From assembly GCF_900104845.1 (NCBI RefSeq), contig NZ_FNSR01000002.1, positions 1,922,001-1,986,000 on the forward strand: a stretch of 64,000 nt of DNA, read 5' to 3'. Below the pieces are notes generated by a model, which was given only the letters and a program-made list of their open reading frames with translations, was not told where the DNA came from and did no database searches. This document shows positions 1-64,000 of the stretch, one piece after another. A program made the position numbers and the translations under genes. How positions within the stretch are numbered: the stretch's first letter is position 1; every line of letters starts with the position of its first letter. Source of the stretch: Paraburkholderia caballeronis (GTDB lineage: Bacteria > Pseudomonadota > Gammaproteobacteria > Burkholderiales > Burkholderiaceae).

Positions 1-396
1 GTCCGCAGCGTTCGCACCCGTATCGCGCGCTGCCATCCCGATGGCTGACGTTGCCGCAGCGACCGGGCCGTGCGCCGGACGCGGCCGGATTTCAGCGGAG
101 CATGATGAACACACGGTGAGCATCCGGCAGCAGCGGCGTCGCCATGAAACCTTGCCCGATGATGCGCTGCGTGATGGCCCAGAAAAGCAAAAACCCCACA
201 AGTCATCGACCATGTGGGGTTTTCGTCAGCCTTCTGACGGAGAAGGTGACGCCGTTACCAGGCTGCCGTACGCGGCGGCGGCCGGCCTACCGCCGGGTGT
301 CGCCGTTTGCCATTGCACGTATCGTTGCGAGGAAGATCGCTGCGCCGCGCATCCGCGATCCACACAAGAAGGAAACGCATTGCCGGCGCGCCCGCT
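1..396. other. Left-edge non-coding stretch
   Basis: No convincing gene is seen here. Open frames in this stretch look like GC-driven shadows. A hairpin at 190-223 is listed separately. A minus-strand open stretch ending near base 100 could be the end of an unrelated gene, but nothing recognisable supports that. Confidence 0.4.
190..223 (-). terminator. Rho-independent terminator
   Basis: An 11-bp perfect inverted repeat (AAAACCCCACA / TGTGGGGTTTT) flanks a 12-nt loop. Read on the minus strand the hairpin is followed by TTTTTGCTTTTC. It lies about 170 bases past the stop of the minus-strand MFS gene and is the likely end of that operon. Confidence 0.75.
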
Positions 397-1713
397 TCAG
401 CGCGCCCCTTCCCGCTGCACGACCCGCTGCGCCTGCGCGGTCCGCTCCGCCTTCGTCTTCGACATCGCAATCGCGACGCCGCCGATGAGCGCCGACACGC
501 CGAGCGCGAGCAGCGACAGCTTGTAGTCGGACGACGCGGCCCGCACGTAGCCGACCAGCAGCGGCCCGAAGAACTGCCCGATCAGATTGCCGACCCCGCT
601 GACGAACGCGACGGCCGGCATCGCCTTGCGCATCGGCAGGATCTCGGTGATCCGCGCGAACACGAGCGGCATCAGCATCTTCAACGTGAAGCCGAGCGCG
701 ATGAACAGCGCGATCTGCACGTAGAACAGCGGCGCCGGCACGAACGCGGCGGCGATCATCAGCACGCCGGTCAGCATCGTCGGGATCGCCGCGTGCCAGC
801 GGCGCTCCTGGCCGTGCCGGTCCGAGCGGCGGCTGATGTAGTAGATGCCGAGCATCGACATCACGAACGGCGCGCCCGCGAGAAAGCCGATCGTCGTTTC
901 GCTCAACTGGCCATACGACTTCATCACGGTCGGCAGCCACAGCGTCGTGCCGTACAGCAGCACCGTGTTCAGGCCGAAGCCGATCGTCAGCAGCCACACG
1001 GCCGGTTCGCTGAAGATGGTCCACCACGGATCGACTTCCGGTTTCGTGTACGACGCCTGTTCCGCCGCGAGGTCGCGTTTGATGAGGTCGCGGTCGGGAT
1101 CGGACAGCCAGCGCGCGACGTCGAGGCTCTTCGGAATCGCCTTGAACCACGCCAGGCAGAAGATCCACGCGGGCAGACCTTCCGCGATCAGCATCACGCG
1201 CCAGTCGTAGTGCGAGATCAGCGCGCCGGAAATCGGTCCCGCGAGAAAGCCGCCGAGCGGCGCGCCGAGATTCCAGATGCCGAACGCGCGGCCGCGCTCG
1301 GGCTTCATGAACCACTGCGCGAGCAGCATCGACGTCGCCGCGTAGACCGGGCCTTCCGCGCCGCCGAGCAGCACCCGCACGGCGACGATCTGCCAGAACG
1401 TCGTGGCGATGCCGGTCAGCATCGCGGCCGCGCCGAACAGCAGCAGGCAGATCGCGACGAGCCGTCTCGACCCGAACTTCAGCGCGAGATAACCGGCGAG
1501 CAGTTGCGTGAGCGCGTAGCCCCACGCGAACGCGCCGCCGATCCAGCCGGCCTGCACCGGCGTGAGCCCCAGTTCCTTCGTCATGTGGGGCAGCGCCATC
1601 GCGATGTTCACGCGGTCGAAGTACGACAGCATGTACACCGCGAACACCATCGGCAGCACGATCAGCCAGCGGTTCCTGCCGACTCCGTCGATGCCGGATA
1701 CGGTCTCGTTCAC
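397..1713 (-). CDS. MFS transporter, anion:cation symporter family
   Basis: Inner-membrane secondary transporter of 438 residues with about 12 hydrophobic segments. The N-terminus (YFDRVNIAMALPHM, about residues 30-43) carries the DR-N-A signature of the ACS subfamily, known for hexonate, tartrate and phthalate-type organic anions. A second conserved loop (RGRAFGIWNLGAPLGG) also fits. It is the last gene of a minus-strand operon with a tautomerase-like gene and an enolase-superfamily enzyme, divergent from a GntR regulator. This suggests uptake of the sugar acid or related acid that the operon degrades. The substrate cannot be told from sequence. Confidence 0.88.
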   Translation of the reverse strand: MNETVSGIDGVGRNRWLIVLPMVFAVYMLSYFDRVNIAMALPHMTKELGLTPVQAGWIGGAFAWGYALTQLLAGYLALKFGSRRLVAICLLLFGAAAMLTGIATTFWQIVAVRVLLGGAEGPVYAATSMLLAQWFMKPERGRAFGIWNLGAPLGGFLAGPISGALISHYDWRVMLIAEGLPAWIFCLAWFKAIPKSLDVARWLSDPDRDLIKRDLAAEQASYTKPEVDPWWTIFSEPAVWLLTIGFGLNTVLLYGTTLWLPTVMKSYGQLSETTIGFLAGAPFVMSMLGIYYISRRSDRHGQERRWHAAIPTMLTGVLMIAAAFVPAPLFYVQIALFIALGFTLKMLMPLVFARITEILPMRKAMPAVAFVSGVGNLIGQFFGPLLVGYVRAASSDYKLSLLALGVSALIGGVAIAMSKTKAERTAQAQRVVQREGAR

Positions 1714-1800
1714 GATCAGTCTCCCTGATAATCTTTATTCTCGTGTCGCGGGCCGCGTGTCGCCGGCCCGCTCCGGTCTTTCAGCGTGACGGAAGCGCCG

Positions 1801-2163
1801 TCACAACACTTCCTTCACATACGACGCGCGCTCCATCTCGACGATCTCGACGCTCAACTGCACCTGCATGCCCGGCGGACGCCCGCAGCGTTTCCTCAGC
1901 ACATCCGCGACGCATGCGGTCATCGCGGCGCGCGTCTCTTCGCTGCGTCCCGGCAGCACGCGCAACTGCGCGTACACGAAACCGCGCAAGGCGTCTTCGG
2001 TGCCGACGCGGATCGTATCGAGCGCGATCATCCGCGATTTCAGGTCGGCTTCCTTCTGGATCGCGCCGCTCGCGACGAGCGCGGCATTGGCTTCGGCGAG
2101 CGTCGGCGCGAGGTCGTCCGGCTGGAACAGGCCCGGCGAATATTCGATGATCAGATGCGGCAT
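1801..2163 (-). CDS. 5-carboxymethyl-2-hydroxymuconate isomerase-like protein
   Basis: A 120-residue protein starting MPHLIIEYSPGL. The Pro immediately after the initiator Met is the catalytic base of the tautomerase superfamily, and overall length and sequence match the CHMI (HpaF-like) family, which isomerises 2-hydroxymuconate-type acids. It lies 17 bp downstream of the enolase-superfamily gene and upstream of the MFS gene on the same strand, so probably the same transcript. The ATG at 2163 is chosen because it places Pro at position 2. The substrate may differ from that of HpaF because no homoprotocatechuate genes are present. Confidence 0.8.
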   Translation of the reverse strand: MPHLIIEYSPGLFQPDDLAPTLAEANAALVASGAIQKEADLKSRMIALDTIRVGTEDALRGFVYAQLRVLPGRSEETRAAMTACVADVLRKRCGRPPGMQVQLSVEIVEMERASYVKEVL

Positions 2164-2180
2164 GGCGGTGGTCCGGTGCG

Positions 2181-3359
2181 TTACTGGTCGAGCGGCGCGC
2201 CGTCGATCGTGCGGCGCATCGAAACGGGGCGATAGAGCGGCTCGCGGCGATGCTCGACGTCGTCGACCAGCTCCACGCCGATGCCCGGCGCGTCCGGCAC
2301 GGTGATGAAGCCGGCCTTCGGCACGGGATGGCTCTTCACGAGATCGGAGCCGAGCAGCTTCTGGCCGGACTTCAGCACGAGGTTCTCGAAGCCGGTCGGG
2401 TATTCCTGGATCGCGAAGTTCGGCACCGCGGCGGCGACCTGCATGCACGCGGCGAGACTGATCGGCGACAGAGGATTATGCGGCGCGATATCGACGTTCT
2501 GCGCCTCCGCGAGCGCGGCGATCTTCTTCGCGCCGGTGATGCCGCCGCACACGCAGACCGACGCGCGTGCGAACCGCACGCCGCCGCCCGCGAGCTGCGT
2601 CTGGAATTCGGCCGGCGAGCAGAAGCGTTCGCCGGTCGCGACCGGAATCCGGATCGCGTTGCCGACCGTCGTCATCTGCGCGTAGAACTCGGGGCGCAGC
2701 GGGTCTTCGAGCCACATCGGCGTCAGCGGTTCGAGCACCTGGCCGATCGCGATTGCTTCGGCCGGGCTCAGGCGCCGGTGCATCTCGATCAGCAGATCGA
2801 CGTCGGGGCCGACCGCCTCGCGGAACGCCATCACGCGCTCCTTCGCATCGCGAACCTTGCCGGCGTGCGAGCGGAAATACGCTTCGCCTTCCGGCTCGTC
2901 GAGGAACGGGTTGATGTGGCCGACCGCGGTGAAACCTTCCTCGCGCAGACGGCGGCATTCGGCGAGCACTTCGTCGAGCGTTTCCGCGTACACGTGGCCG
3001 TACACGCGCAGCCGGTCGCGATATGCGCCCCCGAGCAGTTGCCAGACCGGCACCTGAAGGCGCTTGCCGAGCAGGTCCCACAGCGCGATGTCGATCGCGG
3101 ACACGGCCGCGTTCACGGCTGCGCCGCGGAAGTGCGAGAAACGCTGCATCACGTTCCAGTGCAGTTCGATCTGGTTCGCGTCCTGGCCGACGAGGTAGCG
3201 GCCGAATTTTTCGAGCGCGGCCTTCGCGGCCTCGATGTGCCCCCACGAGCCGGCTTCGCCGTAGCCGGTCAGGCCGGCCTCGGTGCGGATGCGGGCATAA
3301 AGGAACTGGCCGACGTGCAGGGCTTCGACCGACGTGATGCGATGAGTGTTCTGGGGCAT
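2181..3359 (-). CDS. Mandelate racemase/enolase-superfamily dehydratase
   Basis: A 392-residue enolase-superfamily enzyme, galactonate/mannonate-dehydratase-like. These enzymes abstract the proton alpha to a carboxylate using a divalent metal. Visible pieces are an N-terminal capping domain, the region LLIEMHRRLSP (metal-ligand position occupied by Glu, followed by a catalytic-type His two residues on), WLEDPL and ATGERF supplying the next two acidic ligands, and DIAPHNPLSP with the C-terminal His. The ATG at 3359 has GAG seven bases upstream; a TTG two codons earlier is less likely. First gene of a three-gene operon with a CHMI-like protein and an MFS permease, divergent from a GntR regulator. 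Likely a sugar-acid dehydratase; exact substrate unknown. Confidence 0.85.
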   Translation of the reverse strand: MPQNTHRITSVEALHVGQFLYARIRTEAGLTGYGEAGSWGHIEAAKAALEKFGRYLVGQDANQIELHWNVMQRFSHFRGAAVNAAVSAIDIALWDLLGKRLQVPVWQLLGGAYRDRLRVYGHVYAETLDEVLAECRRLREEGFTAVGHINPFLDEPEGEAYFRSHAGKVRDAKERVMAFREAVGPDVDLLIEMHRRLSPAEAIAIGQVLEPLTPMWLEDPLRPEFYAQMTTVGNAIRIPVATGERFCSPAEFQTQLAGGGVRFARASVCVCGGITGAKKIAALAEAQNVDIAPHNPLSPISLAACMQVAAAVPNFAIQEYPTGFENLVLKSGQKLLGSDLVKSHPVPKAGFITVPDAPGIGVELVDDVEHRREPLYRPVSMRRTIDGAPLDQ

Positions 3360-3485
3360 GGGCAATCTCGACTGCGATGAATTCTTCGGGTACCGAAGCG
3401 TTGGCGGGCATTCGGCGAGTGTCGAGGTCGAACTTTAGGAGGAGTGCGGGATGAAGGGAATCAATTTCTATAGTGATATTTCTGT

Positions 3486-3499
3486 ATTCTATATAGAAT
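3486..3499. promoter_or_regulatory. Perfect 14-bp palindrome, probable GntR operator
   Basis: ATTCTATATAGAAT is a perfect palindrome six bases upstream of the GntR start codon and within the divergent intergenic region to the enolase-superfamily operon. GntR/HutC proteins bind short palindromes as dimers, often at their own promoter. The surrounding 60 bases are conspicuously AT-rich. Its role as operator is inferred from position. Confidence 0.5.
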
Positions 3500-3505
3500 T
3501 AAAAA

Positions 3506-4258
3506 ATGACCTCCCCACTCGACCTCAGCCCGGCTTTCGTTCGGCTTGCACGACATATCCGCGAGCGCATCATCGGCGGCGAATGGCTGCCGGGGCAGTT
3601 GCTGCCCGGCGAGGAGGCGATCGCGAAAGAAATGAAGGTGAGCGTCGGCACGGTCCGCAAGGCGTTCGACGTGTTGAGCGGGCAAGGGCTCGTCACGCGG
3701 CATCGAGGCCGCGGCACGTTCGTCGCGCGCGCGACCAACGAGCGGGCGTTCACCAGCTTCTTCCGGCTCGTGGACCGGCACGACGGCATGCGCCGCCTGC
3801 CGGTCGATACGATCCTGCTGCGCGAGCGCGCGACCGCGGACGCTGCCGAGCGCGCGGCGTTGCGGCTCGATGCGGGCGAACTCGTGTACCGGCTGCGCCG
3901 CCGCCGCACGCTCGACGACGCGCCGCTGGTGTTCGAGACGATCGCTTTCCCGTATGCGCGCATCGGCGACAAGGAGTGGGGCAGCGACGACGCGCCCGCG
4001 CATCTCGTGTACTCGTTCCTCGAACAGCAGTGCAGCGTGTCGATCAGCCGGGTCGAGGACCGGTTGCAGGCGTGTTTGCTGCCCGCCGACATCGCCGGCG
4101 ATTTCGGCCTGCCGGCCGGGCATCCGGTGCTGCTGACCATGCGGATCGGCTACGACCTGCAAGGCGTGCCGGTCGAATACCGCCGTTCGTGGATGGCGAC
4201 CGACGCACACGACTATCTGAGCGAACTGCGCTGGGCGGCGACCGGCGAAGGGCAGTAG
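3506..4258 (+). CDS. GntR-family regulator (HutC/UTRA type)
   Basis: A 250-residue transcription factor. Residues about 12-75 form the GntR winged helix (LARHIRERIIGGEWLPGQ, VSVGTVRKAFDVLSGQGLVT, RGRGTFV) and residues about 95-240 form a UTRA ligand-binding domain (YRLRRRRTLDDAPLVFETI). It is divergent from the enolase-superfamily/tautomerase/MFS operon and probably represses it until an acidic sugar or aromatic-acid metabolite binds. No good Shine-Dalgarno sequence precedes the ATG; the 14-bp palindrome occupies that place. Confidence 0.9.
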   Translation: MTSPLDLSPAFVRLARHIRERIIGGEWLPGQLLPGEEAIAKEMKVSVGTVRKAFDVLSGQGLVTRHRGRGTFVARATNERAFTSFFRLVDRHDGMRRLPVDTILLRERATADAAERAALRLDAGELVYRLRRRRTLDDAPLVFETIAFPYARIGDKEWGSDDAPAHLVYSFLEQQCSVSISRVEDRLQACLLPADIAGDFGLPAGHPVLLTMRIGYDLQGVPVEYRRSWMATDAHDYLSELRWAATGEGQ

Positions 4259-4268
4259 TCGTCCACCT

Positions 4269-5183
4269 TCAGCGGCGCAGCCCTTCCACGCGGTAAGGCA
4301 CCGTCCTGAATATCTCTTCGAGCCATTGCGTGAAGATCCGCACGCGCGGCGACAGTTGCCGGTTGTGCAGATACAGCACCGACACCGGCATCGGCGGCGG
4401 CGGAAAATTTTCCAGCACGGCCCTCAGGTGCCCGTTCGCGAGTTCGTCCGCGATCCGGTAACGCGGTACCTGGATCAGCCCGGCTCCGGCGAGCGCCGCG
4501 CCCGTGTAAAGGTCCGCGCCGGTCACCGAGATGGTCGAGCGCAGCGCAACGTCCTCGTTGTGCCCCGCGACGACAAAGCTGAGCGGCACCGGCTTGCCCG
4601 TCGCGCTCGATACGTAGTCCACCGCGAAATGCGCGTACAGGTCATCGAGACTCGCCGGCTCGCCAAAGCGCGCGAGATAGTCCGGGCTCGCGACGGTCAC
4701 CTGCTCCAGCGCCGCGATCGGGCGGCCGATCAGCGACGAATCGCGCAGCACGCCCGCGCGCAGCACGCAATCGACGCCCTCGCGCACCAGATCGACCAGC
4801 CGGTCGTCCTCGCTGATGTGCAGCCGCAACTCCGGATAACGCCCCAGGAACGTGGGCAGCCGCGGCATCACGAAGTTGCGCGCGAGCGTGCCTTGCAGGT
4901 TCACGACGAGCAGCCCCTTCGGCATCGCGTTGCGGAACGTTCCTTCGGCTTCCTCGATATCGGCGAGCAGGCGCACGCAGCGGTGGTAATACGCTTCGCC
5001 GTCGTGCGTGAGGCGAACCTGACGCGTGGTGCGCTCCAGTAGCCGCGCGCCGAGCCGCAGCTCCATCCGTTTGATGAGGTTCGTAATCGTCGCGCGCGGA
5101 ATGTTGAGGTCATCGGCGGCCTGCGAAAAGCTGCTGCGCTCGGCGACCCGGACGAAGGCCTGCATTTCCTGAAAGCGGTCCAT
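4269..5183 (-). CDS. LysR-family regulator
   Basis: A 304-residue LTTR. The N-terminal helix-turn-helix is seen at about residues 3-60 (FSQAADDLNIPRATITNLIKR) with a periplasmic-binding-protein-like effector domain behind it. The sequence resembles the AaeR/DmlR-like group. It is divergent from the SDR gene at 5369, the usual arrangement for an LTTR and its target, with 185 bp between the two starts. The inducer is unknown. Confidence 0.9.
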   Translation of the reverse strand: MDRFQEMQAFVRVAERSSFSQAADDLNIPRATITNLIKRMELRLGARLLERTTRQVRLTHDGEAYYHRCVRLLADIEEAEGTFRNAMPKGLLVVNLQGTLARNFVMPRLPTFLGRYPELRLHISEDDRLVDLVREGVDCVLRAGVLRDSSLIGRPIAALEQVTVASPDYLARFGEPASLDDLYAHFAVDYVSSATGKPVPLSFVVAGHNEDVALRSTISVTGADLYTGAALAGAGLIQVPRYRIADELANGHLRAVLENFPPPPMPVSVLYLHNRQLSPRVRIFTQWLEEIFRTVPYRVEGLRR

Positions 5184-5302
5184 GGGCGAGAAAAATGTCC
5201 GATAGTTGAAGTGAACGGAATAGTGATGCGGAAATGCCGCTAATTATCTTCGATTCGACGTCGTCCATCATCGTGACTGTGTTCCAGCGGTACGACAACC
5301 CG

Positions 5303-5363
5303 GCAACCGTTTTTATGGGCTCCAGGTAAGCGCTAAAGCGCCAACCTGGATCGACAAGGAGAA
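5303..5363 (+). ncRNA. Candidate cis-regulatory hairpin element, copy A
   Basis: The 5' leader of the SDR gene contains GCAACC, ATGGG, an outer 7-bp stem (5321-5327 with 5344-5350), an internal loop (AA/CA), and an inner stem GCGC closed by a UAAA tetraloop. After these come ATCGACA and a strong AGGAG ribosome site. The same arrangement recurs at 19691-19751 with three compensated changes in the outer stem. The 3' strand of the stem ends about seven bases before the Shine-Dalgarno sequence, so control of translation initiation is plausible. I cannot assign it to a known riboswitch class. Confidence 0.6.
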
Positions 5364-5368
5364 ACTCG

Positions 5369-6112
5369 ATGACTTCAGCAAAACAATCCAGCGTCGCGAT
5401 CGTGACCGGCGCATCCCGCGGCATCGGCGCGGCAATCGCGCGCCGCCTCGTTCGCGACGGTTTCGCCGTCGCGGTGAATTATGCGTCCAGTTCGGCCGAA
5501 GCGGATGCGCTCGTCGCCGAACTCGTGCAGCAGGGCGGCCGCGCGATTGCCGTGCGCGGCGACGTGTCGAAGGCCGACGACGTGCGCGGCCTCTACGAAG
5601 CGGCCGAACAGCAGCTCGGCAAGGTGGACGTGGTGGTCAACAACGCGGGCATCCTGAAGACCGTGCCGCTCGCGCAGACGAGCGACGAACTGTTCGCGCA
5701 GACGTTCGCGATCAACGTCGGCGGCGTGTTCAACATGCTGCGCGAGGCGGCGGCGCGCATCAGCGACGGCGGCCGCATCATCAACCTGTCGAGCACGACG
5801 CTCGCGCTGAACCTGCCGGGTTATTCGATCTACAACGGCACGAAGGCGGCGGTGGAGGCGTTCACGCGCGTGTTCGCGAAGGAACTGCGCGGCCGCCGGG
5901 TCACGGTGAACTGCGTCGCGCCGGGGCCGGTCGCGACCGACCTGTTCCTGAACGGCAAGACCGACGAGCAGATCGCGCAGTTCTCGAAGATGTCACCGCT
6001 CGAACGGCTCGGCCAGCCCGACGACATCGCAAACGCGGTGGCGTTTCTCGCCGGCCCGGACGGCGCGTGGATCAACGGCCAGGTGCTGCGCGCGAACGGC
6101 GGCCTCGCCTGA
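5369..6112 (+). CDS. Short-chain dehydrogenase/reductase (SDR)
   Basis: A 247-residue classical SDR. The NAD(P) motif TGASRGIG lies near residue 14, NNAG near residue 90, a catalytic Ser in NLSST and YxxxK in YSIYNGTKAAVEAF. The C-terminus PDDIANAVAFLAGPDGAWINGQ is typical of 3-oxoacyl-ACP-reductase-like SDRs. Substrate is unknown. It is the first gene of a plus-strand run with a lipoprotein and a second SDR, preceded by the candidate RNA element and divergent from a LysR gene. Confidence 0.9.
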   Translation: MTSAKQSSVAIVTGASRGIGAAIARRLVRDGFAVAVNYASSSAEADALVAELVQQGGRAIAVRGDVSKADDVRGLYEAAEQQLGKVDVVVNNAGILKTVPLAQTSDELFAQTFAINVGGVFNMLREAAARISDGGRIINLSSTTLALNLPGYSIYNGTKAAVEAFTRVFAKELRGRRVTVNCVAPGPVATDLFLNGKTDEQIAQFSKMSPLERLGQPDDIANAVAFLAGPDGAWINGQVLRANGGLA

Positions 6113-6115
6113 ACG

Positions 6116-6724
6116 ATGGACGCGCCGGGCGTGAATACTCACGCGGCGATCGAACCGGTTTGCAAACGCGCGGCGCGCTGGCGCCGGCGTCTGTCGATTC
6201 CGGTCATGGCGTTGATCGCGGCGCTCGGGCTGGCGGCATGCGGCGCGAAGCGGGAGCCGGACGCCGCGCGGAACATGACGATGAAACCTTCGGTGACGTA
6301 CCTGCATCTGCTGCGGCATACGCCGTTCTTTACCGCGCTGTCCACCGCGCAACTGCAATGGGTGATCGACCATTCGCGCGAATGGGAAGCGGAGGCCGGC
6401 GCGGTCGTCGCGAAGTGCGGCGGCGGTGAGAGTGACGACAGCGGTTCGGACGAACCGTACTGGGTCCTGCTCGACGGCGGCTGGCAGGTCGAGCATGACG
6501 GCCGCGTGTTCCGCAGCGGCCACGCGGACCCCGGCAAATGGTTCAACGCAGCCGACGCGCGCGGGGAGCCATGCGCGCTCGTCACGAACGAGCACAGCTA
6601 CGTGATGCGCATAGAGCGCAAGGACATGCGGCAGATGCTGGATCGCGGCTTCGGCTTTCGCGCGCATCTGGACAGCGGCATCGCGTATTACCGGTCCGTT
6701 TTTTCGGGGCCAACGAACGAATGA
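6116..6724 (+). CDS. Putative lipoprotein with cyclic-nucleotide-binding-like fold
   Basis: A 202-residue protein. Residues about 24-42 form a signal sequence ending in a lipobox (GLAAC), preceded by several arginines, so a lipid-anchored envelope protein is predicted. Residues about 65-190 resemble a Crp-type cNMP-binding jelly roll (HTPFFTALSTAQLQWVI at the start, then a YWVLLDGGWQV strand and a later VMRIERKDM stretch). No DNA-binding helix is present. It starts four bases after the SDR stop and is followed 34 bases later by another SDR, suggesting co-transcription. Function unknown; a periplasmic cNMP-fold sensor would be unusual. Confidence 0.65.
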   Translation: MDAPGVNTHAAIEPVCKRAARWRRRLSIPVMALIAALGLAACGAKREPDAARNMTMKPSVTYLHLLRHTPFFTALSTAQLQWVIDHSREWEAEAGAVVAKCGGGESDDSGSDEPYWVLLDGGWQVEHDGRVFRSGHADPGKWFNAADARGEPCALVTNEHSYVMRIERKDMRQMLDRGFGFRAHLDSGIAYYRSVFSGPTNE

Positions 6725-6758
6725 AACGATCGAAACGACCGAACTGAGGAGCAGGGCA

Positions 6759-7655
6759 ATGAAACACACGATACTCGTCACCGGGGCATCGTCGGGCTTC
6801 GGCCTGATGACGGCCCGCGCGCTGGCGCAGGCCGGCCATGCGGTTTATGCGTCGATGCGCGATACGGAAGGGCGCAACGCGCCGCGCGTCGCGGAACTCG
6901 CGCAGTGGTCGAAGGACGCGTCCGTCGATCTGCGCACGGTCGAACTCGACGTGCTGTCCGACGCGTCGGTGGCGGCCGCGATCGCGCACATGCTGAACGA
7001 AGCCGGCGGCCTCGACGTGATCGTCCACAACGCGGGCCATATGATGTTCGGCCCGGCCGAGGCGTTCACGCCCGGGCAGATGATCCAGCAGTACGACGTG
7101 AACGTGCTCGGCGCGCAGCGGGTAAACCGCGCGGTGCTGCCGCATCTGCGCGGCAAGGGGCGCGGGCTGATGGTGTGGGTCGGCTCGTCGTCGACGCGCG
7201 GCGGCACGCCGCCGTTCCTGGCGCCGTATTTCGCGGCGAAGGCGGCGATGGATGCGCTCGCGGTGTCGTATTCGACCGAACTGGCGCGCTGGGGGATCGA
7301 GACGACGATCGTCGTGCCGGGTGCGTTCACGAAAGGCACGAACCACTTCGCGCACGCGGGCCGGCCGGCCGACGCGAACATCGCGGCCGAATACGAAAAC
7401 GGCCCGTATGCGGGTGTAGCCGGGCAGGCGTTGCAGGGACTCGCGCGTCTCGAACCCGCGGATGCTGACCCGGAAGCGGTCGCGCGCGAGATTGCGCGCG
7501 TCGTCGATCTGCCGTTCGGCAAGCGGCCGTTCCGCACGCACATCGATCCGTCACAGGACGGCGCGGAAGTCGTCAACGGCGTCGCGGACCGGATGCGCCG
7601 CGAGATCTATCACGCGATGGGCTTGCAGGATCTGCTCGCGCCGAAGACGGCTTGA
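6759..7655 (+). CDS. Short-chain dehydrogenase/reductase (SDR)
   Basis: A 298-residue SDR with TGASSGFG at residues 7-14, HNAG near residue 92, a catalytic Ser in VGSSS and a Tyr in the APYFAAKAAMDAL segment (YxxxK). The ATG is preceded by GAGGAG. The longer C-terminus is typical of retinol-dehydrogenase/oxidoreductase-like SDRs. It is third in the LysR-linked cluster. Two distinct SDRs in one unit suggest successive oxidation/reduction steps on a common substrate, which I cannot identify. Confidence 0.88.
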   Translation: MKHTILVTGASSGFGLMTARALAQAGHAVYASMRDTEGRNAPRVAELAQWSKDASVDLRTVELDVLSDASVAAAIAHMLNEAGGLDVIVHNAGHMMFGPAEAFTPGQMIQQYDVNVLGAQRVNRAVLPHLRGKGRGLMVWVGSSSTRGGTPPFLAPYFAAKAAMDALAVSYSTELARWGIETTIVVPGAFTKGTNHFAHAGRPADANIAAEYENGPYAGVAGQALQGLARLEPADADPEAVAREIARVVDLPFGKRPFRTHIDPSQDGAEVVNGVADRMRREIYHAMGLQDLLAPKTA

Positions 7656-7688
7656 CCAACCGGGACGACCCCGGTGAACGAGCGCGAC

Positions 7689-7722
7689 GGCGACGGATGA
7701 ACGAATTAGCCCATCCGTCGCC
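7689..7722. terminator. Intergenic hairpin between convergent genes
   Basis: An 11-bp perfect stem (GGCGACGGATG / CATCCGTCGCC) with a 12-nt loop lies between the stop of the plus-strand SDR and the stop of the minus-strand TonB receptor. No T-tract is present. Probable bidirectional terminator by position. Confidence 0.5.
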
Positions 7723-7730
7723 GCACTCCA

Positions 7731-10244
7731 TCACCACCGGTAATTCGCGCCGGCGAACACCTGCCGCCCATAACCGAACGCGCACCACGTCGTGTAATAG
7801 CACGACGCGACGTAGCGTTTGTTCAGCAGGTTCTGCGCGTTCACGTAGAGGTCCGAGCCCTTCAGCCGCGACGACACGCGGCCGAGGTCGTAACGCAGCG
7901 TCGCGTCGACCAGCAGGAAGCTGCTGAGCTTGTACGTGTTGTCGTAGCTGTACGTCTGCCCGGTGTAGCGCGCGCCCGCGCCGAACGACAGCCCCGCGAG
8001 CGGCCCGCGCTGCTGCGTGTAATACGCCCACAGCGACGCCTGGTTCTGCGGCACCCCGGCGATGAACTTGCCTTGCAAGCCGCTGTTGTCGCGGATGTAT
8101 TTCGTGTCGAGATACGTGTAGCTCGCCGCGACGTTCACCGCATCGGTGACGCTCGCTTTCGCTTCGAGTTCGACGCCGCGCGAGCGCGCTTCGCCGACCT
8201 GCGACTGGAACGCCGGATTGTTCGCATCGGGCGTCAACAGGTTCTTGCGCTTCAGGTCGAACCACGCGAGCGTGAACAGCGCGTCCCAACGGGTCGGCTG
8301 GTACTTGACGCCGACTTCGTATTGCCGCGCGCGCTCCGGGTCGAACGGATGGCCGCTCGCGTCGGTGCCGGACTGCGGCGAGAACGATTCGGTGTAGCTC
8401 GCATACGGCGCGATCCCGTTGTCGAACACGTAGGTCAGGCCCGCGCGTTTCGTGAACGCGCGCGCGGACTGGTCGGTCGGCCCCGAGCCCTCCACGCGCG
8501 TCGTCGTGCTGGTCCAGTCCTCGCGTCCGCCGAGCGTGAACACGAAGCGGCCGAGGCGCATCTGGTCCTGCGCGTACACGCCGTACTGGTTGCTGCTCAC
8601 CTGGGTCAGCGTGCGCGCCGGGTCGGCGATCGGCTGGTCGTAGTCGGGCGCGTACAGGTCGAGCGGCGGCGCGGAACCGTAGCCGAGCCGATACGAACTC
8701 GCCATGTGCTGATAGTCGAAACCCGCGAGCAGCGTATGCGCGAGCGGCCCGGTCGCGAATTTGCCTTCGACCTGGTTGTCGAGCGCGACGGTGTTCATGT
8801 TGTCCGTCGACGCGATCGAATAGCGGTCCAGCGTGCGGTAGTCGCTTTCGACGCCGCTGCCGTATACGCTCGCATAATCCTGGCCGATGTGGAAAAAGCG
8901 GCCGTTGGTGCGCACTGTCCAGTTGCGGTCGAGCTTGTGCTCGAACTGATAGCCGACCGACGCCTGGGTGCGGCTGAAGCGTTCGAACGCGGTGTCGCCG
9001 TCGTAGAAGTCGGCGGGCAGCTTGCCGTACGGATCGAACAGCACCGTGCCTTCCGGCGGCACGCTGCCGTACGACGTGCTGCGCGGATCGCGCTGGAACA
9101 GCGCGTACAGCGTCAGCGACGTGCGCTCGTCCGGCCGCCACGTGAACGACGGCGCGATCGCGATGCGCTCGTTGCGCGTCGTGTTGACCTGGCCGTCCTC
9201 GCTGCGCGCGAGTCCGGTCAGCCGGTACAGGTAGTGCGCGTCGGCGTCGAGCGGTCCGGAGAAATCGAACGTCGTCTGCTTGTGTCCGTAGTTGCCGAAC
9301 TGCACGCCGATCTCGTGCTGCGCCTGCGGTGTCGGCAGCCGGCTTTCCTGGTCGATCACGCCGCCGGCGGCCGCCTGGCCGTACAGCACGGAGACCGGCC
9401 CCTTCAGCACCTCGATGCGCTCCATCAGGTACGGATCGAGCTGCGGCACCGAATACATGCCGTTGCCGATCAGCTTGAGACCGTTCCAGTACGTGTCCGC
9501 GTCGAAGCCGCGTATCTTCAGCAGGTCGTAGCGGGTCGCGGTGCCGCCGCGCGACTCCGCCGTGACGCCGGACGTGTAGCGCACCGCCGCGTTCAGCGTC
9601 TGCGCGTTCTGCTGGGTCAACTGATCGCGCGTGACGACCGAGATCGATTGCGGCGTTTCGATCAGCGGCGTATCGGTTTTCGCGGCGGCGCGGCCGGAGA
9701 ACGCGACGTAACCGTCGGTGTCGCCATACGGGTTCGACTGCGCGGACACGTGCACGGTCGGCAGTTGCTGGCCCGACTGCGAGTCAGGCTGTGCGCGCGG
9801 CGCGGCGGTGCGGGTCCGCACCAGATGGACGCCGCTGCTGCTCTCGACCACTTCGACGCCGGTGCCCGCGACGAGCGCCGCGAAGCCTTCGTTCACCGTG
9901 AACGCGCCGTTCAGGCCGGGGCTCCTCAACCCTTCGACGAGCCGCGCGTCCATCTGGATGCTGACGCCGGCCTGGCTCGCGAAGTCGGACAGCGCGGCGT
10001 CGAGCGGACCGGCCGGCACGCGCCAGGTCTGCCTGGCGGCGGCGCTCGCCGGGTTCGAGCCGGCGTCCGCCGCGAACGCGAGGGCGGTCGGCGCGACGGC
10101 GGCCGCGAGCGCGAGGCTTGCGCCGAGCGACGCGAGCGCGATCTTGCGCGGCCGTGACGGCGGCATGCGGCGCTTCGGAGGCTGGGGCGGGCGGCGGTCG
10201 TCGCGCAGCGCGGCGGGGTGGCGGCGAGAGTGCCGTCGGGTCAT
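7731..10244 (-). CDS. TonB-dependent siderophore receptor with STN signalling domain
   Basis: An 837-residue outer-membrane receptor, FpvA/FoxA-like. Order: basic signal region (about 1-70), STN domain (about 75-150, LDAALSDFASQAGVSIQMD), plug (TPQSISVVTRDQL), then a 22-strand-type barrel ending in an aromatic residue (ANYRW). The STN domain is typical of receptors that signal ligand binding to a FecR-type anti-sigma factor, and fecR- and fecI-like genes lie immediately upstream on the same strand. The ATG at 10244 has AAGGAG upstream; translation from further upstream is not needed. A ferric siderophore is the likely ligand; identity not determinable. Confidence 0.92.
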   Translation of the reverse strand: MTRRHSRRHPAALRDDRRPPQPPKRRMPPSRPRKIALASLGASLALAAAVAPTALAFAADAGSNPASAAARQTWRVPAGPLDAALSDFASQAGVSIQMDARLVEGLRSPGLNGAFTVNEGFAALVAGTGVEVVESSSGVHLVRTRTAAPRAQPDSQSGQQLPTVHVSAQSNPYGDTDGYVAFSGRAAAKTDTPLIETPQSISVVTRDQLTQQNAQTLNAAVRYTSGVTAESRGGTATRYDLLKIRGFDADTYWNGLKLIGNGMYSVPQLDPYLMERIEVLKGPVSVLYGQAAAGGVIDQESRLPTPQAQHEIGVQFGNYGHKQTTFDFSGPLDADAHYLYRLTGLARSEDGQVNTTRNERIAIAPSFTWRPDERTSLTLYALFQRDPRSTSYGSVPPEGTVLFDPYGKLPADFYDGDTAFERFSRTQASVGYQFEHKLDRNWTVRTNGRFFHIGQDYASVYGSGVESDYRTLDRYSIASTDNMNTVALDNQVEGKFATGPLAHTLLAGFDYQHMASSYRLGYGSAPPLDLYAPDYDQPIADPARTLTQVSSNQYGVYAQDQMRLGRFVFTLGGREDWTSTTTRVEGSGPTDQSARAFTKRAGLTYVFDNGIAPYASYTESFSPQSGTDASGHPFDPERARQYEVGVKYQPTRWDALFTLAWFDLKRKNLLTPDANNPAFQSQVGEARSRGVELEAKASVTDAVNVAASYTYLDTKYIRDNSGLQGKFIAGVPQNQASLWAYYTQQRGPLAGLSFGAGARYTGQTYSYDNTYKLSSFLLVDATLRYDLGRVSSRLKGSDLYVNAQNLLNKRYVASCYYTTWCAFGYGRQVFAGANYRW

Positions 10245-10368
10245 CGGTGGCTCCTTGGTCAATGTGGCGAACGTCTTTCCACTGGACATGACACGCGAGC
10301 CGGGCAAAGGGGACAGCCGAAGCGAAAAAAATTACGGAGACGGGCGAAAAGGGCGGCCGCTGCGCGGC

Positions 10369-11382
10369 TTATGCCCCCGCCGGAATCACGGTGATCCAGT
10401 AGCGCGTGCGCGCGACGACGCGCACCGGCAGCGTCTGCGGCAGTGCGGCGAGGATGTCGTCCGCGCGGTCGATCTGGAACGCGCCGGAGATCGCGAGGTC
10501 CGCGACCGCCGGATCGCAGCGCAGCAGCCCGCGGCGATAACGGCCGAGTTCCGCGAGAAAGTCGCCGAGGCGCATGTGTTCGGCGAACAGCATCCCGCGC
10601 GTCCAGTCGGCGACGTGCGGATCGGCGGCGCGCGTCGGACCGACCGAGGTCGCGGTGAAACACGCCTGCTGCCCGGCGACCACCACGCGCGCGAGCCGCG
10701 CGGCCGACGCCGGCGTGATCTCGACCGCGCTTTGCAGCACCGCGACCCGCGTGCGGTCGCCGCCGTCGTCGCTGCGCACGACGAAGCGCGTGCCGAGCGC
10801 GCGCACGCGCCCCTGGCCGGTCTGCACGACGAACGGGCGATAGCCGCCGTCGCGATGCAGGTCCGGCCCGGTCTCGACGAGGATTTCGCCGGCATGCAGC
10901 ACGAGCCGGCGTTCGTCGCGGCTGAACACGACGTCGAACGCGGTGGACGTGTTCAGGTCGACGCGCGTGCCGTCCGCGAGCGTGACCGAGCGGCGCTCGC
11001 CGGTCGCGGTGCGCTGGTCGGCGGCCCATTCGCGCCACGGCGTCGTTCGATACGCGAGATAACCGGCCGGCCCGGCGACGAGCAGCAGCGTCAGCGTCTT
11101 CGTCGCCGTGCGGCGGCCCGCGCGGACCTTGCGGCCGAGCACCGGCAGGCCGACGTGCGCCGGCACCACGCCGAACTTCGCGTTGAGCTGCTGCGCGCGC
11201 TGCCATGCGCGCTCGTGCTCGGGATCGGCCGCGCGCCAGCGTTCGCACGCGGCGAGGTCCTCGCGGGTCGGGCTGTCGTGCAGGCGCACGAGCCACGCGG
11301 CCGCCTCGCGCGCGACCGCGCGTTCGAGCGGACGCGCGTCGTCGGCCGCGCGGGCCGGCGTCACGGTGTCAGCAGCAGGCAT
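10369..11382 (-). CDS. FecR-type anti-sigma factor/sigma regulator
   Basis: A 337-residue FecR family protein. Residues about 20-75 form the N-terminal DUF4880 region (AAAWLVRLHDSPTREDLAACERWRA is split over this region). One TM segment lies near residue 100 (TLTLLLVAGPAGYLAY), followed by the periplasmic FecR domain (RSVTLADGTRVDLNTST) and a C-terminal STN-like part that should contact the receptor. The ATG at 11382 overlaps the end of the sigma gene by 22 bp, indicating translational coupling. It transmits receptor occupancy to the ECF sigma factor. Confidence 0.9.
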   Translation of the reverse strand: MPAADTVTPARAADDARPLERAVAREAAAWLVRLHDSPTREDLAACERWRAADPEHERAWQRAQQLNAKFGVVPAHVGLPVLGRKVRAGRRTATKTLTLLLVAGPAGYLAYRTTPWREWAADQRTATGERRSVTLADGTRVDLNTSTAFDVVFSRDERRLVLHAGEILVETGPDLHRDGGYRPFVVQTGQGRVRALGTRFVVRSDDGGDRTRVAVLQSAVEITPASAARLARVVVAGQQACFTATSVGPTRAADPHVADWTRGMLFAEHMRLGDFLAELGRYRRGLLRCDPAVADLAISGAFQIDRADDILAALPQTLPVRVVARTRYWITVIPAGA

Positions 11383-11876
11383 TCTTCGTAGGCGGTCGCC
11401 ATGTAGCGTTTCACCGTGCGCACGTTCACCTGCATCCGCAGCGCGATGTCGGCGTAGGGGAGGCCTTCGAGCTGCGCGAGCAGGAACGCGGTGCGGACCT
11501 TCGGCGCGAGCCGGTCGAGCATCGCATCGATGTCGTGCAGCGTTTCGAGGATCACGAGCCGATCCTCCACGGACGGCGTTTCGGCTTCCGGCAGGCTGGC
11601 GAGCGTCGCGAGGAACGCCTTTTCGAGCGACAGCCGCCGGTAGTGATTGAGCAGCACGTGGCGCGCGACCGTCGTCAGGTACGCGCGCGGCTCGCGCAGT
11701 TCGGGCGGCCGGCCGCGGCCCCACGCGGTGAGCACGCGCACGAACGTGTCCTGCGCGAGATCGGGCGCGTCGAACGTGTTTTCGAGTTTTCTGCGCAGCC
11801 AGGACTGCAGCCAGCCGTGGTGCTCCCGGTAAAGCGCGTGCACGTCCTGTCGCACGTCTGAAGGCACGGCGGCCAT
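11361..11876 (-). CDS. ECF sigma factor, FecI-like (iron starvation)
   Basis: A 171-residue sigma70-family ECF factor with region 2 (APDLAQDTFVRVL, EPRAYLTTVARHVLLNHYRR) and region 4 (LDRLAPKVRTAFLLAQLEGL, VRTVKRYMATAYEEC). The start at ATG 11876 has AAGGGA upstream, in preference to a TTG 15 codons earlier that lies inside the Fur box. It heads a sigma-FecR-receptor operon under a clear sigma70-type promoter overlapped by a Fur box, so it should be made under iron limitation and direct RNA polymerase to the receptor gene. Confidence 0.93.
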   Translation of the reverse strand: MAAVPSDVRQDVHALYREHHGWLQSWLRRKLENTFDAPDLAQDTFVRVLTAWGRGRPPELREPRAYLTTVARHVLLNHYRRLSLEKAFLATLASLPEAETPSVEDRLVILETLHDIDAMLDRLAPKVRTAFLLAQLEGLPYADIALRMQVNVRTVKRYMATAYEECLLLTP

Positions 11877-11917
11877 CAAAGCATCCCTTTCCCTTGGCAA
11901 CGCCGATGCGGTTCGGC

Positions 11918-11936
11918 GCAAATAAGAATTATTTGC
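11918..11936. promoter_or_regulatory. Fur box
   Basis: A 19-bp 8-3-8 perfect inverted repeat (GCAAATAA-GAA-TTATTTGC) has the size and AT-rich symmetry of a Fur operator. It sits directly downstream of the -10 element of the sigma operon promoter, where bound Fe-Fur would block transcription. Confidence 0.8.
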
Positions 11937-11937
11937 A

Positions 11938-11966
11938 TTTATAACCTGACGCTATGCTTTTTGCAA
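11938..11966 (-). promoter_or_regulatory. Sigma70-type promoter of the sigma-fecR-receptor operon
   Basis: On the minus strand a -35 TTGCAA (11961-11966) and a -10 TATAAA (11938-11943) are separated by exactly 17 bases. The predicted start point falls inside the adjacent Fur box. Confidence 0.7.
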
Positions 11967-12063
11967 CACGGCGCGGGTCGTGCTGGGGGGCAAGCGTGGG
12001 GCAGAGCGTGGTCCGGCGTTCGCGCGGATGGCGTTCGACGGCGGCAGGGGCCGCGCCGGAAAC

Positions 12064-13584
12064 CTACACGCTGGGCGCTCCCTCGATCTCGCGCAGCATC
12101 TCGTCGAACTTCGCCGGTTTGACGAAATGCCGGTCGAACCCGGCGTCGGACGCCGCCTGGCGGTCGCTGTCGAGCCCGAAACCGGTCAGCGCGATCAGCA
12201 GCGTATGCGCGGTCGCCGGGAGCGTCCGCAGCGCGCGCGCAACTTCGTAACCGTCCATCTGCGGCAGCCCGATGTCGAGGATCGCGACGTCGGGCCGGAA
12301 CGACTCCGCCAGCGCGAGCGCCGCCGCGCCGTCGTGCGCCATCCTCACTTCGTGGCCCGCGAGTTCGAGCAGCGTCAGCAGCGACGCCGCCGCATCGGCG
12401 TTGTCGTCCGCGATCAGCACGCGCCGCACCGCATGCGTGCCGTCGCCCGCCAGCGCGTCGGGCGCGGCGCTCGCGCCGTCGTCCGCGAGCGTGCGCAGCA
12501 CCGGCAGCGTGACGGTGAACGCCGACCCGCAATCGACCCCGTCCGACTGCGCATCGACCGAACCGCCGTGCAGTTCCGCGAGTTCGCGCACCAGCGCGAG
12601 GCCGATGCCGAGCCCGCCGTCCGCGTGCCCGGCCGCCGCGCGCGATTGCATGAACAGGTCGAACACGCGCGGCAGCTCGTCCGGCGCGATGCCGCTGCCG
12701 TCGTCGCGAATGCAGATGGTCACGTGGTCGTCGCCGCAGTCGAGCCGCAGCTCGATGTGGCCGTGTTCCGGCGTGTAGCGGGCCGCGTTCGACAGCAGGT
12801 TGCCGGTCACCTGCGCGAGCCGGATGCCGTCGCCCAGCACGCTGCACGGCGTGTCCGGCAGCACGATCGTCAGCGTCTGCCGCTTCGCGTCGATCAGGTG
12901 CCGGCTCGTCTCGACCGCCGCGTCGACGATCGTGCGCAGATCGAGCGCCGTCATCCGCAGCGCGATCTTGCCGTGCGAGATCCGCGACACGTCGAGCAGG
13001 TCGTCCACCAGCCGGCCCAGGTGGGCAAGCTGGCGGTTCGCGATCAGCCGCGCGTCCGCGCACGCGGTTTCGCTCGCGCCGTACTTCGGGTCGAGCAGTT
13101 CGATCGCGTTGCGGATCGGCGCGAGCGGGTTGCGCAGTTCGTGCGCGAGCGTCGCGAGAAACCGGTCCTTGCGGCCGTCGGCCTCGCGCAACGCCGCTTC
13201 GGCCTTGTACAGCCGCAGCAGCGCGCGCACGTTCGCGACCAGTTCGGCCGGCTTGACCGGCTCGACCAGGTAACTGTCCGCGCCGCCGTCGAGCGCGCGG
13301 ATCTTGTCGTACGACTGCACGGCCGCGGCCGATGTCTGCAGCACCAGCGTCGTGCTGGTCGCCGTGTCCTCCTTGATCTGCCGGCACACGTCGATGCCGC
13401 TGATGTCCGGCAGCCGCACGTCGAGCAGCACCAGCGCGGGCGCGTCGCGACGCACCGCTTCCAGCGCGGCCGCGCCGGTCGCGGCCTCGATCACGTCGTA
13501 GCCGGCGTGGCGCAGCACGCGCGTCTTCACGTAGCGCGCGCCCTCGTTGTCGTCGACGTTCAGGATCAGCAGGGCGGCGGTCAC
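12064..13584 (-). CDS. Hybrid sensor kinase: REC-HisKA-HATPase-REC
   Basis: A 506-residue cytosolic signalling protein with no TM segment. REC1 spans about residues 5-125 (Asp55 in LVLLDVRLP). HisKA centres on His148 (ATLAHELRNPL). The HATPase contains GNLLSNAARYT and GLGIGLALV, and a C-terminal REC spans about 385-500 (AILDIGLPQMDGY). The GTG start overlaps the stop of the upstream kinase as GTGA, so the two are coupled. Last gene of the RsbRST-type operon and probably its phosphorelay output; no DNA-binding domain is present. Confidence 0.9.
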   Translation of the reverse strand: MTAALLILNVDDNEGARYVKTRVLRHAGYDVIEAATGAAALEAVRRDAPALVLLDVRLPDISGIDVCRQIKEDTATSTTLVLQTSAAAVQSYDKIRALDGGADSYLVEPVKPAELVANVRALLRLYKAEAALREADGRKDRFLATLAHELRNPLAPIRNAIELLDPKYGASETACADARLIANRQLAHLGRLVDDLLDVSRISHGKIALRMTALDLRTIVDAAVETSRHLIDAKRQTLTIVLPDTPCSVLGDGIRLAQVTGNLLSNAARYTPEHGHIELRLDCGDDHVTICIRDDGSGIAPDELPRVFDLFMQSRAAAGHADGGLGIGLALVRELAELHGGSVDAQSDGVDCGSAFTVTLPVLRTLADDGASAAPDALAGDGTHAVRRVLIADDNADAAASLLTLLELAGHEVRMAHDGAAALALAESFRPDVAILDIGLPQMDGYEVARALRTLPATAHTLLIALTGFGLDSDRQAASDAGFDRHFVKPAKFDEMLREIEGAPSV

Positions 13585-15011
13585 GGTGCAAGCCCTCTGC
13601 GCAGCGCGTCGTCCGTCGGCATGTCCGTTGCCTCGCGGTCGGCGTCGTCCGGCTCGTCGAGCCGCACGGGCAGCGTGACGTGGAACGTCGAGCCGCGGCC
13701 GGGTTCGCTTTCGACGCCGACACCTCCCCCGAGCAGCGCCGCAAGCTTGCGGCACAGCGGCAGCCCGAGTCCGGTGCCCTTGACGCGTTGCTGGAGAGGG
13801 TTTTGCACCTGGCCAAACTCTTCGAAGATGATCGGATGATCTTCCTGCGCAATCCCGATGCCCGTGTCCGCGACGAAGAACGTGATCCGTTCGTTCCTCG
13901 CTTTGTTTCCTGCTTCGAGCCGCGCGCCGACGCGGATCGTGCCGCGCTCCGTGTACTTCAGCGCGTTCGACACGAAATTGCGCAGGATCTGCGTGAGCTT
14001 CGGCTCGTCGCTCACCAGCGCCGGCAGGTGCGCGACCGGCTCGAATTCGAGCGACACGTCCGGCGTCGCGAGCAGCGGCGACAGCGTCGTGCGCAGCGCG
14101 GCAAACAGCGCGTCCGGCTCGAACCGCGATAGCTGCACGTCGGCCTTGCCGGCCTCGATCTTCGCGAGGTCGAGCAGGTCGTCCACCGCTTCGCCGAGCC
14201 CTTCGGCGGCCGACAGGATCAGCCGGACCTGGTGATCCTGCTCGCCGGTCAGGCTGCCGTCGAGCCGGTTCAGCAGCAGGTTCGCGAGCGCGCGGATCGA
14301 ACTGAGCGGCGTGCGCAGTTCGTGGCTCACGTTCGACAGGAAACGCGTCTTCATCTGGTCGGCCCGGCGCAGTTCCTCCGCGCGCTCGTCGAGTTCGCCG
14401 TACAGCGCGACGACGCCGCGATTCGTCGCCTCCAGTTCCTGCGTGAGCCGCGCGAGTTCCTCCTGGCGGTTGCGCAGTTCGTCGAGTGCGGCGATCAGTT
14501 CGCGGTTCTGCTGCCGCATTTCGCCGAGCGACGCGTCGTCGTTCTGCAGCGCGGCCATCTCGCGGACGACCTGGTTCAACTGGCTCGCGGACACGGCCGG
14601 CCGGTCCGGCGGCAGCGCGCGCGCCATCGTCACCGTCGTGCCATCGCCCGCCGCCGAGCGGATCTCGAAGCGGTCCATCAGCCGCCGGCTGCCGGCGATG
14701 CCGACGCCCATTCCGTGCGGCGAGCGGAGCCGGCCGCCGGACGCCGCGTCGAGGTCGCGGATGCCGGGGCCGCGGTCCGCGATTTCGACGACGAGCGCCT
14801 GCGCGGCGTCGCGCTCGTCGAAGCCGAACGCGACGTCGCCGCGGCCCGCGTAGTCGAGCGCATTGCGCGCGATCTCGGACACCGCGCTGGCAATGCGGGC
14901 CTGGTCGAGCGCGGAGAAGCCGAGCGCGGCCGCGAGGGCGCGCGCTTGCCGGCGCGCGCCGACCACGTCCCGCTCGCGTTCAACGCGCAGCCGCAACAGT
15001 CGCGTCATCAT
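13581..15011 (-). CDS. Histidine kinase with N-terminal RsbT-like ATPase domain
   Basis: A 476-residue protein with no membrane or PAS sensor. Residues 1-135 look like an RsbT/RsbW-type GHKL domain (SEIARNAL at 46-52, DRGPGI at 79-84). Residues about 145-220 are a Glu/Arg/Leu-rich coiled coil. HisKA centres on His230 (SNVSHELRTPL), then a HATPase (NFVSNALKYTERG, DTGIGI, GTGLGLPL). Upstream genes encode RsbR, RsbS and RsbT homologues. The RsbT-like input domain suggests that release from a stressosome-like complex controls kinase activity. It overlaps the upstream RsbT-RsbX fusion gene by 32 bp. Confidence 0.88.
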   Translation of the reverse strand: MMTRLLRLRVERERDVVGARRQARALAAALGFSALDQARIASAVSEIARNALDYAGRGDVAFGFDERDAAQALVVEIADRGPGIRDLDAASGGRLRSPHGMGVGIAGSRRLMDRFEIRSAAGDGTTVTMARALPPDRPAVSASQLNQVVREMAALQNDDASLGEMRQQNRELIAALDELRNRQEELARLTQELEATNRGVVALYGELDERAEELRRADQMKTRFLSNVSHELRTPLSSIRALANLLLNRLDGSLTGEQDHQVRLILSAAEGLGEAVDDLLDLAKIEAGKADVQLSRFEPDALFAALRTTLSPLLATPDVSLEFEPVAHLPALVSDEPKLTQILRNFVSNALKYTERGTIRVGARLEAGNKARNERITFFVADTGIGIAQEDHPIIFEEFGQVQNPLQQRVKGTGLGLPLCRKLAALLGGGVGVESEPGRGSTFHVTLPVRLDEPDDADREATDMPTDDALRRGLAP

Positions 15012-16110
15012 GGCTTAACCGCACACCTGGCCGCGCCTTCACGACGACCACCGTCGCATCGTCGCGCCGCCGCGAAAAATCCCGGTAGAGCACCGCCGCG
15101 ATGATCGCGGCCGGCTGCTGCTGGAGTCCGGGGTAGTGGGACAGGTCCCAGCGCGTGCCGATGCCGTCCGAATGCAGGACGAGCAGCGAGTCGGTCCGCC
15201 ACGCGAGTTCGAATTCCTGGGTGCCGCGCATCGTGTGGCCGACGATGCCGTTGCGCGATACCAGTTGATAGCTGTCGCGCGGCGTGCCGCTGCGGTTCGG
15301 CGGACTGCCCGCGCTGGCCGGTGCGCCGGTGCGCAGCGCGACCGCCGAGATGTTGCCGGTGCCGCAGAACGATACGGTCGAGCGCGCGAGGTCGAAGCGC
15401 GCGAGCGCGGCCGCCGCGCCTCGCGTCGGATGCAGCGCCGCGTGCGCGTCGTCCATCAGCGTCGTCAGGCTGCGATGCGGGCCGCGCCGCAGCACGTCGA
15501 GCAGCGCGGCCGCCGCCGCGTGCGCGTCCGCGCCGTGGCCCAGGCCGTCCGCGATGGCGAGCGTGAGGCCAGGCGGGTCCGGCTCGTAGTCCCACGCGTC
15601 GCCGCTGACGTCCTCGCCCGGATACGGCACGCAGACGCCGCCGATCTCCGGCGCGGCCGGGGGGCCGCCGGGCGCGGCGGCGCGCGCCGCATCGAGCACC
15701 AGCGCGCGCAGCACCGTGCCGAGCCCCGGCTGCGAATACAGCGCGAACCGGTCGGACAGCCGCCGGATCGCGCCGAGCCCGTTGCCCGGAGTGCCGGCCG
15801 TCGAATGGCCGTCGGCCAGCGCGAGCGCGACGTCGCGAATGCCCGGCCCGCCGTCCAGCGCGATCAGTTCGACGCCGCCGTCGAACGCGCGCACCAGCAC
15901 CTCGCCGTGCCGCGCGTGTTTCACGATGTTGGTCGACGCCTCGGTCAGCACCAGCGCGAGGCGGCCCGCGTCGGTCTCGCCGAGGCCCGCGCTGCGGGCG
16001 GCGGCCGCCACTCCGCGCCGCGCGACCGCGACCGCGCTCGCGTCGGCGATCTCGAACGGGCGGTGCAGGCCGCCGCCCGCGCCGGGCGCGCGGCTCAGTA
16101 CGCTTTCCAT
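14980..16110 (-). CDS. RsbT-RsbX-type fusion: GHKL ATPase plus PP2C/SpoIIE phosphatase
   Basis: A 376-residue fusion. Residues about 15-140 form an anti-sigma-factor-type GHKL domain (LVLTEASTNIVKHA, LDGGPGIRD, GNGLGAIRRLSDRF). Residues about 155-355 form a SpoIIE/PP2C phosphatase (DVSGDAWDYE, IADGLGHGADA, CGTGNISAVAL, LHSDGIG, RRDDATVVVV). In Bacillus, RsbT is the kinase of RsbR/RsbS and RsbX the phosphatase that resets them; here a GHKL domain and the phosphatase are one polypeptide. The downstream kinase gene begins inside its 3' end. Confidence 0.88.
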   Translation of the reverse strand: MESVLSRAPGAGGGLHRPFEIADASAVAVARRGVAAAARSAGLGETDAGRLALVLTEASTNIVKHARHGEVLVRAFDGGVELIALDGGPGIRDVALALADGHSTAGTPGNGLGAIRRLSDRFALYSQPGLGTVLRALVLDAARAAAPGGPPAAPEIGGVCVPYPGEDVSGDAWDYEPDPPGLTLAIADGLGHGADAHAAAAALLDVLRRGPHRSLTTLMDDAHAALHPTRGAAAALARFDLARSTVSFCGTGNISAVALRTGAPASAGSPPNRSGTPRDSYQLVSRNGIVGHTMRGTQEFELAWRTDSLLVLHSDGIGTRWDLSHYPGLQQQPAAIIAAVLYRDFSRRRDDATVVVVKARPGVRLSHDDATVAAAR

Positions 16111-16520
16111 TTGGTGATCGTCACGGTGGTGCCGGCTCCGGGGGCGGACTGGATCGCGAACTCGTCGCAGAGCCGGCGCGCGCCGCCGAGCCCGAGGCCG
16201 AGGCCCGCGCCGCTGGTGTAGCCGTCGCGCAGCGCGTCGTCGAGGTTCGCGATGCCGGGGCCGCGGTCGATGAAGGTGAGCCGCAGTCCGCGGCGCACGC
16301 CGTTCGTCAGCGCGTCGAGCCGCGCGTCGCCGCCGCCGCCGTATTGCAGCGTGTTGCGCGCCAGTTCGCTCGCCGCCGTGACGAACTTGGTTTGCTCGAC
16401 GAGCGAGAAGCCGTGCGCGATCGCGTGGTTGCGCACGGCCTGGCGCAGCCGGACGATCTCCTCGTCCGAGCGCAGGCTCAGTTCGGCCATGATCTGCTCG
16501 CGGTAGCCGGGGCCGTTCAT
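16095..16520 (-). CDS. rsbT: RsbT-like serine kinase (anti-sigma regulatory factor)
   Basis: About 141 residues, a single GHKL domain with the N-box SELARNTLQYGGG, DRGPGI and SGAGLGLGLGGARRL. Length and sequence match RsbT, the switch kinase that phosphorylates STAS proteins and leaves the stressosome on activation. The start is uncertain: ATG 16520 is used; GTG 16538 would nearly touch the RsbS stop and ATG 16490 would give 131 residues. The end overlaps the following fusion gene by 16 bp. Confidence 0.85.
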   Translation of the reverse strand: MNGPGYREQIMAELSLRSDEEIVRLRQAVRNHAIAHGFSLVEQTKFVTAASELARNTLQYGGGGDARLDALTNGVRRGLRLTFIDRGPGIANLDDALRDGYTSGAGLGLGLGGARRLCDEFAIQSAPGAGTTVTITKWKAY

Positions 16521-16539
16521 CGTCGCGGCGCCATGCACG

Positions 16540-16896
16540 CTAGCGCAGGCGCTGCTGAAGCAGCGCCATGCCCCGTTCGACGTCGAGCGCCGTCCGCACG
16601 CCGCTCAGCGTGAGGCCCAGTTCGACCAGCGTGATCGCGACCGCCGGCTGCATGCCCACCACGACCGTCTGCGCGTCGAGCACCGTCGCCATCGCGGCCG
16701 TGTTGCTGATCATCCGGCCGATGAACGAGTCCACCACGTCGAGCGCGGAAATGTCGATCAGCACGCCTTTCGCGGACTCCTTCGCGATCCGCGCGGTCAG
16801 GTCGTCCTGCAGCGCGAGCGCGAGCCGGTCGTGCATGTCCACCTGGATCGCGACGATCAGGAATTCGCCGAGGCGGAGGATCGGAATGCGTTCCAT
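16540..16896 (-). CDS. rsbS: RsbS-like STAS antagonist
   Basis: A 118-residue single STAS domain protein. The motif DISALDVVDSFIGRMI (about residues 48-63) matches the RsbS phosphorylation region, with the Ser in DSF at the position of the RsbS phosphoserine. RsbS and RsbR form the stressosome core and sequester RsbT. Located between RsbR- and RsbT-like genes in canonical R-S-T order. Confidence 0.9.
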   Translation of the reverse strand: MERIPILRLGEFLIVAIQVDMHDRLALALQDDLTARIAKESAKGVLIDISALDVVDSFIGRMISNTAAMATVLDAQTVVVGMQPAVAITLVELGLTLSGVRTALDVERGMALLQQRLR

Positions 16897-16905
16897 CGGC
16901 CGGTC

Positions 16906-17772
16906 CTAACCCGCCGCGACCGGCGTCGCGATCGACGAGCCGGTGCGCTGCAACGCCACCACGAACGCGTCCGCGAGCGTCGCCTTGGTCGTCACGTTGG
17001 TCAGGTCGACGCCGAGATGGACGATGGTCTGCGCGATCTGCGGACGGATGCCGCTGATGATGCAGTCGGCCCCCATCAGCCGCGCGGCCGCGACGGTCTT
17101 CAGCAGGTGCTGCGCGACGAGCGTGTCGACGGTCGGCACGCCGGTGATGTCGATGATCGCGAGGCCCGCGCCGGTTTCGACGATCTTCTGCAACAGGCTT
17201 TCCATCACGATCTGCGTGCGCGAGGAGTCGAGCGTGCCGATCAGCGGCAGCGCGAGGATGCCGTGCCACAACTGCACGACCGGCGTCGACAGTTCGAGCA
17301 GTTCCTCCTGCTGGCGCTTGATGATCGCCTCGCGGTTGTGCTGGAACACCTCGGTCGTGTGCAGCCCGAGTTCGTCGAGCAGCAGGTCCACGTCCCAGCT
17401 CAATTGCGCGAGCCGCGCCGGGTCGTCGGCGAACGCCGCGCGCAGGCGGCTGTACAGCGGCTGCTTCAGCGAGAACACGAACATCGCGGTCTCGGCCGGC
17501 GTGAAGCCCTGGCGGGCGCGCTGCGCGGACAGCTCCGCGAGGAACGCGCGCGCCGGCTCCCACTCCGGGCGGCTCGCGTCGAGCGTCGACGCGCGTTGCA
17601 GGCCGTCGAGGAACACGTTCAGGAAGCCGGAGAACTGCTCGCGGATCTCGGCTTCGGTCACGAGTCCGCGGCGCAGCGCGGTCGGCAGATGCAGCGCCAT
17701 CCATTCGGTCAGGAGCGCGTCCCGTTGCTGGCCGAGCACGTCGACCAGATTCGCGCCGTTGGGTGAATTCAT
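16906..17772 (-). CDS. RsbR-like stressosome sensor (RsbRD_N-STAS)
   Basis: A 288-residue protein. The N-terminal about 150 residues are an all-helical RsbRD-type domain (LGQQRDALLTEWMALH). The C-terminal STAS domain (PLIGTLDSSRTQIVMESLL, DITGVPTVDT, LTNVTTKATL) retains Thr at both regions that are phosphorylated in Bacillus RsbR. The ATG at 17772 has GGAG upstream and begins after a GC-rich leader that is not coding. First gene of the module. The N-terminal domain is the likely signal input; no heme-globin or flavin domain is visible. Confidence 0.88.
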   Translation of the reverse strand: MNSPNGANLVDVLGQQRDALLTEWMALHLPTALRRGLVTEAEIREQFSGFLNVFLDGLQRASTLDASRPEWEPARAFLAELSAQRARQGFTPAETAMFVFSLKQPLYSRLRAAFADDPARLAQLSWDVDLLLDELGLHTTEVFQHNREAIIKRQQEELLELSTPVVQLWHGILALPLIGTLDSSRTQIVMESLLQKIVETGAGLAIIDITGVPTVDTLVAQHLLKTVAAARLMGADCIISGIRPQIAQTIVHLGVDLTNVTTKATLADAFVVALQRTGSSIATPVAAG

Positions 17773-17979
17773 GGGATCTCCGTGGTTTTCCTCGTGAAAG
17801 GCGATGCCGTGGCGCTCGCGGATTTCGCCGGCGTGCGTGCAATAGTTACAGGCACGCGTGGTAGGCGATGCCGACGCGGCTCGTTCGGGCAGCCGCGCAA
17901 AGGCCGCGCCGTCGTCGCGACGCAGGCTGGTACAGCCATTGCTATACCGACGCACCAGAACAACGACAGACCGACGACC

Positions 17980-18216
17980 ATGACGCTCGACGCTACCCCG
18001 GCCCACGCGGCTCCCTCGGTTCAATCAGTTCAATCGGCTCCCGAAATCGCCGCTGTTGCCCTCTCCGAATCGCCCGACGACGACGGCGGCGAACCTGCCG
18101 CCGACGACCCGGTTTCGTCGCCGTTTTCGCGGCTGTCGTTCTGCATCGCCTGGCTCTTCGGACTCGAAGCGTTCCTTCGGGAGCCGTCGGAGCGGGACGG
18201 CTGGCAGGCTCGATGA
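17980..18216 (+). CDS. Possible small hypothetical protein
   Basis: A 78-codon frame divergent from the RsbR gene. It is rich in Ala, Ser, Pro and Asp, with one hydrophobic patch (LSFCIAWLFGLEAFL) near residues 55-69. No clear Shine-Dalgarno sequence and no recognised family. It may be real but could be a chance frame in GC-rich DNA. The remainder of 17773-18486 shows no other gene. Confidence 0.3.
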   Translation: MTLDATPAHAAPSVQSVQSAPEIAAVALSESPDDDGGEPAADDPVSSPFSRLSFCIAWLFGLEAFLREPSERDGWQAR

Positions 18217-18486
18217 CTCGCGCGCGAATCCGCGACAACGGGTGAGCGGGGACAGCACGGCGTGTGCCTGAGCTTGTCTCGCGTTGCGTTGGTTTTGAAG
18301 GGCGGGCCGGAGCGCCGCCGGCATTGCGCATGCCGGGAGATCGGCTGCGCGTGGGGCGTGTGGTATGCCGCCTGATCTGATGACGAAGCGGGATGTCCGC
18401 TAACGGTGCGTTCGGTGCCTTTGGCGCGTTGACGTTGCCGTTGTTACGATCCGCTCGCCGTTGCGTGCCAGGCGCAGGCCGCTAAC

Positions 18487-19203
18487 TCAAGCTGCCGCGA
18501 ACCGTTCGCACAGCGCGAGGAACCGCTCGGTCGCCGGCGCGTTGCCCGACGCGCGATGCGCGATCGCGATGTCCGACGTGAACGGGCAGTCGTCGAGCCG
18601 CGCGAACGCGACGCCCGGCAGCGTCAGCCGGCCGACCGGCTCCGGCACTAGCGCGACGCCGCGTCCGGCGGCGACAAGGCTCACGATCGTCGAGAACTGA
18701 TGCGAGCGGCTGACGATCGTCGGCTCGAAGCCCGCCGCGCGGCATACGCGCAACGCGGTGTCGTAAAAGCCGTAGCCTTCGCGCAGATGTGTCGCGAGGA
18801 ACGGTTCGCCGGCCAGTTCGGCCGCCTGCACGACCGGCTTCGCGAGCCGGTGATCGTCGCGCACGCAGACGATCACGGCTTCCTTCCTGAGCGTCGTCGC
18901 CGCGAGCCCGGCCGGCAGCGTGCCGACCGGCAGCCGGATCAACGCCGCATCGACGCGGCCTTCCTGCAGATAACCCATCTGGAACTCCAGGTCCGCTTCG
19001 GTCAGCCCGACCGACACGTCCGGCGCCTCGCGCTCGAACGCGCCGAGCAGTTGCGGCAGCACGCCGGAATACGCGCTCGAACTCACGTAGCTGATCTCCA
19101 GCCGGCCCGCTTCGCCGCGCTGCGCGCGCGCGGCGACCAGCACCGCGCGCTCGACCTGCTCGATCGCCTTGCGCGCTTCGACCAGAAACTCGACGCCGAC
19201 CGG
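18487..19203 (-). pseudogene. LysR-type (CatR-like) regulator, N-terminus deleted
   Basis: The C-terminal two thirds of an LTTR remains: from the linker helix (VGVEFLVEARKAIEQVERA) through the effector domain to the stop. The helix-turn-helix (about 65-70 residues) is missing. In frame it runs to about 19203, where it meets, head to head, a muconate-cycloisomerase remnant on the other strand. In many proteobacteria catR and catB are divergent, so a single deletion removing both 5' ends and the shared promoter explains the join. It cannot bind DNA as encoded. Confidence 0.8.
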
Positions 19204-19205
19204 CC

Positions 19206-19688
19206 GAGCAGCCGCTGCCGCGCGACGATATCGACGGAATGCGGCGGCTGACCGAACGCTTCACGGTGCCGGTGATGGCGGACGAGGCGATCGACACGGT
19301 CGGGAGCGCGCTCGCGTTCGCGCGCGTCCGCGCGGCCGACGCCTTCTCGATCAAGGTGACGAAACACGGCGGCATGCTGCCGACGCGCAAGGTCGCGACG
19401 ATCGCGGAGGCGGCCGGCATTTCGATGTTCGGCGGCACGATGCTGGAAAGCGGGATCGGCACCGCGGCCTATGCCCAGCTTTTTTCGACGGTGCGCGGCC
19501 TCGACTGGGGTTGCCAGTTGTTCGGGCCGCTGCTGTTCGGCGACACGCTGACGACGACGCAGCCCGAGTATCGCGACTTCCATCTGCTCGTGCCGCAGGG
19601 ACCGGGTTTCGGAATCGAAATCGACACTGACAAGCTCGCGTTCTACCGCCGCGACGGTGGACGCTATCGCGCCGCAGCCACACATTGA
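19206..19688 (+). pseudogene. Muconate cycloisomerase (CatB-like), N-terminus deleted
   Basis: The frame begins abruptly at EQPLPRDDIDGMRRL and continues to the natural end through MADEAI (acidic metal ligand), DAFSIKVTKHGG, GGTMLESGIGTAA and DTLTTTQPEYRDF. These are hallmarks of the C-terminal half of muconate/chloromuconate cycloisomerases. About the first 230 residues, including the capping domain and part of the active site, are absent. It abuts the truncated LysR gene at 19203-19206. No catA or catC follows. Confidence 0.82.
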
Positions 19689-19690
19689 CA

Positions 19691-19751
19691 GCAACCATTT
19701 TGGATGGGATCGGAGTCAGCGCTGAAGCGCCAACTCCGATCGACAGGAGAA
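19691..19751 (+). ncRNA. Candidate cis-regulatory hairpin element, copy B
   Basis: The same element as at 5303-5363: GCAACC, ATGGG, an outer stem (19710-19716 with 19733-19739), inner stem GCGC with a UGAA loop, CCAA, ATCGACA and GGAGAA before the start codon. The outer stem sequence differs from copy A at three pairs, and each change is compensated on the opposite strand. Conserved bases lie in the inner stem and flanks. It leads into the YciI-like gene. Confidence 0.6.
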
Positions 19752-19757
19752 CAGGCG

Positions 19758-20054
19758 ATGCCGTATGTGATCGAAACTTGGGACAAGCCGGGCAGCCAGG
19801 CGGTGCGCGCGGGCGCGCGGCCGGCGCACCTCGAATATCTGGCCGAACACGGCGCGCGTCTGCTCGCGTGCGGCGCGAAGCTCGACGACGACGGCAGGGA
19901 TCTGGGCGGCGGGCTCTACGTGCTCGATACCGAGGATCGGCGCGACGCGGAAGCGTTCATCGCGGCGGACCCATTCACGCAGGCCGATCTGTTCGAGCGC
20001 GTGCAGATCACGCGATGGCGGAAGGCTTATCTGGACGGTGCGTGTTTTCTGTGA
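19758..20054 (+). CDS. YciI-like protein
   Basis: A 98-residue protein with the ferredoxin-like YciI fold pattern: MPYVIETWDKPGS, R-AHLEYL, LLACGAKLDDDG, a central YVLDTEDRRDAEAFIAADPF and a final W-R segment. Family members include dechlorinases and unknown small enzymes that use a His/Asp pair; His and Asp are present. The ATG follows a GGAGAA ribosome site that is part of the candidate RNA element. It is isolated, with a dead catB fragment upstream. Function unknown. Confidence 0.8.
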   Translation: MPYVIETWDKPGSQAVRAGARPAHLEYLAEHGARLLACGAKLDDDGRDLGGGLYVLDTEDRRDAEAFIAADPFTQADLFERVQITRWRKAYLDGACFL

Positions 20055-20189
20055 GCGTCGGCGTGTGACGCTGCGCAGTCGATGCCGGCGCTGCGGCTTG
20101 TTTGACCGTGAATTCCGGCATGCCGCGCGCGCCGCGTTTCTGCAAATACGTTAGGTATCCGGATATTGACCGGCAAGTTAAAGGGGCGT

Positions 20190-20468
20190 TTACCGGCGGA
20201 CGGCCGGTTCGGCCTGTGCGATTTCGTCGGTCAGCGGGCGGCGGCTCATCGCGGTTGCGATCGACGTCGCGGTCGCGGCGGCGACCAGCAGGCCGAACGC
20301 GGCCACCACGTTGTACATCTGCGCTTCGCCGGGCGCGGTCGCATGCGCGAGTTGCGGCACGGCGATCAGCGCGGCCGTGGTCGCCGCGCCGGGCAGCAGA
20401 CGTTGAAGGCCGCGAGCCATGCGGCGGATGCGCGGGGCGACAGTCGAGGTGTGGTCAGACGGGTTCAT
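20190..20468 (-). CDS. Small hypothetical membrane protein
   Basis: A 92-residue protein starting MNPSDHTSTVAP, with a basic N-terminus, a first hydrophobic stretch (AATTAALIAVPQLAHA) and a second (VVAAFGLLVAAATATSIATAM). The ATG at 20468 has AGGAGATC upstream. Two TM segments, or a cleaved signal plus one TM, are plausible. No family recognised and no clear operon partner. Confidence 0.55.
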   Translation of the reverse strand: MNPSDHTSTVAPRIRRMARGLQRLLPGAATTAALIAVPQLAHATAPGEAQMYNVVAAFGLLVAAATATSIATAMSRRPLTDEIAQAEPAVRR

Positions 20469-20853
20469 CGTGGATCTCCTCATCGAGGGCTGCGGGTGAA
20501 GCCGGTATCGGGTCGATGTGCCGCCGGTGGCGGAACGGGCGCACGCGTTCGTCGCGTGTGCGGCGCGTCGCAGAATAGCCGGCCGATGCGCCAATGAGGT
20601 TGAGTCTAGGGCCACACTATCGTGTGCATTTGACTTTGGTCAATGCGGTGCCACTGGAGCATTTCGTCGCGTGACGAGCGGCGTCGCGATGCGCATTTTG
20701 GGGATTTCCATATCCCGTAATTGGGTGGCGAGGAGGGCAGGCGGGAAGAGCGGATGATTCATCGCGCTCATGCAGCGAAGAAACTGCGCGGTTTTTCGAT
20801 GAACGGAAATGTAGCGATGTCGACAGGCACCTGCATGGCAGGTGACTGAAACA
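20469..20853. other. Intergenic stretch, no gene recognised
   Basis: About 385 bases between a small membrane protein gene and the cupin terminator. It holds the promoter region of the small gene and no convincing coding frame. A short inverted repeat (CACCTGC-ATG-GCAGGTG, near 20829-20845) lies next to the terminator. Confidence 0.4.
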
Positions 20854-20885
20854 AAAAAGCCGCAAGCGGACTTCCGCTTGCGGCC
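20854..20885 (-). terminator. Rho-independent terminator of the cupin gene
   Basis: An 11-bp perfect stem (GCCGCAAGCGG / CCGCTTGCGGC) with a 4-nt loop is followed on the minus strand by TTTTTT. It lies 24 bp after the cupin stop codon. Confidence 0.9.
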
Positions 20886-20908
20886 TGCATCGGCAGCCGG
20901 CGACTGCG

Positions 20909-21292
20909 TCAGCCGAGTTGTTGCGCAATCGTTTTCGTGTACGGCGATTCGACGTCGCCGGTGTGCCGCGTCGTCGCCGGCTCGATCAGCACGATCCAGC
21001 ACTCGTGTTCCGCGAGCGGGTTGTGCAGCGTGTTGCGCGGCACGACATGCATCGTCCCTTCCGGCAGCTCCACCACGCGGCCGTTCTCGTACTGCATCCG
21101 CAGATGTCCGCGGATCACGTAGAACAGTTCGTCTTCGTGGTCGTGCTTGTGCCACACGAGCTGCCCTTTCACCTTCGCGACCTTCACGTACTGGTCGTTG
21201 ACCTGCGCGACCACCTTCGGGGACCAGTGTTCGTCGATCGCGTCGAAGGCGGTCAACACGTCGAACGATTCGGCAAATGCGGGGGATATCAC
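20909..21292 (-). CDS. Cupin-domain protein
   Basis: A 127-residue single-cupin protein. Metal-ligand motif 1 is visible as WHKHDHEDELFYVIRG (HxH...E) and motif 2 as PRNTLHNP. Such small cupins bind a divalent metal and act as isomerases or dioxygenases, or in detoxification; the substrate is unknown. GTG start with GGAG nine bases upstream. It begins three bases after the stop of the LysE remnant, so the remnant's leader probably still drives it. Its own terminator follows. Confidence 0.88.
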   Translation of the reverse strand: MISPAFAESFDVLTAFDAIDEHWSPKVVAQVNDQYVKVAKVKGQLVWHKHDHEDELFYVIRGHLRMQYENGRVVELPEGTMHVVPRNTLHNPLAEHECWIVLIEPATTRHTGDVESPYTKTIAQQLG

Positions 21293-21295
21293 GTT

Positions 21296-21661
21296 TTATC
21301 TCCAGATGGGGACGATGGACGCGGCGAGCAGCACCGCCATCGTGGTATTGAACAGGCGCCAGTGCAACGGCGTGCGCAGCCGCCGCGCGAGCACCGCGCC
21401 GGCCATGCACCAGAACGGCAGCGACGCGCACGCGGCAAGGCCGAACGCGCCGCCCGCGATCAGCGGCATCGAGCGGACGAAGCCGAACCGCGCGCCGGAC
21501 GCGGCGGCGAGCGTCGTCGCGCCGCCGGGCGTGGCGGTGGCGACGACCACGAACAGCACGAGCAGCGCGACCGGATTCGAATGCCTGTCTTCCTCTCGAA
21601 GAGCCCGCACTTTAATGCTCGACACGTCATTAGAAAATCGATAAAAATTGATGCCTTCCAT
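21296..21661 (-). pseudogene. LysE/RhtB-family exporter with internal in-frame deletion
   Basis: The frame encodes the N-terminal LysE segment (ALLVLFVVVATATPGG, GARFGFVRSMPLIAGGAFGLA) joined directly to the C-terminal segment (SLPFWCMAGAVLARRL, WRLFNTTMAVLLAASIVP). Family members are about 200 residues, so roughly 100-110 central residues (three to four TM helices) are missing without a frame change. Export activity is not expected. It is divergent from a LysR gene and followed by the cupin gene. Confidence 0.75.
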
Positions 21662-21686
21662 TACGGTTCATGATGCACTCGTCCCG

Positions 21687-22544
21687 ATGAGCAGGAATCT
21701 CGATATCGGTTTGGTCCGCGCATTCGTCGCGGTGGCCGAAAGCGGCAGCATGACGGCCGCGGCCAACGCGCTGTACGTGACGCAGGGCGCGGTCAGCCAG
21801 CAGATCAAGCGGCTGGAGGCGTCGTTCGGATGCAGCCTGTTCACGCGGGACGCGCGGCGGATCGAACTGTCGCCGGTCGGCGAGCGGTTTCTCGGCCAGG
21901 CGCGGCAACTGCTGCGGCTCAACGACGAGATCCTCGCGGAGATGAACGAGCGCCCGCTGCACGGGCCGCTGCGGATCGGCGTGCCTTACGACCTGATGGG
22001 GCCGTACTTCGCGACGATCATCAAGGCGTTCTCGGACACGCATCCGCACGTCGAGATTTCGCTGGTCTGCGGCACGTCGCCGGAACTGGCCGACGCGATC
22101 CACGGCGGCACGCTCGATCTCGCGGTGGTCGAGGAGCCGGCTGGCGTGTCGGCCGACGCGTGCCTGCGCGTGGAGCCGCTGGTGTGGGTCGGCGCGCGCG
22201 GCGGCGGCGCGCATCGGAAGCGGCCGCTGCCGCTGTCGATGGTCGCGGAGTCGTGCGCGTTCCGCCCGGTCGTGCTCGCGGCGCTCGACGAACGCGGCAT
22301 CCGCTGGCGCACCGTGTTCGAGAGCGGCGGCATCGAGGCGACGACGGCGACCGTGCGCAGCGGCCTCGCGATCACCGCGTGGCTTGCTTCGACGGTGCCG
22401 GCCGACCTCGACATCCTCGGCGACGACGCGGACCTGCCGCCGCTGCCGCAGTTCGCGATCCGGCTGCTGCTGCCGGCGGTCGGCCAGCCGGTCGCGCAGG
22501 AGTTCGCGCGGCACGTGCGGGCCGGGCTGCTGCGCGGCGCGTGA
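21687..22544 (+). CDS. LysR-family regulator
   Basis: A 285-residue LTTR with its helix-turn-helix at about residues 5-60 (SMTAAANALYVTQGAVSQQIKRLE). The effector domain follows, containing PLRIGVPYDLMGPYF and HPHVEISLVCGTS. The ATG at 21687 gives the usual short N-terminus; ATG 21651 would add 12 residues. Divergent from the deleted LysE gene, its probable former target, and from the cupin. Confidence 0.88.
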   Translation: MSRNLDIGLVRAFVAVAESGSMTAAANALYVTQGAVSQQIKRLEASFGCSLFTRDARRIELSPVGERFLGQARQLLRLNDEILAEMNERPLHGPLRIGVPYDLMGPYFATIIKAFSDTHPHVEISLVCGTSPELADAIHGGTLDLAVVEEPAGVSADACLRVEPLVWVGARGGGAHRKRPLPLSMVAESCAFRPVVLAALDERGIRWRTVFESGGIEATTATVRSGLAITAWLASTVPADLDILGDDADLPPLPQFAIRLLLPAVGQPVAQEFARHVRAGLLRGA

Positions 22545-22670
22545 TGTGTACGTGACGGATGCGCGTTTCGGCACCCGCCCGCATGAACTTCGCGGCATGC
22601 CCTGCATTGCAGATCGCCCGCTTGATCCCGACCTGCACGCGGGTTTGATCGTGTTCAACCTCGCGTTCGA

Positions 22671-23495
22671 TCAAGCCGCATCCGTCGTTTCTCCGAGCAG
22701 CCGGCCGAGCATCGCGGGCGTGCAGCGATCGACCATCGGAAAGCGGGGCAGCGCGAACGTTTGCGCTTCCGGCGTGACGCGGCGCGCGTCGAGGGTGAAA
22801 CCCGCCACGTAACCGGACTGCTTCGCGAACCCGATCAGTTCTTCGTCGCACAACCCCGGCGCCCATGCGAGCAGGTCGGCGTCGCCGCCGAGGCGCTGGC
22901 GGATCTGTTCGCGTCCGTCACCGAACTGCGCGAGCACGAACGCGCGAAACGTGTCCGGCGCGCGCAGCCGTTCCATCGCGGCGAGGTCCGGATACCACCA
23001 CATGTACGGCTGCACGTCGAACAGCGTCGTCTGCCGCAGCGTGCGCAGATCGTCCCAGCCGAGCATCTGCGGCATCCCGGCGACCGCCGGCGGATGCACG
23101 AACAGCGTAACCGGCAGCCGTTCATGCAGCACGACCGGCGCGAGCAGGTCGCGCACCGACGGATGCCCGTCGTCCACCGTAAGCGCGACGGTCTTGGGCG
23201 GGATCGGCGCGTGGCCGTCGTGCCGCCACGCGACCACGTCGCGCAATGGCACGACCGCGAAGCCGTTATCGCGCAGCCACGCGACATGGGTTCTGAACGT
23301 GGCGATGCGGACCGTCATTTCGTCGTCGGACGCGGTGCCGAAGCGGTGATAACCGAGGATCGCGACGCGCGGCAGCGTGGCGGCGGCGGACGGGCGCGTC
23401 GCGTCGCGGTCCGGCTGCAACGGCGGCGGCGCGGCGCCGGTGCGATGCCCGTTGGCGCCGGGGGCGCCAGGGTGCGACAGGGAAGCGGCGGACAT
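22671..23495 (-). CDS. Polysaccharide-deacetylase-like (NodB-fold) protein, degenerate metal site
   Basis: A 274-residue cytosolic-looking protein. VAILGYHRFG, the TVDDGH motif (catalytic base and metal Asp) and TLFVHPPAV place it in carbohydrate esterase family 4, near the PgaB/IcaB-like group. The expected HTxxH-type metal motif is replaced: the aligned segment reads QPYMWWYP where relatives usually have two His, so both His positions are Tyr. It may be inactive or a divergent subfamily. The ATG at 23495 has GGAG upstream. No polysaccharide genes are nearby. Confidence 0.7.
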   Translation of the reverse strand: MSAASLSHPGAPGANGHRTGAAPPPLQPDRDATRPSAAATLPRVAILGYHRFGTASDDEMTVRIATFRTHVAWLRDNGFAVVPLRDVVAWRHDGHAPIPPKTVALTVDDGHPSVRDLLAPVVLHERLPVTLFVHPPAVAGMPQMLGWDDLRTLRQTTLFDVQPYMWWYPDLAAMERLRAPDTFRAFVLAQFGDGREQIRQRLGGDADLLAWAPGLCDEELIGFAKQSGYVAGFTLDARRVTPEAQTFALPRFPMVDRCTPAMLGRLLGETTDAA

Positions 23496-24051
23496 AGTGG
23501 GGTTCTCCACGCAGACATCACGGCGGCAGTTTTTGTACACAGGGACGATGGGACGATCGTCCGCCGCGGACCTTTTAGGTCAGCGACGGCGACGTTCCGC
23601 GCGCGGCGAGTGCGGGCGTCGAGCCGTGTGCCGGGAAGGTCGGGCCGCGCGCGCCGCGTGCTGACGGTTATTCGACTCGGACGGACCGGGTATGCGATTG
23701 ACATGTATCAACGGCAAAGCCCGCGCGGGCCGCGGCTGCGGCGATTGTCCTGATTTGTCGTGATCGGGAGCGGGGTAGCCGAGGCGACGCCCATGCGGCG
23801 CGGCGAAAGTCCGGGCATAGCCCGGTTGCCGCGCGAACGGAGCGGATCGACCGGATGGACTTCGAAGGTCAACGGCGGCGAAGAAAATTGCGGAAGAAAA
23901 AGACAATCGCGGTGTGACGGGCCGCATTCGAACGACGCGGCGCGGACTCATGTAGCCGCTTACACGGCCGATGGCGAATCGGCCGCGACGGCAAAACAGG
24001 CAGTTACGCCAGCCGCAGCGACCGACCACCCGCCATCGCCGCCCACGGCGT
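23496..24051. other. Intergenic stretch, no gene recognised
   Basis: About 555 bases between two minus-strand genes, holding the presumed promoter of the deacetylase-like gene. Open frames on both strands lack ribosome sites and recognisable domains. I saw no riboswitch core or strong terminator. Confidence 0.4.
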
Positions 24052-25413
24052 TCACAACAAGCTGACCACCATCGCCACGGTAATCACGAGCATCACTGCG
24101 GTCGCGAGCCACCCGACCGCCCGCAGCCAGCCGCGCACCGCGAACGCGCCCATGATGTCCGCGCGCGACGCGGCGCGCATGATGACGATCATCACCGGCA
24201 CCGCGACGACGCCGTTCAGCACCGCGCTCCAGAACAGCGCGCTGATCGGCTGGATCGACGTGAAGTTGATGACCATGCCGACGATCGTCGCAATCGCGAT
24301 CGTCGCGTAAAACGCCTTCGCTTCCTGCACGCGCCGCGTGAAGCCGACCGGCCAGTCGCGCGCCTCGCCGATCGCATACGCGGCCGAGCCCGCGAGCACC
24401 GGCACCGACAGCAGCCCCGTGCCGACGATGCCGGCGGCGAACACCACCGACGCGAACGCGCCGGCGATCGGCCGCAGCGCGTCGGCGGCCTGCGCGGACG
24501 TGCTGATATCGGTGACGCCGTTCGCATGCAGCGTCGCGGCGGCGGTCGCGACGATCGCGAGCGCGACGAGGTTCGACAGACCCATCCCGGCGAGCGTGTC
24601 GATCTCGATCCGCTGCAACGCGGCCGGCCCTTGCGAAGGCGCATCGATCAGGCTGCGCCGGCGCGGATGCGCGCGCATGTCCTCGACTTCCTGCTCGGAC
24701 TGCCAGAAGAACAGATACGGGCTGATCGTCGTGCCGAACACCGCGACGATGCAGGTCAGCATCGACGTGCTCACGTGCAGTTGCGGCACGAGCAGATGGA
24801 ACGTCAGGCGTCCCCAGTCGACGTGCGCCACGCCGAGCACCGCGAAGTACGCGAACAGCGACAGCGAGAACCACTTGAGCACGGACACGTAGCGCGTGTA
24901 TTGCAGCAGCAGTTGCATGCCGACGCACAGCGCCACGAAGAACAGCAGATACAGCCACTTCGGGCCGGGCACGACGAGCGCGGCCGCGTCGGCCATCGCG
25001 CCGAGGTCCGCGCCGAGATTGATCACGTTCGCGGCGAGCAGCAGCACGACGATCCATTGCAGCAGCCAGCCCGGATAATGCTGCCGCAGCACGCCGGCGA
25101 TCCCGTGGCCGGTGGTGCGGCCGATGCGGGCGCCGATCATCTGCACCGCGACCATCAGCGGGTAGCTGAACAGCAGCGTCCACGACAGCGCGTAACCGAA
25201 GCTCGCGCCCGCCTGGCTGTAGGTGGCGATGCCGCTCGGGTCGTCGTCGGACGCGCCGGCGATCAGGCCGGGGCCGAGAATCCCGAAGAGGCGCGGTTTG
25301 GAAGGGCCGACGACCGGGTCGCCGGCTTCGGCGTCCTCCGCGTCGGCTGCCGCGTCCGCCGCCGCAGCAGCGGCGGCAGTGTCGGACGCGCCGCGAACCG
25401 CGGGCTCAGACAC
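24052..25413 (-). CDS. Nramp-related (SLC11-like) divalent metal transporter
   Basis: A 453-residue inner-membrane protein with an Ala/Asp-rich N-terminal tail (about 1-40) and about 11 TM segments. TM1 reads DDDPSGIATYSQ where classical Mn/Fe Nramps have DPGN. The TM6 region reads GTTISPYLFFWQSEQEVE, without the MPH metal motif whose Met favours Mn/Fe. This places it in the divergent Nramp-related group, some of whose members have been linked to Mg transport. It overlaps the upstream FNR-type gene by 8 bp, suggesting co-expression. Confidence 0.85.
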   Translation of the reverse strand: MSEPAVRGASDTAAAAAAADAAADAEDAEAGDPVVGPSKPRLFGILGPGLIAGASDDDPSGIATYSQAGASFGYALSWTLLFSYPLMVAVQMIGARIGRTTGHGIAGVLRQHYPGWLLQWIVVLLLAANVINLGADLGAMADAAALVVPGPKWLYLLFFVALCVGMQLLLQYTRYVSVLKWFSLSLFAYFAVLGVAHVDWGRLTFHLLVPQLHVSTSMLTCIVAVFGTTISPYLFFWQSEQEVEDMRAHPRRRSLIDAPSQGPAALQRIEIDTLAGMGLSNLVALAIVATAAATLHANGVTDISTSAQAADALRPIAGAFASVVFAAGIVGTGLLSVPVLAGSAAYAIGEARDWPVGFTRRVQEAKAFYATIAIATIVGMVINFTSIQPISALFWSAVLNGVVAVPVMIVIMRAASRADIMGAFAVRGWLRAVGWLATAVMLVITVAMVVSLL

Positions 25414-26296
25414 GTTCGAGGTTGTCGAGGTCGACGATGCGGGCCTTCTTGCCGCTGATCTGGATCAGGCCGCGCTTTTGCAGACGCGTGAGCATCCGGC
25501 TCACGGTTTCGAGCTTCAGCCCGAGATAACAGCCGATTTCGTCGCGGGTCATGCGAAGCTGGAACTCGGTCGCCGAATAACCGCGCTCGCGGTAGCGTTG
25601 CGACAGGTTCAGCAGGAAGGCCGCGACGCGTTCCTCCGCGTTCATGCTGCCCATCAGCATCAGATGCGCGGACTCGCGGACGATCTCGCGGCTCATCAGC
25701 CAGTTCATGTGGCGTTGCAGGTCGCGGTCCGTGTAGCTCATCGATTCGAGCGCGCGGAACGGGATCGCGCAGACGACGCTGTCTTCGAGCGCGATCGCGT
25801 CGAGCGTGTGCACGCCGGTCGTCAGCCCTTCCATGCCGATGAACTCGCCGGAAATCTGGAAGCCGGTGATCTGCTCGCGGCCGTCGCGGTGCAGCGCGAT
25901 GGTCTTCGACGAACCGGCGCGCAGCACGTACAGATTCTCGAACCCGTCGCCCGCGCGGTAGATCGCTTCGCCGCGCTCGACCTTGCGGCTGTTGCCGAAC
26001 ACGCCGACGAGGCCGGCCGGCTGCGTGTCGCGCAGCGACGGCGGCATGCACAGGTCGCGCGAGCTGCAGCGTTCGCAGCCGATCTGCGGCGCGGCGTTGC
26101 GCGCGCTGCTGGTGCCGCCGGCGTGTTCCATGCGTTCGGCCGCGTCGGCGCGCGACAGCAGGATGACCGGGCGCACGGCCTCGGCGCGCGAGCGCGGCAG
26201 AGGCAGAGGCGGTTCGGACGACAGCGCGTGGACCGGCAGGCCGGCGAACGCGGAACGATGGGCGGTAGCGGACGGGTAGCGAGCGACATCGGGCAT
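25406..26296 (-). CDS. FNR-type Crp-family regulator with 4Fe-4S cysteines
   Basis: A 296-residue Crp/Fnr protein. Three Cys in the order C-x2-C-x5-C (Cys74, Cys77, Cys83) plus Cys176 reproduce the oxygen-sensitive cluster ligand set of FNR. Next come the cNMP-fold (GEFIGMEGL) and a C-terminal helix-turn-helix (TRDEIGCYLGLKLETVSRML) with the E-xx-SR DNA-contact residues of FNR. It has about 50 more N-terminal residues than E. coli FNR. ATG 26296 has GGAG upstream. It should activate genes under low oxygen; the Nramp-like gene is co-transcribed. Confidence 0.92.
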   Translation of the reverse strand: MPDVARYPSATAHRSAFAGLPVHALSSEPPLPLPRSRAEAVRPVILLSRADAAERMEHAGGTSSARNAAPQIGCERCSSRDLCMPPSLRDTQPAGLVGVFGNSRKVERGEAIYRAGDGFENLYVLRAGSSKTIALHRDGREQITGFQISGEFIGMEGLTTGVHTLDAIALEDSVVCAIPFRALESMSYTDRDLQRHMNWLMSREIVRESAHLMLMGSMNAEERVAAFLLNLSQRYRERGYSATEFQLRMTRDEIGCYLGLKLETVSRMLTRLQKRGLIQISGKKARIVDLDNLERV

Positions 26297-26517
26297 GGCG
26301 GATCTCCGGCAGATGGAAAGTGGCGGTATCCGGGTCGGGCGCTGCCTCCGTGGAGGTCGGCGTCGGCCAACCGGACCGTCTGTTGTTGGAGAGGATTGTC
26401 CGCGACACGCCGACGCGGCCGCTATCGGCAAACCGATACAGATTCGTGTAGGGGTTCACCTACAGCGGCGGCGTAGGGGAGAAAGGGAACGGGAAAAGGA
26501 AGGGGCGGCGGCCCGGC

Positions 26518-27159
26518 TTACGCGAGCAGGCCGTTCTCGACGGCGTAACGCGCCAGTTCCGCGTTGCTGCTCAAGCCGAGTTTTTCGAGGATGCGGGTGC
26601 GATAGGTGGTGACGGTTTTGGGGCTGAGGTGCAGCGTCTCGCCGATGCCGATCAGGCTTTCGCCCTTCGCGAGCAGCTTCAGCACTTCGAGTTCGCGGTT
26701 CGACAGCGCCTCGTGCGACGCGGCGGCGCGTCCGCCGAGCATCACCGCGAACTTCTCCGCGAGCGACGGGCTCACGTACTTCGCGCCGGACGCGGCCTTG
26801 CGCACCGCGTCGATCAGCGTCGCGGTCGGGCTGTCCTTGGTCAGGTAGCCGGACGCGCCGAGCTTCAGCGCGCGCACCGCGTAGATCTCCTCCGAATAGG
26901 TGCTGAGGATCAGCACCGCGAGTTCCGGATGCGCGGCGCGCAGCGACTTCAGCAGGTCGAGCCCGTTCTTGCCGGGCAGCGCGATGTCCACCAGCGCGAC
27001 GTCGAAACGCTGCGCGTTCGCGATCTGCAACGCGTCGAACGCGGTCCCCGCCTCGCCGTCCACGCGGATGTCGCTCGCCGCGCTCAGCATCAGCCGCACG
27101 CCGTTGCGCGCGACCGTGTGATCGTCGACGAGCAGCACCTTGATTTGTTCAGCTTCCAC
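26518..27159 (-). CDS. NarL/FixJ-family response regulator
   Basis: A 213-residue regulator with an N-terminal REC (VLLVDDHTVARNGV, phospho-Asp in VALVDIALPGKNG) and a C-terminal LuxR-type HTH (LSNRELEVLKLLAKGESL, LSPKTVTTYRTRILEKLGL). It overlaps the upstream REC-PAS-HisKA_3 kinase by 11 bp, so that kinase is the likely partner. Last gene of a four-gene two-component cluster and adjacent to an FNR-type gene. Confidence 0.93.
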   Translation of the reverse strand: MEAEQIKVLLVDDHTVARNGVRLMLSAASDIRVDGEAGTAFDALQIANAQRFDVALVDIALPGKNGLDLLKSLRAAHPELAVLILSTYSEEIYAVRALKLGASGYLTKDSPTATLIDAVRKAASGAKYVSPSLAEKFAVMLGGRAAASHEALSNRELEVLKLLAKGESLIGIGETLHLSPKTVTTYRTRILEKLGLSSNAELARYAVENGLLA

Positions 27160-28633
27160 CTGATTCTCTTTCCAGAGGCAAATGCAACACGACGGTCGTG
27201 CCGACGCCCGGCTGGCCGGTGATCGACAGTTCGCCGCCGAAATGACGCGCGCGCTCGCGCATCCCGAGTATTCCCCACGACTGCCGCTTGGAATCGTCCT
27301 TCAGCTCGATGCCCTTGCCGTCGTCGCGCACCTCGACGACGAGCCCGCGCGCGTCGCGGCCCGCGTGGATCGACACGTGCGACGCCTCCGCGTGCCGCAG
27401 CACGTTCGTCAGCGTCTCCTGGACGATGCGGAACAGCATCGTGCTGCGGTCCGGGTCGAGATGGAGCGCGCTCGCGTCGTCGTCGATCGCGCATTCGCAG
27501 ACGAGGTCCGCGCGCATCTCGATCTGGTTCGCGTACCACGCGAGCGCCTCCCACACGCCCAGCTGGTCGAGCACGCTCGGCCGCAGGTCGGTGATTACGC
27601 GGCGCACCGCGCCGATCGCGTCGTCCGCGAGGCGGGCCGCGTCGATCAGCAGCGCGTCCGGCGGCTGGCCCGCGCGGGTCGCGCGCTCGATCGACACCGA
27701 CACGTGCGCCTTGATCCCGGTGAGCAGGCTGCCGAGTTCGTCGTGGATCTCCTGCGCGATGCGCTTGCGCTCGTTCTCCTTGATCGTCTCCTGGTGCGCG
27801 GCGAGCGAGCGCAGCGCCTCGCGCGACTGCCGCAGCGCGTCCTCGTTCAGCTTGCTCTGCGTGATGTCGACAAGGATGCCCTGCACGAACAGGCGCCGGC
27901 CGTTTTCGTCGAGCACCGCCTGCGCCTCGTCGCGGAACCACAGCACGTCGCCGTTGCGCGCGACGAGCCGGTATTCGACCCGGGTCGGGCCGCCGCTCGC
28001 CGCTCGCGCCGCGATCGCGGCGCGCACCCGCTCGCGGTCGTCCGGATGCACGCGCGCGTCGTGCAGCCCGTCGCCCGCGAGCCATTCGTCCGCGGAGAAA
28101 CCGAGCGTCGCGATCTGCGGGCTCACGTATTGCAGCCGCCCCGGCTCGTCCGCCGACGCGACATAGGTGATCGCCTGGATCTGCTCGACAAGCGTGCGGA
28201 ACTTCGCCTCCGCCTGATGCTTCGCGTCGAGCACCTGCTGCGCGTGCAGCATCCGCTGGATCGCGGCCGGCAACTGGCTCAGGTAAAGCTGGTCCGAGTC
28301 CTTGCCGAGATAGTCGCGCGCGCCGCGCCGCATCAGTTCGGCGGCGACGGCCGCGCTGTCGCCGCCCGTCAGCACCATCACTGGCACCGCGATCTCGCCG
28401 GCGTCGTTGGCGAGCGCCGCGAGGAATTCGAGGCCGGTCTGGTCGGGCAGGTGATAGTCGAGCAGCACGCAGTCGGGCTTGTGCTCCGCGACGAGCCGCA
28501 GCCCTTCGCCGCCGGTCTCGGCCTCGATCAGCACGAAGTCGTAGGTGTCGTCGGCGGCGAGCGCGCGGCGGCACGCGATCCGGTCGACCAGATCGTCGTC
28601 CACCAGCAATGCGCGAATCTGCGGCTTCGTCAT
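27149..28633 (-). CDS. REC-PAS-HisKA_3 sensor kinase
   Basis: A 494-residue cytosolic kinase. REC covers about residues 5-130 (DCVLLDYHLPDQTG), a PAS/PAC about 145-270 (ITYVASADEPGRLQYVSPQI, FRDEAQAVLDENG, VDITQSK), then a NarX-type dimerisation domain (ERKRIAQEIHDELGSLL, phospho-His in EIHDE) and a HATPase (RIVQETLTNVLRHAEA, GWGILGMRERA-like WGILGMRERARHFGG). The N-terminal receiver suggests it is itself controlled by another kinase, probably the PAS kinase upstream. It pairs with the NarL-type regulator that overlaps its 3' end. Confidence 0.9.
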   Translation of the reverse strand: MTKPQIRALLVDDDLVDRIACRRALAADDTYDFVLIEAETGGEGLRLVAEHKPDCVLLDYHLPDQTGLEFLAALANDAGEIAVPVMVLTGGDSAAVAAELMRRGARDYLGKDSDQLYLSQLPAAIQRMLHAQQVLDAKHQAEAKFRTLVEQIQAITYVASADEPGRLQYVSPQIATLGFSADEWLAGDGLHDARVHPDDRERVRAAIAARAASGGPTRVEYRLVARNGDVLWFRDEAQAVLDENGRRLFVQGILVDITQSKLNEDALRQSREALRSLAAHQETIKENERKRIAQEIHDELGSLLTGIKAHVSVSIERATRAGQPPDALLIDAARLADDAIGAVRRVITDLRPSVLDQLGVWEALAWYANQIEMRADLVCECAIDDDASALHLDPDRSTMLFRIVQETLTNVLRHAEASHVSIHAGRDARGLVVEVRDDGKGIELKDDSKRQSWGILGMRERARHFGGELSITGQPGVGTTVVLHLPLERESGGS

Positions 28634-28667
28634 CGTGTCGTCCGCGGCGTCCGGGCGAGGCGGCCGC

Positions 28668-29081
28668 TCACGGCATTTCGCTGATCGACCAGTACAGGTC
28701 GATCGACCGCATCACCTCGACGAACTGCTGGTAGTCCACCGGCTTCGCCATGTAGCCGGCGACGCTGAAGTTGAAGCTGTTCACCTTGTCCTGCTGCTCC
28801 TCGGACGTCGTCAGCACGATCACCGGGAAGCGGCGCAACTGCTCGTCGCTCTTCGCTTCCTGAAGGAACTCGATGCCGTTCATCACCGGCATGTTCAGGT
28901 CGAGCAGGATGATGCACGGTTTCTCGTTGGCCGGATCGCGCAGCCATGCCAGCGCGCGTTCGCCGTTTTCCTGCGGGACGACCGGGTTCGACACGTGAAT
29001 TTCCTTCAACGCGCGGCGGATCGTCATCACATCGACCTCGTCGTCCTCGACCACGAGAATCGGCTGGTTCGGCGCTTTCAT
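28668..29081 (-). CDS. Single-domain response regulator (Rcp1-like)
   Basis: A 137-residue REC-only protein: ILVVEDDEVDVMTIRRAL, phospho-Asp in CIILLDLNMPVMNG, VLTTSEE and AGYMAKPVDYQQF. The sequence matches the Rcp family that pairs with phytochrome-like histidine kinases. Its ATG overlaps the stop of the upstream PAS kinase by 4 bp (ATGA). It may relay phosphate on to the downstream REC-PAS kinase. Confidence 0.92.
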   Translation of the reverse strand: MKAPNQPILVVEDDEVDVMTIRRALKEIHVSNPVVPQENGERALAWLRDPANEKPCIILLDLNMPVMNGIEFLQEAKSDEQLRRFPVIVLTTSEEQQDKVNSFNFSVAGYMAKPVDYQQFVEVMRSIDLYWSISEMP

Positions 29082-30586
29082 GCGTGGGCCTCCTGACCGG
29101 ATTGCATGCCGTGTGAAACGGGAAAGGTGAAGTAAAAGGTGCTGCCGGCGCCGGGCGTCGATTCCACCCACACTTCGCCGCCGTACATCTCGACGATCTT
29201 GCGCACGAGCGTCAGGCCGACGCCGGTGCTTTCGACGCGGTCGCGCGGCACGAGCGTCTGGAACAGCTGGAAAATGCGGTCGAAGTGGCGCGGCTCGATG
29301 CCGATGCCGTTGTCCGCGACCGAGAACGTCCAGCGGTTGCCGTCGCGCGCGCAGTCGATCCGGACTTCGCCGGCCGGCTTGTCGATGTATTTTATGGCAT
29401 TGGAAATCAGGTTCTGGAACACCTGCTGGATCCGCGTGCGTTCGCCGACGAGCGTCGGCAGCGGATGTGCGACCGTCACGCTGACGTGCGGCGGCGGCGC
29501 GAGCAGGTCGATCACCTCGCGCAGCAGCACGTTCAGATCGACCTTCACGGTCGCCTCCTTGATGCGGCCGACGCGCGAGTATTGCAGGATGCCGTCGATC
29601 AGCGCGCTCATCCGGTGCACCCGGCTGATCAGCAGGCGCATGTGCTCGCGGCCTTCGTCGTCGAACTTGTCCGCGTAGTCGGTGGACAGCCAGTTCGCGA
29701 GCGAGCCGATGCCGCGCAGCGGCGCCTTCAGATCGTGCGATACGACGTAGGCGAAGTTCGTCAGTTCCTCGTTCGCCGCGCTGATCTCCTGCATCAGCCG
29801 CTGGCGCTGTTCCTCCGCGCGGCGGCGCTCGGTGATGTCGCGCACGACGCCGGTGAACATGCGGCGCGCGCCGATCTGCATCTGCGCGACCGCGAGGTCC
29901 ATCGGGAACGTCGAGCCGTCCTTGCGCAGCCCGACCACTTCGCGGCCGACGCCGATGATCCGCTTCTCGCCGGTCTCGCGATAGCGCGCGAGATAACCGT
30001 CGTGCTGCTCGCGGTACGGCTGCGGCATCAGCATCGACACGTTCTGGCCGGTCATCTCGGCGGCGCTGTAGCCGAACAGCTGCTCGGCGCGCGGGTTCAC
30101 GCGCTCGATCGTGCCCCTCTCGTCGATCGTGATGATCGCGTCGACGGCCGTGTCGACGATGGCGCGCATCCGCGCCTCGCTTTCGAGTACCGCTTCCTCG
30201 GCGCGCTTGCGCGGCGTGATGTCGTGGATCGTCGCCATCACGAGGCTCAGGCCGCGGTCGGTGCGCAGCGGCGACAGGCTGACCTCGACCGGGAATTCGT
30301 CGCCGTTGCGGCGGCATGCGTACAGTTCCATGCCGATGCCCATCGGCCGCGAATGCGGGTCCGCGAAAAAGCGGTCGCGCATGCCGACGTGCGCCGCGCG
30401 GATGCGCTCGGGCATCAGGATTTCGAGCGGCTGGCCGATCAGCTCGGCCGGCGTGTAGCCGAACAGCCGCTCGACCGGCGGGTTCGCGAGCACGATCCGG
30501 CCGTCGCCGTTCACGATGAGCATCGCCTCGGCGGCCGAGGTCAGCAGCCAGTCGAGCGTCTGGCCTTCGAGAAGGTGCTCTTTCAT
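29078..30586 (-). CDS. Dual-PAS histidine kinase
   Basis: A 502-residue kinase without TM segments. PAS1 covers about residues 12-130 and PAS2 about 140-260 (DAIITIDERGTIERVNP, RKDGSTFPMDLAV). HisKA is SHDLKAPLRGIGSLANWL, of phytochrome-kinase type, followed by the HATPase (NLISNAIKYI, DNGIGI, GVGLTLVRKI). PAS2 resembles the FixL sensor domain, but the place of the heme-binding His (HIIG in FixL) reads RIIG, so heme binding is unlikely. First gene of the four-gene two-component cluster. Confidence 0.9.
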   Translation of the reverse strand: MKEHLLEGQTLDWLLTSAAEAMLIVNGDGRIVLANPPVERLFGYTPAELIGQPLEILMPERIRAAHVGMRDRFFADPHSRPMGIGMELYACRRNGDEFPVEVSLSPLRTDRGLSLVMATIHDITPRKRAEEAVLESEARMRAIVDTAVDAIITIDERGTIERVNPRAEQLFGYSAAEMTGQNVSMLMPQPYREQHDGYLARYRETGEKRIIGVGREVVGLRKDGSTFPMDLAVAQMQIGARRMFTGVVRDITERRRAEEQRQRLMQEISAANEELTNFAYVVSHDLKAPLRGIGSLANWLSTDYADKFDDEGREHMRLLISRVHRMSALIDGILQYSRVGRIKEATVKVDLNVLLREVIDLLAPPPHVSVTVAHPLPTLVGERTRIQQVFQNLISNAIKYIDKPAGEVRIDCARDGNRWTFSVADNGIGIEPRHFDRIFQLFQTLVPRDRVESTGVGLTLVRKIVEMYGGEVWVESTPGAGSTFYFTFPVSHGMQSGQEAHA

Positions 30587-31048
30587 GATGCGGCGGCGAA
30601 GGGGTGGGAAAGAGCCGCCATTATCGGTTAAACGGGGCGTATTGGATATAAGGGGCGGGTGGCCGGCCTGGGCGCGGGCGGCCGATCGGCGTTCGCGCGT
30701 CGCGCTGTTCATCGGGACGCCGGCAAGCAGAACGCAAGGTGGATCGTCAGCCGGCAACGGTCATCGCACCGGATTTGCGCTGTCCGTCATCGTGCCACCG
30801 CGATGCGCATCGCATCGCAGCGCGTTTCGTCTGCACTCTGAACGGTCCGCGACTGCATCGCGACAGTGCGCATCGCGCGGCGAAGGTGCAATGCATCGCG
30901 GCGCACGGTGTGTCGTCGCCGGTACGACGAAGGTCCGCACCCCGCGTCCTGCATTTGCGGGTCGCAACCTGGAATCACTGTTGCTAGACTCCCGCGTCCC
31001 TCGACGACGCCGTCGTCCCATCGTCATGCAACGAAGGAGCTTACTGGC
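30587..31048. promoter_or_regulatory. Porin upstream region with clustered GCATCGC repeats
   Basis: About 460 bases without a convincing gene, between the divergent PAS kinase and porin. Within 30800-30900 the heptamer GCATCGC occurs five times on the plus strand, once in a perfect 14-bp palindrome (30800-30813, GCGATGC-GCATCGC). AAGGAG precedes the porin ATG. Regulatory function is inferred only from position and repetition. Confidence 0.4.
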
Positions 31049-32215
31049 ATGAAAAGAACCTTGCTGGCCGCCGCGCTGACCGGCGCATTCGCCGTCACCG
31101 CGCACGCACAGAGCAGCGTCACGCTGTACGGCCTGATCGACACGAGCCTCGTCTATGCGAACAACGAAGGCGGCCATCGCAACTGGCTGCAATCGAGCAG
31201 TTCGACGCAGAACACCGTGTTCGGCCTGCGCGGCACCGAGGACCTCGGCGGCGGGCTGCACGCGGTGTTCAAGCTGGAGCAGGGCTTCAACCTGAACAAC
31301 GGCACGGAGGCGTTCCCCGGCGACGGCTTCGGCTCGCAGGCGTGGGTCGGCTTGCAGCACGACCGCTACGGCACGCTGACGTTCGGCCGCCAGTTCGACG
31401 TGTTCAACGACATGGTCGGGCCGCTGACGTCGGGCTTCAACACATGGGGCGGCAGCATCGCCGCGCATCCGTTCGAGAACGACAACCTCGCGGCCGATTC
31501 GGTGGTGCCGAACAACGTGGTCAAGTATGCGAGCCCGACGCTGTACGGCGTCACGTTCGAGGCGATGTACGCGTTCAGCAACAAGGCCGGCGGCTTCGCG
31601 GACAACCGCTCGTACGGCTTCGGCGCGTCGTATTCGCAGGGGCCGTTCAACGTCGCGGCCGGTTATCTGCAGTTCAACAACGCGGGCGGCGGCGTCGCGG
31701 CGACGAATCCGAACGGCGCGGTATCGGCCGGCGACGGCAGCGCGAACTTCGTTGCCGAGCGGCAGCGCATCTGGGGCGCGGGCGGCAGCTACACGTTCGG
31801 CCCGGCGACGGTCGGCGTCGTGTGGAGCCACACGCAGATCGACAACATGTCGAGCGTGCTGTCGCTCGGCCTCGGCAGTGATCTGCCGCTCGGCGGCACG
31901 CTGCGGCTCGACAACTACGAGGCGAACGCGCGTTATACGATCACGCCCGCGTGGAGCGTGTCGGCGGCCTATACGTTCACGGACGGCGCGTACGACGACG
32001 GCACGACCGGCTCGTCGCCGAAGTGGCACACGGCGATGCTGCAGACGGACTACATGCTGAGCAAGCGCACGGACCTGTATCTGGAAGGCGTGTATCAGCA
32101 CGTGCACGGCGGGCCGGCCGGCTCGGTGTTGAGCGACGCGATGATCAACACGCTGTCGCCGTCGTCGACCGGCACCCAGGTCGCGGTGATCGCCGGCTTG
32201 CGGCATCAGTTCTGA
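31049..32215 (+). CDS. Gram-negative porin (Burkholderia OmpC-like)
   Basis: A 388-residue outer-membrane porin. The signal peptide is residues 1-20 (cleavage after TAHA), the mature part opens QSSVTLYGLIDTSL, which is the standard start of betaproteobacterial porins, and the C-terminus ends in Phe (GLRHQF) for BAM recognition. Repeated amphipathic strands and the FGLRGTEDLGGGLHAVFKLE segment fit a 16-strand trimeric porin. AAGGAG lies upstream of the ATG. Likely monocistronic. Confidence 0.93.
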   Translation: MKRTLLAAALTGAFAVTAHAQSSVTLYGLIDTSLVYANNEGGHRNWLQSSSSTQNTVFGLRGTEDLGGGLHAVFKLEQGFNLNNGTEAFPGDGFGSQAWVGLQHDRYGTLTFGRQFDVFNDMVGPLTSGFNTWGGSIAAHPFENDNLAADSVVPNNVVKYASPTLYGVTFEAMYAFSNKAGGFADNRSYGFGASYSQGPFNVAAGYLQFNNAGGGVAATNPNGAVSAGDGSANFVAERQRIWGAGGSYTFGPATVGVVWSHTQIDNMSSVLSLGLGSDLPLGGTLRLDNYEANARYTITPAWSVSAAYTFTDGAYDDGTTGSSPKWHTAMLQTDYMLSKRTDLYLEGVYQHVHGGPAGSVLSDAMINTLSPSSTGTQVAVIAGLRHQF

Positions 32216-32279
32216 GCGTCGTCGTGGCTGAACGCGGACGGCGGCGTCGCGCCGCCGTCCGCGCGTCACGGTTCACGAC

Positions 32280-33839
32280 TTACGCGAGCTGCGTGCTCGC
32301 GGCCGGCACCACGAACACGTCGACGTTGTGCCGCAGATGCCGCGTCTGGTCGTCGAGAGACTGCGCGGCCGCCGCGACTTCCTCGACGAGCGCCGCGTTC
32401 TGCTGCGTGACTTCGTCGATCTGCGCCATCGCGCGGCTGATCTCGCCGATGCTGTCCGACTGCTCGCCGGACGCGCGCGAGATGTCCGCGATCAGCGTCG
32501 CGGTCCGGCGCACGTCGTCGAAGATCGCGGCGGTATGCGTCTGCGCGGTTTCGACATGGGTCGAACCGCTCTTCACGATCTGCACCGACGCCTCGATCAA
32601 CTGCTTCACCTCGCGCGCCGCGTTCGACGAGCGTTGCGCGAGCGCGCGCACCTCGCCTGCGACCACCGCGAAGCCGCTGCCGTGCTCGCCCGCGCGGGCG
32701 GCCTCGACCGCCGCGTTTAGCGCGAGGATGTTGGTCTGGAACGCGATGCCGTCGATGATCGACACGATGTCGGCCATCCGCTCCGAGCGCGACTGGATGT
32801 CGGCCATCGTCGACGTCACGTGCGCGATGGTCTCGCGGCCCTGGCCGGCGGAGCGCATCGCGGCCTCCACGAGGCGATGCGCTTCGTGCGCGCTGTCCGC
32901 CGTGGAGCGCACGAGGTCCGCGAACTGCGCCATGCCGGCCGAGGTCTGTTCGAGCGACGCCGCCTGCTCCTCGGTCCGCGACGACAGATCCGCGTTGCCG
33001 GCCGCGATCTGCTGCGCGGCCGACGCGATCGTTTCGGTGCCGCCGCGCACCGACGCGACCGTCTCGATCAGGCTTTCGCGCATCGTTTCGAGCGCGCGCA
33101 GCAGTTGCCCCATCTCGTCGCGCGACTGCACCGCGATCCGCTGCGTCAGGTCGCCGGCCGCGATCCGGCCGAACTGGCCGATGGCGGTGTCGAGCGGCAG
33201 CGCGATCGCGCGGCGGATGCGGACGAAGCTCCACAGCGCCCACAGCAGGCCGAGCACGAGCGCGGCCGCCGTCACCGCGCGAAACAGATGGAACGTGCGC
33301 TGCGAATCGCCGTAGTCGGACTCCGAACTGCCGAGCCGGTACTGGTTCAGCGCATCGCACGCCTGCTGGAACGCGATATAGGTGCGAAAACCCGCGTCGG
33401 ACAGCGCGGCGACCTGGTCCCGCTGGTTGTCGCGCACCGCGTCGCCGAGCGCGCGGTACACCAGCTGCACGTCCGCGAGCCGCGCGGCGACCGTGTCCGC
33501 AATCGTTTGCTCGCGCGGCGTCTTCGGCAGCCGGCTATAACGTGCCCACGATTCGTTGGCGAGCTGGTTCACATGGGCGGCGAGGTCGAGCAGGCCGCCG
33601 ACCTTCCGCGGGTCGTCGGCCATCAACGCGCGGTCGAGCGTCACGCGCTGGCGCAGCGTGTAGATCTGCGTGTCGTCGATCGCGAGCGCGCCCGGCAGGC
33701 GCTCGGTGTGGCTGACGCGGCTCACGTCGTCGCTGGCGTTCATGCCGGCGATGCCCATGCCGCCGACGACGGCGAGCAGCAGCGACAGCAGCGTCATCGC
33801 GATGCCGAGACGGGTCTTGATGGAGAGATTCGCAAACAC
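32280..33839 (-). CDS. Methyl-accepting chemotaxis protein
   Basis: A 519-residue chemoreceptor. TM1 is at about residues 10-32 ([20 protein letters not shown]), followed by a periplasmic four-helix-bundle domain of about 160 residues and TM2 near residue 205 ([18 protein letters not shown]). A HAMP domain and a signalling region follow, with the tip [19 protein letters not shown] and methylation-type helices. Start is GTG at 33839; no good ATG exists nearby. No CheW-binding pentapeptide is seen at the end (QLA). Ligand unknown. Confidence 0.92.
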
Positions 33840-33961
33840 GGGGATAGTCGGGAGATCGGGAAGTCGGGAAAGGAGACGCGCACGGAACGGGCGCTGCAAA
33901 CGACAATGCGCCGCGCGCCGCGCACAGGCGGCGACGCGGCGCGAAGGCCGGGGCGGGGCGC

Positions 33962-34717
33962 TTAGTACTGGCCGGACAGCAGGCGGCCGGCGTTCGGCAC
34001 CTGCGCCTTCAGGCCGAGCGTCTTCAGGATCCGGTACACGGTCGCGACGGACGCGGACAGCACCGGCTTGCCGAGGCGGTCCTCGACGGCCTGGATCGCC
34101 GGCAGCGACGGCATCTGCACGCACGCGGACAGCACGACCGCGTCGGCGTTGCCGATGTCGAGGCGGTCCGCGTGGCCGATCAGGTTCAGCGGATCGAGGC
34201 GGCCGACCGCGAGGTTGTCCGACACTTCCAGGCTGATCGAGTCGGTGACCTCGATGTCCTCGCTCTGGATGTAGTCGATCACCTGCTGCGTGAGCGGCTT
34301 CATGTACGGCGTGACGATCGCGACCTTGCGAAAGCCCATCGCGTGGATGCCTTCGACCAGCGCGCCGGCCGAGCTGACGACCGGCGTCGGCGCGTGATTC
34401 GCGGCAACGACGCCCGCGAGGCGCGTTTCCGACTGGCGGTGATAACCGGCGCCCTGGCACATGATCGCGACGAGGCACGCGTAAGCGAGCACGTCGCAGC
34501 GCGCATCGCTCAGTTCGAGCGCGCAGCGGTCGCTGTCGACGTCCATCTTCTTCAGTTCTTCCGGCGTCACGTGCATCATCCGCATCCGCGCCGAGTGGAA
34601 CGTGAACCGCTCGTCGGGGAACAGTTCGTAGCGGGCGGTCAGCATGGCCGGGATTTCGGTCTCCATCGTCGTGTTCGAACTCGGCACGATTTGACCGATG
34701 CGATAGCTCTTCATCAT
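33962..34717 (-). CDS. Maleate cis-trans isomerase family protein
   Basis: A 251-residue Asp/Glu-racemase-superfamily enzyme. [10 protein letters not shown] near residue 12 and the two catalytic-type Cys (AYACLVA near residue 80, LSACVQMPS near 198) are the hallmarks of maleate isomerases, which convert maleate to fumarate, as in nicotinate degradation. The neighbouring MFS gene on the same strand is 31 bp upstream and likely imports the substrate. No other nicotinate genes are present, so a different 2-substituted maleate or malonate is possible. Confidence 0.85.
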
Positions 34718-34748
34718 CGAATCCAGTATTGAAATGAGGGGGGGAGGG

Positions 34749-36071
34749 TCAGTTGCCGCTCGTCAGCTCGACGCCTTGCGTCTCGCGCAGCGTGAACACG
34801 AGCAGCGCCGCGCACAGATACGCAATCGACGCGACGCAGTAGGTTTTCGTGAAGCCGATCAGCGGGATCAGCACCGGCACCAGCTTGATGCCGCCGATCG
34901 CGCCGACCCGGCCGAAGTTGAAGCAGAAGCCGGCCGCGGTCGAGCGCACGCTGGTCGGAAACAGTTCCGCGTACCACGCGCCGAAGCCGCTGAAATAGCC
35001 GGTGAAGAAGCCGAGCAGCGCGGACAGCGAGCCGATCAGCGCGACGTTGCGGGTCGAGAAGTCGAACTTGCCGTCGGTCAGCGGGATCATCGTCGCGCCG
35101 TACGCGAACAGCGGCACCGCGATCGCGACGCCGACGAAGAAGCCCGCGAACGCGTGGCGGCGGCCGAAGCGCTCGGCGAGCGAGCCGTACGCGAGATAAC
35201 CGAGCGTCGCGCCGATGCCGGTCCACACGAGGAACACCGGCGCCTGGTCGATGCGCACGTGCAGGATGCTTTGCAGGTACGTCGGCGTGAACGTCGTGAT
35301 GATCCAGTAGCCGTACATGCCGAGGATCGAGATCGACAGCGCGAGCAGCGTCGTGCGCAGGAACGGCGGGCGGAAGATTTGCAGCAGGCCCGCGCGCTGC
35401 GCGTTCTGCCGGATGAACGCGCGGTTCGCGAGCCACACCGGCGACTCCTTCACGAACACGAGGATGAAGACCGCGATGCAGTACGCGGGGATCGACGACA
35501 GGATGAACAGGCGCCGCCACGAATCGGGGTTCGCCGCGTCGAGCAGCGTCCACGCGAAGATCGCCGCGAGCAGGCTGCCGCCGGACCAGCCGGTCTGCAT
35601 CACCGCGATCGCCTTCGCGCGGCCGGACGCCGGCCAGAGTTCGCCGACCAGCGCGACCGCCGCCGACCACAGGCCGCCGACGCCGATGCCGACCGCGAAG
35701 CGATAGACGTTCAGTTCCGCGATGCTGCTCGCGAAGCCGCAGAGCAGCGTGCCGGTCGCGTAGATCAGCACGGACATCAGCAGCGTGCGCTTGCGGCCGA
35801 TCCGGTCCGACACGTTGCCGAGAAAGAAGCCGCCGATGCCGGTCGCGAGCAGGAACCACGCGACCGTCGACACGACGTCGGACAGCGTCGCGTTGAACGT
35901 GTGCGCGACCGCGAGGATCACGAAGCCGAAGATCGTCGCGTCGAGCGCGTCGAACAGCCAGGCGCCCCACGAGCCGCCTAGCGTCACGTAACGCCGGGTG
36001 CGCGACGTGTGCGCCGCCGTTTCCGCGGGGCTGGCCGCGCGGGTCTCCACTGTTGTATCGATCGTATTCAT
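34749..36071 (-). CDS. MFS transporter (sugar/organic-acid type)
   Basis: A 440-residue, 12-TM MFS permease. The loop 2-3 signature appears as GNVSDRIGRKRTLL and a second copy as GSLAERFGRRHAF. FDALDATIFGF near residue 41 resembles the sialate/aromatic-acid:proton symporter groups. It is upstream of, and co-oriented with, the maleate-isomerase-like gene, so uptake of a dicarboxylic or aromatic acid is likely. Confidence 0.9.
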   Translation of the reverse strand: MNTIDTTVETRAASPAETAAHTSRTRRYVTLGGSWGAWLFDALDATIFGFVILAVAHTFNATLSDVVSTVAWFLLATGIGGFFLGNVSDRIGRKRTLLMSVLIYATGTLLCGFASSIAELNVYRFAVGIGVGGLWSAAVALVGELWPASGRAKAIAVMQTGWSGGSLLAAIFAWTLLDAANPDSWRRLFILSSIPAYCIAVFILVFVKESPVWLANRAFIRQNAQRAGLLQIFRPPFLRTTLLALSISILGMYGYWIITTFTPTYLQSILHVRIDQAPVFLVWTGIGATLGYLAYGSLAERFGRRHAFAGFFVGVAIAVPLFAYGATMIPLTDGKFDFSTRNVALIGSLSALLGFFTGYFSGFGAWYAELFPTSVRSTAAGFCFNFGRVGAIGGIKLVPVLIPLIGFTKTYCVASIAYLCAALLVFTLRETQGVELTSGN

Positions 36072-36407
36072 CCGTTTTCCGGTTTTCCGTTATGACGCCC
36101 GCGACCGTGACGGCCGCCGTGGCCCGCACGCAGGCGGTAAGCCGAAGTGCGGAGCCGGTTCTGCGTGCGCGTCATGCACACGGCCGTGCATGGCCGTGCC
36201 TGCGCGCGCGGAGCCGGACCGCGCCCCGCCCGAAAATGGGTCGGCTGGAGCGGTATCGTACGAACGGGCGTTTCGGCTGTATATCGACGATTCGCGAGCG
36301 CGTCATCGCGAAATGCGATGGCGGGATCGGCGGGCGGAAGAGCGGGAGGGTTGTGCGGCGGCGGCGATCATGCGATGCCGTTCGGGACGGATCGGTGCTT
36401 CGGACGC
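36072..36407. other. Intergenic stretch upstream of the MFS/isomerase operon
   Basis: About 335 bases between a LysR gene end and the MFS start, both on the minus strand. It contains a near-palindrome CACGGCC-GTGCAT-GGCCGTG (36179-36198) that could be an operator. No coding frame is convincing. Confidence 0.35.
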
Positions 36408-37292
36408 TCAGCGGTGTGCGAGCAGATGCGAGAAGAACAGCCGCGCGACCGGCGACAGCGCGTCCGCGCGGCGCACGCAGATCGCGAGTTCGCGGGTCGC
36501 CCACGGCTCTGCGAGCGTCAGCGTGCGGGTGCCGGGCAGCCGGTAGATGTCCGCGTTGCCGGACGGCAGGATGCCGACGCCCGCGCCCAGCTGCACCATC
36601 CGGCACAACGCGTCGTACGACGACACCTCGACCGGCGCGCGCAGCGACTTGCCGGCCTGGCCGGCGGCGGTCAGCATCTGGAAGCGCAGGTGCGTGCCGG
36701 GGCGCAGCACCACGTGCTCGTGATCGAGCGTGTCGCCGAACGTGACCTCGTCGCGCGACGCGAGCGGATGGTCGAGCGGCACCAGCACCTTCAGCACGTC
36801 GGTGCGGAACGGCTGCACCTCGATGTCCGCGCTGTGCGGCAGCCGCGTGAAGATGCCGATCTCCGCGACGTTCTGCGCGACGCTTTCGGTGATCGCGAGG
36901 CTGTCGCGCTCCAGCAGCGACACGTGCACGTCCGGATGCTGCTCGATGAACGAGCGCACGAGCGGCGGCATGAAGGTGGACGCGGCCGAAATGTTCACGA
37001 GGATCCGCACGTGGCCGCGCCGGCCCGCCGAAAACCCCTTCATCTGCACTTCGATGTTGTTGAGGTCGTCGAGCACGCCGCGCGCGAGCACCGCGAGGTT
37101 CATGCCGGCCGCGGTCGGCGAGATGCCCTTGTTGGTGCGCACCAGCAACTGCGTGCCGAACGCGTCCTCCAGTTCGCTCAGCCGGCGGCTCACGGCCGCC
37201 GCCGCGATGTGCTCGCGCGCGGCCGCGCTCGCGATGGTCCCGTCCTCGACGACGCGCACGAACAGTTTCAGCGTTACGGGATCGAGCTTCAT
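36408..37292 (-). CDS. LysR-family regulator
   Basis: A 294-residue LTTR with HTH at about residues 4-60 (TIASAAAREHIAAAAVSRRLSELE is distributed here) and effector domain (RRGHVRILVNISAASTFMPPL, EVQPFRTDVLKVLVPLDHPLA). The start at ATG 37292 (MKLDPVTLKLF) gives the standard N-terminus. It lies upstream of and co-oriented with the MFS/maleate-isomerase operon and is its likely regulator. Confidence 0.9.
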   Translation of the reverse strand: MKLDPVTLKLFVRVVEDGTIASAAAREHIAAAAVSRRLSELEDAFGTQLLVRTNKGISPTAAGMNLAVLARGVLDDLNNIEVQMKGFSAGRRGHVRILVNISAASTFMPPLVRSFIEQHPDVHVSLLERDSLAITESVAQNVAEIGIFTRLPHSADIEVQPFRTDVLKVLVPLDHPLASRDEVTFGDTLDHEHVVLRPGTHLRFQMLTAAGQAGKSLRAPVEVSSYDALCRMVQLGAGVGILPSGNADIYRLPGTRTLTLAEPWATRELAICVRRADALSPVARLFFSHLLAHR

Positions 37293-37401
37293 CGGCGGGG
37301 GACGGGTGGCGGTAACCTGATCGAAGGCGGGTTGAAGGTGGAACGTCGGCAGGATTATAACCAGCGTGCTCCGAAGCATCGTCCGGCGCGGCAGAGTCCG
37401 C

Positions 37402-37590
37402 TCAACGCGCGTCGAAACACAGGCGGGTCGGCTCGAACCGGTTCGGCGGCAGCGCGTCGCGCGCGAACCATGCCCAGCGTTCGCACCTGTCCGGCTCCGC
37501 GCGGACCGGCGTGCCGTGCGCAACGCCTTCGACGAACAGCGTCACGTGGTAAGGAAACGCTGCGATGCGAACCACCGCGTTATCGATTTC
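37402..37590 (-). pseudogene. NUDIX hydrolase remnant (C-terminal part)
   Basis: The frame contains YHVTLFVEG, then EPDRCERWAWFARDALP, which matches the C-terminal half of NUDIX-type nucleotide pyrophosphatases (HYVT...EPdKCEgWeWFxwdaLP). The NUDIX box and the N-terminal half are absent, and upstream codons do not resemble the family. Treated as a fragment; boundaries approximate. Confidence 0.45.
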
Positions 37591-37762
37591 GTCACGTTGA
37601 TGCCGGTCCGTCATGAACCAGATGACGTCGATGTCATCGCGAAACCAACGAAGGCTGGGGCGAATTCGCGTCGCCGGCCGACACCGTGAAGGGTTCGGTG
37701 CCGCTCGAAACCGTGCTGCGTGGCCGCGTCGAGCGCGCGGGCAGCGCATCAACCGTCGCCGC

Positions 37763-38662
37763 TCACATCGGCGGCGCGCTGAACGGCGGCATCGCCTCCG
37801 CCGCGCGCGACAGGAACAGCTTCAGCACGCCGGACCGGTTCGTGCGGCTGTAGCCGGCGACGAGGTCGATGCCGTCCGCGTCGCCGGCGAGCGGCCGGCT
37901 GACGACCGACGGCGGCAGCAGGTTGTTCGCGTACTCGGGCATCAGCGCGACGCCGCCCGTCGACGCGACGAGCGACATCGCCATCGCGAGATTGTCGACG
38001 CTGTGCGCAGGCTCGATGCGCACGCCGCAGCGGTCCAGATAACGGACGATCACGTCGTGCAGCACGCGCGCCTTGTTCGACGCCATCACGAACGTCTCGC
38101 GTTCGAGATCGGCCGGGTTCACCGCCGGATTCACGGTGAGCCGGTGGTCGCCCGGCATCAGCACCATCAGCTTTTCGTGGTCCACCACGCGATAGTCGAG
38201 GTCGTACCCTGGCTCCGCGCGCAGGAACGCGAGGTCGAGCTTGCCGCGCGCGAGCGCGTCCGCGAGGTCCGGCGAATAACCGCTCGACACGGTCACGTCG
38301 ATGTTCGGCAACTCGTCGCGCAGCACCCTCATCACGCGCGGCAGCCACGTCATCTCCTCGCCGGTCAGGAAGCCGAGCGCGAACACCTGTTTTGCCGGCT
38401 CCGCGGCGCGCCGCGCCGCTTCGGTCGCCGCGTCGACCTGCGCGAGCGCGAGCCGCGCATGGTCGAGGAACGCGCGGCCGGCGGCGGTCAGTTCGACGCC
38501 GCGCGCGCTGCGCACGAACAGTTCTGCGCGCACCTCGTCTTCCAGGTCGCGGATCTGCCGGCTCAGCGACGGCTGCGACGTATGGAGCCGCTGTTCGGCC
38601 GCGACCGTGAGGCTGCCGGTCTCCGCGACCGCCACGAAGTACCGCAGGTGCCGCAATTCCAT
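37763..38662 (-). CDS. LysR-family regulator (HcaR/BenM-like)
   Basis: A 299-residue LTTR starting MELRHLRYFVAVAETGSLT, with HTH LHTSQPSLSRQIRDLE and the effector domain KQVFALGFLTGEEM. The N-terminus is typical of aromatic-acid regulators such as HcaR, CatR and BenM. No catabolic operon adjoins it; on its 5' side the CDI island begins, so its former target may have been lost or displaced. Confidence 0.9.
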   Translation of the reverse strand: MELRHLRYFVAVAETGSLTVAAEQRLHTSQPSLSRQIRDLEDEVRAELFVRSARGVELTAAGRAFLDHARLALAQVDAATEAARRAAEPAKQVFALGFLTGEEMTWLPRVMRVLRDELPNIDVTVSSGYSPDLADALARGKLDLAFLRAEPGYDLDYRVVDHEKLMVLMPGDHRLTVNPAVNPADLERETFVMASNKARVLHDVIVRYLDRCGVRIEPAHSVDNLAMAMSLVASTGGVALMPEYANNLLPPSVVSRPLAGDADGIDLVAGYSRTNRSGVLKLFLSRAAEAMPPFSAPPM

Positions 38663-38745
38663 CGTCGCTCTCCGTTGTTGTCATGCTTTCGAGGCATGGC
38701 GGCCAGCCTACAAAGTCTTTTTCGTTTGCGCAAGCGGCCACCAGA

Positions 38746-39084
38746 TTAGACGCCAACGCAGCAGCGAAGGGCGGGCAGGGCGGGTTCGGCCCGATGGGTT
38801 TCCCCATACTTTTTGTCTATCTCCGTATCTGGTACCTCAACCGCGAACGAGTCGATACGGAAACATGGCATCTCGACGGGCAGGACGGGCCACTCCCCTG
38901 CGACGGGAGCTGCCGAACGCACAACCGGCGCGGCAACCGTCGCCGCGCGTTGCTGCTGGATCTGCTGGTTCTGTTCGGCGTTCGTGCGAGCAACTGCCGC
39001 TACATCGGGGGGGGTGTGCTGCGAATGCGCGAGAGATACTAGGGCTGTGAGCGGCACGGCCGCCAGCCTCTTTCTGATTTTCAT
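38746..39084 (-). pseudogene. Truncated TpsB/CdiB (ShlB-FhaC family) outer-membrane transporter
   Basis: A 112-residue frame starting MKIRKRLAAVPLTALVSLAH (signal peptide). A Gln-rich segment (NAEQNQQIQQQRA) follows, then MPCFRIDSFAVEVPD, which corresponds to the CFxIxxIxl strand opening the first POTRA domain of TpsB proteins. After that the homology stops and the frame ends. Both POTRA domains and the whole beta-barrel (over 400 residues) are missing. By position it would be the cdiB/bcpB of the CDI locus; as encoded it cannot export CdiA. Confidence 0.7.
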
Positions 39085-39148
39085 GGGTGAGCGTGTAGTC
39101 GTAAGAGGGAGCGACTGACAAGTCACTCCTATGTTTTCTAGTAAGCCG

Positions 39149-39583
39149 TTAAATTGAATCGCCTTCGTTTTCGATTGCGCGCAAATCCCTGACCTCCCAA
39201 AACAACGGTAAAGCGCACGAAAACAGTAAAATAAGATAAAAAGGGAACAACAAAGCTAAACCATCGGGGTTACCCGAAAAGACTGCGAGGTACACAGCCA
39301 ACCCGATATAGATGGTTGACAACGCCACAGCGACGATTACGAATCTTCTCCATAGCTGTCCACCATTTAACTGCGGCTGTCCTGCGGCACTTCTATACCC
39401 CTTATACAACTCGAAAAGAAAGACAAAGAGGAACCCAATAGCCACGAACGCAATCTTGCCGGCGATAGCCTTCCAGTTGTTGCCCCGAAACAGGGATACC
39501 GTGACGAGAACAACAGCTATGTGGAAAAAAAGAGGGCTTCTCCTGGAAGCTCCCGAAATCGCACACCTGAACGCCTCGAGCAT
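39149..39583 (-). CDS. Multi-TM membrane protein, candidate CDI immunity protein
   Basis: A 144-residue protein with about four TM segments (FFHIAVVLVTVSLF, IAFVAIGFLFVFLF, FVIVAVALSTIYIGLAVYLAVF, LLFPFYLILLFSCALPLF). Its start codon overlaps the stop of the preceding small membrane gene by one base (TAATG). It lies just downstream of an orphan CdiA-CT whose toxin part is hydrophobic. The local sequence is much more AT-rich than the flanking chromosome. RGNNWKAIAG aligns with RGAGWRPALAG of the preceding protein, suggesting duplication. Function inferred from position. Confidence 0.6.
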   Translation of the reverse strand: MLEAFRCAISGASRRSPLFFHIAVVLVTVSLFRGNNWKAIAGKIAFVAIGFLFVFLFELYKGYRSAAGQPQLNGGQLWRRFVIVAVALSTIYIGLAVYLAVFSGNPDGLALLFPFYLILLFSCALPLFWEVRDLRAIENEGDSI

Positions 39584-39816
39584 TAATTTTCGCCCTCATC
39601 CATCTTGTTACTTTTCCTGATCTGACGAAGCTCCCGTAGCATCGCATAGGTAACCAACACAAAAAGCGAGGCATACATCGGTATTCCGGCTAACGCAGGG
39701 CGCCAACCGGCACCCCGTAGCTCTGATATTGCAACAACAACAGCAACGACGGCAAAGACGGAAATGTATGCCTTTGCGTAACGGGTAATGAACCTACGTC
39801 TCGCCTGAGCTTCCAT
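39583..39816 (-). CDS. Small two-TM protein, candidate CDI immunity protein
   Basis: A 77-residue protein (MEAQARRRFITRYAKAY...) with two TM segments (ISVFAVVAVVVAISEL and PMYASLFVLVTYAML) and a charged C-terminus. The start at ATG 39816 (alternative ATG 39822) overlaps the end of the orphan CdiA-CT frame, an arrangement typical of toxin-immunity pairs. It is directly coupled to the next membrane gene. Protection against the orphan tip is inferred. Confidence 0.6.
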   Translation of the reverse strand: MEAQARRRFITRYAKAYISVFAVVAVVVAISELRGAGWRPALAGIPMYASLFVLVTYAMLRELRQIRKSNKMDEGEN

Positions 39817-41432
39817 AATCATTTGTGTGATTGCGAATTCTGAATGGCTTGCTGAATTGGTCCAGCAGCCCCTGCATAATCTGATTGACAGCATTTCCAA
39901 TTGGCGACGGTAGCACTGCTTTTGCCAATGACTCAGCGCCCGTCGTCGCGGTGGCTACCCCTGCGGTCAGATCAGGATTATTGCCGGTCATGCCCGCGCT
40001 GCCGAATGCCGCGACGCCGTTGACAGCCGCGTTGTAGCCATTAGCGGCGATCTTTCCGGCTGTTCCCATTGTGGCGATTGCTTTGTCTCCTATCGCAAAT
40101 GGGGCACTCAGACCACCAACTATCCCGGCAATGTACGAGTTTGTAAAGTTCGGCGCATCCGGGCTTGCCCCTGTCTTGTAATTAACGTAGCTTCCTGCAT
40201 AGTCGTATACACCAGCAAGCACTGCAGCGGTCACGGCCTCCGATCCGGGCGCCACTACAGCAGCAGCAGGCACCCCGTACATGGCACCCGTCTGCATGTT
40301 GTTCGATGCGATGGTGGCGTTCGCCCCGTCCGCATTGACCGCAGTCATGGCCAGCGAAGGATCGCAGGCCGACAGACCATTACACACCTTCGAGAGGGCG
40401 TTCTTTTTCGGATCTAGCATCTGGTTGTGCAGCTCTACCGACGAACCCGTTGCCGCGCCTGCTGTGCCACCAACAAGCGCACCGCCCACACCCGCTGCCA
40501 CGTTCGCGGCCAAGTTACCCAGCAGGTCCGAGCCTGTTTCCGAAGCTACCCCCTTCGAAATGCTGTCCAACTGGTCCGCCATTTTCGAGGCAAGACCTGC
40601 GCCCACAGCGCCGCCCGCCGCTGTAAAGACACTGCCTCCGCCAAGTCCACCAATAAGCGCGCCGCCCGCTGCCTGCAACAGGGCGCGGCTGTCGCCGCCT
40701 TCATCCCACGCGGCAGCCGTAGCAGCGTCGGTGGCCGTATCGCGCTTGTTGTCGGCATACGCCCCGATACCCTGCGCCACGACTTGGCCCGCCGCCTGCG
40801 CGGCCTGCATCGTATCGGCCTGCTGCGAGAGGATATTGTTCACATCGGGCGTTGCCGACACGGTCCCGTTCGTGTTCGTCGTATCACGGCTCAGGCCCGA
40901 GACGTCCTGCGTCTGCCCGGCCTGGTTCGTGATGTTGATCGAGCCCGCACTGACCGCGCTGCGCGTGGTCGAAGTCTGGTCGCCGTTGTCGTTCTGCGAA
41001 ATCATCGGCGATATGCCCGGGGTGCCGCTAACCGAGCCTGGTCCGAGCGCCTTGCCGGTGTTACCGACGCCTACGCCCGCGCTAATACCATTGCTCGACG
41101 CGCTGTAATGCGACTGGTTCTGGATATCGCTATAGGTCAGCGTACCGGTCGTCAGGCTGTTTTGCGACGGATCGGCGGTACTGGAAATCACCGCGCCGGT
41201 CAGGTTCGTATTGCCCTTGACGTTGACATCGAAGCCGCCGCTGCCAGCATTGATGGCCGCCTGCTCGTTGACCTGCGCGTAGTTACTATCGGCGTGGCCG
41301 TTCTGCGCGCTGAAGCTCGCGCTGCCACCGCCCTGGCTGATACTGAACCCGCCTCCCGCGCTGCTCTGGTGCGCGGTGCTAACCGTCGTGTCCTGGACGC
41401 TCTCGATATTCAGGTTGCCGCCGACTTGTGCG
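39794..41432 (-). pseudogene. Orphan CdiA-CT module 2 (5'-truncated CdiA fragment)
   Basis: An in-frame fragment of a CdiA without start, signal or TPS domain. It begins in the repeat shared with the full-length CdiA (NLNIESVQDTTVS region), runs through the pre-toxin region (GGALIGGLGGGSVFTAAGG) and reaches SSVELHNQ, a variant of the (E/Q)LYN boundary. The tip of about 200 residues then opens LDPKKNALSKVCNGLSACD and continues as an Ala/Gly/Val-rich hydrophobic domain suggestive of a membrane-acting toxin. Two membrane-protein genes follow. It could serve as a reservoir for tip exchange by recombination. Confidence 0.75.
40765..41432 (-). repeat. Direct repeat of the cdiA pre-toxin region, copy 2
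   Basis: About 670 bases nearly identical to 43547-44212, including long runs without mismatch around the region coding for SGTPGISPMISQNDNGDQ. Same orientation. It is the homology through which the orphan tip could replace the main CdiA tip. Boundaries by eye. Confidence 0.85.
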
Positions 41433-41473
41433 CCGCCGTATTGAGGATCAGGTCGCCGCCCGCGGTCAATTCG

Positions 41474-41608
41474 TCATCCTGCAATAACTTTCACAATAAT
41501 TGCGATTGCGATAAGCACAAAAACGACCCCAACAAACATTTTATAAGAGCTCTTTTGCTCGGGCGTCATCTTCTTCCACTCATCGTCTGTCGGACCCGGA
41601 ACGGTCAT
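41474..41608 (-). CDS. 44-residue single-TM protein, candidate immunity to orphan tip 1
   Basis: The frame reads MTVPGPTDDEWKKMTPEQKS, then SYKMFVGVVFVLIAIAIIVKVIAG. A charged N-terminal half is followed by one TM helix. It starts 7 bp after the stop of orphan CdiA-CT 1. Its W-KK-M-T-x-x-Q-K-x-x-Y pattern aligns with Y-EK-L-S-x-x-Q-K-x-x-Y of the 45-residue protein at 42498-42635, which follows the homologous tip of the full-length CdiA. The pairing makes both likely real genes and candidate immunity proteins. Confidence 0.6.
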   Translation of the reverse strand: MTVPGPTDDEWKKMTPEQKSSYKMFVGVVFVLIAIAIIVKVIAG

Positions 41609-41615
41609 AACGTTC

Positions 41616-42191
41616 TCACTTTGAGTTAATAATAGGAGTGGAGTGACTCCAAGGAGTCACTGACACAGAGATCGGGCCAGGGGTTGCCACGCCAACCTCA
41701 AGCGCTGTAGGGCCGCCATAGGCATGAGTGATCGCAACCACCGCATTTGGGCCCACGGGAGTCGGAACTGAAAGCATAAACTGATTTCCATCCCTATTCA
41801 TGAAATTGTTCGTGGCTTGAGCGCCTGACGCACCGAAAATCCAAGCCAACGTAGCTGTAGCGCCGGGAGCAAAAGATGCTGGCCGGAATGACTGACTCAC
41901 GCTATAGGATAAATATGGCGTCCCATCCGCAGTATTCGTAGCTAGGCCGGCTCCAGCTGTCATGGTACTGCCGCCGACCGTAACGTAATCAGGCCCAATT
42001 GCATTGATCGGTGACGCCTGAGCATTTGCGCCAGTCGCATTCATTTGCGCCGTCATCACCGCTTCGTTGCATGGTCCCGTTGCGGTGCAGGAAGATGGCA
42101 CCAGGCTATTCTTGTGGTTCATCTGGTTGTACAACTCTACGCTCGACGCCGTGGCCGCGCCTGACGTGCCGCCCACGAGCGCGCCGCCCAC
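41616..42191 (-). pseudogene. Orphan CdiA-CT module 1 (5'-truncated)
   Basis: A 191-codon frame with no start of its own, entering within GGALVGGTSGAATA and passing SSVELYNQ (the Burkholderia-class boundary motif). It continues into a tip of about 160 residues with CTATGPCNEAV, DYVTVGGS, a hydrophobic FAPGATATLAWIFGASGA segment and ITHAYGGPTALEVGVATPG. The tip is homologous to that of the full-length CdiA (GISHAYGGQTSIEYGVSFP). Its 5' end is cut at 42192 by a SymE-containing segment. Confidence 0.75.
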
Positions 42192-42227
42192 GCGCTGACC
42201 ACAACCAGTTCACTTGGAGAACCGATC

Positions 42228-42451
42228 ATGGCTGATACCAATCTTAATGTATGCGCCGCTCATCCCGCGCGGCGCGTCACCATCCAGCAGTCGTGGCGGT
42301 ACCGGCGCATCAATGCGCGAACCCGCACCGAGCCGCCGCTTTATCCGTGGATCAAGCTCTCGGGCGCTGGCTTGAGCTCGCGGGTTTCGAGGCCGGGCAG
42401 CAGGTGAGGATCGAAGTCCAGCAGGGACGGCTTGTCATCACGCACGAGTGA
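42228..42451 (+). pseudogene. SymE-family toxin gene with a frameshift
   Basis: The ATG at 42228 has GGAG upstream. It encodes MADTNLNVCAAHPARRVTIQ, then PPLYPWIKLSG; the rest of the family signature (RWLELAGFEAGQQVRIEVQQ, then GRLVITHE) follows in a shifted frame, so one base is missing near 42370. SymE proteins are AbrB-fold SOS-induced toxins, normally controlled by antisense SymR RNA. It sits on the opposite strand between two CDI modules. Confidence 0.7.
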
Positions 42452-42461
42452 ACGGCACTGC

Positions 42462-42498
42462 AAGCAACAAACCCAGCTCAAGGCTGGGTTTGTTGCTT
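42462..42498. terminator. Bidirectional rho-independent terminator
   Basis: A 16-bp perfect stem (AAGCAACAAACCCAGC and complement) with a 5-nt loop lies between the convergent SymE remnant (+) and the 45-residue membrane-protein gene (-), touching the latter's stop codon. T-rich arms are present on both strands. Confidence 0.8.
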
Positions 42499-42635
42499 CA
42501 ATGTGCCAGAACGAGTTTATAAATCCAGATGCCGACAATCAGAGTAAATCCAATAACGATGGCAATCCAGTAGATTGTCTTTTGACCTTTACTCAGCTTC
42601 TCGTATTGGCCCGGTTTGAACGATGGTCCAGCCAT
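42498..42635 (-). CDS. 45-residue single-TM protein, candidate CdiI immunity protein
   Basis: The frame reads MAGPSFKPGQYEKLSKGQKT, then IYWIAIVIGFTLIVGIWIYKLVLAH: a short basic N-terminus and one TM helix. It begins 10 bp after the cdiA stop with AGAGGGG as ribosome site and ends at a strong terminator. In CDI loci the gene directly after cdiA is the immunity gene. It is homologous to the 44-residue protein after orphan tip 1. Only membrane location and homology are visible; immunity function is inferred. Confidence 0.65.
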   Translation of the reverse strand: MAGPSFKPGQYEKLSKGQKTIYWIAIVIGFTLIVGIWIYKLVLAH

Positions 42636-42645
42636 ATCGGCCCCT

Positions 42646-45600
42646 CTACTTTTTCATGTCAAACCCATAACTAATGGGATTCACTGCGGTACCTGGCGGG
42701 AAGCTAACACCATACTCAATGGAGGTTTGTCCACCATACGCATGACTGATCCCACCACCTGCACCAATGGCAGGGAAGCCAGGAACAGGTACGAACGTTG
42801 ACGCATTAGCACCGCCACCGGCCAGGTACGAGCTAGTACCTTCTGCACCGCCTCCACCAAGAATACCCCCGAACGTCACGGAAAGCCCGGGCTTCAACGA
42901 ATACGTGGGGATGGGCTTACCAAGCGCCCAACTTCCAAATGTATCGCCGTTGTGCAGATTAATTACTACGCCGCCTGAAGCAATATAGATATTGCCTTGG
43001 ATAGACACATAATCTGGCGACATTGCTCCAAGTGCAAGTTGCGCGTTGTCTCCCTGCGCCTGAATTGCCGCATTCAGAACCGTTTCGTTGCACTGCCCGG
43101 TTGCCGGACACACCTGCGCAACCAGGTCATTCTTCTTGCGGTGCGCGGACTGGTTATACAGCTCGACGTTCGACGCCGTGGCCGCGCCCGCTCCACCACC
43201 GACCAGCGCACCACCAACACCCGCCACAACATTCGCAGCCAGATTGCCGAGCAGTTCGGAACCCGTCGCCGATCCCACGCCCTTATAGATATCGTCCAGC
43301 TGCTTCGCCATCCCGGCCGACAGCCCCGCACCCGCCGCGCCGCCAATCGTGCTGAACGCGCTCCCCCCGCCAAGCCCACCGATGAGCGCACCGCCTGCGA
43401 TATGCGCCAGCGTCCGGTTGTCGCTCCCTTCGGCCCACGAATCAGCCTCGGCCTGATACTGCGCGGCTAGCGCCGTATCGCCAGCCTTCGTCGCAGCATC
43501 CGCCTGGGCCTGCGCTTCCTGTTGCTTCGTTTGAGCATAGTCACCAATACCCTGCGCGACGACCTGGCCCGCCGCCTGCGCGGCCTGCATCGTGTCAGCC
43601 TGCTGGTTGAGGATATTGTTCACGTCCGGCGTTGCCGATACCGTACCGTTCGTATTGGTCGTATCACGGCTCAGGCCCGAGACGTCCTGCGTCTGCCCGG
43701 CCTGGTTCGTGATGTTGATCGAGCCCGCACTGACAGCGCTGCGCGTGGTCGAAGTCTGGTCGCCGTTGTCGTTCTGCGAAATCATCGGCGATATGCCCGG
43801 GGTGCCGCTAACCGAGCCTGGTCCGAGCGCCTTGCCGGTGTTACCGACGCCTACGCCCGCGCTAATACCATTGCTCGACGCGCTGTAATGCGACTGGTTC
43901 TGGATATCGCTATAGGTCAGCGTACCGGTCGTCAGGCTGTTCTGCGACGGATCGGCGGTACTGGAAATCACCGCGCCGGTCAGGTTCGTATTGCCCTTGA
44001 CGTTGACATCGAAGCCGCCGCTGCCAGCATTGATGCCCGCCTGCTCGTTGACCTGCGCGTAGTTACTATCGGCGTGGCCGTTCTGCGCGCTAAAGCTCGC
44101 GCTACCGCCGCCCTGGCTGATACTGAAACCGCCCCCAACGCTGCTTTGATGTGCGGTACTGACGGTCGTATCCTGGACGCTCTCGATATTCAGGTTGCCG
44201 CCGACTTGCGCGGTCACCTGGTTACCGTTGACCTGCGAGCCGATGATATTGGTATTGCCGCCCGAAACGACAGTCACGCTGTTCGCGCCGGTGACGTGCG
44301 AGGCGTTCTGGATCGCAGCGTCGCTATTGCCGTTGCCGTGCGCGTTGGACATTGACGCCGAGACGCCGAAACCCTGCGTGCCGTAGGACACGCCGACGCT
44401 CGCGCTGCTCGATTTATTCGTGCTGGCGGTCGTATCCGTATTCGTGATGTTGACGATGTTCACCTGATTCTTCGCGGCGAGCACGACGTCGTTCGCGCTC
44501 ACGTTCGAACCGGCGATTGTCAGGGTGCCGCTGCCAGGCGTGCCGTCGCCGGTCGCGACGAAAGCCGCGGTGCCGCCCGCCTGAACGTTCGAACCCTTCT
44601 GCGTCGTCTGATCCTCGGTGAACGTATTCTTGCTCTGGCTACTCCCGAAACTCAGTTGCACGCCGATGCTTGGATTCGGACCGCCCAGCGAGCCGCCCAT
44701 GAGACTCGCGCCCGCGATTGCCGCGTCGCCCACCGCCGCAATCGCATGCAGCGCCTCGGCGCGGCCATTGCTGTTACCGCTCGCGAGCGCCTGCCCCTGC
44801 GATACCGCGCCGTTGATCGCGTCGCCCACGCTACCCGACAGGCCGAGCGTGAAACCGCTTTGCTTCGTCTCCTGGGTTTCGTCATGGTGCGAGGTGCCGG
44901 TGGCCGCATCGATGATCAAGTTGGCCGCCGTGCCCGTGACGTTCTGGGCTGCCACGAGATCGCTGCCCGTCAAGTGCAGGGTGTTGCCCGCCTGGATCGA
45001 GAGATTGCCATTCGTGCTGCCCACGAGGCTGCCGTTATTCGTCACGCTGCTGTCGTTCGCCGTCTGCTTCGTGTCGCTGGTGCCGTAGTTGAGGCTAAAT
45101 CCACCACCGCTCATCGCACCGAAGCCCGATTTCTTTTCCTCGTAGGACGAACTGCTCTGACTCGTATCCTGGGTCGTGGTGATGTTCACGTCATGCACGG
45201 CGCTCAGCGATACATCGTTCGTCCCGACGATCGTGCTGCCCGCGACGTTGATATCCTTGCCGCTTGAGATCGACACGCCGTCCGCCGAAATCATGCTCCC
45301 CTGGTTCAGGGTCGTGGTTGTATTGCTCGAACTCGATACCTCTTTACCGCTGACTACATTGCTGTGGCTGTGCTGCTCCTGCGAATTGTCGACATAGGTT
45401 GCGGTCGCCGCGCCGATATTGACGTTGTTCGTTGCCGCAAGCGTCGCCGTCCCCTTGTCGAGATTGATCGAGCTGCCGGTAATGTTGATATCGTGGCCCG
45501 ATGCGACGGTCAGCGAATTGCCTGAATTGAGCGTCGTGCCCGTCAGCGTATCGGCGGAGGTATGTAGCGATTCCGAGTAGCTGCCATGGCTGTCGCTACC

Positions 45601-48600
45601 CGAACTGTTGTTGTCGATGGTCGAGGTCGCCTTCGCCGCCTGGAGCGTGACGTCGCCCCTCGCTACAACCGTCCCGCCGCCGCCGAGATTAATATTCGCG
45701 CCGGTCGCGGTCAGGTTGCCGCCCACGCCGATCTGCGAGACGCCGCCCACGTTGACGGAACTGCCGGTCGTCTGGTTGATGTCGGTATTCGACACACCGT
45801 TCGCGCCCGCGACCACCTTGTGCTCGCCGGTCTGCACCGAACCGATATCGTAGTTGCCGCCCACGGCCATGTCGAGGTTGCCGCCCACGTTCAGGTTGCC
45901 CGCGTTCTGCTCGACGTTGCCGCCCGTTACGATGGCCGCGTTACCCGTCACGTTCAGGTTCGCGATGGGGCCGAGCGTCGTCGTGGTCCGTGTCGCGCCC
46001 GTCGCGCTCACCTGGTTGACGGTATTCGCCGCGGTATTGAGGATCAGGTTGCCGCCCGCGTTCAGCGCGAGGCTCCCGGCGTTCACGGTGGCCGAGGTCA
46101 GGTCGACATTGCCCGTCGTCGCGAGCGACATGAGGCCGCCGCTTTGCAACGTACCGAACGCGTTGTTGATCTGCTGACCCTGAATAGAGAGCGTATTGCT
46201 CGCCTGTACCGTCCCGCTGTTATTGAAGGTCTGCGTGTTCTGCAGATCGATGTCGGTCGCCGCGATCAGCGGGCCGTTCATGTTCTGCTGGCTTGCCTTC
46301 GCGAGATAGACGACCGGCACGAGTACGGACTGACCGTCGACGACTTCGGTCTGCATGATGACGACATTGGTCGTGAGAGCCGCGACCTGGTCGGGCGAGA
46401 GCGCCATGCCAAGCGGCAGGTCAAGCGACCCGGCGAGTGACGCGCCCGCCGCCATCAGCGCCTCATACATCGACTGGACATCGGTATAGGGGCCGAGTAC
46501 GGCCTTGCCGGTGAGCGACGTAATCTCGTTCAGTACGAGCTGCTGCTCGTACAGGCCGTCGCCGAGGCGCTTCTCGACGCTCTGCGGATTCAGCCCAAGC
46601 TGCTGGAGATAGTAGTTGCTTGAGATGAACGACTTCTGGCTCGTAAAGGCCGGGTTCGTCTCGATCAGGTATGGCGCGTTCGGCGCGGTATCCCGGTGGA
46701 ACAGGCCGCCCTGGGGAATCGTCAGGTTGCTCAGGACATTGACCGCCGTCGCGCTCGCGATGACGGGATTAACGAGTCCCGAGCCACCGTTGACCGAAGC
46801 GGCTCCGCCTTTCGACCCGCCCGCGCTGCCGCTGACCCCGCTGGCGGTCACCCCGCCGAGCGACTGACCGGGGACCAGACCGAGCGAAGGAACGCCAGCA
46901 TTACCCGCCGTATTGTCGATATTGACGCCCGTACCGGAAAGCGAGCCGCCCGCGACGAAGGTCGACTCGTAGCTGGGCAACGCATAGGCGCGGATGTCAG
47001 CCGGCGCGACTTGGTAGCCGCCCGGGTTGGAGGTCACGAACGTCGCGTTGCCGAACGGCAACTGCCAGTTGTGTTCGGTGTTGTCGTAATTGTTGTAGTG
47101 ATACTGGCCGGAATAGGTCAACTGCACGCCGGGCGCAAGCTGCCCGCGCCAGCTATTCTGGTCGAGCGTCACGGGTGCGGCGATGTTGCCAGCCGCAGCA
47201 ACGGCGCTCCAGTAGTTCTGGAACGTGCCGACGTTCGACGCATCGAGGTTGCCCCCGGCGATGATCTGCGCCTGCGGACTGATGCCCGTAATCAGGTTCG
47301 CGAGTGCCACGCCCGTATAGGTCGTGTACTGGTAGGTGCTGTTCCACTGGCCGCCGTGCGGCGGCTCGATCGGCATGCCGCCTGGCTGGGCCTGCAACGC
47401 AATGATGGTGGCGGGATCGTAGTTAGAAGCATTCGGATTGAACTGGACGCCCATGACCTGCGGATTGCCCGGGCCGCACGCCGCCATGTCAGCGGCCGCG
47501 CAGCCAGACAGGCTGATACCCAGCGCCTGGATAAGCGGAGAACTCGCGTCCAGCGGCTCCACGTAGGCCCCGTCGGTCATCATCACGCGCCGCGTATTCG
47601 TGACCTGGGTCGCGTACAGCCCCATGTCGCCCGCCGACTGGATCAGCGCCGACTGGTTGCGGATGAGGTTCGCGTTCGTATAGTTGCCGCTCGCGTCCTT
47701 GCCGCCCGCCAGCACGACCTTACCTAGACCATAAATCGCGGTCGTCGCCTGCGTATCGGTCGCCGTGGTGTCGTCGCGGTTCTCGATGTCGGGCGCGAGG
47801 ATTTCGAGCAGGCCGTTACTGTCGGTCGCGCCAATCAGCGCGGTCGGGCCGACGTTCGTGACGGATTGCGTCGCATTGAGCGAGACGCTACCGCCGACAA
47901 TCGCCCCCGTATTCTCAAGCGTGTTCGAGTGCGTCGTCAGCGTACCGCCCGCCGTCATCGCGCCGCTGTTGGCGATGTCGTTCGCGTTGATGTCGAGATT
48001 GTCGGTCGCCTCAAGCGCGCCGCCATTCGCGAACGTGCCGGGTAGCGTAAAGGAAAGGTCGTGACCGGCGTTGAACGCGAAACCGGCGGTCGGTGCGAAG
48101 TCGCCCTGTACATTGATTGCGACGTCGTTCGCCGCGCTATAGGCGCCGCCGCCCGTCAGCGTCGCCGCGTTGACGGTCAGGTTATGGGTCGCGCCGATCT
48201 GACCGTTCGTGTTCGTGATCGCGCCGGTCGTCGTGATCGCAACGTCACCGGTCGGACCGGCGAAACTGCCAATCACGCCGCCGCTGTTGTCGACGGTATT
48301 CGCCTGGACGTCGACGCTTGCGCCGCTGACCTGGCCGCCCTGCGTGTTGGAGAGGGCAGCGGTATTGACGGCGACGTCGCCGTTGCCCGTCACGCCGCCG
48401 CCGCTGTTGGTGATCTGGCTACCGCCCTGGACGGTTGTATTGCCTGTCCCGAGGTTGCTGACAAGGCCGTTCGTGTTGTCGATGGCGGCGGCCTGAACGC
48501 CGAGCGTACTCGTATCGCCCGCTGCGCCCGTACCGGACTGGATCTGGCCGTTCGTATTCGTCAGCGCGCCGCCGCCCGCGAGCGCCAGGGATGCAAGCGA

Positions 48601-51597
48601 CCGTATCGCCCCCCGCGTATTGTTGATATTGCCCGCGACGCTCGCCGCGATATTGCCCTGCGCAGCGAATACGCCGCCCGCGTTATTCAGGCTCCCGGCC
48701 TGCGCCGCGATCTGGCCGGCAGTGATGATCTTTCCGCCGACGTTCGAGAGGGACCCTGAGCCGTTGCCCGGCGTGATCGTCAGCGTGCCTGTTCCTGCAT
48801 GCGTAATCGTGCCGCCGTCGTTATCGAGCGTGGCAGGGGCCAGCGTCAGGTCCGTGCTGTTCGTCTGGAGCGTACCGCCGTTCGAGTTGTCGAGCGTATT
48901 GCTGACGTTGACGCTCATCGGCGACGCGCCATACTGCGTGATTGTGCCGCCGTGGTTCAGTAGGTCCGTGGCCGTCAGCGCGAGCTGGTTCGCCTCGATA
49001 TCGCCGCCGCTATTGTCGAGCGTGGAGCCGATTGCGAGCGCGAGATCCGGTGCGACGATCGAGCCGCCGCTATTGGTCATTGACCCGCTCTGGATCGTCC
49101 CCTTCGAGGCCGCGCCGACCTCGCCGCCGTTATTGTTCAGCGATCCGCTCGCGAGGCTCAGATCGGCATTCGAGAGCAGCTTGCCGTTTGCATTGTTCAG
49201 CGCGCCGCCGACTGTCGCGGTCACGCCCGTCTGGCCGAGAACGAAGCCCGTCGCGTTGTCGAACGAGCTGGTCCCGGCGACGATCTTGCCGTTGCTCTGG
49301 ATGGTACCGCCCGCGTTCGAGATTGACCCCGCGCCATTGCCCGCATCAAGCGTTAGCGTGCCGGTACCCGCGTGCGTAATCGTTCCGCTATCGTTGTCGA
49401 GGGTAGCGGGTGCAAGTGTCAGGTCCGTACTATTGGTCTGGATCGTGCCGCCCGCCGAATTGTCGAGCGTGCCGGATACCGCGACGGTCATCGGGCCGCG
49501 ACCCGTTTGGGTAATCGTTCCCGCGTGATTAACGAGGTTTGCTGCGTTGAGCGAGACCTGCGCGGCCTGCGTCGCGCCCGAGCTGTTGTCGAGCGTCGTC
49601 GCGCTCGCGCTCACCGTCTGGCCTGCCGTAATCGAGCCGCCATTGTTGGTCAGTTTCGAACCGGCGTTCACCGTCGTATTGCCGGAAGCGCCGAGCGAGC
49701 CGCCGCTGTTATCGACCGATTGCCCGCTCACCTGGAGGTTCGTCTGCGCCGATACCGTGCCATGGTTGGCAATGCTCGCGCCTTGCAACGTGACGCCGCC
49801 ATTGCCGCCGATGACGCCGCCCTGCGCGCCGGTCGCGGTTGTACCCGCCGCGTTCGTCAGCGCACCCGTCGTCGTGACCGACAGGCCGTCGCCGTTCAGT
49901 GACGTAATGCGGCCTGCGGTATTGTCGAGCGATGTTCCCGACACCGACAAACCGGCTGCGCTTTGCATCGTCCCCTGATTGTTCGCAATGGCGCCGCCGT
50001 TGACCTGCATCGCGCCCTGCGAGACCATCGAACCGGCCTGGTTTGCGAGCTGGCCGGATGCCTGCGCGATAAACGGACCTTGCGACGAAATATCACCGTT
50101 CTGGTTCGACAGGTTGCCCGCGTTGAGCGCGACGCTGCCGCCCGCCAGCGAGCCGTTGTCGTTATCAAGCATACCCGCCGCATTCGCCACGACCGAGCCG
50201 CCTGCGCTCGTCGTCGCGCCTGCGAGGTTCAGGTCGCCAGCGTTGGCCGTCAGCGACAGATTGCCGTTCGCCGCCGTCTCACTGCCCGCGAGATGGACGC
50301 CACTCCCCGAGAGGGCGGCATTACCGCCGGCTACATTCTTGCCGGTCGCCGTGAGCTGCCCGGTCGTCGAAACGTTGAGGTCGCCCGAGTTGGCGAGCGA
50401 GCCGTCGTTATTCACGCCCGCGCCGAGTATACCGGTCGACTCAAGGGACCCGGCATTAATGGCGGTGTTCCGCTGTGCCGCAAGCGTCCCGCTATGGGTC
50501 ACCGCGCCCGTCGAGCCGATGGCAGTATTCTGCTGCGCGTAGACGGTCCCGGAATTCTGAACGCTCGCCGCGTTGACGCCAACGTTGCCCGTGGCGGTCA
50601 TCGTGCCCGACTGGACAAGTTGCCCCGCAGTCGTCAGCGTCAGATCGCCAGCCTGCGCGGCAATCGTGCCGGCATTTGCCACCCCGACGCCGTATTCGTT
50701 GCTCGTCAGAACGATTCGATTCGCGTACATTCCGCCGAGCTGCGAGACGTCGATGGAGACGGCGGGGGGCGCTCCGCTACCGCCGACCGGTGTCGGCGTG
50801 AGGCTCGCGTAGTCGATATTGTTCGAGCCGGTTGTTACGTTCAGGGCATTCGCATAAATCGCCGCGTTGACCTGTACGGCACGTGCCAGAAGATCGACCT
50901 CATCGATATTTGATGCATTGAGGCCCGCGCCCTGGACGGTAATCGAGCCACCCGTTACGTTAAAGCCGGTCAGGTTGCCGCTACCGTCGATCAGCGGATT
51001 GCCAGTCGTTAAAATTCCTTTCGACGTATTGATAAAGCCGCCGCCGTCGATCACCAGGCCGGAAGAATCTGCTATGACGACAGCGGCGGTCTTCGCGCCC
51101 GCAACTTCCACATACCCTCTCAATAACGAGGGGTTGTTGCTGTTGACCTGATTAACGATAATCTTCGCGGCATCGTTCGGTCCGAAATTCGGATTGCCGG
51201 ATATCTGCCCCGCGAGTTGCGTATTCACATTAACGGGCGAATTGTTCAGAATCGCGCCGCTCTTGCTTACGTCGAATTGTGAATATGTGTTAAGTGATAC
51301 ACCCGCACCCGAGGGTTTGTTCACGTTAACCTGGGGCAGGCCATTTGCCGTACTGATAGCGCTCGGCGCGTGCGCGCCCGACGGCACGATCTGCGCGTCG
51401 GAGAGAGCGGGAGCTGCCCCAAGCAGTACCAGCGCGGCAAACGCCGCGTGACGCATGGCGAAAAGCGTAATCGGTCGACGCGCGGGCGACGGCCCGGTTT
51501 GCCCTTGACCTGCACTATGCCCGATTGCTGTTTCTGCGACTGCGACGAGCATCCCCCGGAGCTTGCTAAAAAAAAGCCGGTAACAACGGTTATTCAT
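42646..51597 (-). CDS. cdiA: CdiA/BcpA-type contact-dependent inhibition protein (TpsA)
   Basis: A 2983-residue two-partner-secretion exoprotein. Residues 1-26 are an extended signal peptide region (YRLFFSKLRGMLVAVAE), followed by the signal core (AALVLLGAAPALSDA). The TPS domain spans about 70-190, with long FHA-type filament repeats rich in N, G and T after it. The pre-toxin region (GGALIGGLGGGSAF) ends at NVELYNQ (about 2810-2816), matching the Nx(E/Q)LYN boundary of Burkholderia CDI proteins. The last 167 residues are the toxin tip. A 45-residue membrane protein follows as candidate immunity. Export needs a CdiB partner, and the only one nearby is truncated. Confidence 0.9.
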   Translation of the reverse strand: MNNRCYRLFFSKLRGMLVAVAETAIGHSAGQGQTGPSPARRPITLFAMRHAAFAALVLLGAAPALSDAQIVPSGAHAPSAISTANGLPQVNVNKPSGAGVSLNTYSQFDVSKSGAILNNSPVNVNTQLAGQISGNPNFGPNDAAKIIVNQVNSNNPSLLRGYVEVAGAKTAAVVIADSSGLVIDGGGFINTSKGILTTGNPLIDGSGNLTGFNVTGGSITVQGAGLNASNIDEVDLLARAVQVNAAIYANALNVTTGSNNIDYASLTPTPVGGSGAPPAVSIDVSQLGGMYANRIVLTSNEYGVGVANAGTIAAQAGDLTLTTAGQLVQSGTMTATGNVGVNAASVQNSGTVYAQQNTAIGSTGAVTHSGTLAAQRNTAINAGSLESTGILGAGVNNDGSLANSGDLNVSTTGQLTATGKNVAGGNAALSGSGVHLAGSETAANGNLSLTANAGDLNLAGATTSAGGSVVANAAGMLDNDNGSLAGGSVALNAGNLSNQNGDISSQGPFIAQASGQLANQAGSMVSQGAMQVNGGAIANNQGTMQSAAGLSVSGTSLDNTAGRITSLNGDGLSVTTTGALTNAAGTTATGAQGGVIGGNGGVTLQGASIANHGTVSAQTNLQVSGQSVDNSGGSLGASGNTTVNAGSKLTNNGGSITAGQTVSASATTLDNSSGATQAAQVSLNAANLVNHAGTITQTGRGPMTVAVSGTLDNSAGGTIQTNSTDLTLAPATLDNDSGTITHAGTGTLTLDAGNGAGSISNAGGTIQSNGKIVAGTSSFDNATGFVLGQTGVTATVGGALNNANGKLLSNADLSLASGSLNNNGGEVGAASKGTIQSGSMTNSGGSIVAPDLALAIGSTLDNSGGDIEANQLALTATDLLNHGGTITQYGASPMSVNVSNTLDNSNGGTLQTNSTDLTLAPATLDNDGGTITHAGTGTLTITPGNGSGSLSNVGGKIITAGQIAAQAGSLNNAGGVFAAQGNIAASVAGNINNTRGAIRSLASLALAGGGALTNTNGQIQSGTGAAGDTSTLGVQAAAIDNTNGLVSNLGTGNTTVQGGSQITNSGGGVTGNGDVAVNTAALSNTQGGQVSGASVDVQANTVDNSGGVIGSFAGPTGDVAITTTGAITNTNGQIGATHNLTVNAATLTGGGAYSAANDVAINVQGDFAPTAGFAFNAGHDLSFTLPGTFANGGALEATDNLDINANDIANSGAMTAGGTLTTHSNTLENTGAIVGGSVSLNATQSVTNVGPTALIGATDSNGLLEILAPDIENRDDTTATDTQATTAIYGLGKVVLAGGKDASGNYTNANLIRNQSALIQSAGDMGLYATQVTNTRRVMMTDGAYVEPLDASSPLIQALGISLSGCAAADMAACGPGNPQVMGVQFNPNASNYDPATIIALQAQPGGMPIEPPHGGQWNSTYQYTTYTGVALANLITGISPQAQIIAGGNLDASNVGTFQNYWSAVAAAGNIAAPVTLDQNSWRGQLAPGVQLTYSGQYHYNNYDNTEHNWQLPFGNATFVTSNPGGYQVAPADIRAYALPSYESTFVAGGSLSGTGVNIDNTAGNAGVPSLGLVPGQSLGGVTASGVSGSAGGSKGGAASVNGGSGLVNPVIASATAVNVLSNLTIPQGGLFHRDTAPNAPYLIETNPAFTSQKSFISSNYYLQQLGLNPQSVEKRLGDGLYEQQLVLNEITSLTGKAVLGPYTDVQSMYEALMAAGASLAGSLDLPLGMALSPDQVAALTTNVVIMQTEVVDGQSVLVPVVYLAKASQQNMNGPLIAATDIDLQNTQTFNNSGTVQASNTLSIQGQQINNAFGTLQSGGLMSLATTGNVDLTSATVNAGSLALNAGGNLILNTAANTVNQVSATGATRTTTTLGPIANLNVTGNAAIVTGGNVEQNAGNLNVGGNLDMAVGGNYDIGSVQTGEHKVVAGANGVSNTDINQTTGSSVNVGGVSQIGVGGNLTATGANINLGGGGTVVARGDVTLQAAKATSTIDNNSSGSDSHGSYSESLHTSADTLTGTTLNSGNSLTVASGHDINITGSSINLDKGTATLAATNNVNIGAATATYVDNSQEQHSHSNVVSGKEVSSSSNTTTTLNQGSMISADGVSISSGKDINVAGSTIVGTNDVSLSAVHDVNITTTQDTSQSSSSYEEKKSGFGAMSGGGFSLNYGTSDTKQTANDSSVTNNGSLVGSTNGNLSIQAGNTLHLTGSDLVAAQNVTGTAANLIIDAATGTSHHDETQETKQSGFTLGLSGSVGDAINGAVSQGQALASGNSNGRAEALHAIAAVGDAAIAGASLMGGSLGGPNPSIGVQLSFGSSQSKNTFTEDQTTQKGSNVQAGGTAAFVATGDGTPGSGTLTIAGSNVSANDVVLAAKNQVNIVNITNTDTTASTNKSSSASVGVSYGTQGFGVSASMSNAHGNGNSDAAIQNASHVTGANSVTVVSGGNTNIIGSQVNGNQVTAQVGGNLNIESVQDTTVSTAHQSSVGGGFSISQGGGSASFSAQNGHADSNYAQVNEQAGINAGSGGFDVNVKGNTNLTGAVISSTADPSQNSLTTGTLTYSDIQNQSHYSASSNGISAGVGVGNTGKALGPGSVSGTPGISPMISQNDNGDQTSTTRSAVSAGSINITNQAGQTQDVSGLSRDTTNTNGTVSATPDVNNILNQQADTMQAAQAAGQVVAQGIGDYAQTKQQEAQAQADAATKAGDTALAAQYQAEADSWAEGSDNRTLAHIAGGALIGGLGGGSAFSTIGGAAGAGLSAGMAKQLDDIYKGVGSATGSELLGNLAANVVAGVGGALVGGGAGAATASNVELYNQSAHRKKNDLVAQVCPATGQCNETVLNAAIQAQGDNAQLALGAMSPDYVSIQGNIYIASGGVVINLHNGDTFGSWALGKPIPTYSLKPGLSVTFGGILGGGGAEGTSSYLAGGGANASTFVPVPGFPAIGAGGGISHAYGGQTSIEYGVSFPPGTAVNPISYGFDMKK
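42649..43149 (-). other. CdiA C-terminal toxin tip (CdiA-CT)
   Basis: The 167 residues after NVELYNQ. The first about 45 (AHRKKNDLVAQVCPATGQCNE at their start) share spacing and two Cys with both orphan tips and may be an entry domain. The remainder is Gly-rich (ILGGGGAEGTSSYLAGGGA, GISHAYGGQTSIEYG) and related to orphan tip 1. No nuclease motif is recognised. A membrane-acting toxin would fit the TM-type candidate immunity protein. Confidence 0.6.
43547..44212 (-). repeat. Direct repeat of the cdiA pre-toxin region, copy 1
   Basis: The part of full-length cdiA just before its pre-toxin region; about 670 bases nearly identical and co-directional to 40765-41432. Boundaries estimated by eye. 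Confidence 0.85.
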
Positions 51598-51847
51598 TGC
51601 TTGTATTCGTAATTATGAATGAAGCTTCGGCTGTCGCGGAGCATTTTCCAAACGATTTACGACGAAAGGCCATGAAGGCAGATACGCGCCGCTTCCCGAT
51701 TCGCTATAAGCGTGTGGCTGACGAGGTTATCAGCCAGAATAAAAATCACCATCAGATAAGTCTGAATTAATGTCAATCTGACAATATTTGATGGTTACCC
51801 GTTATTTCCCGGCCTCCCTGTCATCAAGAGTCGTCAGTATCTGATCT
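51598..51847. promoter_or_regulatory. AT-rich upstream region of cdiA
   Basis: About 250 bases of unusually AT-rich DNA between cdiA and the IS element, expected to hold the cdiA promoter. No clear Shine-Dalgarno sequence precedes the cdiA ATG. No gene is seen. Confidence 0.4.
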
Positions 51848-53187
51848 GGCAGGCTATTGAAAAACCTCTCGCACCGGTCACCCATGCGTAAGAGGTAAAC
51901 GTTGAAAAAAAGAATCGAGCAAACCTGAGGCAGAAACGATGCGCGGAGCGGATGGCTACACCGAGTCGATGTTCACCGTGACGAAGCTGGATGACTTCGT
52001 GCCGGCAAACCATCCTTTGCGGCCTATTCGGACGTGGCTGAACGAAGCGCTCAAGCGCATGGACGTGGTGTTCACGCGCAGGTACGAGAGCGACGCGAAA
52101 GGCGGTCGTCCGAGCATCGCGCCGGAGAAGCTGATTCGCGCGTTGTTGCTCCAGGTGCTGTACTCGATTCGCAGTGAACGCATGCTGATGGAACAGATTT
52201 CGTACAACATGCTGTTCCGATGGTTTGTCGGCCTGGCGATGGACGACGCGGTGGGGGACCACTCGACGTTCAGCAAGAACCGCGAGCGACTGATGGCCCA
52301 TGACGTCATCGTGGGCCTGTTCAATGAAACGGTCGAGATAGCGCACGCACGCGGCCACCTGTCGGGCGAGCACTTTAGCGTAGACGGCACATTGATCCAG
52401 GCATGGGCTGGACAGAAGAGTTTCGTGCGCAGGGACAAGTCTGACGACGAGACCCCACCGGATGGCGGTACCCGCTCGAAGGAGAGCTGGCACGGCGAGA
52501 AGCGCAGCAACGAAACGCATGAGTCGAGCACGGATAGTGAAGCGCGGCTGTTTCGCAAGAGCCGCTGAACTGGGGCGCTGCTGTGCTACGTCGGCCACGT
52601 GCTGACTGACAACCGGCATGGCCTGGTGGTGAACGCCCAGGTGACGCAGGTCAACGGTACGGCTGAGCGCGATGCCGCGGCCGACATGCTTGCCGATGCT
52701 GCGCGTCTGGCCGATACGCCCATCACAGTCGGTGCCGACAAGAATTACGACACGGCGGGATGTGTCGCCACGTGCCGCATGCATCGCGTCACGCCGCACG
52801 TTGCGTAGAACGACGGCCGAGCGGGTGGTTCGGCAATTGACGGACGCACAACCCGCTGGGCCGGCTACGCGATCAGTCAACGCAAGCGCAAATGCATTGA
52901 ACAGGTGTTTGGTTGGGGCAAGACCGTTGGCCGGATCCGTCAGGCGGTGTATCGCGGTCGTGAGCGGGTCGAGCAGTTGTTCATGCTCACGCAGGCGGCC
53001 TATAACCTCACGCGCATGCGAACGCTCGCCGGGAAAACGGCATAGAAGCGCAAATCGATGAGGAGACGGCATTGATTCCACCTGAATTAAGAATTCTCGG
53101 CATCAAATCGGCATGAAGCCGAACCGGCGCAACGGCTTACTCGAATGCCGGGCCGTGCGTCAGCGAGGGTTATTTCAACAGCCTGCT
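51848..53187 (+). mobile_element. IS5-like insertion sequence, inactive
   Basis: An element of about 1.34 kb bounded by 25-bp imperfect inverted repeats: left 51848-51872 (GGCAGGCTATTGAAAAACC start) and right 53163-53187, 20 of 25 positions matching. It contains a DDE transposase interrupted by two in-frame stops. No convincing target duplication is seen at the ends. It separates the CDI island from a truncated SDR gene. Confidence 0.8.
51939..53045 (+). pseudogene. IS5-family-like DDE transposase with two nonsense codons
   Basis: One continuous frame of 369 codons. It opens MFTVTKLDDFVPANHPLRPI after a short lead (DUF772-type N-terminus). Later motifs are FSVDGTLIQAW, VGADKNYDT, SQRKRKCIEQVFGWGK and EQLFMLTQAAYNL. 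TGA at 52566 and TAG at 52806 (position of a usual Gln) interrupt it; no frameshift is needed to join the three parts. Transposition would require a helper in trans. Confidence 0.85.
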
Positions 53188-53253
53188 AGAGCCCCAACCG
53201 GCGGGGCTTTGAGGGCAATTTCAGCCTTGACCGAAATTAGTTATATAGAGACA

Positions 53254-53538
53254 GCTTGCAAGCACGCGGTCGAAGGGATCACGAAATCGGCCGCGCTCGA
53301 AGCCGCGTCGTCCGGCGTGCGCGTGAACGCGGTCGCGCCGGGGCCGACCGATACCGGCATGCTCGACCGCTTCACCGGCAGCGCGGAGCGCAAGGCGGGC
53401 CTCGCTGCGCAGGTGCCGCTCGGCCGCGTCGGCCGGCCCGACGAAGTGGCGCGCGCGATCGTGTTCGTCGCGTCGGATGCCGCGTCGTTCATCAGCGGGC
53501 AGATCATCAGCGTCGATGGCGCGAAGTCGGCGGGGTGA
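53254..53538 (+). pseudogene. SDR C-terminal fragment beside the IS
   Basis: In-frame homology starts at ACKHAVEGITKSAALEA (catalytic Lys region) and continues VNAVAPGPTDTGML, RVGRPDEVARAIVF and ISGQIISVDG to a normal SDR end. The Rossmann half with the NAD(P) site is absent. The fragment starts about 65 bases beyond the IS right end, so the original gene was probably lost with an IS-associated deletion. Confidence 0.75.
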
Positions 53539-53823
53539 ACCGTTCCGCTGCCTGCGCAGGGTTTCGCGGGCGCTGAACGGTGCGGCATCGCATCCGACAC
53601 CGTATTCGCCGTTCTGGCGGCGGCATCGACGCCGCGGCCTGCTGCCATCGTTCCCACTCTCCAGCCGCCGTCACGCGAGTGCTGTAGCATGTCCTGCATC
53701 GCCCGGATGTGCCGCGTTACCGCGCTGCCCGTCGCGATAACGCATGCGCAAACGCACGCGGAAATGGCCGGCGTCCCCGTGCAGCGCGCGGACGGCCCGG
53801 CCCGCTCATCCAGGAGAACGTCG

Positions 53824-54237
53824 ATGCCCAGTCAAGCCACGAACACCAGCCGCCCCGTGAAGATTCCCGGCCCCGATCATCCGATCACGATCGCGCGTCA
53901 TCCGAAACGGGTCGTCGTCACTGTCGCCGGCAAGGTCGTCGCCGACACGCGCAACGCGCTCGCGCTGCGCGAGGCCAGTTATCCGGCCGTGCTGTACATC
54001 CCGCGCGAGGACGCGGACATGACGCTGTTCGAACGCACCGATCACGCGACCTACTGCCCGTACAAGGGCGACTGCACGTATTACTCGATTCCGGCCGGCG
54101 GCGCGCGCTCGGTCAACGCGGTGTGGACGTACGAGCACGCGTACGAGGCGGTGTCGCCGATTCGCTCGTATCTCGCGTTCTATCCGGATCGCGTCGATGC
54201 GATCGACGAGCGCGACGACGACGCGCCCGCGCACTGA
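53824..54237 (+). CDS. DUF427-domain protein
   Basis: A 137-residue protein with the DUF427 pattern: HPKRVVVTVAGKVVADTRNA, YPAVLYIPREDADM, CPYKGDCTYYSI and HAYEAVSPIRSYLAFYPDRV. The Cys in CPYKG and the W-Y-E region are conserved in the family, whose biochemical role is unknown. The ATG has AGGAG ten bases upstream. Followed 25 bp later by a DUF3237 gene on the same strand. Confidence 0.88.
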   Translation: MPSQATNTSRPVKIPGPDHPITIARHPKRVVVTVAGKVVADTRNALALREASYPAVLYIPREDADMTLFERTDHATYCPYKGDCTYYSIPAGGARSVNAVWTYEHAYEAVSPIRSYLAFYPDRVDAIDERDDDAPAH

Positions 54238-54262
54238 ACCGCGCATTCCCAGGGGGATGGCG

Positions 54263-54757
54263 ATGGGCACGCCCGCGTTCGACGACCTTCCCGCGCCGCT
54301 CACGCGCATCGACACGCGGCCGCTGTTCGTGATGCGGCTCGACGTGAAGCCGATCGTCGTGGTCGGCGATACGCCGGGGCCGTTCCGGCGCGTCGGCATC
54401 GTGCCGTCGGGCACGTTCGCGGGCGAACGGCTCGCGGGCACGGTGCTCGACGGCGGCAGCGACTGGCAGACGGTGCGCGACGACGGCAGCACGACGCTCG
54501 ACGTGCGGCTCGTGCTGCGCACCGGCGACGGCGTGCATGTCGCGATGTCGTATCGCGGCGTGCGGCACGGCGACCCTGACGTGATCGGCCGGCTCGAACG
54601 CGGCGAGGCCGTCGATCCGGCGAGTTACTACTTCCGCATCGCGCCGCAGTTCGAGGCGCCGGCCGGGCCTTATGCGTGGCTGAACCGGATCGTCGCGGTC
54701 GGCGCCGGACACCGGTTCGCGGGCGGCCCGGTGTACAGCGTGTTCGAGGTGTTGTGA
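54263..54757 (+). CDS. DUF3237-domain protein
   Basis: About 164 residues with the beta-rich DUF3237 pattern (PLFVMRLDVKPIVVVG, VGIVPSGTFAGERLAGTVL, GGSDWQTVRDDGSTTLDVRL, YYFRIAPQFEAP, RIVAVGAGHR). The fold is lipocalin-like; function unknown. ATG 54263 is chosen because AGGGGGA is well spaced; ATG 54257 is an alternative. Likely co-transcribed with the DUF427 gene. Confidence 0.82.
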   Translation: MGTPAFDDLPAPLTRIDTRPLFVMRLDVKPIVVVGDTPGPFRRVGIVPSGTFAGERLAGTVLDGGSDWQTVRDDGSTTLDVRLVLRTGDGVHVAMSYRGVRHGDPDVIGRLERGEAVDPASYYFRIAPQFEAPAGPYAWLNRIVAVGAGHRFAGGPVYSVFEVL

Positions 54758-54862
54758 CCGGGGTGCTGCGCTGCCGGCGATGCGTTCGCGTGCCACAATG
54801 CGCGACCTTGCGACCGCATCAGCGCGCATCGACGCGCATTGACCATTAACGGAACCCACACG

Positions 54863-55258
54863 ATGCAGCTTCTCGACCACGTTTCGATCGCCGTCCCCGA
54901 CATCGACGCCGCGCGCGTGTTTTACGACGCGATCATGCAGCCGCTCGGCGCGACCAAGGTCTACGACCGCGCGGACGCGATCGGCTACGGCGAACGCTGC
55001 AACGCGGCCGATACGGCGTCGACGTGCGTCGCGATCTATCCCGATCCCGCGCCGGTCGCGGCGAACCGGCGGCACTGGTGCTTCAAGGCGGCCTCGCGCG
55101 CGCACGTCGATGCGTTTTTCGCGGCGGGCCTCGCGGCCGGCGGACGGTCGGACGGCGAGCCGGGGCTGCGGCCGCACTACCATCGCGATTACTACGCGGC
55201 GTTTCTCGTCGATCCGGCCGGCAATCGCGTCGAGGCGGTGTGTCACGCGGCGGTGTGA
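54863..55258 (+). CDS. VOC (glyoxalase/bleomycin-resistance) family protein
   Basis: A 131-residue single-domain vicinal-oxygen-chelate protein: LLDHVSIAVPDIDAARVFYD at the start (metal His), WCFKAAS and HVDAFFAAGLAAGG in the middle, and RDYYAAFLVDPAGNRVEAV at the end (metal Glu). Such proteins act as dimers in isomerisation, detoxification or dioxygenation. Substrate unknown; isolated gene. Confidence 0.88.
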   Translation: MQLLDHVSIAVPDIDAARVFYDAIMQPLGATKVYDRADAIGYGERCNAADTASTCVAIYPDPAPVAANRRHWCFKAASRAHVDAFFAAGLAAGGRSDGEPGLRPHYHRDYYAAFLVDPAGNRVEAVCHAAV

Positions 55259-55403
55259 AGGTCCGATTGGCGCGCGCGGCATCAGCACGGGCGAGTGGCG
55301 GATGCAAAAGGCCGTCGCAATGCGGCGCGCGGCACAGTGACGGTTGCGCAGGGTGGTCGATCAGGTTCGATCATGCGCGCCGTGCAGCCGCCGCGATTTC
55401 TCG

Positions 55404-55961
55404 TTAAATGCCGCTTTCTGCCGCCGACCAAACCCATCCACGCGCTGACCGCGTCAGCACCACGCGCGCGAGCGGCGCGACTTCGATTCGAAACATCGCG
55501 TGATCCGGCGCGCCGAGCGCATGCGCGACCGCCGCGCGAATCACGGCCGCATGCGTGATCGCGAGCATGTCGTCGCCGGATGCGTTCAGCCCATCGAGCC
55601 ACGCGCCGACGCGCACCGCAACGTCCGCCAGCGACTCGCCGCCATGCGCCGCGAACCGCGGATCGCACAGCCATGCGTCAATCTCGGTGGCCGCGACGTC
55701 CTTGATCGCGCGGCCACGCCACGTTCCGTAATCGACGTCCGCGAGCGCCGCTTCGGTTGCCGCATCGACGCCGCACGCGTCGGCCGTCTGCCGCGCGCAC
55801 GCGGCCGGGCTGCGCAGCACGGTCGTGCGGGCGCGCAGCCGAAACCCGCGCGCGAAACCGGCGGCCTCTTCGAGGCCGCGCGGGTCGAGCGGATCGTCGT
55901 CGGGAAAGCGGCCCGACCGCATCGCGGCGGTGGCAGGGTGGGCGAGCAGGCAGAGGCGCAT
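55404..55961 (-). CDS. Histidine phosphatase family protein (CobC-like)
   Basis: A 185-residue phosphoglycerate-mutase-fold protein. The usual RHG motif at the N-terminus reads LLAHPATAAMR, keeping the nucleophilic His but not the Arg or Gly. The central RSPAACARQTADA and TWRGRAI segments and the second His (AITHAAVIRAAV) are present. By position next to the cobalamin cluster it may be the alpha-ribazole phosphatase (CobC), but the altered RHG motif leaves activity open. Divergent from the first cobalamin riboswitch. Confidence 0.7.
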   Translation of the reverse strand: MRLCLLAHPATAAMRSGRFPDDDPLDPRGLEEAAGFARGFRLRARTTVLRSPAACARQTADACGVDAATEAALADVDYGTWRGRAIKDVAATEIDAWLCDPRFAAHGGESLADVAVRVGAWLDGLNASGDDMLAITHAAVIRAAVAHALGAPDHAMFRIEVAPLARVVLTRSARGWVWSAAESGI

Positions 55962-56049
55962 CGTCGTCGTCAAGGCATCGAAGGAGAAAGGCGGGGTGCA
56001 GCCGCCCGATTCTGCCCGATTCTGCAATCCGCGTTTCGCGCGTAGAATC

Positions 56050-56140
56050 CTGCCGGTACGGAGTGCGGAAGCCGGTGCGAAACCGGCGCGGTCGCGCCAC
56101 TGTGACCGGCTGGCAACAACAGCCGGAAGTCAGACCCACC
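56050..56140 (+). ncRNA. Cobalamin riboswitch upstream of cbtBA
   Basis: The leader contains the characteristic cobalamin riboswitch segments GGTGCGAAACCGGCGCGGTC, GCGCCACTGTGACCGG and GGAAGTCAGACC (end of the B12 box region) in the correct order, about 60 bases before cbtB. This compact arrangement is the type usually found before cbtB/cbtA. It should lower expression of the transport genes when adenosylcobalamin is abundant. Confidence 0.88.
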
Positions 56141-56197
56141 TTCGTCCACCCTTTCGATCGACTATCGGGGCGCGGAAACCCCAGGGAGATATCCACG

Positions 56198-56407
56198 ATG
56201 AATGACACCGTTTTCCAGCCGGTCGCCGAACCGGCGCCGATCCCGCTGCGCGAGCTGCTGCCCTGGGCTGTGTTCGGCGGCCTGATGCTGCTGCTCGCCA
56301 TCTACTTCGTCGGCGCCGAACAGGGCGCGACGTCGATTTTTCCGGGCATGTACGTGCACGAGTTCGTGCACGACGGCCGCCATCTGCTCGGCTTCCCCTG
56401 TCACTGA
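56198..56407 (+). CDS. cbtB: CbtB, predicted cobalt transporter small subunit
   Basis: A 69-residue protein with one TM segment (LLPWAVFGGLMLLLAIYFV) and a His-rich C-terminus (YVHEFVHDGRHLLGFPCH) typical of CbtB, the small subunit of a B12-regulated cobalt importer. GGGAG precedes the ATG. It directly follows the cobalamin riboswitch and is followed 13 bp later by cbtA. Confidence 0.9.
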   Translation: MNDTVFQPVAEPAPIPLRELLPWAVFGGLMLLLAIYFVGAEQGATSIFPGMYVHEFVHDGRHLLGFPCH

Positions 56408-56420
56408 CGCGGAGGCGTTC

Positions 56421-57161
56421 ATGGTCGGAAAACTGTTGATACGCGGGATGCTTGCGGGCATCGCCGCGGGGCTGCTCACGTTCGGCTTCGCGAAGCTGGC
56501 CGGCGAGCCGCAGGTCGATCGCGCGATCGCGTTCGAAGAGAAACTCGACGCCGCGAAAGGCGAAGCGCCCGAGCCCGAACTGGTGAGCCGCCCCACCCAG
56601 GCCGGCATCGGCCTCGCGACCGGCGTGCTCGTGTACGGCGCGGCGATCGGCGGGCTGTTCTCGCTCGTGTTCGCGTACGTGCACGGCCGCGCGAGCCGGC
56701 TCGGCGCGCGCTCGCTTGCCGCGTGGCTGGCGCTTGCCGCGTTCGTGTCGATTGCGATCGTGCCGGCGCTCAAGTATCCGCCGAACCCGCCATCGGTCGG
56801 CGACCCCGACACGATCGGCTACCGGACCGGATTGTTCTTCCTGATGGTCGCGGTGTCGATCGCGGCGACGGTGTTCTCGCTGAAGCTGCGCCGCCATGCG
56901 GTCGCGCGCTTCGGCGCATGGAACGGTTCGATCGTCGCCGGCCTCGTGTTCATCGCGATCATCGTGGCGGTGCAGCTTGCGCTGCCGGTGATCGACGAAG
57001 TGCCGGCCGCGTTCCCGGCGACGCTGCTGTGGAAGTTCCGCACCGTCGCGATCGGCATGCAGGCGATCATGTGGACCACGATCGGCCTGCTGTTCGGCGC
57101 GCTGGCCGAGCGCGTGCGCCTGCCCGGCGCGCGGCCCGTCGCCGCCGCGCGTCACGCCTGA
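56421..57161 (+). CDS. cbtA: CbtA, predicted cobalt transporter subunit
   Basis: A 246-residue inner-membrane protein with about five to six TM segments. The N-terminus [21 protein letters not shown] and the conserved [11 protein letters not shown] segment after TM1 are family features. Works with CbtB in cobalt uptake for cobalamin synthesis. Expression should follow the upstream riboswitch. Confidence 0.9.
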
Positions 57162-57175
57162 GCGTGACGTTCGTC

Positions 57176-57221
57176 CGCGCGGAACGGCTTCGCTGCCGTT
57201 CCGCGCGCGTCTCCTGTTTTT
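57176..57221 (+). terminator. Hairpin between cbtA and cobQ
   Basis: A 13-bp perfect stem (CGCGCGGAACGGC / GCCGTTCCGCGCG) with a 6-nt loop is followed after 8 bases by TTTTT. Either a terminator that separates cbtBA from cobQ or a partial attenuator. Confidence 0.65.
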
Positions 57222-57237
57222 CCCGCTTCGCCTTCCG

Positions 57238-58764
57238 ATGACCGATTCCGTTTCGAGCGCGGTGCCGCGCGGCACGCTGATGATCCAGGGCACCACGTCC
57301 GACGCGGGCAAGAGCACGCTGGTGGCGGGCCTGTGCCGGCTCGCGCGCCGCGCGGGCGCGCGCGTCGCGCCGTTCAAGCCGCAGAACATGGCGCTCAACA
57401 GCGCGGTGACCGCGGACGGCGGCGAGATCGGCCGTGCGCAGGCGTTGCAGGCGCTCGCGGCCGGCATCGACGCGCACACCGACCTGAACCCGGTGCTGCT
57501 GAAGCCGACGAGCGACCGCGGCGCACAGGTGATCGTGCACGGCCGCGCGCGGATGAACCTGCAGGCGCGCGCGTATCACGACTACAAGCCGGTCGTGTTC
57601 GATGCGGTGCTCGAATCGTATGCGCGGCTGCGACAGCAGTACGACACGATCTTCGTCGAAGGCGCGGGCAGCCCGGCCGAAGTGAACCTGCGCGCGAACG
57701 ACATCGCGAACATGGGTTTCGCGGAAGCCGTCGATTGCCCGGTGCTGCTGGTCGCGGACATCGACCGCGGCGGCGTGTTCGCGCACCTGGTCGGCACGCT
57801 CGAATGCCTGTCCGCGAGCGAGCGCGAGCGGATCGCCGGGTTCGTCATCAACCGCTTTCGCGGCGATCCCGCGCTGCTGAAGCCGGGTCTCGACTGGCTC
57901 GAAGCGCGCACCGGCAAGCCGGTGCTCGGCGTCGTGCCGTATCTGCACGGGCTGACGCTCGACGCGGAGGACATGCTGCCGGGCGTCGCGCGCAGCGGCG
58001 CGCAGGCGGATGGGCCGGTGCTGAAGGTGATCGTGCCGGCGTTGCCGCACATCAGCAACCATACGGACTTCGATCCGCTGCGCGTGCATCCGCAGGTCGA
58101 TTTCAGCTACGTGCGGACCGGCGTCGCGCCGCCGCCAGCGGATCTCGTGATCCTGCCCGGCTCGAAGAACGTGCGCGGCGATCTCGACTGGCTGCGCGCG
58201 AACGGCTGGGACGATGCGCTGCGGCGGCATCTGCGTTATGGCGGCCGCGTGATCGGCATCTGCGGCGGTTTGCAGATGCTCGGGCGCGAGGTCGCGGACC
58301 CGCACGGCGTCGAAGGCGAGCCGGGCGCGAGCGACGGCTTCGGATGGCTCGACTACCGGACCGTGCTTACGCAGCGCAAGGCGTTGCGGAACGTGCGCGG
58401 CGCGTTGACGTTCGCGGATGCGCCGGCCGTGGCGGGGTACGAGATTCATATGGGCGAGACGGAGGGGCCGGCGTTGGCGAAGCCGGTTTTGTCGCTGGCT
58501 GGTTCCGACGCGGGCGACGCGGCTCGGCCCGATGGCGCGCTGTCCGACGACGGACAGATTCTCGCGACCTATGTGCATGGGCTGTTCGACAGTCCGGACG
58601 CCTGCGCGGCGCTGCTCGAATGGGCGGGGTTGAGCGGCGCGCAGACGGTCGATTATCCGGCGCTGCGCGAGGCGTCGCTGGAGCGGCTGGCGGATACGCT
58701 GGCGGAGAGTCTCGATGTGCCGCGGATTTATGACGCGATTGGGCGTGGGGTAGCGAAGGCTTGA
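57238..58764 (+). CDS. cobQ: Cobyric acid synthase
   Basis: A 508-residue glutamine-dependent amidotransferase that amidates four side chains of adenosylcobyrinate a,c-diamide. Visible are the N-terminal BioD-like P-loop region ([16 protein letters not shown]), KPQNMALNS, the GATase nucleophile Cys in [10 protein letters not shown], and the catalytic His in [10 protein letters not shown]. Length is typical. It is convergent with cobB. The upstream hairpin may limit read-through from cbtBA. Confidence 0.95.
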
Positions 58765-58855
58765 CCGGTCGAGTCGGGTTCGCGTCGTTCGACGGCCTGA
58801 ACCGCTGTGATTGCGCGAGATAGAACGGCGTGGTTTTGCCAAACCAGGCCCCCCC

Positions 58856-60154
58856 TCAAAACGCGTGCCCCCCAAACATCCCCGCCGCAAACGCCGGATT
58901 CGACGGCCAGTACCCGTGCATATAAGTCGCGACAATCGACCCATGCACATACACCGCTTCCCCGTCCGCGCCGCGCTGCGGCCGCGTGGCCGTCGCGACC
59001 GGCTCAAGCGGCGTCGTGATCTTCGAGTAGTGGAACGTATGCCCGGTCAGCACGCCATGACGTCCTTCGACCTGTTGCATCCCGAGCGCCGCGAGCCGCT
59101 TCTGCATCGCGCCGACGCCGGGCAGCAGCCCGAGCATCGGCGTGCGTTCGCCATCCTGATCGACGAGCGCATCGAGCAGATACAGCATCCCGCCGCATTC
59201 CGCGACCACCGGCTTATGAGCCGCGACATGCGCGCGAATCGCCTCGGCGCTGCGCGCATTGCGCGCGAGCGCAGCCGCATGAAGCTCCGGATATCCGCCC
59301 GGCAGATAAAGCGCATCGGCATCGCCGGGCAACGGCTCGTCCGCCAGCGGCGAAAAACATTCGACCCGCGCGCCTAGCGTTTCGAGCAGCGCAAGATTCG
59401 CCGGATAGATGAACGAAAACGCCGCATCGCGCGCCACCGCGATCCGCTTGCCGTCCAGCAGTCTCGGCAGCGCCGCGCGCGGCGGCGCGTCGAAGTCGAG
59501 CGCGGGCGGCAGCGCCGCGAGTCCCGTGCCGGCCAGCGCATCGGCGACGCGATCGAGCCTCGCATCGAGGTCGCCGATCTCGGCGGCCTGATGCAGGCCC
59601 AGATGGCGATCCGGCAGTTCGATGTCGTCCGCGCCCGCGATATGCCCGCACCAGCGCAGCGCGGGCGGCAGCGCATCGCGCAGCAACTGCGCGTGATACG
59701 CGCTGCCGACGCGGTTCGCGAGCACGCCGTAGAACGGCACGCCGGGTCTGAACTGCGCGAGCCCGAACGCGACCGCGCCGAACGTCTGCGCCATCGACTT
59801 CGCGGTGATCACCGCGAGCACCGGAATGCCGAACGCGGCCGCGAGGTCCGCGCTCGACGGCGTGCCGTCGTAAAGGCCCATCACGCCTTCGACGAGGATC
59901 AGGTCCGCGTCCCCGGCCGCTTCCGCGAGCAGCGTCCGGCAGCCCGCCTCGCCGACCATCCACAGATCGAGCGAATACACCGGCGCGCCGCTCGCGCGCG
60001 CGAGGATCGTCGGGTCGATGAAGTCGGGGCCGGTCTTGAACACGCGCACGCGCCGCCCAAGCCGCCGATGCAGCCGCGCGAGCCCCGCGGTGATCGTGGT
60101 CTTGCCCTGGCCGGAAGCGGGCGCGCTGACGAACAGCGCCGGACACGACGCCAT
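58856..60154 (-). CDS. cobB: Cobyrinate a,c-diamide synthase
   Basis: A 432-residue CbiA/CobB family enzyme that amidates cobyrinate at positions a and c with glutamine and ATP. The N-terminal P-loop is PASGQGKTTITAGLAR; VEGVMGLYDG is a family signature; the GATase Cys lies in VVAECGGMLYL and the catalytic His late in THTFHYSKI-like GHTFHYSKI. It starts three bases after the cobO stop, forming a minus-strand operon cbiG-cobO-cobB. Confidence 0.95.
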   Translation of the reverse strand: MASCPALFVSAPASGQGKTTITAGLARLHRRLGRRVRVFKTGPDFIDPTILARASGAPVYSLDLWMVGEAGCRTLLAEAAGDADLILVEGVMGLYDGTPSSADLAAAFGIPVLAVITAKSMAQTFGAVAFGLAQFRPGVPFYGVLANRVGSAYHAQLLRDALPPALRWCGHIAGADDIELPDRHLGLHQAAEIGDLDARLDRVADALAGTGLAALPPALDFDAPPRAALPRLLDGKRIAVARDAAFSFIYPANLALLETLGARVECFSPLADEPLPGDADALYLPGGYPELHAAALARNARSAEAIRAHVAAHKPVVAECGGMLYLLDALVDQDGERTPMLGLLPGVGAMQKRLAALGMQQVEGRHGVLTGHTFHYSKITTPLEPVATATRPQRGADGEAVYVHGSIVATYMHGYWPSNPAFAAGMFGGHAF

Positions 60155-60157
60155 CGC

Positions 60158-60760
60158 TCAGAACTCCACGCCGCGCTGCGCCTTCACGTGCTGCTCGCGG
60201 TACGGGTGCTTGATCGCGCGCATCTCGGTCACGAGGTCGGCGGCTTCGATCAGCGCGTCGGGCGCGTGCCGGCCGGTCACGACGACGTGCAGCATCGCGG
60301 GCCGCGCGGTCAGCACCGCGAGCACTTCGTCGAGCGGCAGGTAGTCGTACTTCAGCACGGTGTTCAGCTCGTCGAGGATCACCATCTGATAGTCGCCGCT
60401 TTCGATCATCCGGCGCGCCTCGTCCCAGCCCTTGCGCGCGGTCGCGATGTCGGCGTCGCGGTTCTGCGTGTTCCACGTATAACCGTCGCCCATCGTCACG
60501 AAATCGCAGGTCGCGACGCTGCCGAGAAAATCGCGTTCGGCCGTATGCAGCGCGCCCTTGATGAACTGCACGACGCCGAGCCGCATGCCGTGTCCGAGCA
60601 CGCGCACGGCCATCCCGAACGCGGCGGTGCTCTTGCCCTTGCCGGTGCCGGTGTTGACGATCAGCAGCCCCTTTTCGACGGTCGCCTCCGACTGCTTTTT
60701 TTCGTGGCCTTCGCGGCGGCGCTGGGTCATTCGTTGATGCGATTCGGGATCGGTCTTCAT
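60158..60760 (-). CDS. cobO: Cob(I)alamin adenosyltransferase (CobO/BtuR type)
   Basis: A 200-residue ATP:corrinoid adenosyltransferase with the inverted-type P-loop NTGTGKGKSTAAFG, then GVVQFIKG, VILDELNTVLKYDYLPLDEV and VVTGRHAPDALIEAADLVTEM. It transfers the adenosyl group to Co(I) corrinoids. Its ATG overlaps the stop of the upstream cbiG-like gene by 4 bp. Confidence 0.95.
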   Translation of the reverse strand: MKTDPESHQRMTQRRREGHEKKQSEATVEKGLLIVNTGTGKGKSTAAFGMAVRVLGHGMRLGVVQFIKGALHTAERDFLGSVATCDFVTMGDGYTWNTQNRDADIATARKGWDEARRMIESGDYQMVILDELNTVLKYDYLPLDEVLAVLTARPAMLHVVVTGRHAPDALIEAADLVTEMRAIKHPYREQHVKAQRGVEF

Positions 60761-61197
60761 GAAGCGGGGTCCTGTTGACGGGGAGAGGGCGACGGCGTTT
60801 CGTTCGCGTCGGCGGCGCAGGCGATGGCGACCGCGACCGCGACGCCGTCGCGGACGGTCTTCGCGACGATCAGTCGTCCGTCGCGGCCGGCCGCGAGCAG
60901 CGCGCACGGCTCGCAGACGCCGTCGATTCCGAAGCGCGCGCGGGTCGCGGCGGACGGCGCGGCGAGCGGATGCGACGCGCAGAACGCGGCAATGGCCTCG
61001 CGGCTGAACGTGCGCAGCGGCAGCGCATGCGACGCGCAGAATTCGACGAGGCCAGGCTCGCGCGCCTTGTCCGCGACGGTCGCGAGCGCCGCGACTGTAT
61101 CGAGGCCGCGTGCGCCCAGCGCCGCGCGCACCGCGTCGCCGATCTGCGCGGCGGTGCTGTCGCGCCGGCAGCCGATGCCGATCGTCAATCCGTTCAT
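60757..61197 (-). CDS. Cobalamin biosynthesis protein CbiG C-terminal/CobE-like
   Basis: A 146-residue protein matching the CbiG C-terminal (CobE) domain: GLTIGIGCRRDSTAAQI, ADKAREPGLVEFC, PLRTFSREAIAAF and VCEPCALLAAG. In the aerobic pathway CobE is a small essential factor of unclear reaction. First gene of the cbiG-cobO-cobB operon. ATG 61197 matches the family start; the ribosome site is weak. Confidence 0.88.
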   Translation of the reverse strand: MNGLTIGIGCRRDSTAAQIGDAVRAALGARGLDTVAALATVADKAREPGLVEFCASHALPLRTFSREAIAAFCASHPLAAPSAATRARFGIDGVCEPCALLAAGRDGRLIVAKTVRDGVAVAVAIACAADANETPSPSPRQQDPAS

Positions 61198-61354
61198 GGT
61201 GCTTCGTCGTGTTGCGTTCGTCGCGCGCCGGCGGCCGTGGAAACCCGACGCCGACGCACGGAGCCGCCGCGCGGCGCGCATACGATACACGCGTTCGCAG
61301 CGGCCCGCCAGCGCGGCTTCCTTGACGATCGTCGCCGGCCCGGCCTACACTCGC

Positions 61355-61606
61355 ATCCACTCTGGTGCCTGCGCGCGCGGCGTTCCGCGCGCGCGGTTAA
61401 ACGGGAAACAGGACGCTCCGATCCGCCTCACGGCCATTCGGGCCAACCTGTGCTGCCCCCGCAACGGTTCAGCGAACGCGTCGCCCTGCGCGATGCACAA
61501 CCCGCTTCCCGTCCGCGCGCCTCGCGCGGGACGTTCGGCCACTGCGCGACGAAGTGCGCGCGGGAAGGCGAAGCGGCGTTTTCGCCAGCCCGGATACCGG
61601 CCAGAC
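61355..61606 (+). ncRNA. Cobalamin riboswitch upstream of cobW
   Basis: Contains, in order, TCTGGTGCC, a GC stem, TTAAACGGGAAACAGG, CAACCTGTGCTGCCCCCGCA, an extended variable arm, a CACTGCGCGACGAAGTGC hairpin, GGGAAGGCG and AGCCCGGATACCGGCCAGA. These are the conserved cobalamin riboswitch core segments including the B12 box region. It lies about 215 bases before cobW on the same strand and should repress cobW-cobN when B12 is plentiful. Confidence 0.9.
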
Positions 61607-61821
61607 AGGAGGAGCAGGCGCTGCGGGGATGCGGCGCCTCGTCCACGACTTCATGGCTTCATTGCGTTTTCGGCCGCACGATGCACGCCGCAAACGCAGC
61701 CTTTCCGTCCCCGTAGCCGTTTTCCCGTTCGCGCGGATGCGCGCCCGCTGCCTGCCGTTTTCGACCGGCCGGCGCGGGCAGCCGACGTCGCGCGCGGGTT
61801 TCCTTCATCAACGGAGCGACC

Positions 61822-62907
61822 ATGCGAGCCCCGATGCGCAAGATCCCCGTCACGGTCGTGACGGGTTTTCTCGGCAGTGGCAAGACCACGCTGCTGCGGC
61901 ACATTCTTCAGAACGCAGGCGACCTGCGGATAGCGGTGATCGTCAACGAGTTCGGCGAACTCGGCATCGACGGCGAGATCCTGCGCGGCTGCGGGATCGG
62001 CTGCGACGACGACGGCCGCGAGGTCGAAGGGCAACTGTACGAACTCGCGAACGGCTGTCTGTGCTGCACGGTGCAGGAGGAGTTTTTCCCGGTGATGGAG
62101 CAACTGGTCGAGCGGCGCGATGCGATCGACCACGTGCTGATCGAGACGTCCGGCCTCGCGCTGCCGAAGCCGCTGGTGCAGGCGTTCAACTGGCCGTCGA
62201 TCCGCAACAGCTTCACCGTCGATTCGGTCATTACCGTCGTGGACGGCCCGGCCGCCGCGAGCGGCCAGTTCGCGGACGATCCGCACGCGGTCGATGCGCA
62301 GCGCCGCGCCGACCCGAACCTCGACCACGAATCGCCGCTGCACGAACTGTTCGAAGACCAGTTGGGCGCGGCGGACCTGGTGATCCTGAACAAGACCGAT
62401 CAGCTCGACGAAACGCAGCAGCAGGCAGTCGAACAACTGATCGCGGCCGAAGTGCCGCCGCAGGTGAAGATCGTGCGCGCGCAGCGCGGGCAACTCGACC
62501 TGCACACGCTGCTCGGCCTTGGCGCGGCGTCCGAGGAGACGATCCATCTGCGCGTCGATCATCACGGTTCCGCCGACGATCCCGACCACGATCATCATCA
62601 CGACGACTTCGACTCGGTCGTCGTCGAAGCGGACGTGCGCTCGCGCGACGCGATCGTCGCCGCGTTGCAGGCGGTCGTCGCGCAGCACACGATCTATCGC
62701 GTGAAGGGTTTCGCGGCGCTGCCCGACGCGCCGATGCGGCTCGTCGTGCAGGGCGTCGGCCAGCGGTTCGACAGTTATTTCGACCGCCGCTGGCAGGACG
62801 GCGAAACCCGCAACAGCCGCTTCGTGCTGATCGGCGAGGACCTCGACCGCGCGACGCTGCAACGCGCGCTCGACGCCGCGCTCGGCGTCGAAACACAACC
62901 GGTTTAA
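61822..62907 (+). CDS. cobW: CobW, GTP-dependent metallochaperone
   Basis: A 361-residue G3E-family GTPase that supplies cobalt to the aerobic cobaltochelatase. The Walker A GFLGSGKTTLLRH lies at residues 15-27, the metal motif NGCLCC near residue 79, ETSG for Mg/GTP, and NKTD for guanine recognition. An acidic His cluster (DHHGSADDPDHDHHHDD, about residues 248-264) follows. Preceded by a cobalamin riboswitch and followed 6 bp later by cobN. Confidence 0.95.
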   Translation: MRAPMRKIPVTVVTGFLGSGKTTLLRHILQNAGDLRIAVIVNEFGELGIDGEILRGCGIGCDDDGREVEGQLYELANGCLCCTVQEEFFPVMEQLVERRDAIDHVLIETSGLALPKPLVQAFNWPSIRNSFTVDSVITVVDGPAAASGQFADDPHAVDAQRRADPNLDHESPLHELFEDQLGAADLVILNKTDQLDETQQQAVEQLIAAEVPPQVKIVRAQRGQLDLHTLLGLGAASEETIHLRVDHHGSADDPDHDHHHDDFDSVVVEADVRSRDAIVAALQAVVAQHTIYRVKGFAALPDAPMRLVVQGVGQRFDSYFDRRWQDGETRNSRFVLIGEDLDRATLQRALDAALGVETQPV

Positions 62908-62913
62908 GCCGCG

Positions 62914-64000
62914 ATGCATCTGTTGCGCACGGTGCCGGGCGGGTTCGTCGACGACACCGAAGGCGTCGTGCGGATCGACCAGCGCCCGGCCGACATCGTC
63001 GTGCTGAGTTCGGCGGACACGACGCTGTCGCTGCTCGCGAGCGTTGCGCCGCGCCTCGGTGCGGGTTTTCCGTCGATCCGGCTCGCGAACGTCACGTTCC
63101 TGCGCCAGCCGGCGTCCGTCGATTTTTACGTGGACGACGTGTTGCAGCACGCGCGCGCGGTGATCGTCGACCATCTCGGCGGCGAGAGCTACTGGCCTTA
63201 TGGGATCGAGCAGGTGGTCGCGCTCGCGCAGCGCCGGCAGCAGACGCTCGCGATGTTCTCCGGCGATCTTCAGGAGGACCCGCACCTGCTCGCGCGCAGC
63301 ACCGCCGACGCGGACCTGTGCCGGCAGTTGTGGCGTTATCTGCGCGAAGGCGGCCCGCAGAACGCGGAAGCGTTCCTGCGCTGCATCGCGCACCGCGTGT
63401 TCGGCTTCGGCGCGGAGCCGCCGCCGCCGCGCGCGTTGCCGGCCGCGACGCTGTATCACCCGGCGCACGACACGCCGACGATCGCGGACTGGCAGGCGCG
63501 CTGGCGCGCCGGCGCGCCGGTCGCCGCGATCCTGTTCTACAAGGCGCATTTGCAGGCCGCGAACACTGCGGCGTTCGACGCGCTGATCGATGCGCTCGAC
63601 GCGGAAGGCATCAACCCGCTGCCGGTCGCGATCACGTCGCTGAAGGATGCGTTGAGCCGCGCGGTCGTGCAGGAATTGTGCGCCGCGCACGATGTGGGGC
63701 TGGTGCTGAACACGACCGCGTTCGCGGTGTCGTCGCCGGACGATCCGGAAACGTTCGAACTCGCCGGCGACGCGCCGGTGTTGCAGGTGATCCTGAGCGG
63801 CGGCAATCGCGACGCGTGGCTGAAGGACAACCACGGGCTGAGTTCGCGCGACATCGCGATGCACGTCGCGCTGCCGGAGGTGGACGGCCGCATCGTCACG
63901 CGCGCGATCAGCTTCAAGGGGCTCGCGTACCGCTGCCCGCATACCGAGGTGGACGTCGTCCGTTACCAGCCGGACGCGGAGCGCGTGCGTTTCGTCGCGG
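62914..64000 (+). CDS. cobN: Cobaltochelatase subunit CobN (5' part, runs off the window)
   Basis: The first 362 codons of a frame still open at the window end. MHLLRTVPGGFVDDTEGVV and the following segments (VDHLGGESYWPYGIEQVVALA, AILFYKAHLQAANTAAFDAL, SSRDIAMHVALPEVDGRI) match the N-terminal region of the large ATP-dependent cobaltochelatase subunit (normally about 1250 residues). It inserts cobalt into hydrogenobyrinate a,c-diamide together with CobS and CobT. Directly downstream of cobW under the same riboswitch. Confidence 0.93.
   Translation, partial: MHLLRTVPGGFVDDTEGVVRIDQRPADIVVLSSADTTLSLLASVAPRLGAGFPSIRLANVTFLRQPASVDFYVDDVLQHARAVIVDHLGGESYWPYGIEQVVALAQRRQQTLAMFSGDLQEDPHLLARSTADADLCRQLWRYLREGGPQNAEAFLRCIAHRVFGFGAEPPPPRALPAATLYHPAHDTPTIADWQARWRAGAPVAAILFYKAHLQAANTAAFDALIDALDAEGINPLPVAITSLKDALSRAVVQELCAAHDVGLVLNTTAFAVSSPDDPETFELAGDAPVLQVILSGGNRDAWLKDNHGLSSRDIAMHVALPEVDGRIVTRAISFKGLAYRCPHTEVDVVRYQPDAERVRFVA

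Follow-up and report, generated by a model that had tools for sequence, protein, structure and literature searches.

Introduction

Ntox22 was described as a mostly beta toxin domain with the conserved signature D, D, H, E, H and was predicted to be a metal-independent RNase that relies on two histidines (Zhang 2012, PMC3482391), a prediction repeated in a 2023 review. In the table of the 2012 paper, the immunity entry for Ntox22 is '-' and the taxa are Ralstonia and Burkholderia phymatum; the same source gives Imm-CdiI two TM helices. Ntox25, a CdiA-CT that was likewise first predicted to be an RNase, was later found to disrupt membrane potential and has a beta-barrel as its AF2 model, and the ionophore domains of EC93-type CDI are predicted five-helix bundles (PMC11630599). 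Among the Vap proteins of Rhodococcus equi, VapB and VapN are described as less membrane-active, strong activity thus not being common to all Vaps (PMC10100859). Further sources are PMC9990079 and PMC4118825.

Results

The cdiA locus and its two small genes

The window, the 64-kb stretch of Paraburkholderia caballeronis DNA analysed here, contains a cdiA gene, an orphan cdiA-CT module and two small genes (coordinates are those of the window):

42646..51597, (-) strand: cdiA, 2983 aa, with ESPR (PF13018), TPS domain (PF05860), haemagglutinin repeats (PF13332 / PF05594) and an Ntox22 tip
42646..43059, (-) strand: core of the cdiA Ntox22 tip, second His absent; AF2 model with eight strands
42498..42635, (-) strand: small gene 1, 45 aa, single-TM protein, putative immunity to the CdiA tip; 10 bp past the cdiA stop
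41616..42191, (-) strand: orphan cdiA-CT module, 191 codons, with an Ntox22 tip (core 41616-42029); AF2 model with eight strands
41474..41608, (-) strand: small gene 2, 44 aa, single-TM protein, putative immunity to the orphan tip; 7 bp past the orphan stop

Both small frames proposed in the initial annotation are real. The frames upstream of them end at 42646 and 41616, leaving gaps of 10 bp and 7 bp that agree with the proposed spacing of 7-10 bp, and the motif said to be common to the two proteins is exact (Y-E-K-L-S-K-G-Q-K-T-I-Y and W-K-K-M-T-P-E-Q-K-S-S-Y, then one hydrophobic segment). The tips had also been called homologous, and each indeed matches Ntox22 (PF15527) above the cut-off of 25 bits, the orphan tip with an E-value of 5.2e-26 and 91.6 bits (92.8 bits in the genome search) and the C-terminal 201 aa of CdiA with an E-value of 6.6e-12 and 46.1 bits. 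For full-length CdiA (2983 aa), Ntox22 is unlisted in the Pfam scan, yet it scores 48.3 bits in the genome search. The claim that each small gene follows a CdiA-CT holds for both, but the second tip belongs to an orphan cdiA-CT module rather than to a complete CdiA.

The surrounding DNA carries several other features. A 678-bp direct repeat (40755-41432 versus 43535-44212, in the 3' part of cdiA; 94.7% identity) could, judging from its sequence, serve as a substrate for tip exchange, with orphan tips recombining onto cdiA. A third orphan cdiA-CT (39794-41191, (-) strand; region 39149-41191) has an unrelated tip that is hydrophobic and Ala/Gly-rich, and two hydrophobic frames follow it (39583-39900 and 39149-39583, (-) strand). 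For the two frames, neither Pfam nor NCBIfam has a match above cut-off; the tip could be a helical toxin that acts on membranes and has a membrane immunity protein of its own. The remnant of a SymE-type toxin gene (42251-42451, (+) strand; PF08845, E 1.9e-10), its reading frame apparently broken, runs convergently to small gene 1. A transposase frame with a DUF772 domain (51939-52568, (+) strand) lies immediately upstream of cdiA and could have cut it off from a cdiB. A scan of 20 frames around the locus turned up no member of the TpsB family, and ShlB-type PF03865 occurs at three places in the genome, all outside the window; export of the 2983-aa CdiA would therefore need a distant CdiB.

Small genes accompany Ntox22 tips across genomes

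Co-occurrence in other genomes, on which the initial annotation had made its reading depend, supports that reading whether loci were collected by the tip (15/15 and 25/25) or by the small gene (36/41). A PF15527 search of 146 relatives of 56 genera returned 14 positive genomes, all of the window's genus, with 16 places. The tip of one (L016) is severed by a contig end; a small gene follows the tip in all 15 that can be examined, which take in the window's own two and one broken tip. At L017, a piece of a tip extends to 939, and the start of the small gene is at 951. One peptide pattern of the tip, and thus covering only tips with that pattern, fetched 25 loci in named genomes of Paraburkholderia, Cupriavidus, Caballeronia, Ralstonia, Burkholderia and Xenophilus and in one MAG, seven of which overlap with the PF15527 set. 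Small-gene sequence lies directly downstream of the tip in all 25, its frame appearing broken or shortened in three (L038, L040 and L042).

In the opposite direction, a profile built from 15 small proteins was searched against 144 genomes of the window's genus and gave 41 places at an E-value of 2e-10 or better, after 7 of 48 rows (E 5.7e-5 to 0.07) had been dropped. An Ntox22 tip or remnant ends at most 35 bp upstream of the small gene in 36 of them (not 37, one match 1084 bp away belonging to the previous module), while upstream of the other five, a stretch of 771-1200 bp contains either no tip or just the one that belongs to the previous module. Seven of the 36 paired places retain just the C-terminal part of the tip. 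The persistence of the small gene beside dead tips fits immunity, since a toxin helper should decay with its tip; some of these small-gene copies look damaged or cut themselves.

Among 37 intact tips under 95% identity from all loci, a count that is not independent because the small gene had served to collect some of the loci (the PF15527 and pattern counts are independent) and whose profiles, like those behind 36/41, were built partly from the sequences scored, 35 have a small gene at E < 1e-3. Among these 35, one small gene is shortened to 38 aa and another lacks the usual start; of the remaining two tips, one is followed by a frame-broken copy (E 2.8e-3) and the other, in L042, by none. Tips and small proteins have also diverged together: their pairwise distances correlate (Mantel r 0.69, 34 pairs, 0/5000 permutations as high), with shared vertical history accounting for part of the correlation. 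Like CdiI, then, the small genes lie directly downstream of a cdiA-CT and co-vary with tip type.

The small genes encode a family of single-TM proteins

Chance ORFs were considered and rejected as an explanation of the small genes on three grounds, one of which is the covariation just described. As to adjacency, we took every stop-to-stop frame in the window that spans 150 codons or more and looked for an ORF of 38-60 aa with a strong TM segment at -5 to +20 bp; 2 of 199 frames have one, and these are exactly the two Ntox22 tip frames. As to selection, 21 small genes in five groups of close relatives have an overall pN/pS of 0.19 in frame (0.15-0.22 per group), whereas the two alternative frames give 1.21 and 1.57, as is expected under protein-coding selection. 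Between small gene 1 and its P. lycopersici relative there are two nonsynonymous changes but no synonymous one; the purifying signal therefore stems from the groups and not from that pair.

The 33 members of the family are 41-57 aa long (mean 45), which makes it plausible that they are among the smallest CDI immunity proteins. Each has one TM segment; ahead of it lies a basic stretch, for which the motif [WY]-x-x-[ML]-[ST]-x(3)-[KR]-x-x-Y is typical, and in all 33 there are more Lys and Arg residues before the TM segment than after it. Under the positive-inside rule, the more positive side of a TM segment is cytosolic, and the topology would therefore be N-in, C-out.

Resemblance to described families is scattered and weak, with no convincing match. 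Neither of the window's two small proteins matches Pfam or NCBIfam above cut-off; 22 members searched against Pfam gave four families with one member each (best E 5.1e-4, Cortexin) and against NCBIfam gave TIGR01583 in two members (best E 0.0043). In PHROGs, searched with the window's small proteins only, one of the two matched phrog_251 (E 0.0093), and a PDB sequence search with the small-protein profile found nothing credible (best E 0.066). Among 5.8 billion proteins there are 66 homologues at E <= 0.01, most of them unnamed; three are labelled 'cell division protein FtsL', and the others with names 'hypothetical'. The small gene is absent from both plasmid gene tables examined, which are incomplete.

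Tip residues and predicted fold fit a proposed membrane toxin

By our own assignment of columns, the orphan tip keeps all five residues of the D, D, H, E, H signature, while the CdiA tip lacks both D residues and the second H and so departs from it. Across 36 tips under 95% identity, the Glu is present in 36, the first His in 34 and the second His in 26; the ten tips without the second His include the window's CdiA tip. Two conserved catalytic histidines, as a two-histidine RNase would have, are thus not a feature of these tips.

The AF2 models of both tips contain eight strands, and their helices are all short. They agree with the Vap fold, an eight-stranded barrel with a helix between strands 4 and 5. 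Foldseek alone gives a weak result (VapG, E 9.4e-4, TM 0.40/0.46, then fluorescent proteins), and the match to Vaps stands out with VIA-align only, in alignments to VapD (4csb), VapB (4cv7) and VapG (5aeo) of R. equi at 3-7% identity. No Vap family appears in a Pfam scan of the tips at E <= 1, a PDB sequence search with the tip profile found nothing credible (best E 0.53), and a viral structure library held no match to the tip at E <= 0.001.

These data bear on the reading in which Ntox22 is a cytosolic metal-independent RNase, bound by the basic N-terminus of the small protein while the helix is a mere anchor. The charge-suggested topology would indeed place the N-terminal segment in the cytosol, and an enzyme of the kind predicted from the 2012 signature (Zhang 2012, PMC3482391) would suit the Glu and first His just counted, but the second His is dispensed with in 10/36 tips and both are missing in L019 and L089, each still with a small gene downstream. 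The predicted likeness to Vap barrels also speaks against it, as does the description of immunity proteins as cytoplasmic and globular bar a few (Zhang 2012, PMC3482391). On the sequences at hand, we consider a two-histidine RNase unlikely.

Divergent tips and a second delivery scaffold

Searches of broader scope gave few hits. The search of the order gave 4/399 with the Pfam model, one below cut-off, and 3/399 with our own profile, and that of the class gave 2/369, the window's genome counted in each; a plasmid search with the CdiA tip and a phage search with the orphan tip returned no match. One candidate, L020, has a below-cut-off Pfam match and no small gene; it looks like a chance match and was set aside. 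L019, from another family of the same order, has a tip at 39% to the window's CdiA tip in which even the first His is gone, and a 43-aa member of the small family follows 9 bp on. In Xenophilus azovorans (L038:2404-4560), two Ntox22 modules stand in tandem, the first with an intact 42-aa small gene and the second with a frame-broken one. The Rhs protein WP_099883090.1 of Massilia violaceinigra ends in an Ntox22-like tip that overlaps by 4 bp with a 50-aa member missing from the gene table; the pair is therefore found on two delivery scaffolds, CdiA and Rhs.

More distant tips (L042:1998-3054 and L080) are followed by N-terminal-TM proteins of 145 aa and 121 aa instead of a small gene, perhaps other partner types for related tips. 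Their N-terminal TM plus soluble part would suit a periplasmic target, and with the invariant Glu and nearly invariant His they are what can be said for a tip that is a Glu/His-dependent periplasmic or envelope enzyme or binding protein and no ionophore, blocked by the small protein at the membrane face. We regard this as improbable, slightly more so than the RNase.

Burkholderia-type CDI loci may carry small extra genes (bcpAIOB), with the BcpO gene between bcpI and bcpB. That the small gene is such an accessory of the delivery locus, or a toxin helper, and not an immunity gene is very improbable, and a BcpO-like accessory in particular unlikely: the gene tracks the tip and not the locus, occurs behind the Rhs-borne tip, beside C-terminal tip remnants (7/41) or away from any tip of its own (5/41), and does not occupy the BcpO position, no PF03865 gene of the genome lying in the window.

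Discussion

The two small genes are very probably immunity partners of the Ntox22 tips, to judge from their conserved pairing. Ntox22 itself is probably a membrane-acting toxin, a reading that draws on the membrane-embedded partner, the lost RNase residues and the predicted Vap-like barrel. To the whole model, a new one-helix immunity family directed against an Ntox22 Vap-like barrel at the inner membrane, we assign a probability of about 0.74. CdiA (or Rhs) would deliver the Ntox22 domain on contact, and the domain, as a small Vap-like barrel of eight strands at the target's inner membrane, might conduct ions or disorder lipids and would dissipate ion gradients. In the producer, each small protein (41-57 aa, with an N-in/C-out helix) would neutralise the tip encoded just upstream; its helix would lie in the inner membrane and there keep the cognate barrel from inserting or conducting. 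Several points weigh against this model: the invariant Glu (36/36) and near-invariant His (34/36) would also suit an enzyme, a common fold does not prove function, some Vaps are less membrane-active, Foldseek by itself gives the Vap likeness little support, the two distant tips have other proteins downstream, and five of the 41 small genes lack a tip of their own nearby. The stronger proposal that Ntox22, as an interbacterial toxin, has the Vap fold and permeabilises membranes, with a single TM protein of 41-57 residues as its complete and specific immunity, is tentative, and we put it somewhat below an even chance.

These findings supply a putative partner where the immunity entry for Ntox22 was left blank in 2012, give strong reasons to doubt the two-histidine RNase prediction, define a family of 41-57-residue putative immunity proteins and, by structure prediction, connect the Vap barrel with a toxin domain of CDI. 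No earlier report of the finding for Ntox22 / PF15527 was found in a literature largely without subscription papers. If the model is true, one short helix that silences a membrane toxin would be a very small system for the evolution of membrane-protein specificity.

The tips studied here share with the Ntox22 of 2012 a PF15527 match above cut-off and T5SS (FilH) delivery (PMC3482391). They differ in having a dedicated one-TM partner, unconserved catalytic columns and a Vap-like fold prediction, and their range is broader, extending to Cupriavidus, Caballeronia, Xenophilus and an Rhs protein of Massilia. Imm-CdiI has two TM helices, compared with one in the small family. EC93-type ionophores with their CdiI likewise pair a CdiA-CT that acts on the membrane with a system-encoded immunity protein (PMC11630599), but the Ntox22 tips are predicted to be all-beta and not helical bundles. 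Ntox25 ionophores (and Tse4; Halvorsen 2024, PMC11630599), for which an RNase was also predicted first and a beta-barrel modelled by AF2, offer by analogy a precedent for an RNase-predicted toxin that turned out to be membrane-acting. Ntox25 (PF15530) is unlisted at E <= 1 for either tip, and a search of 200 genomes for Ntox25 yielded no sequence, the control also being without a match; as a further difference, the partner of the Ntox22 tips is a single helix of about 45 residues. The Vaps of R. equi act on host vacuoles and not on bacteria. If the stronger proposal is true, they and Ntox22 would have in common both a fold and membrane permeabilisation, and one type of barrel would serve for rival killing and for vacuole neutralisation.
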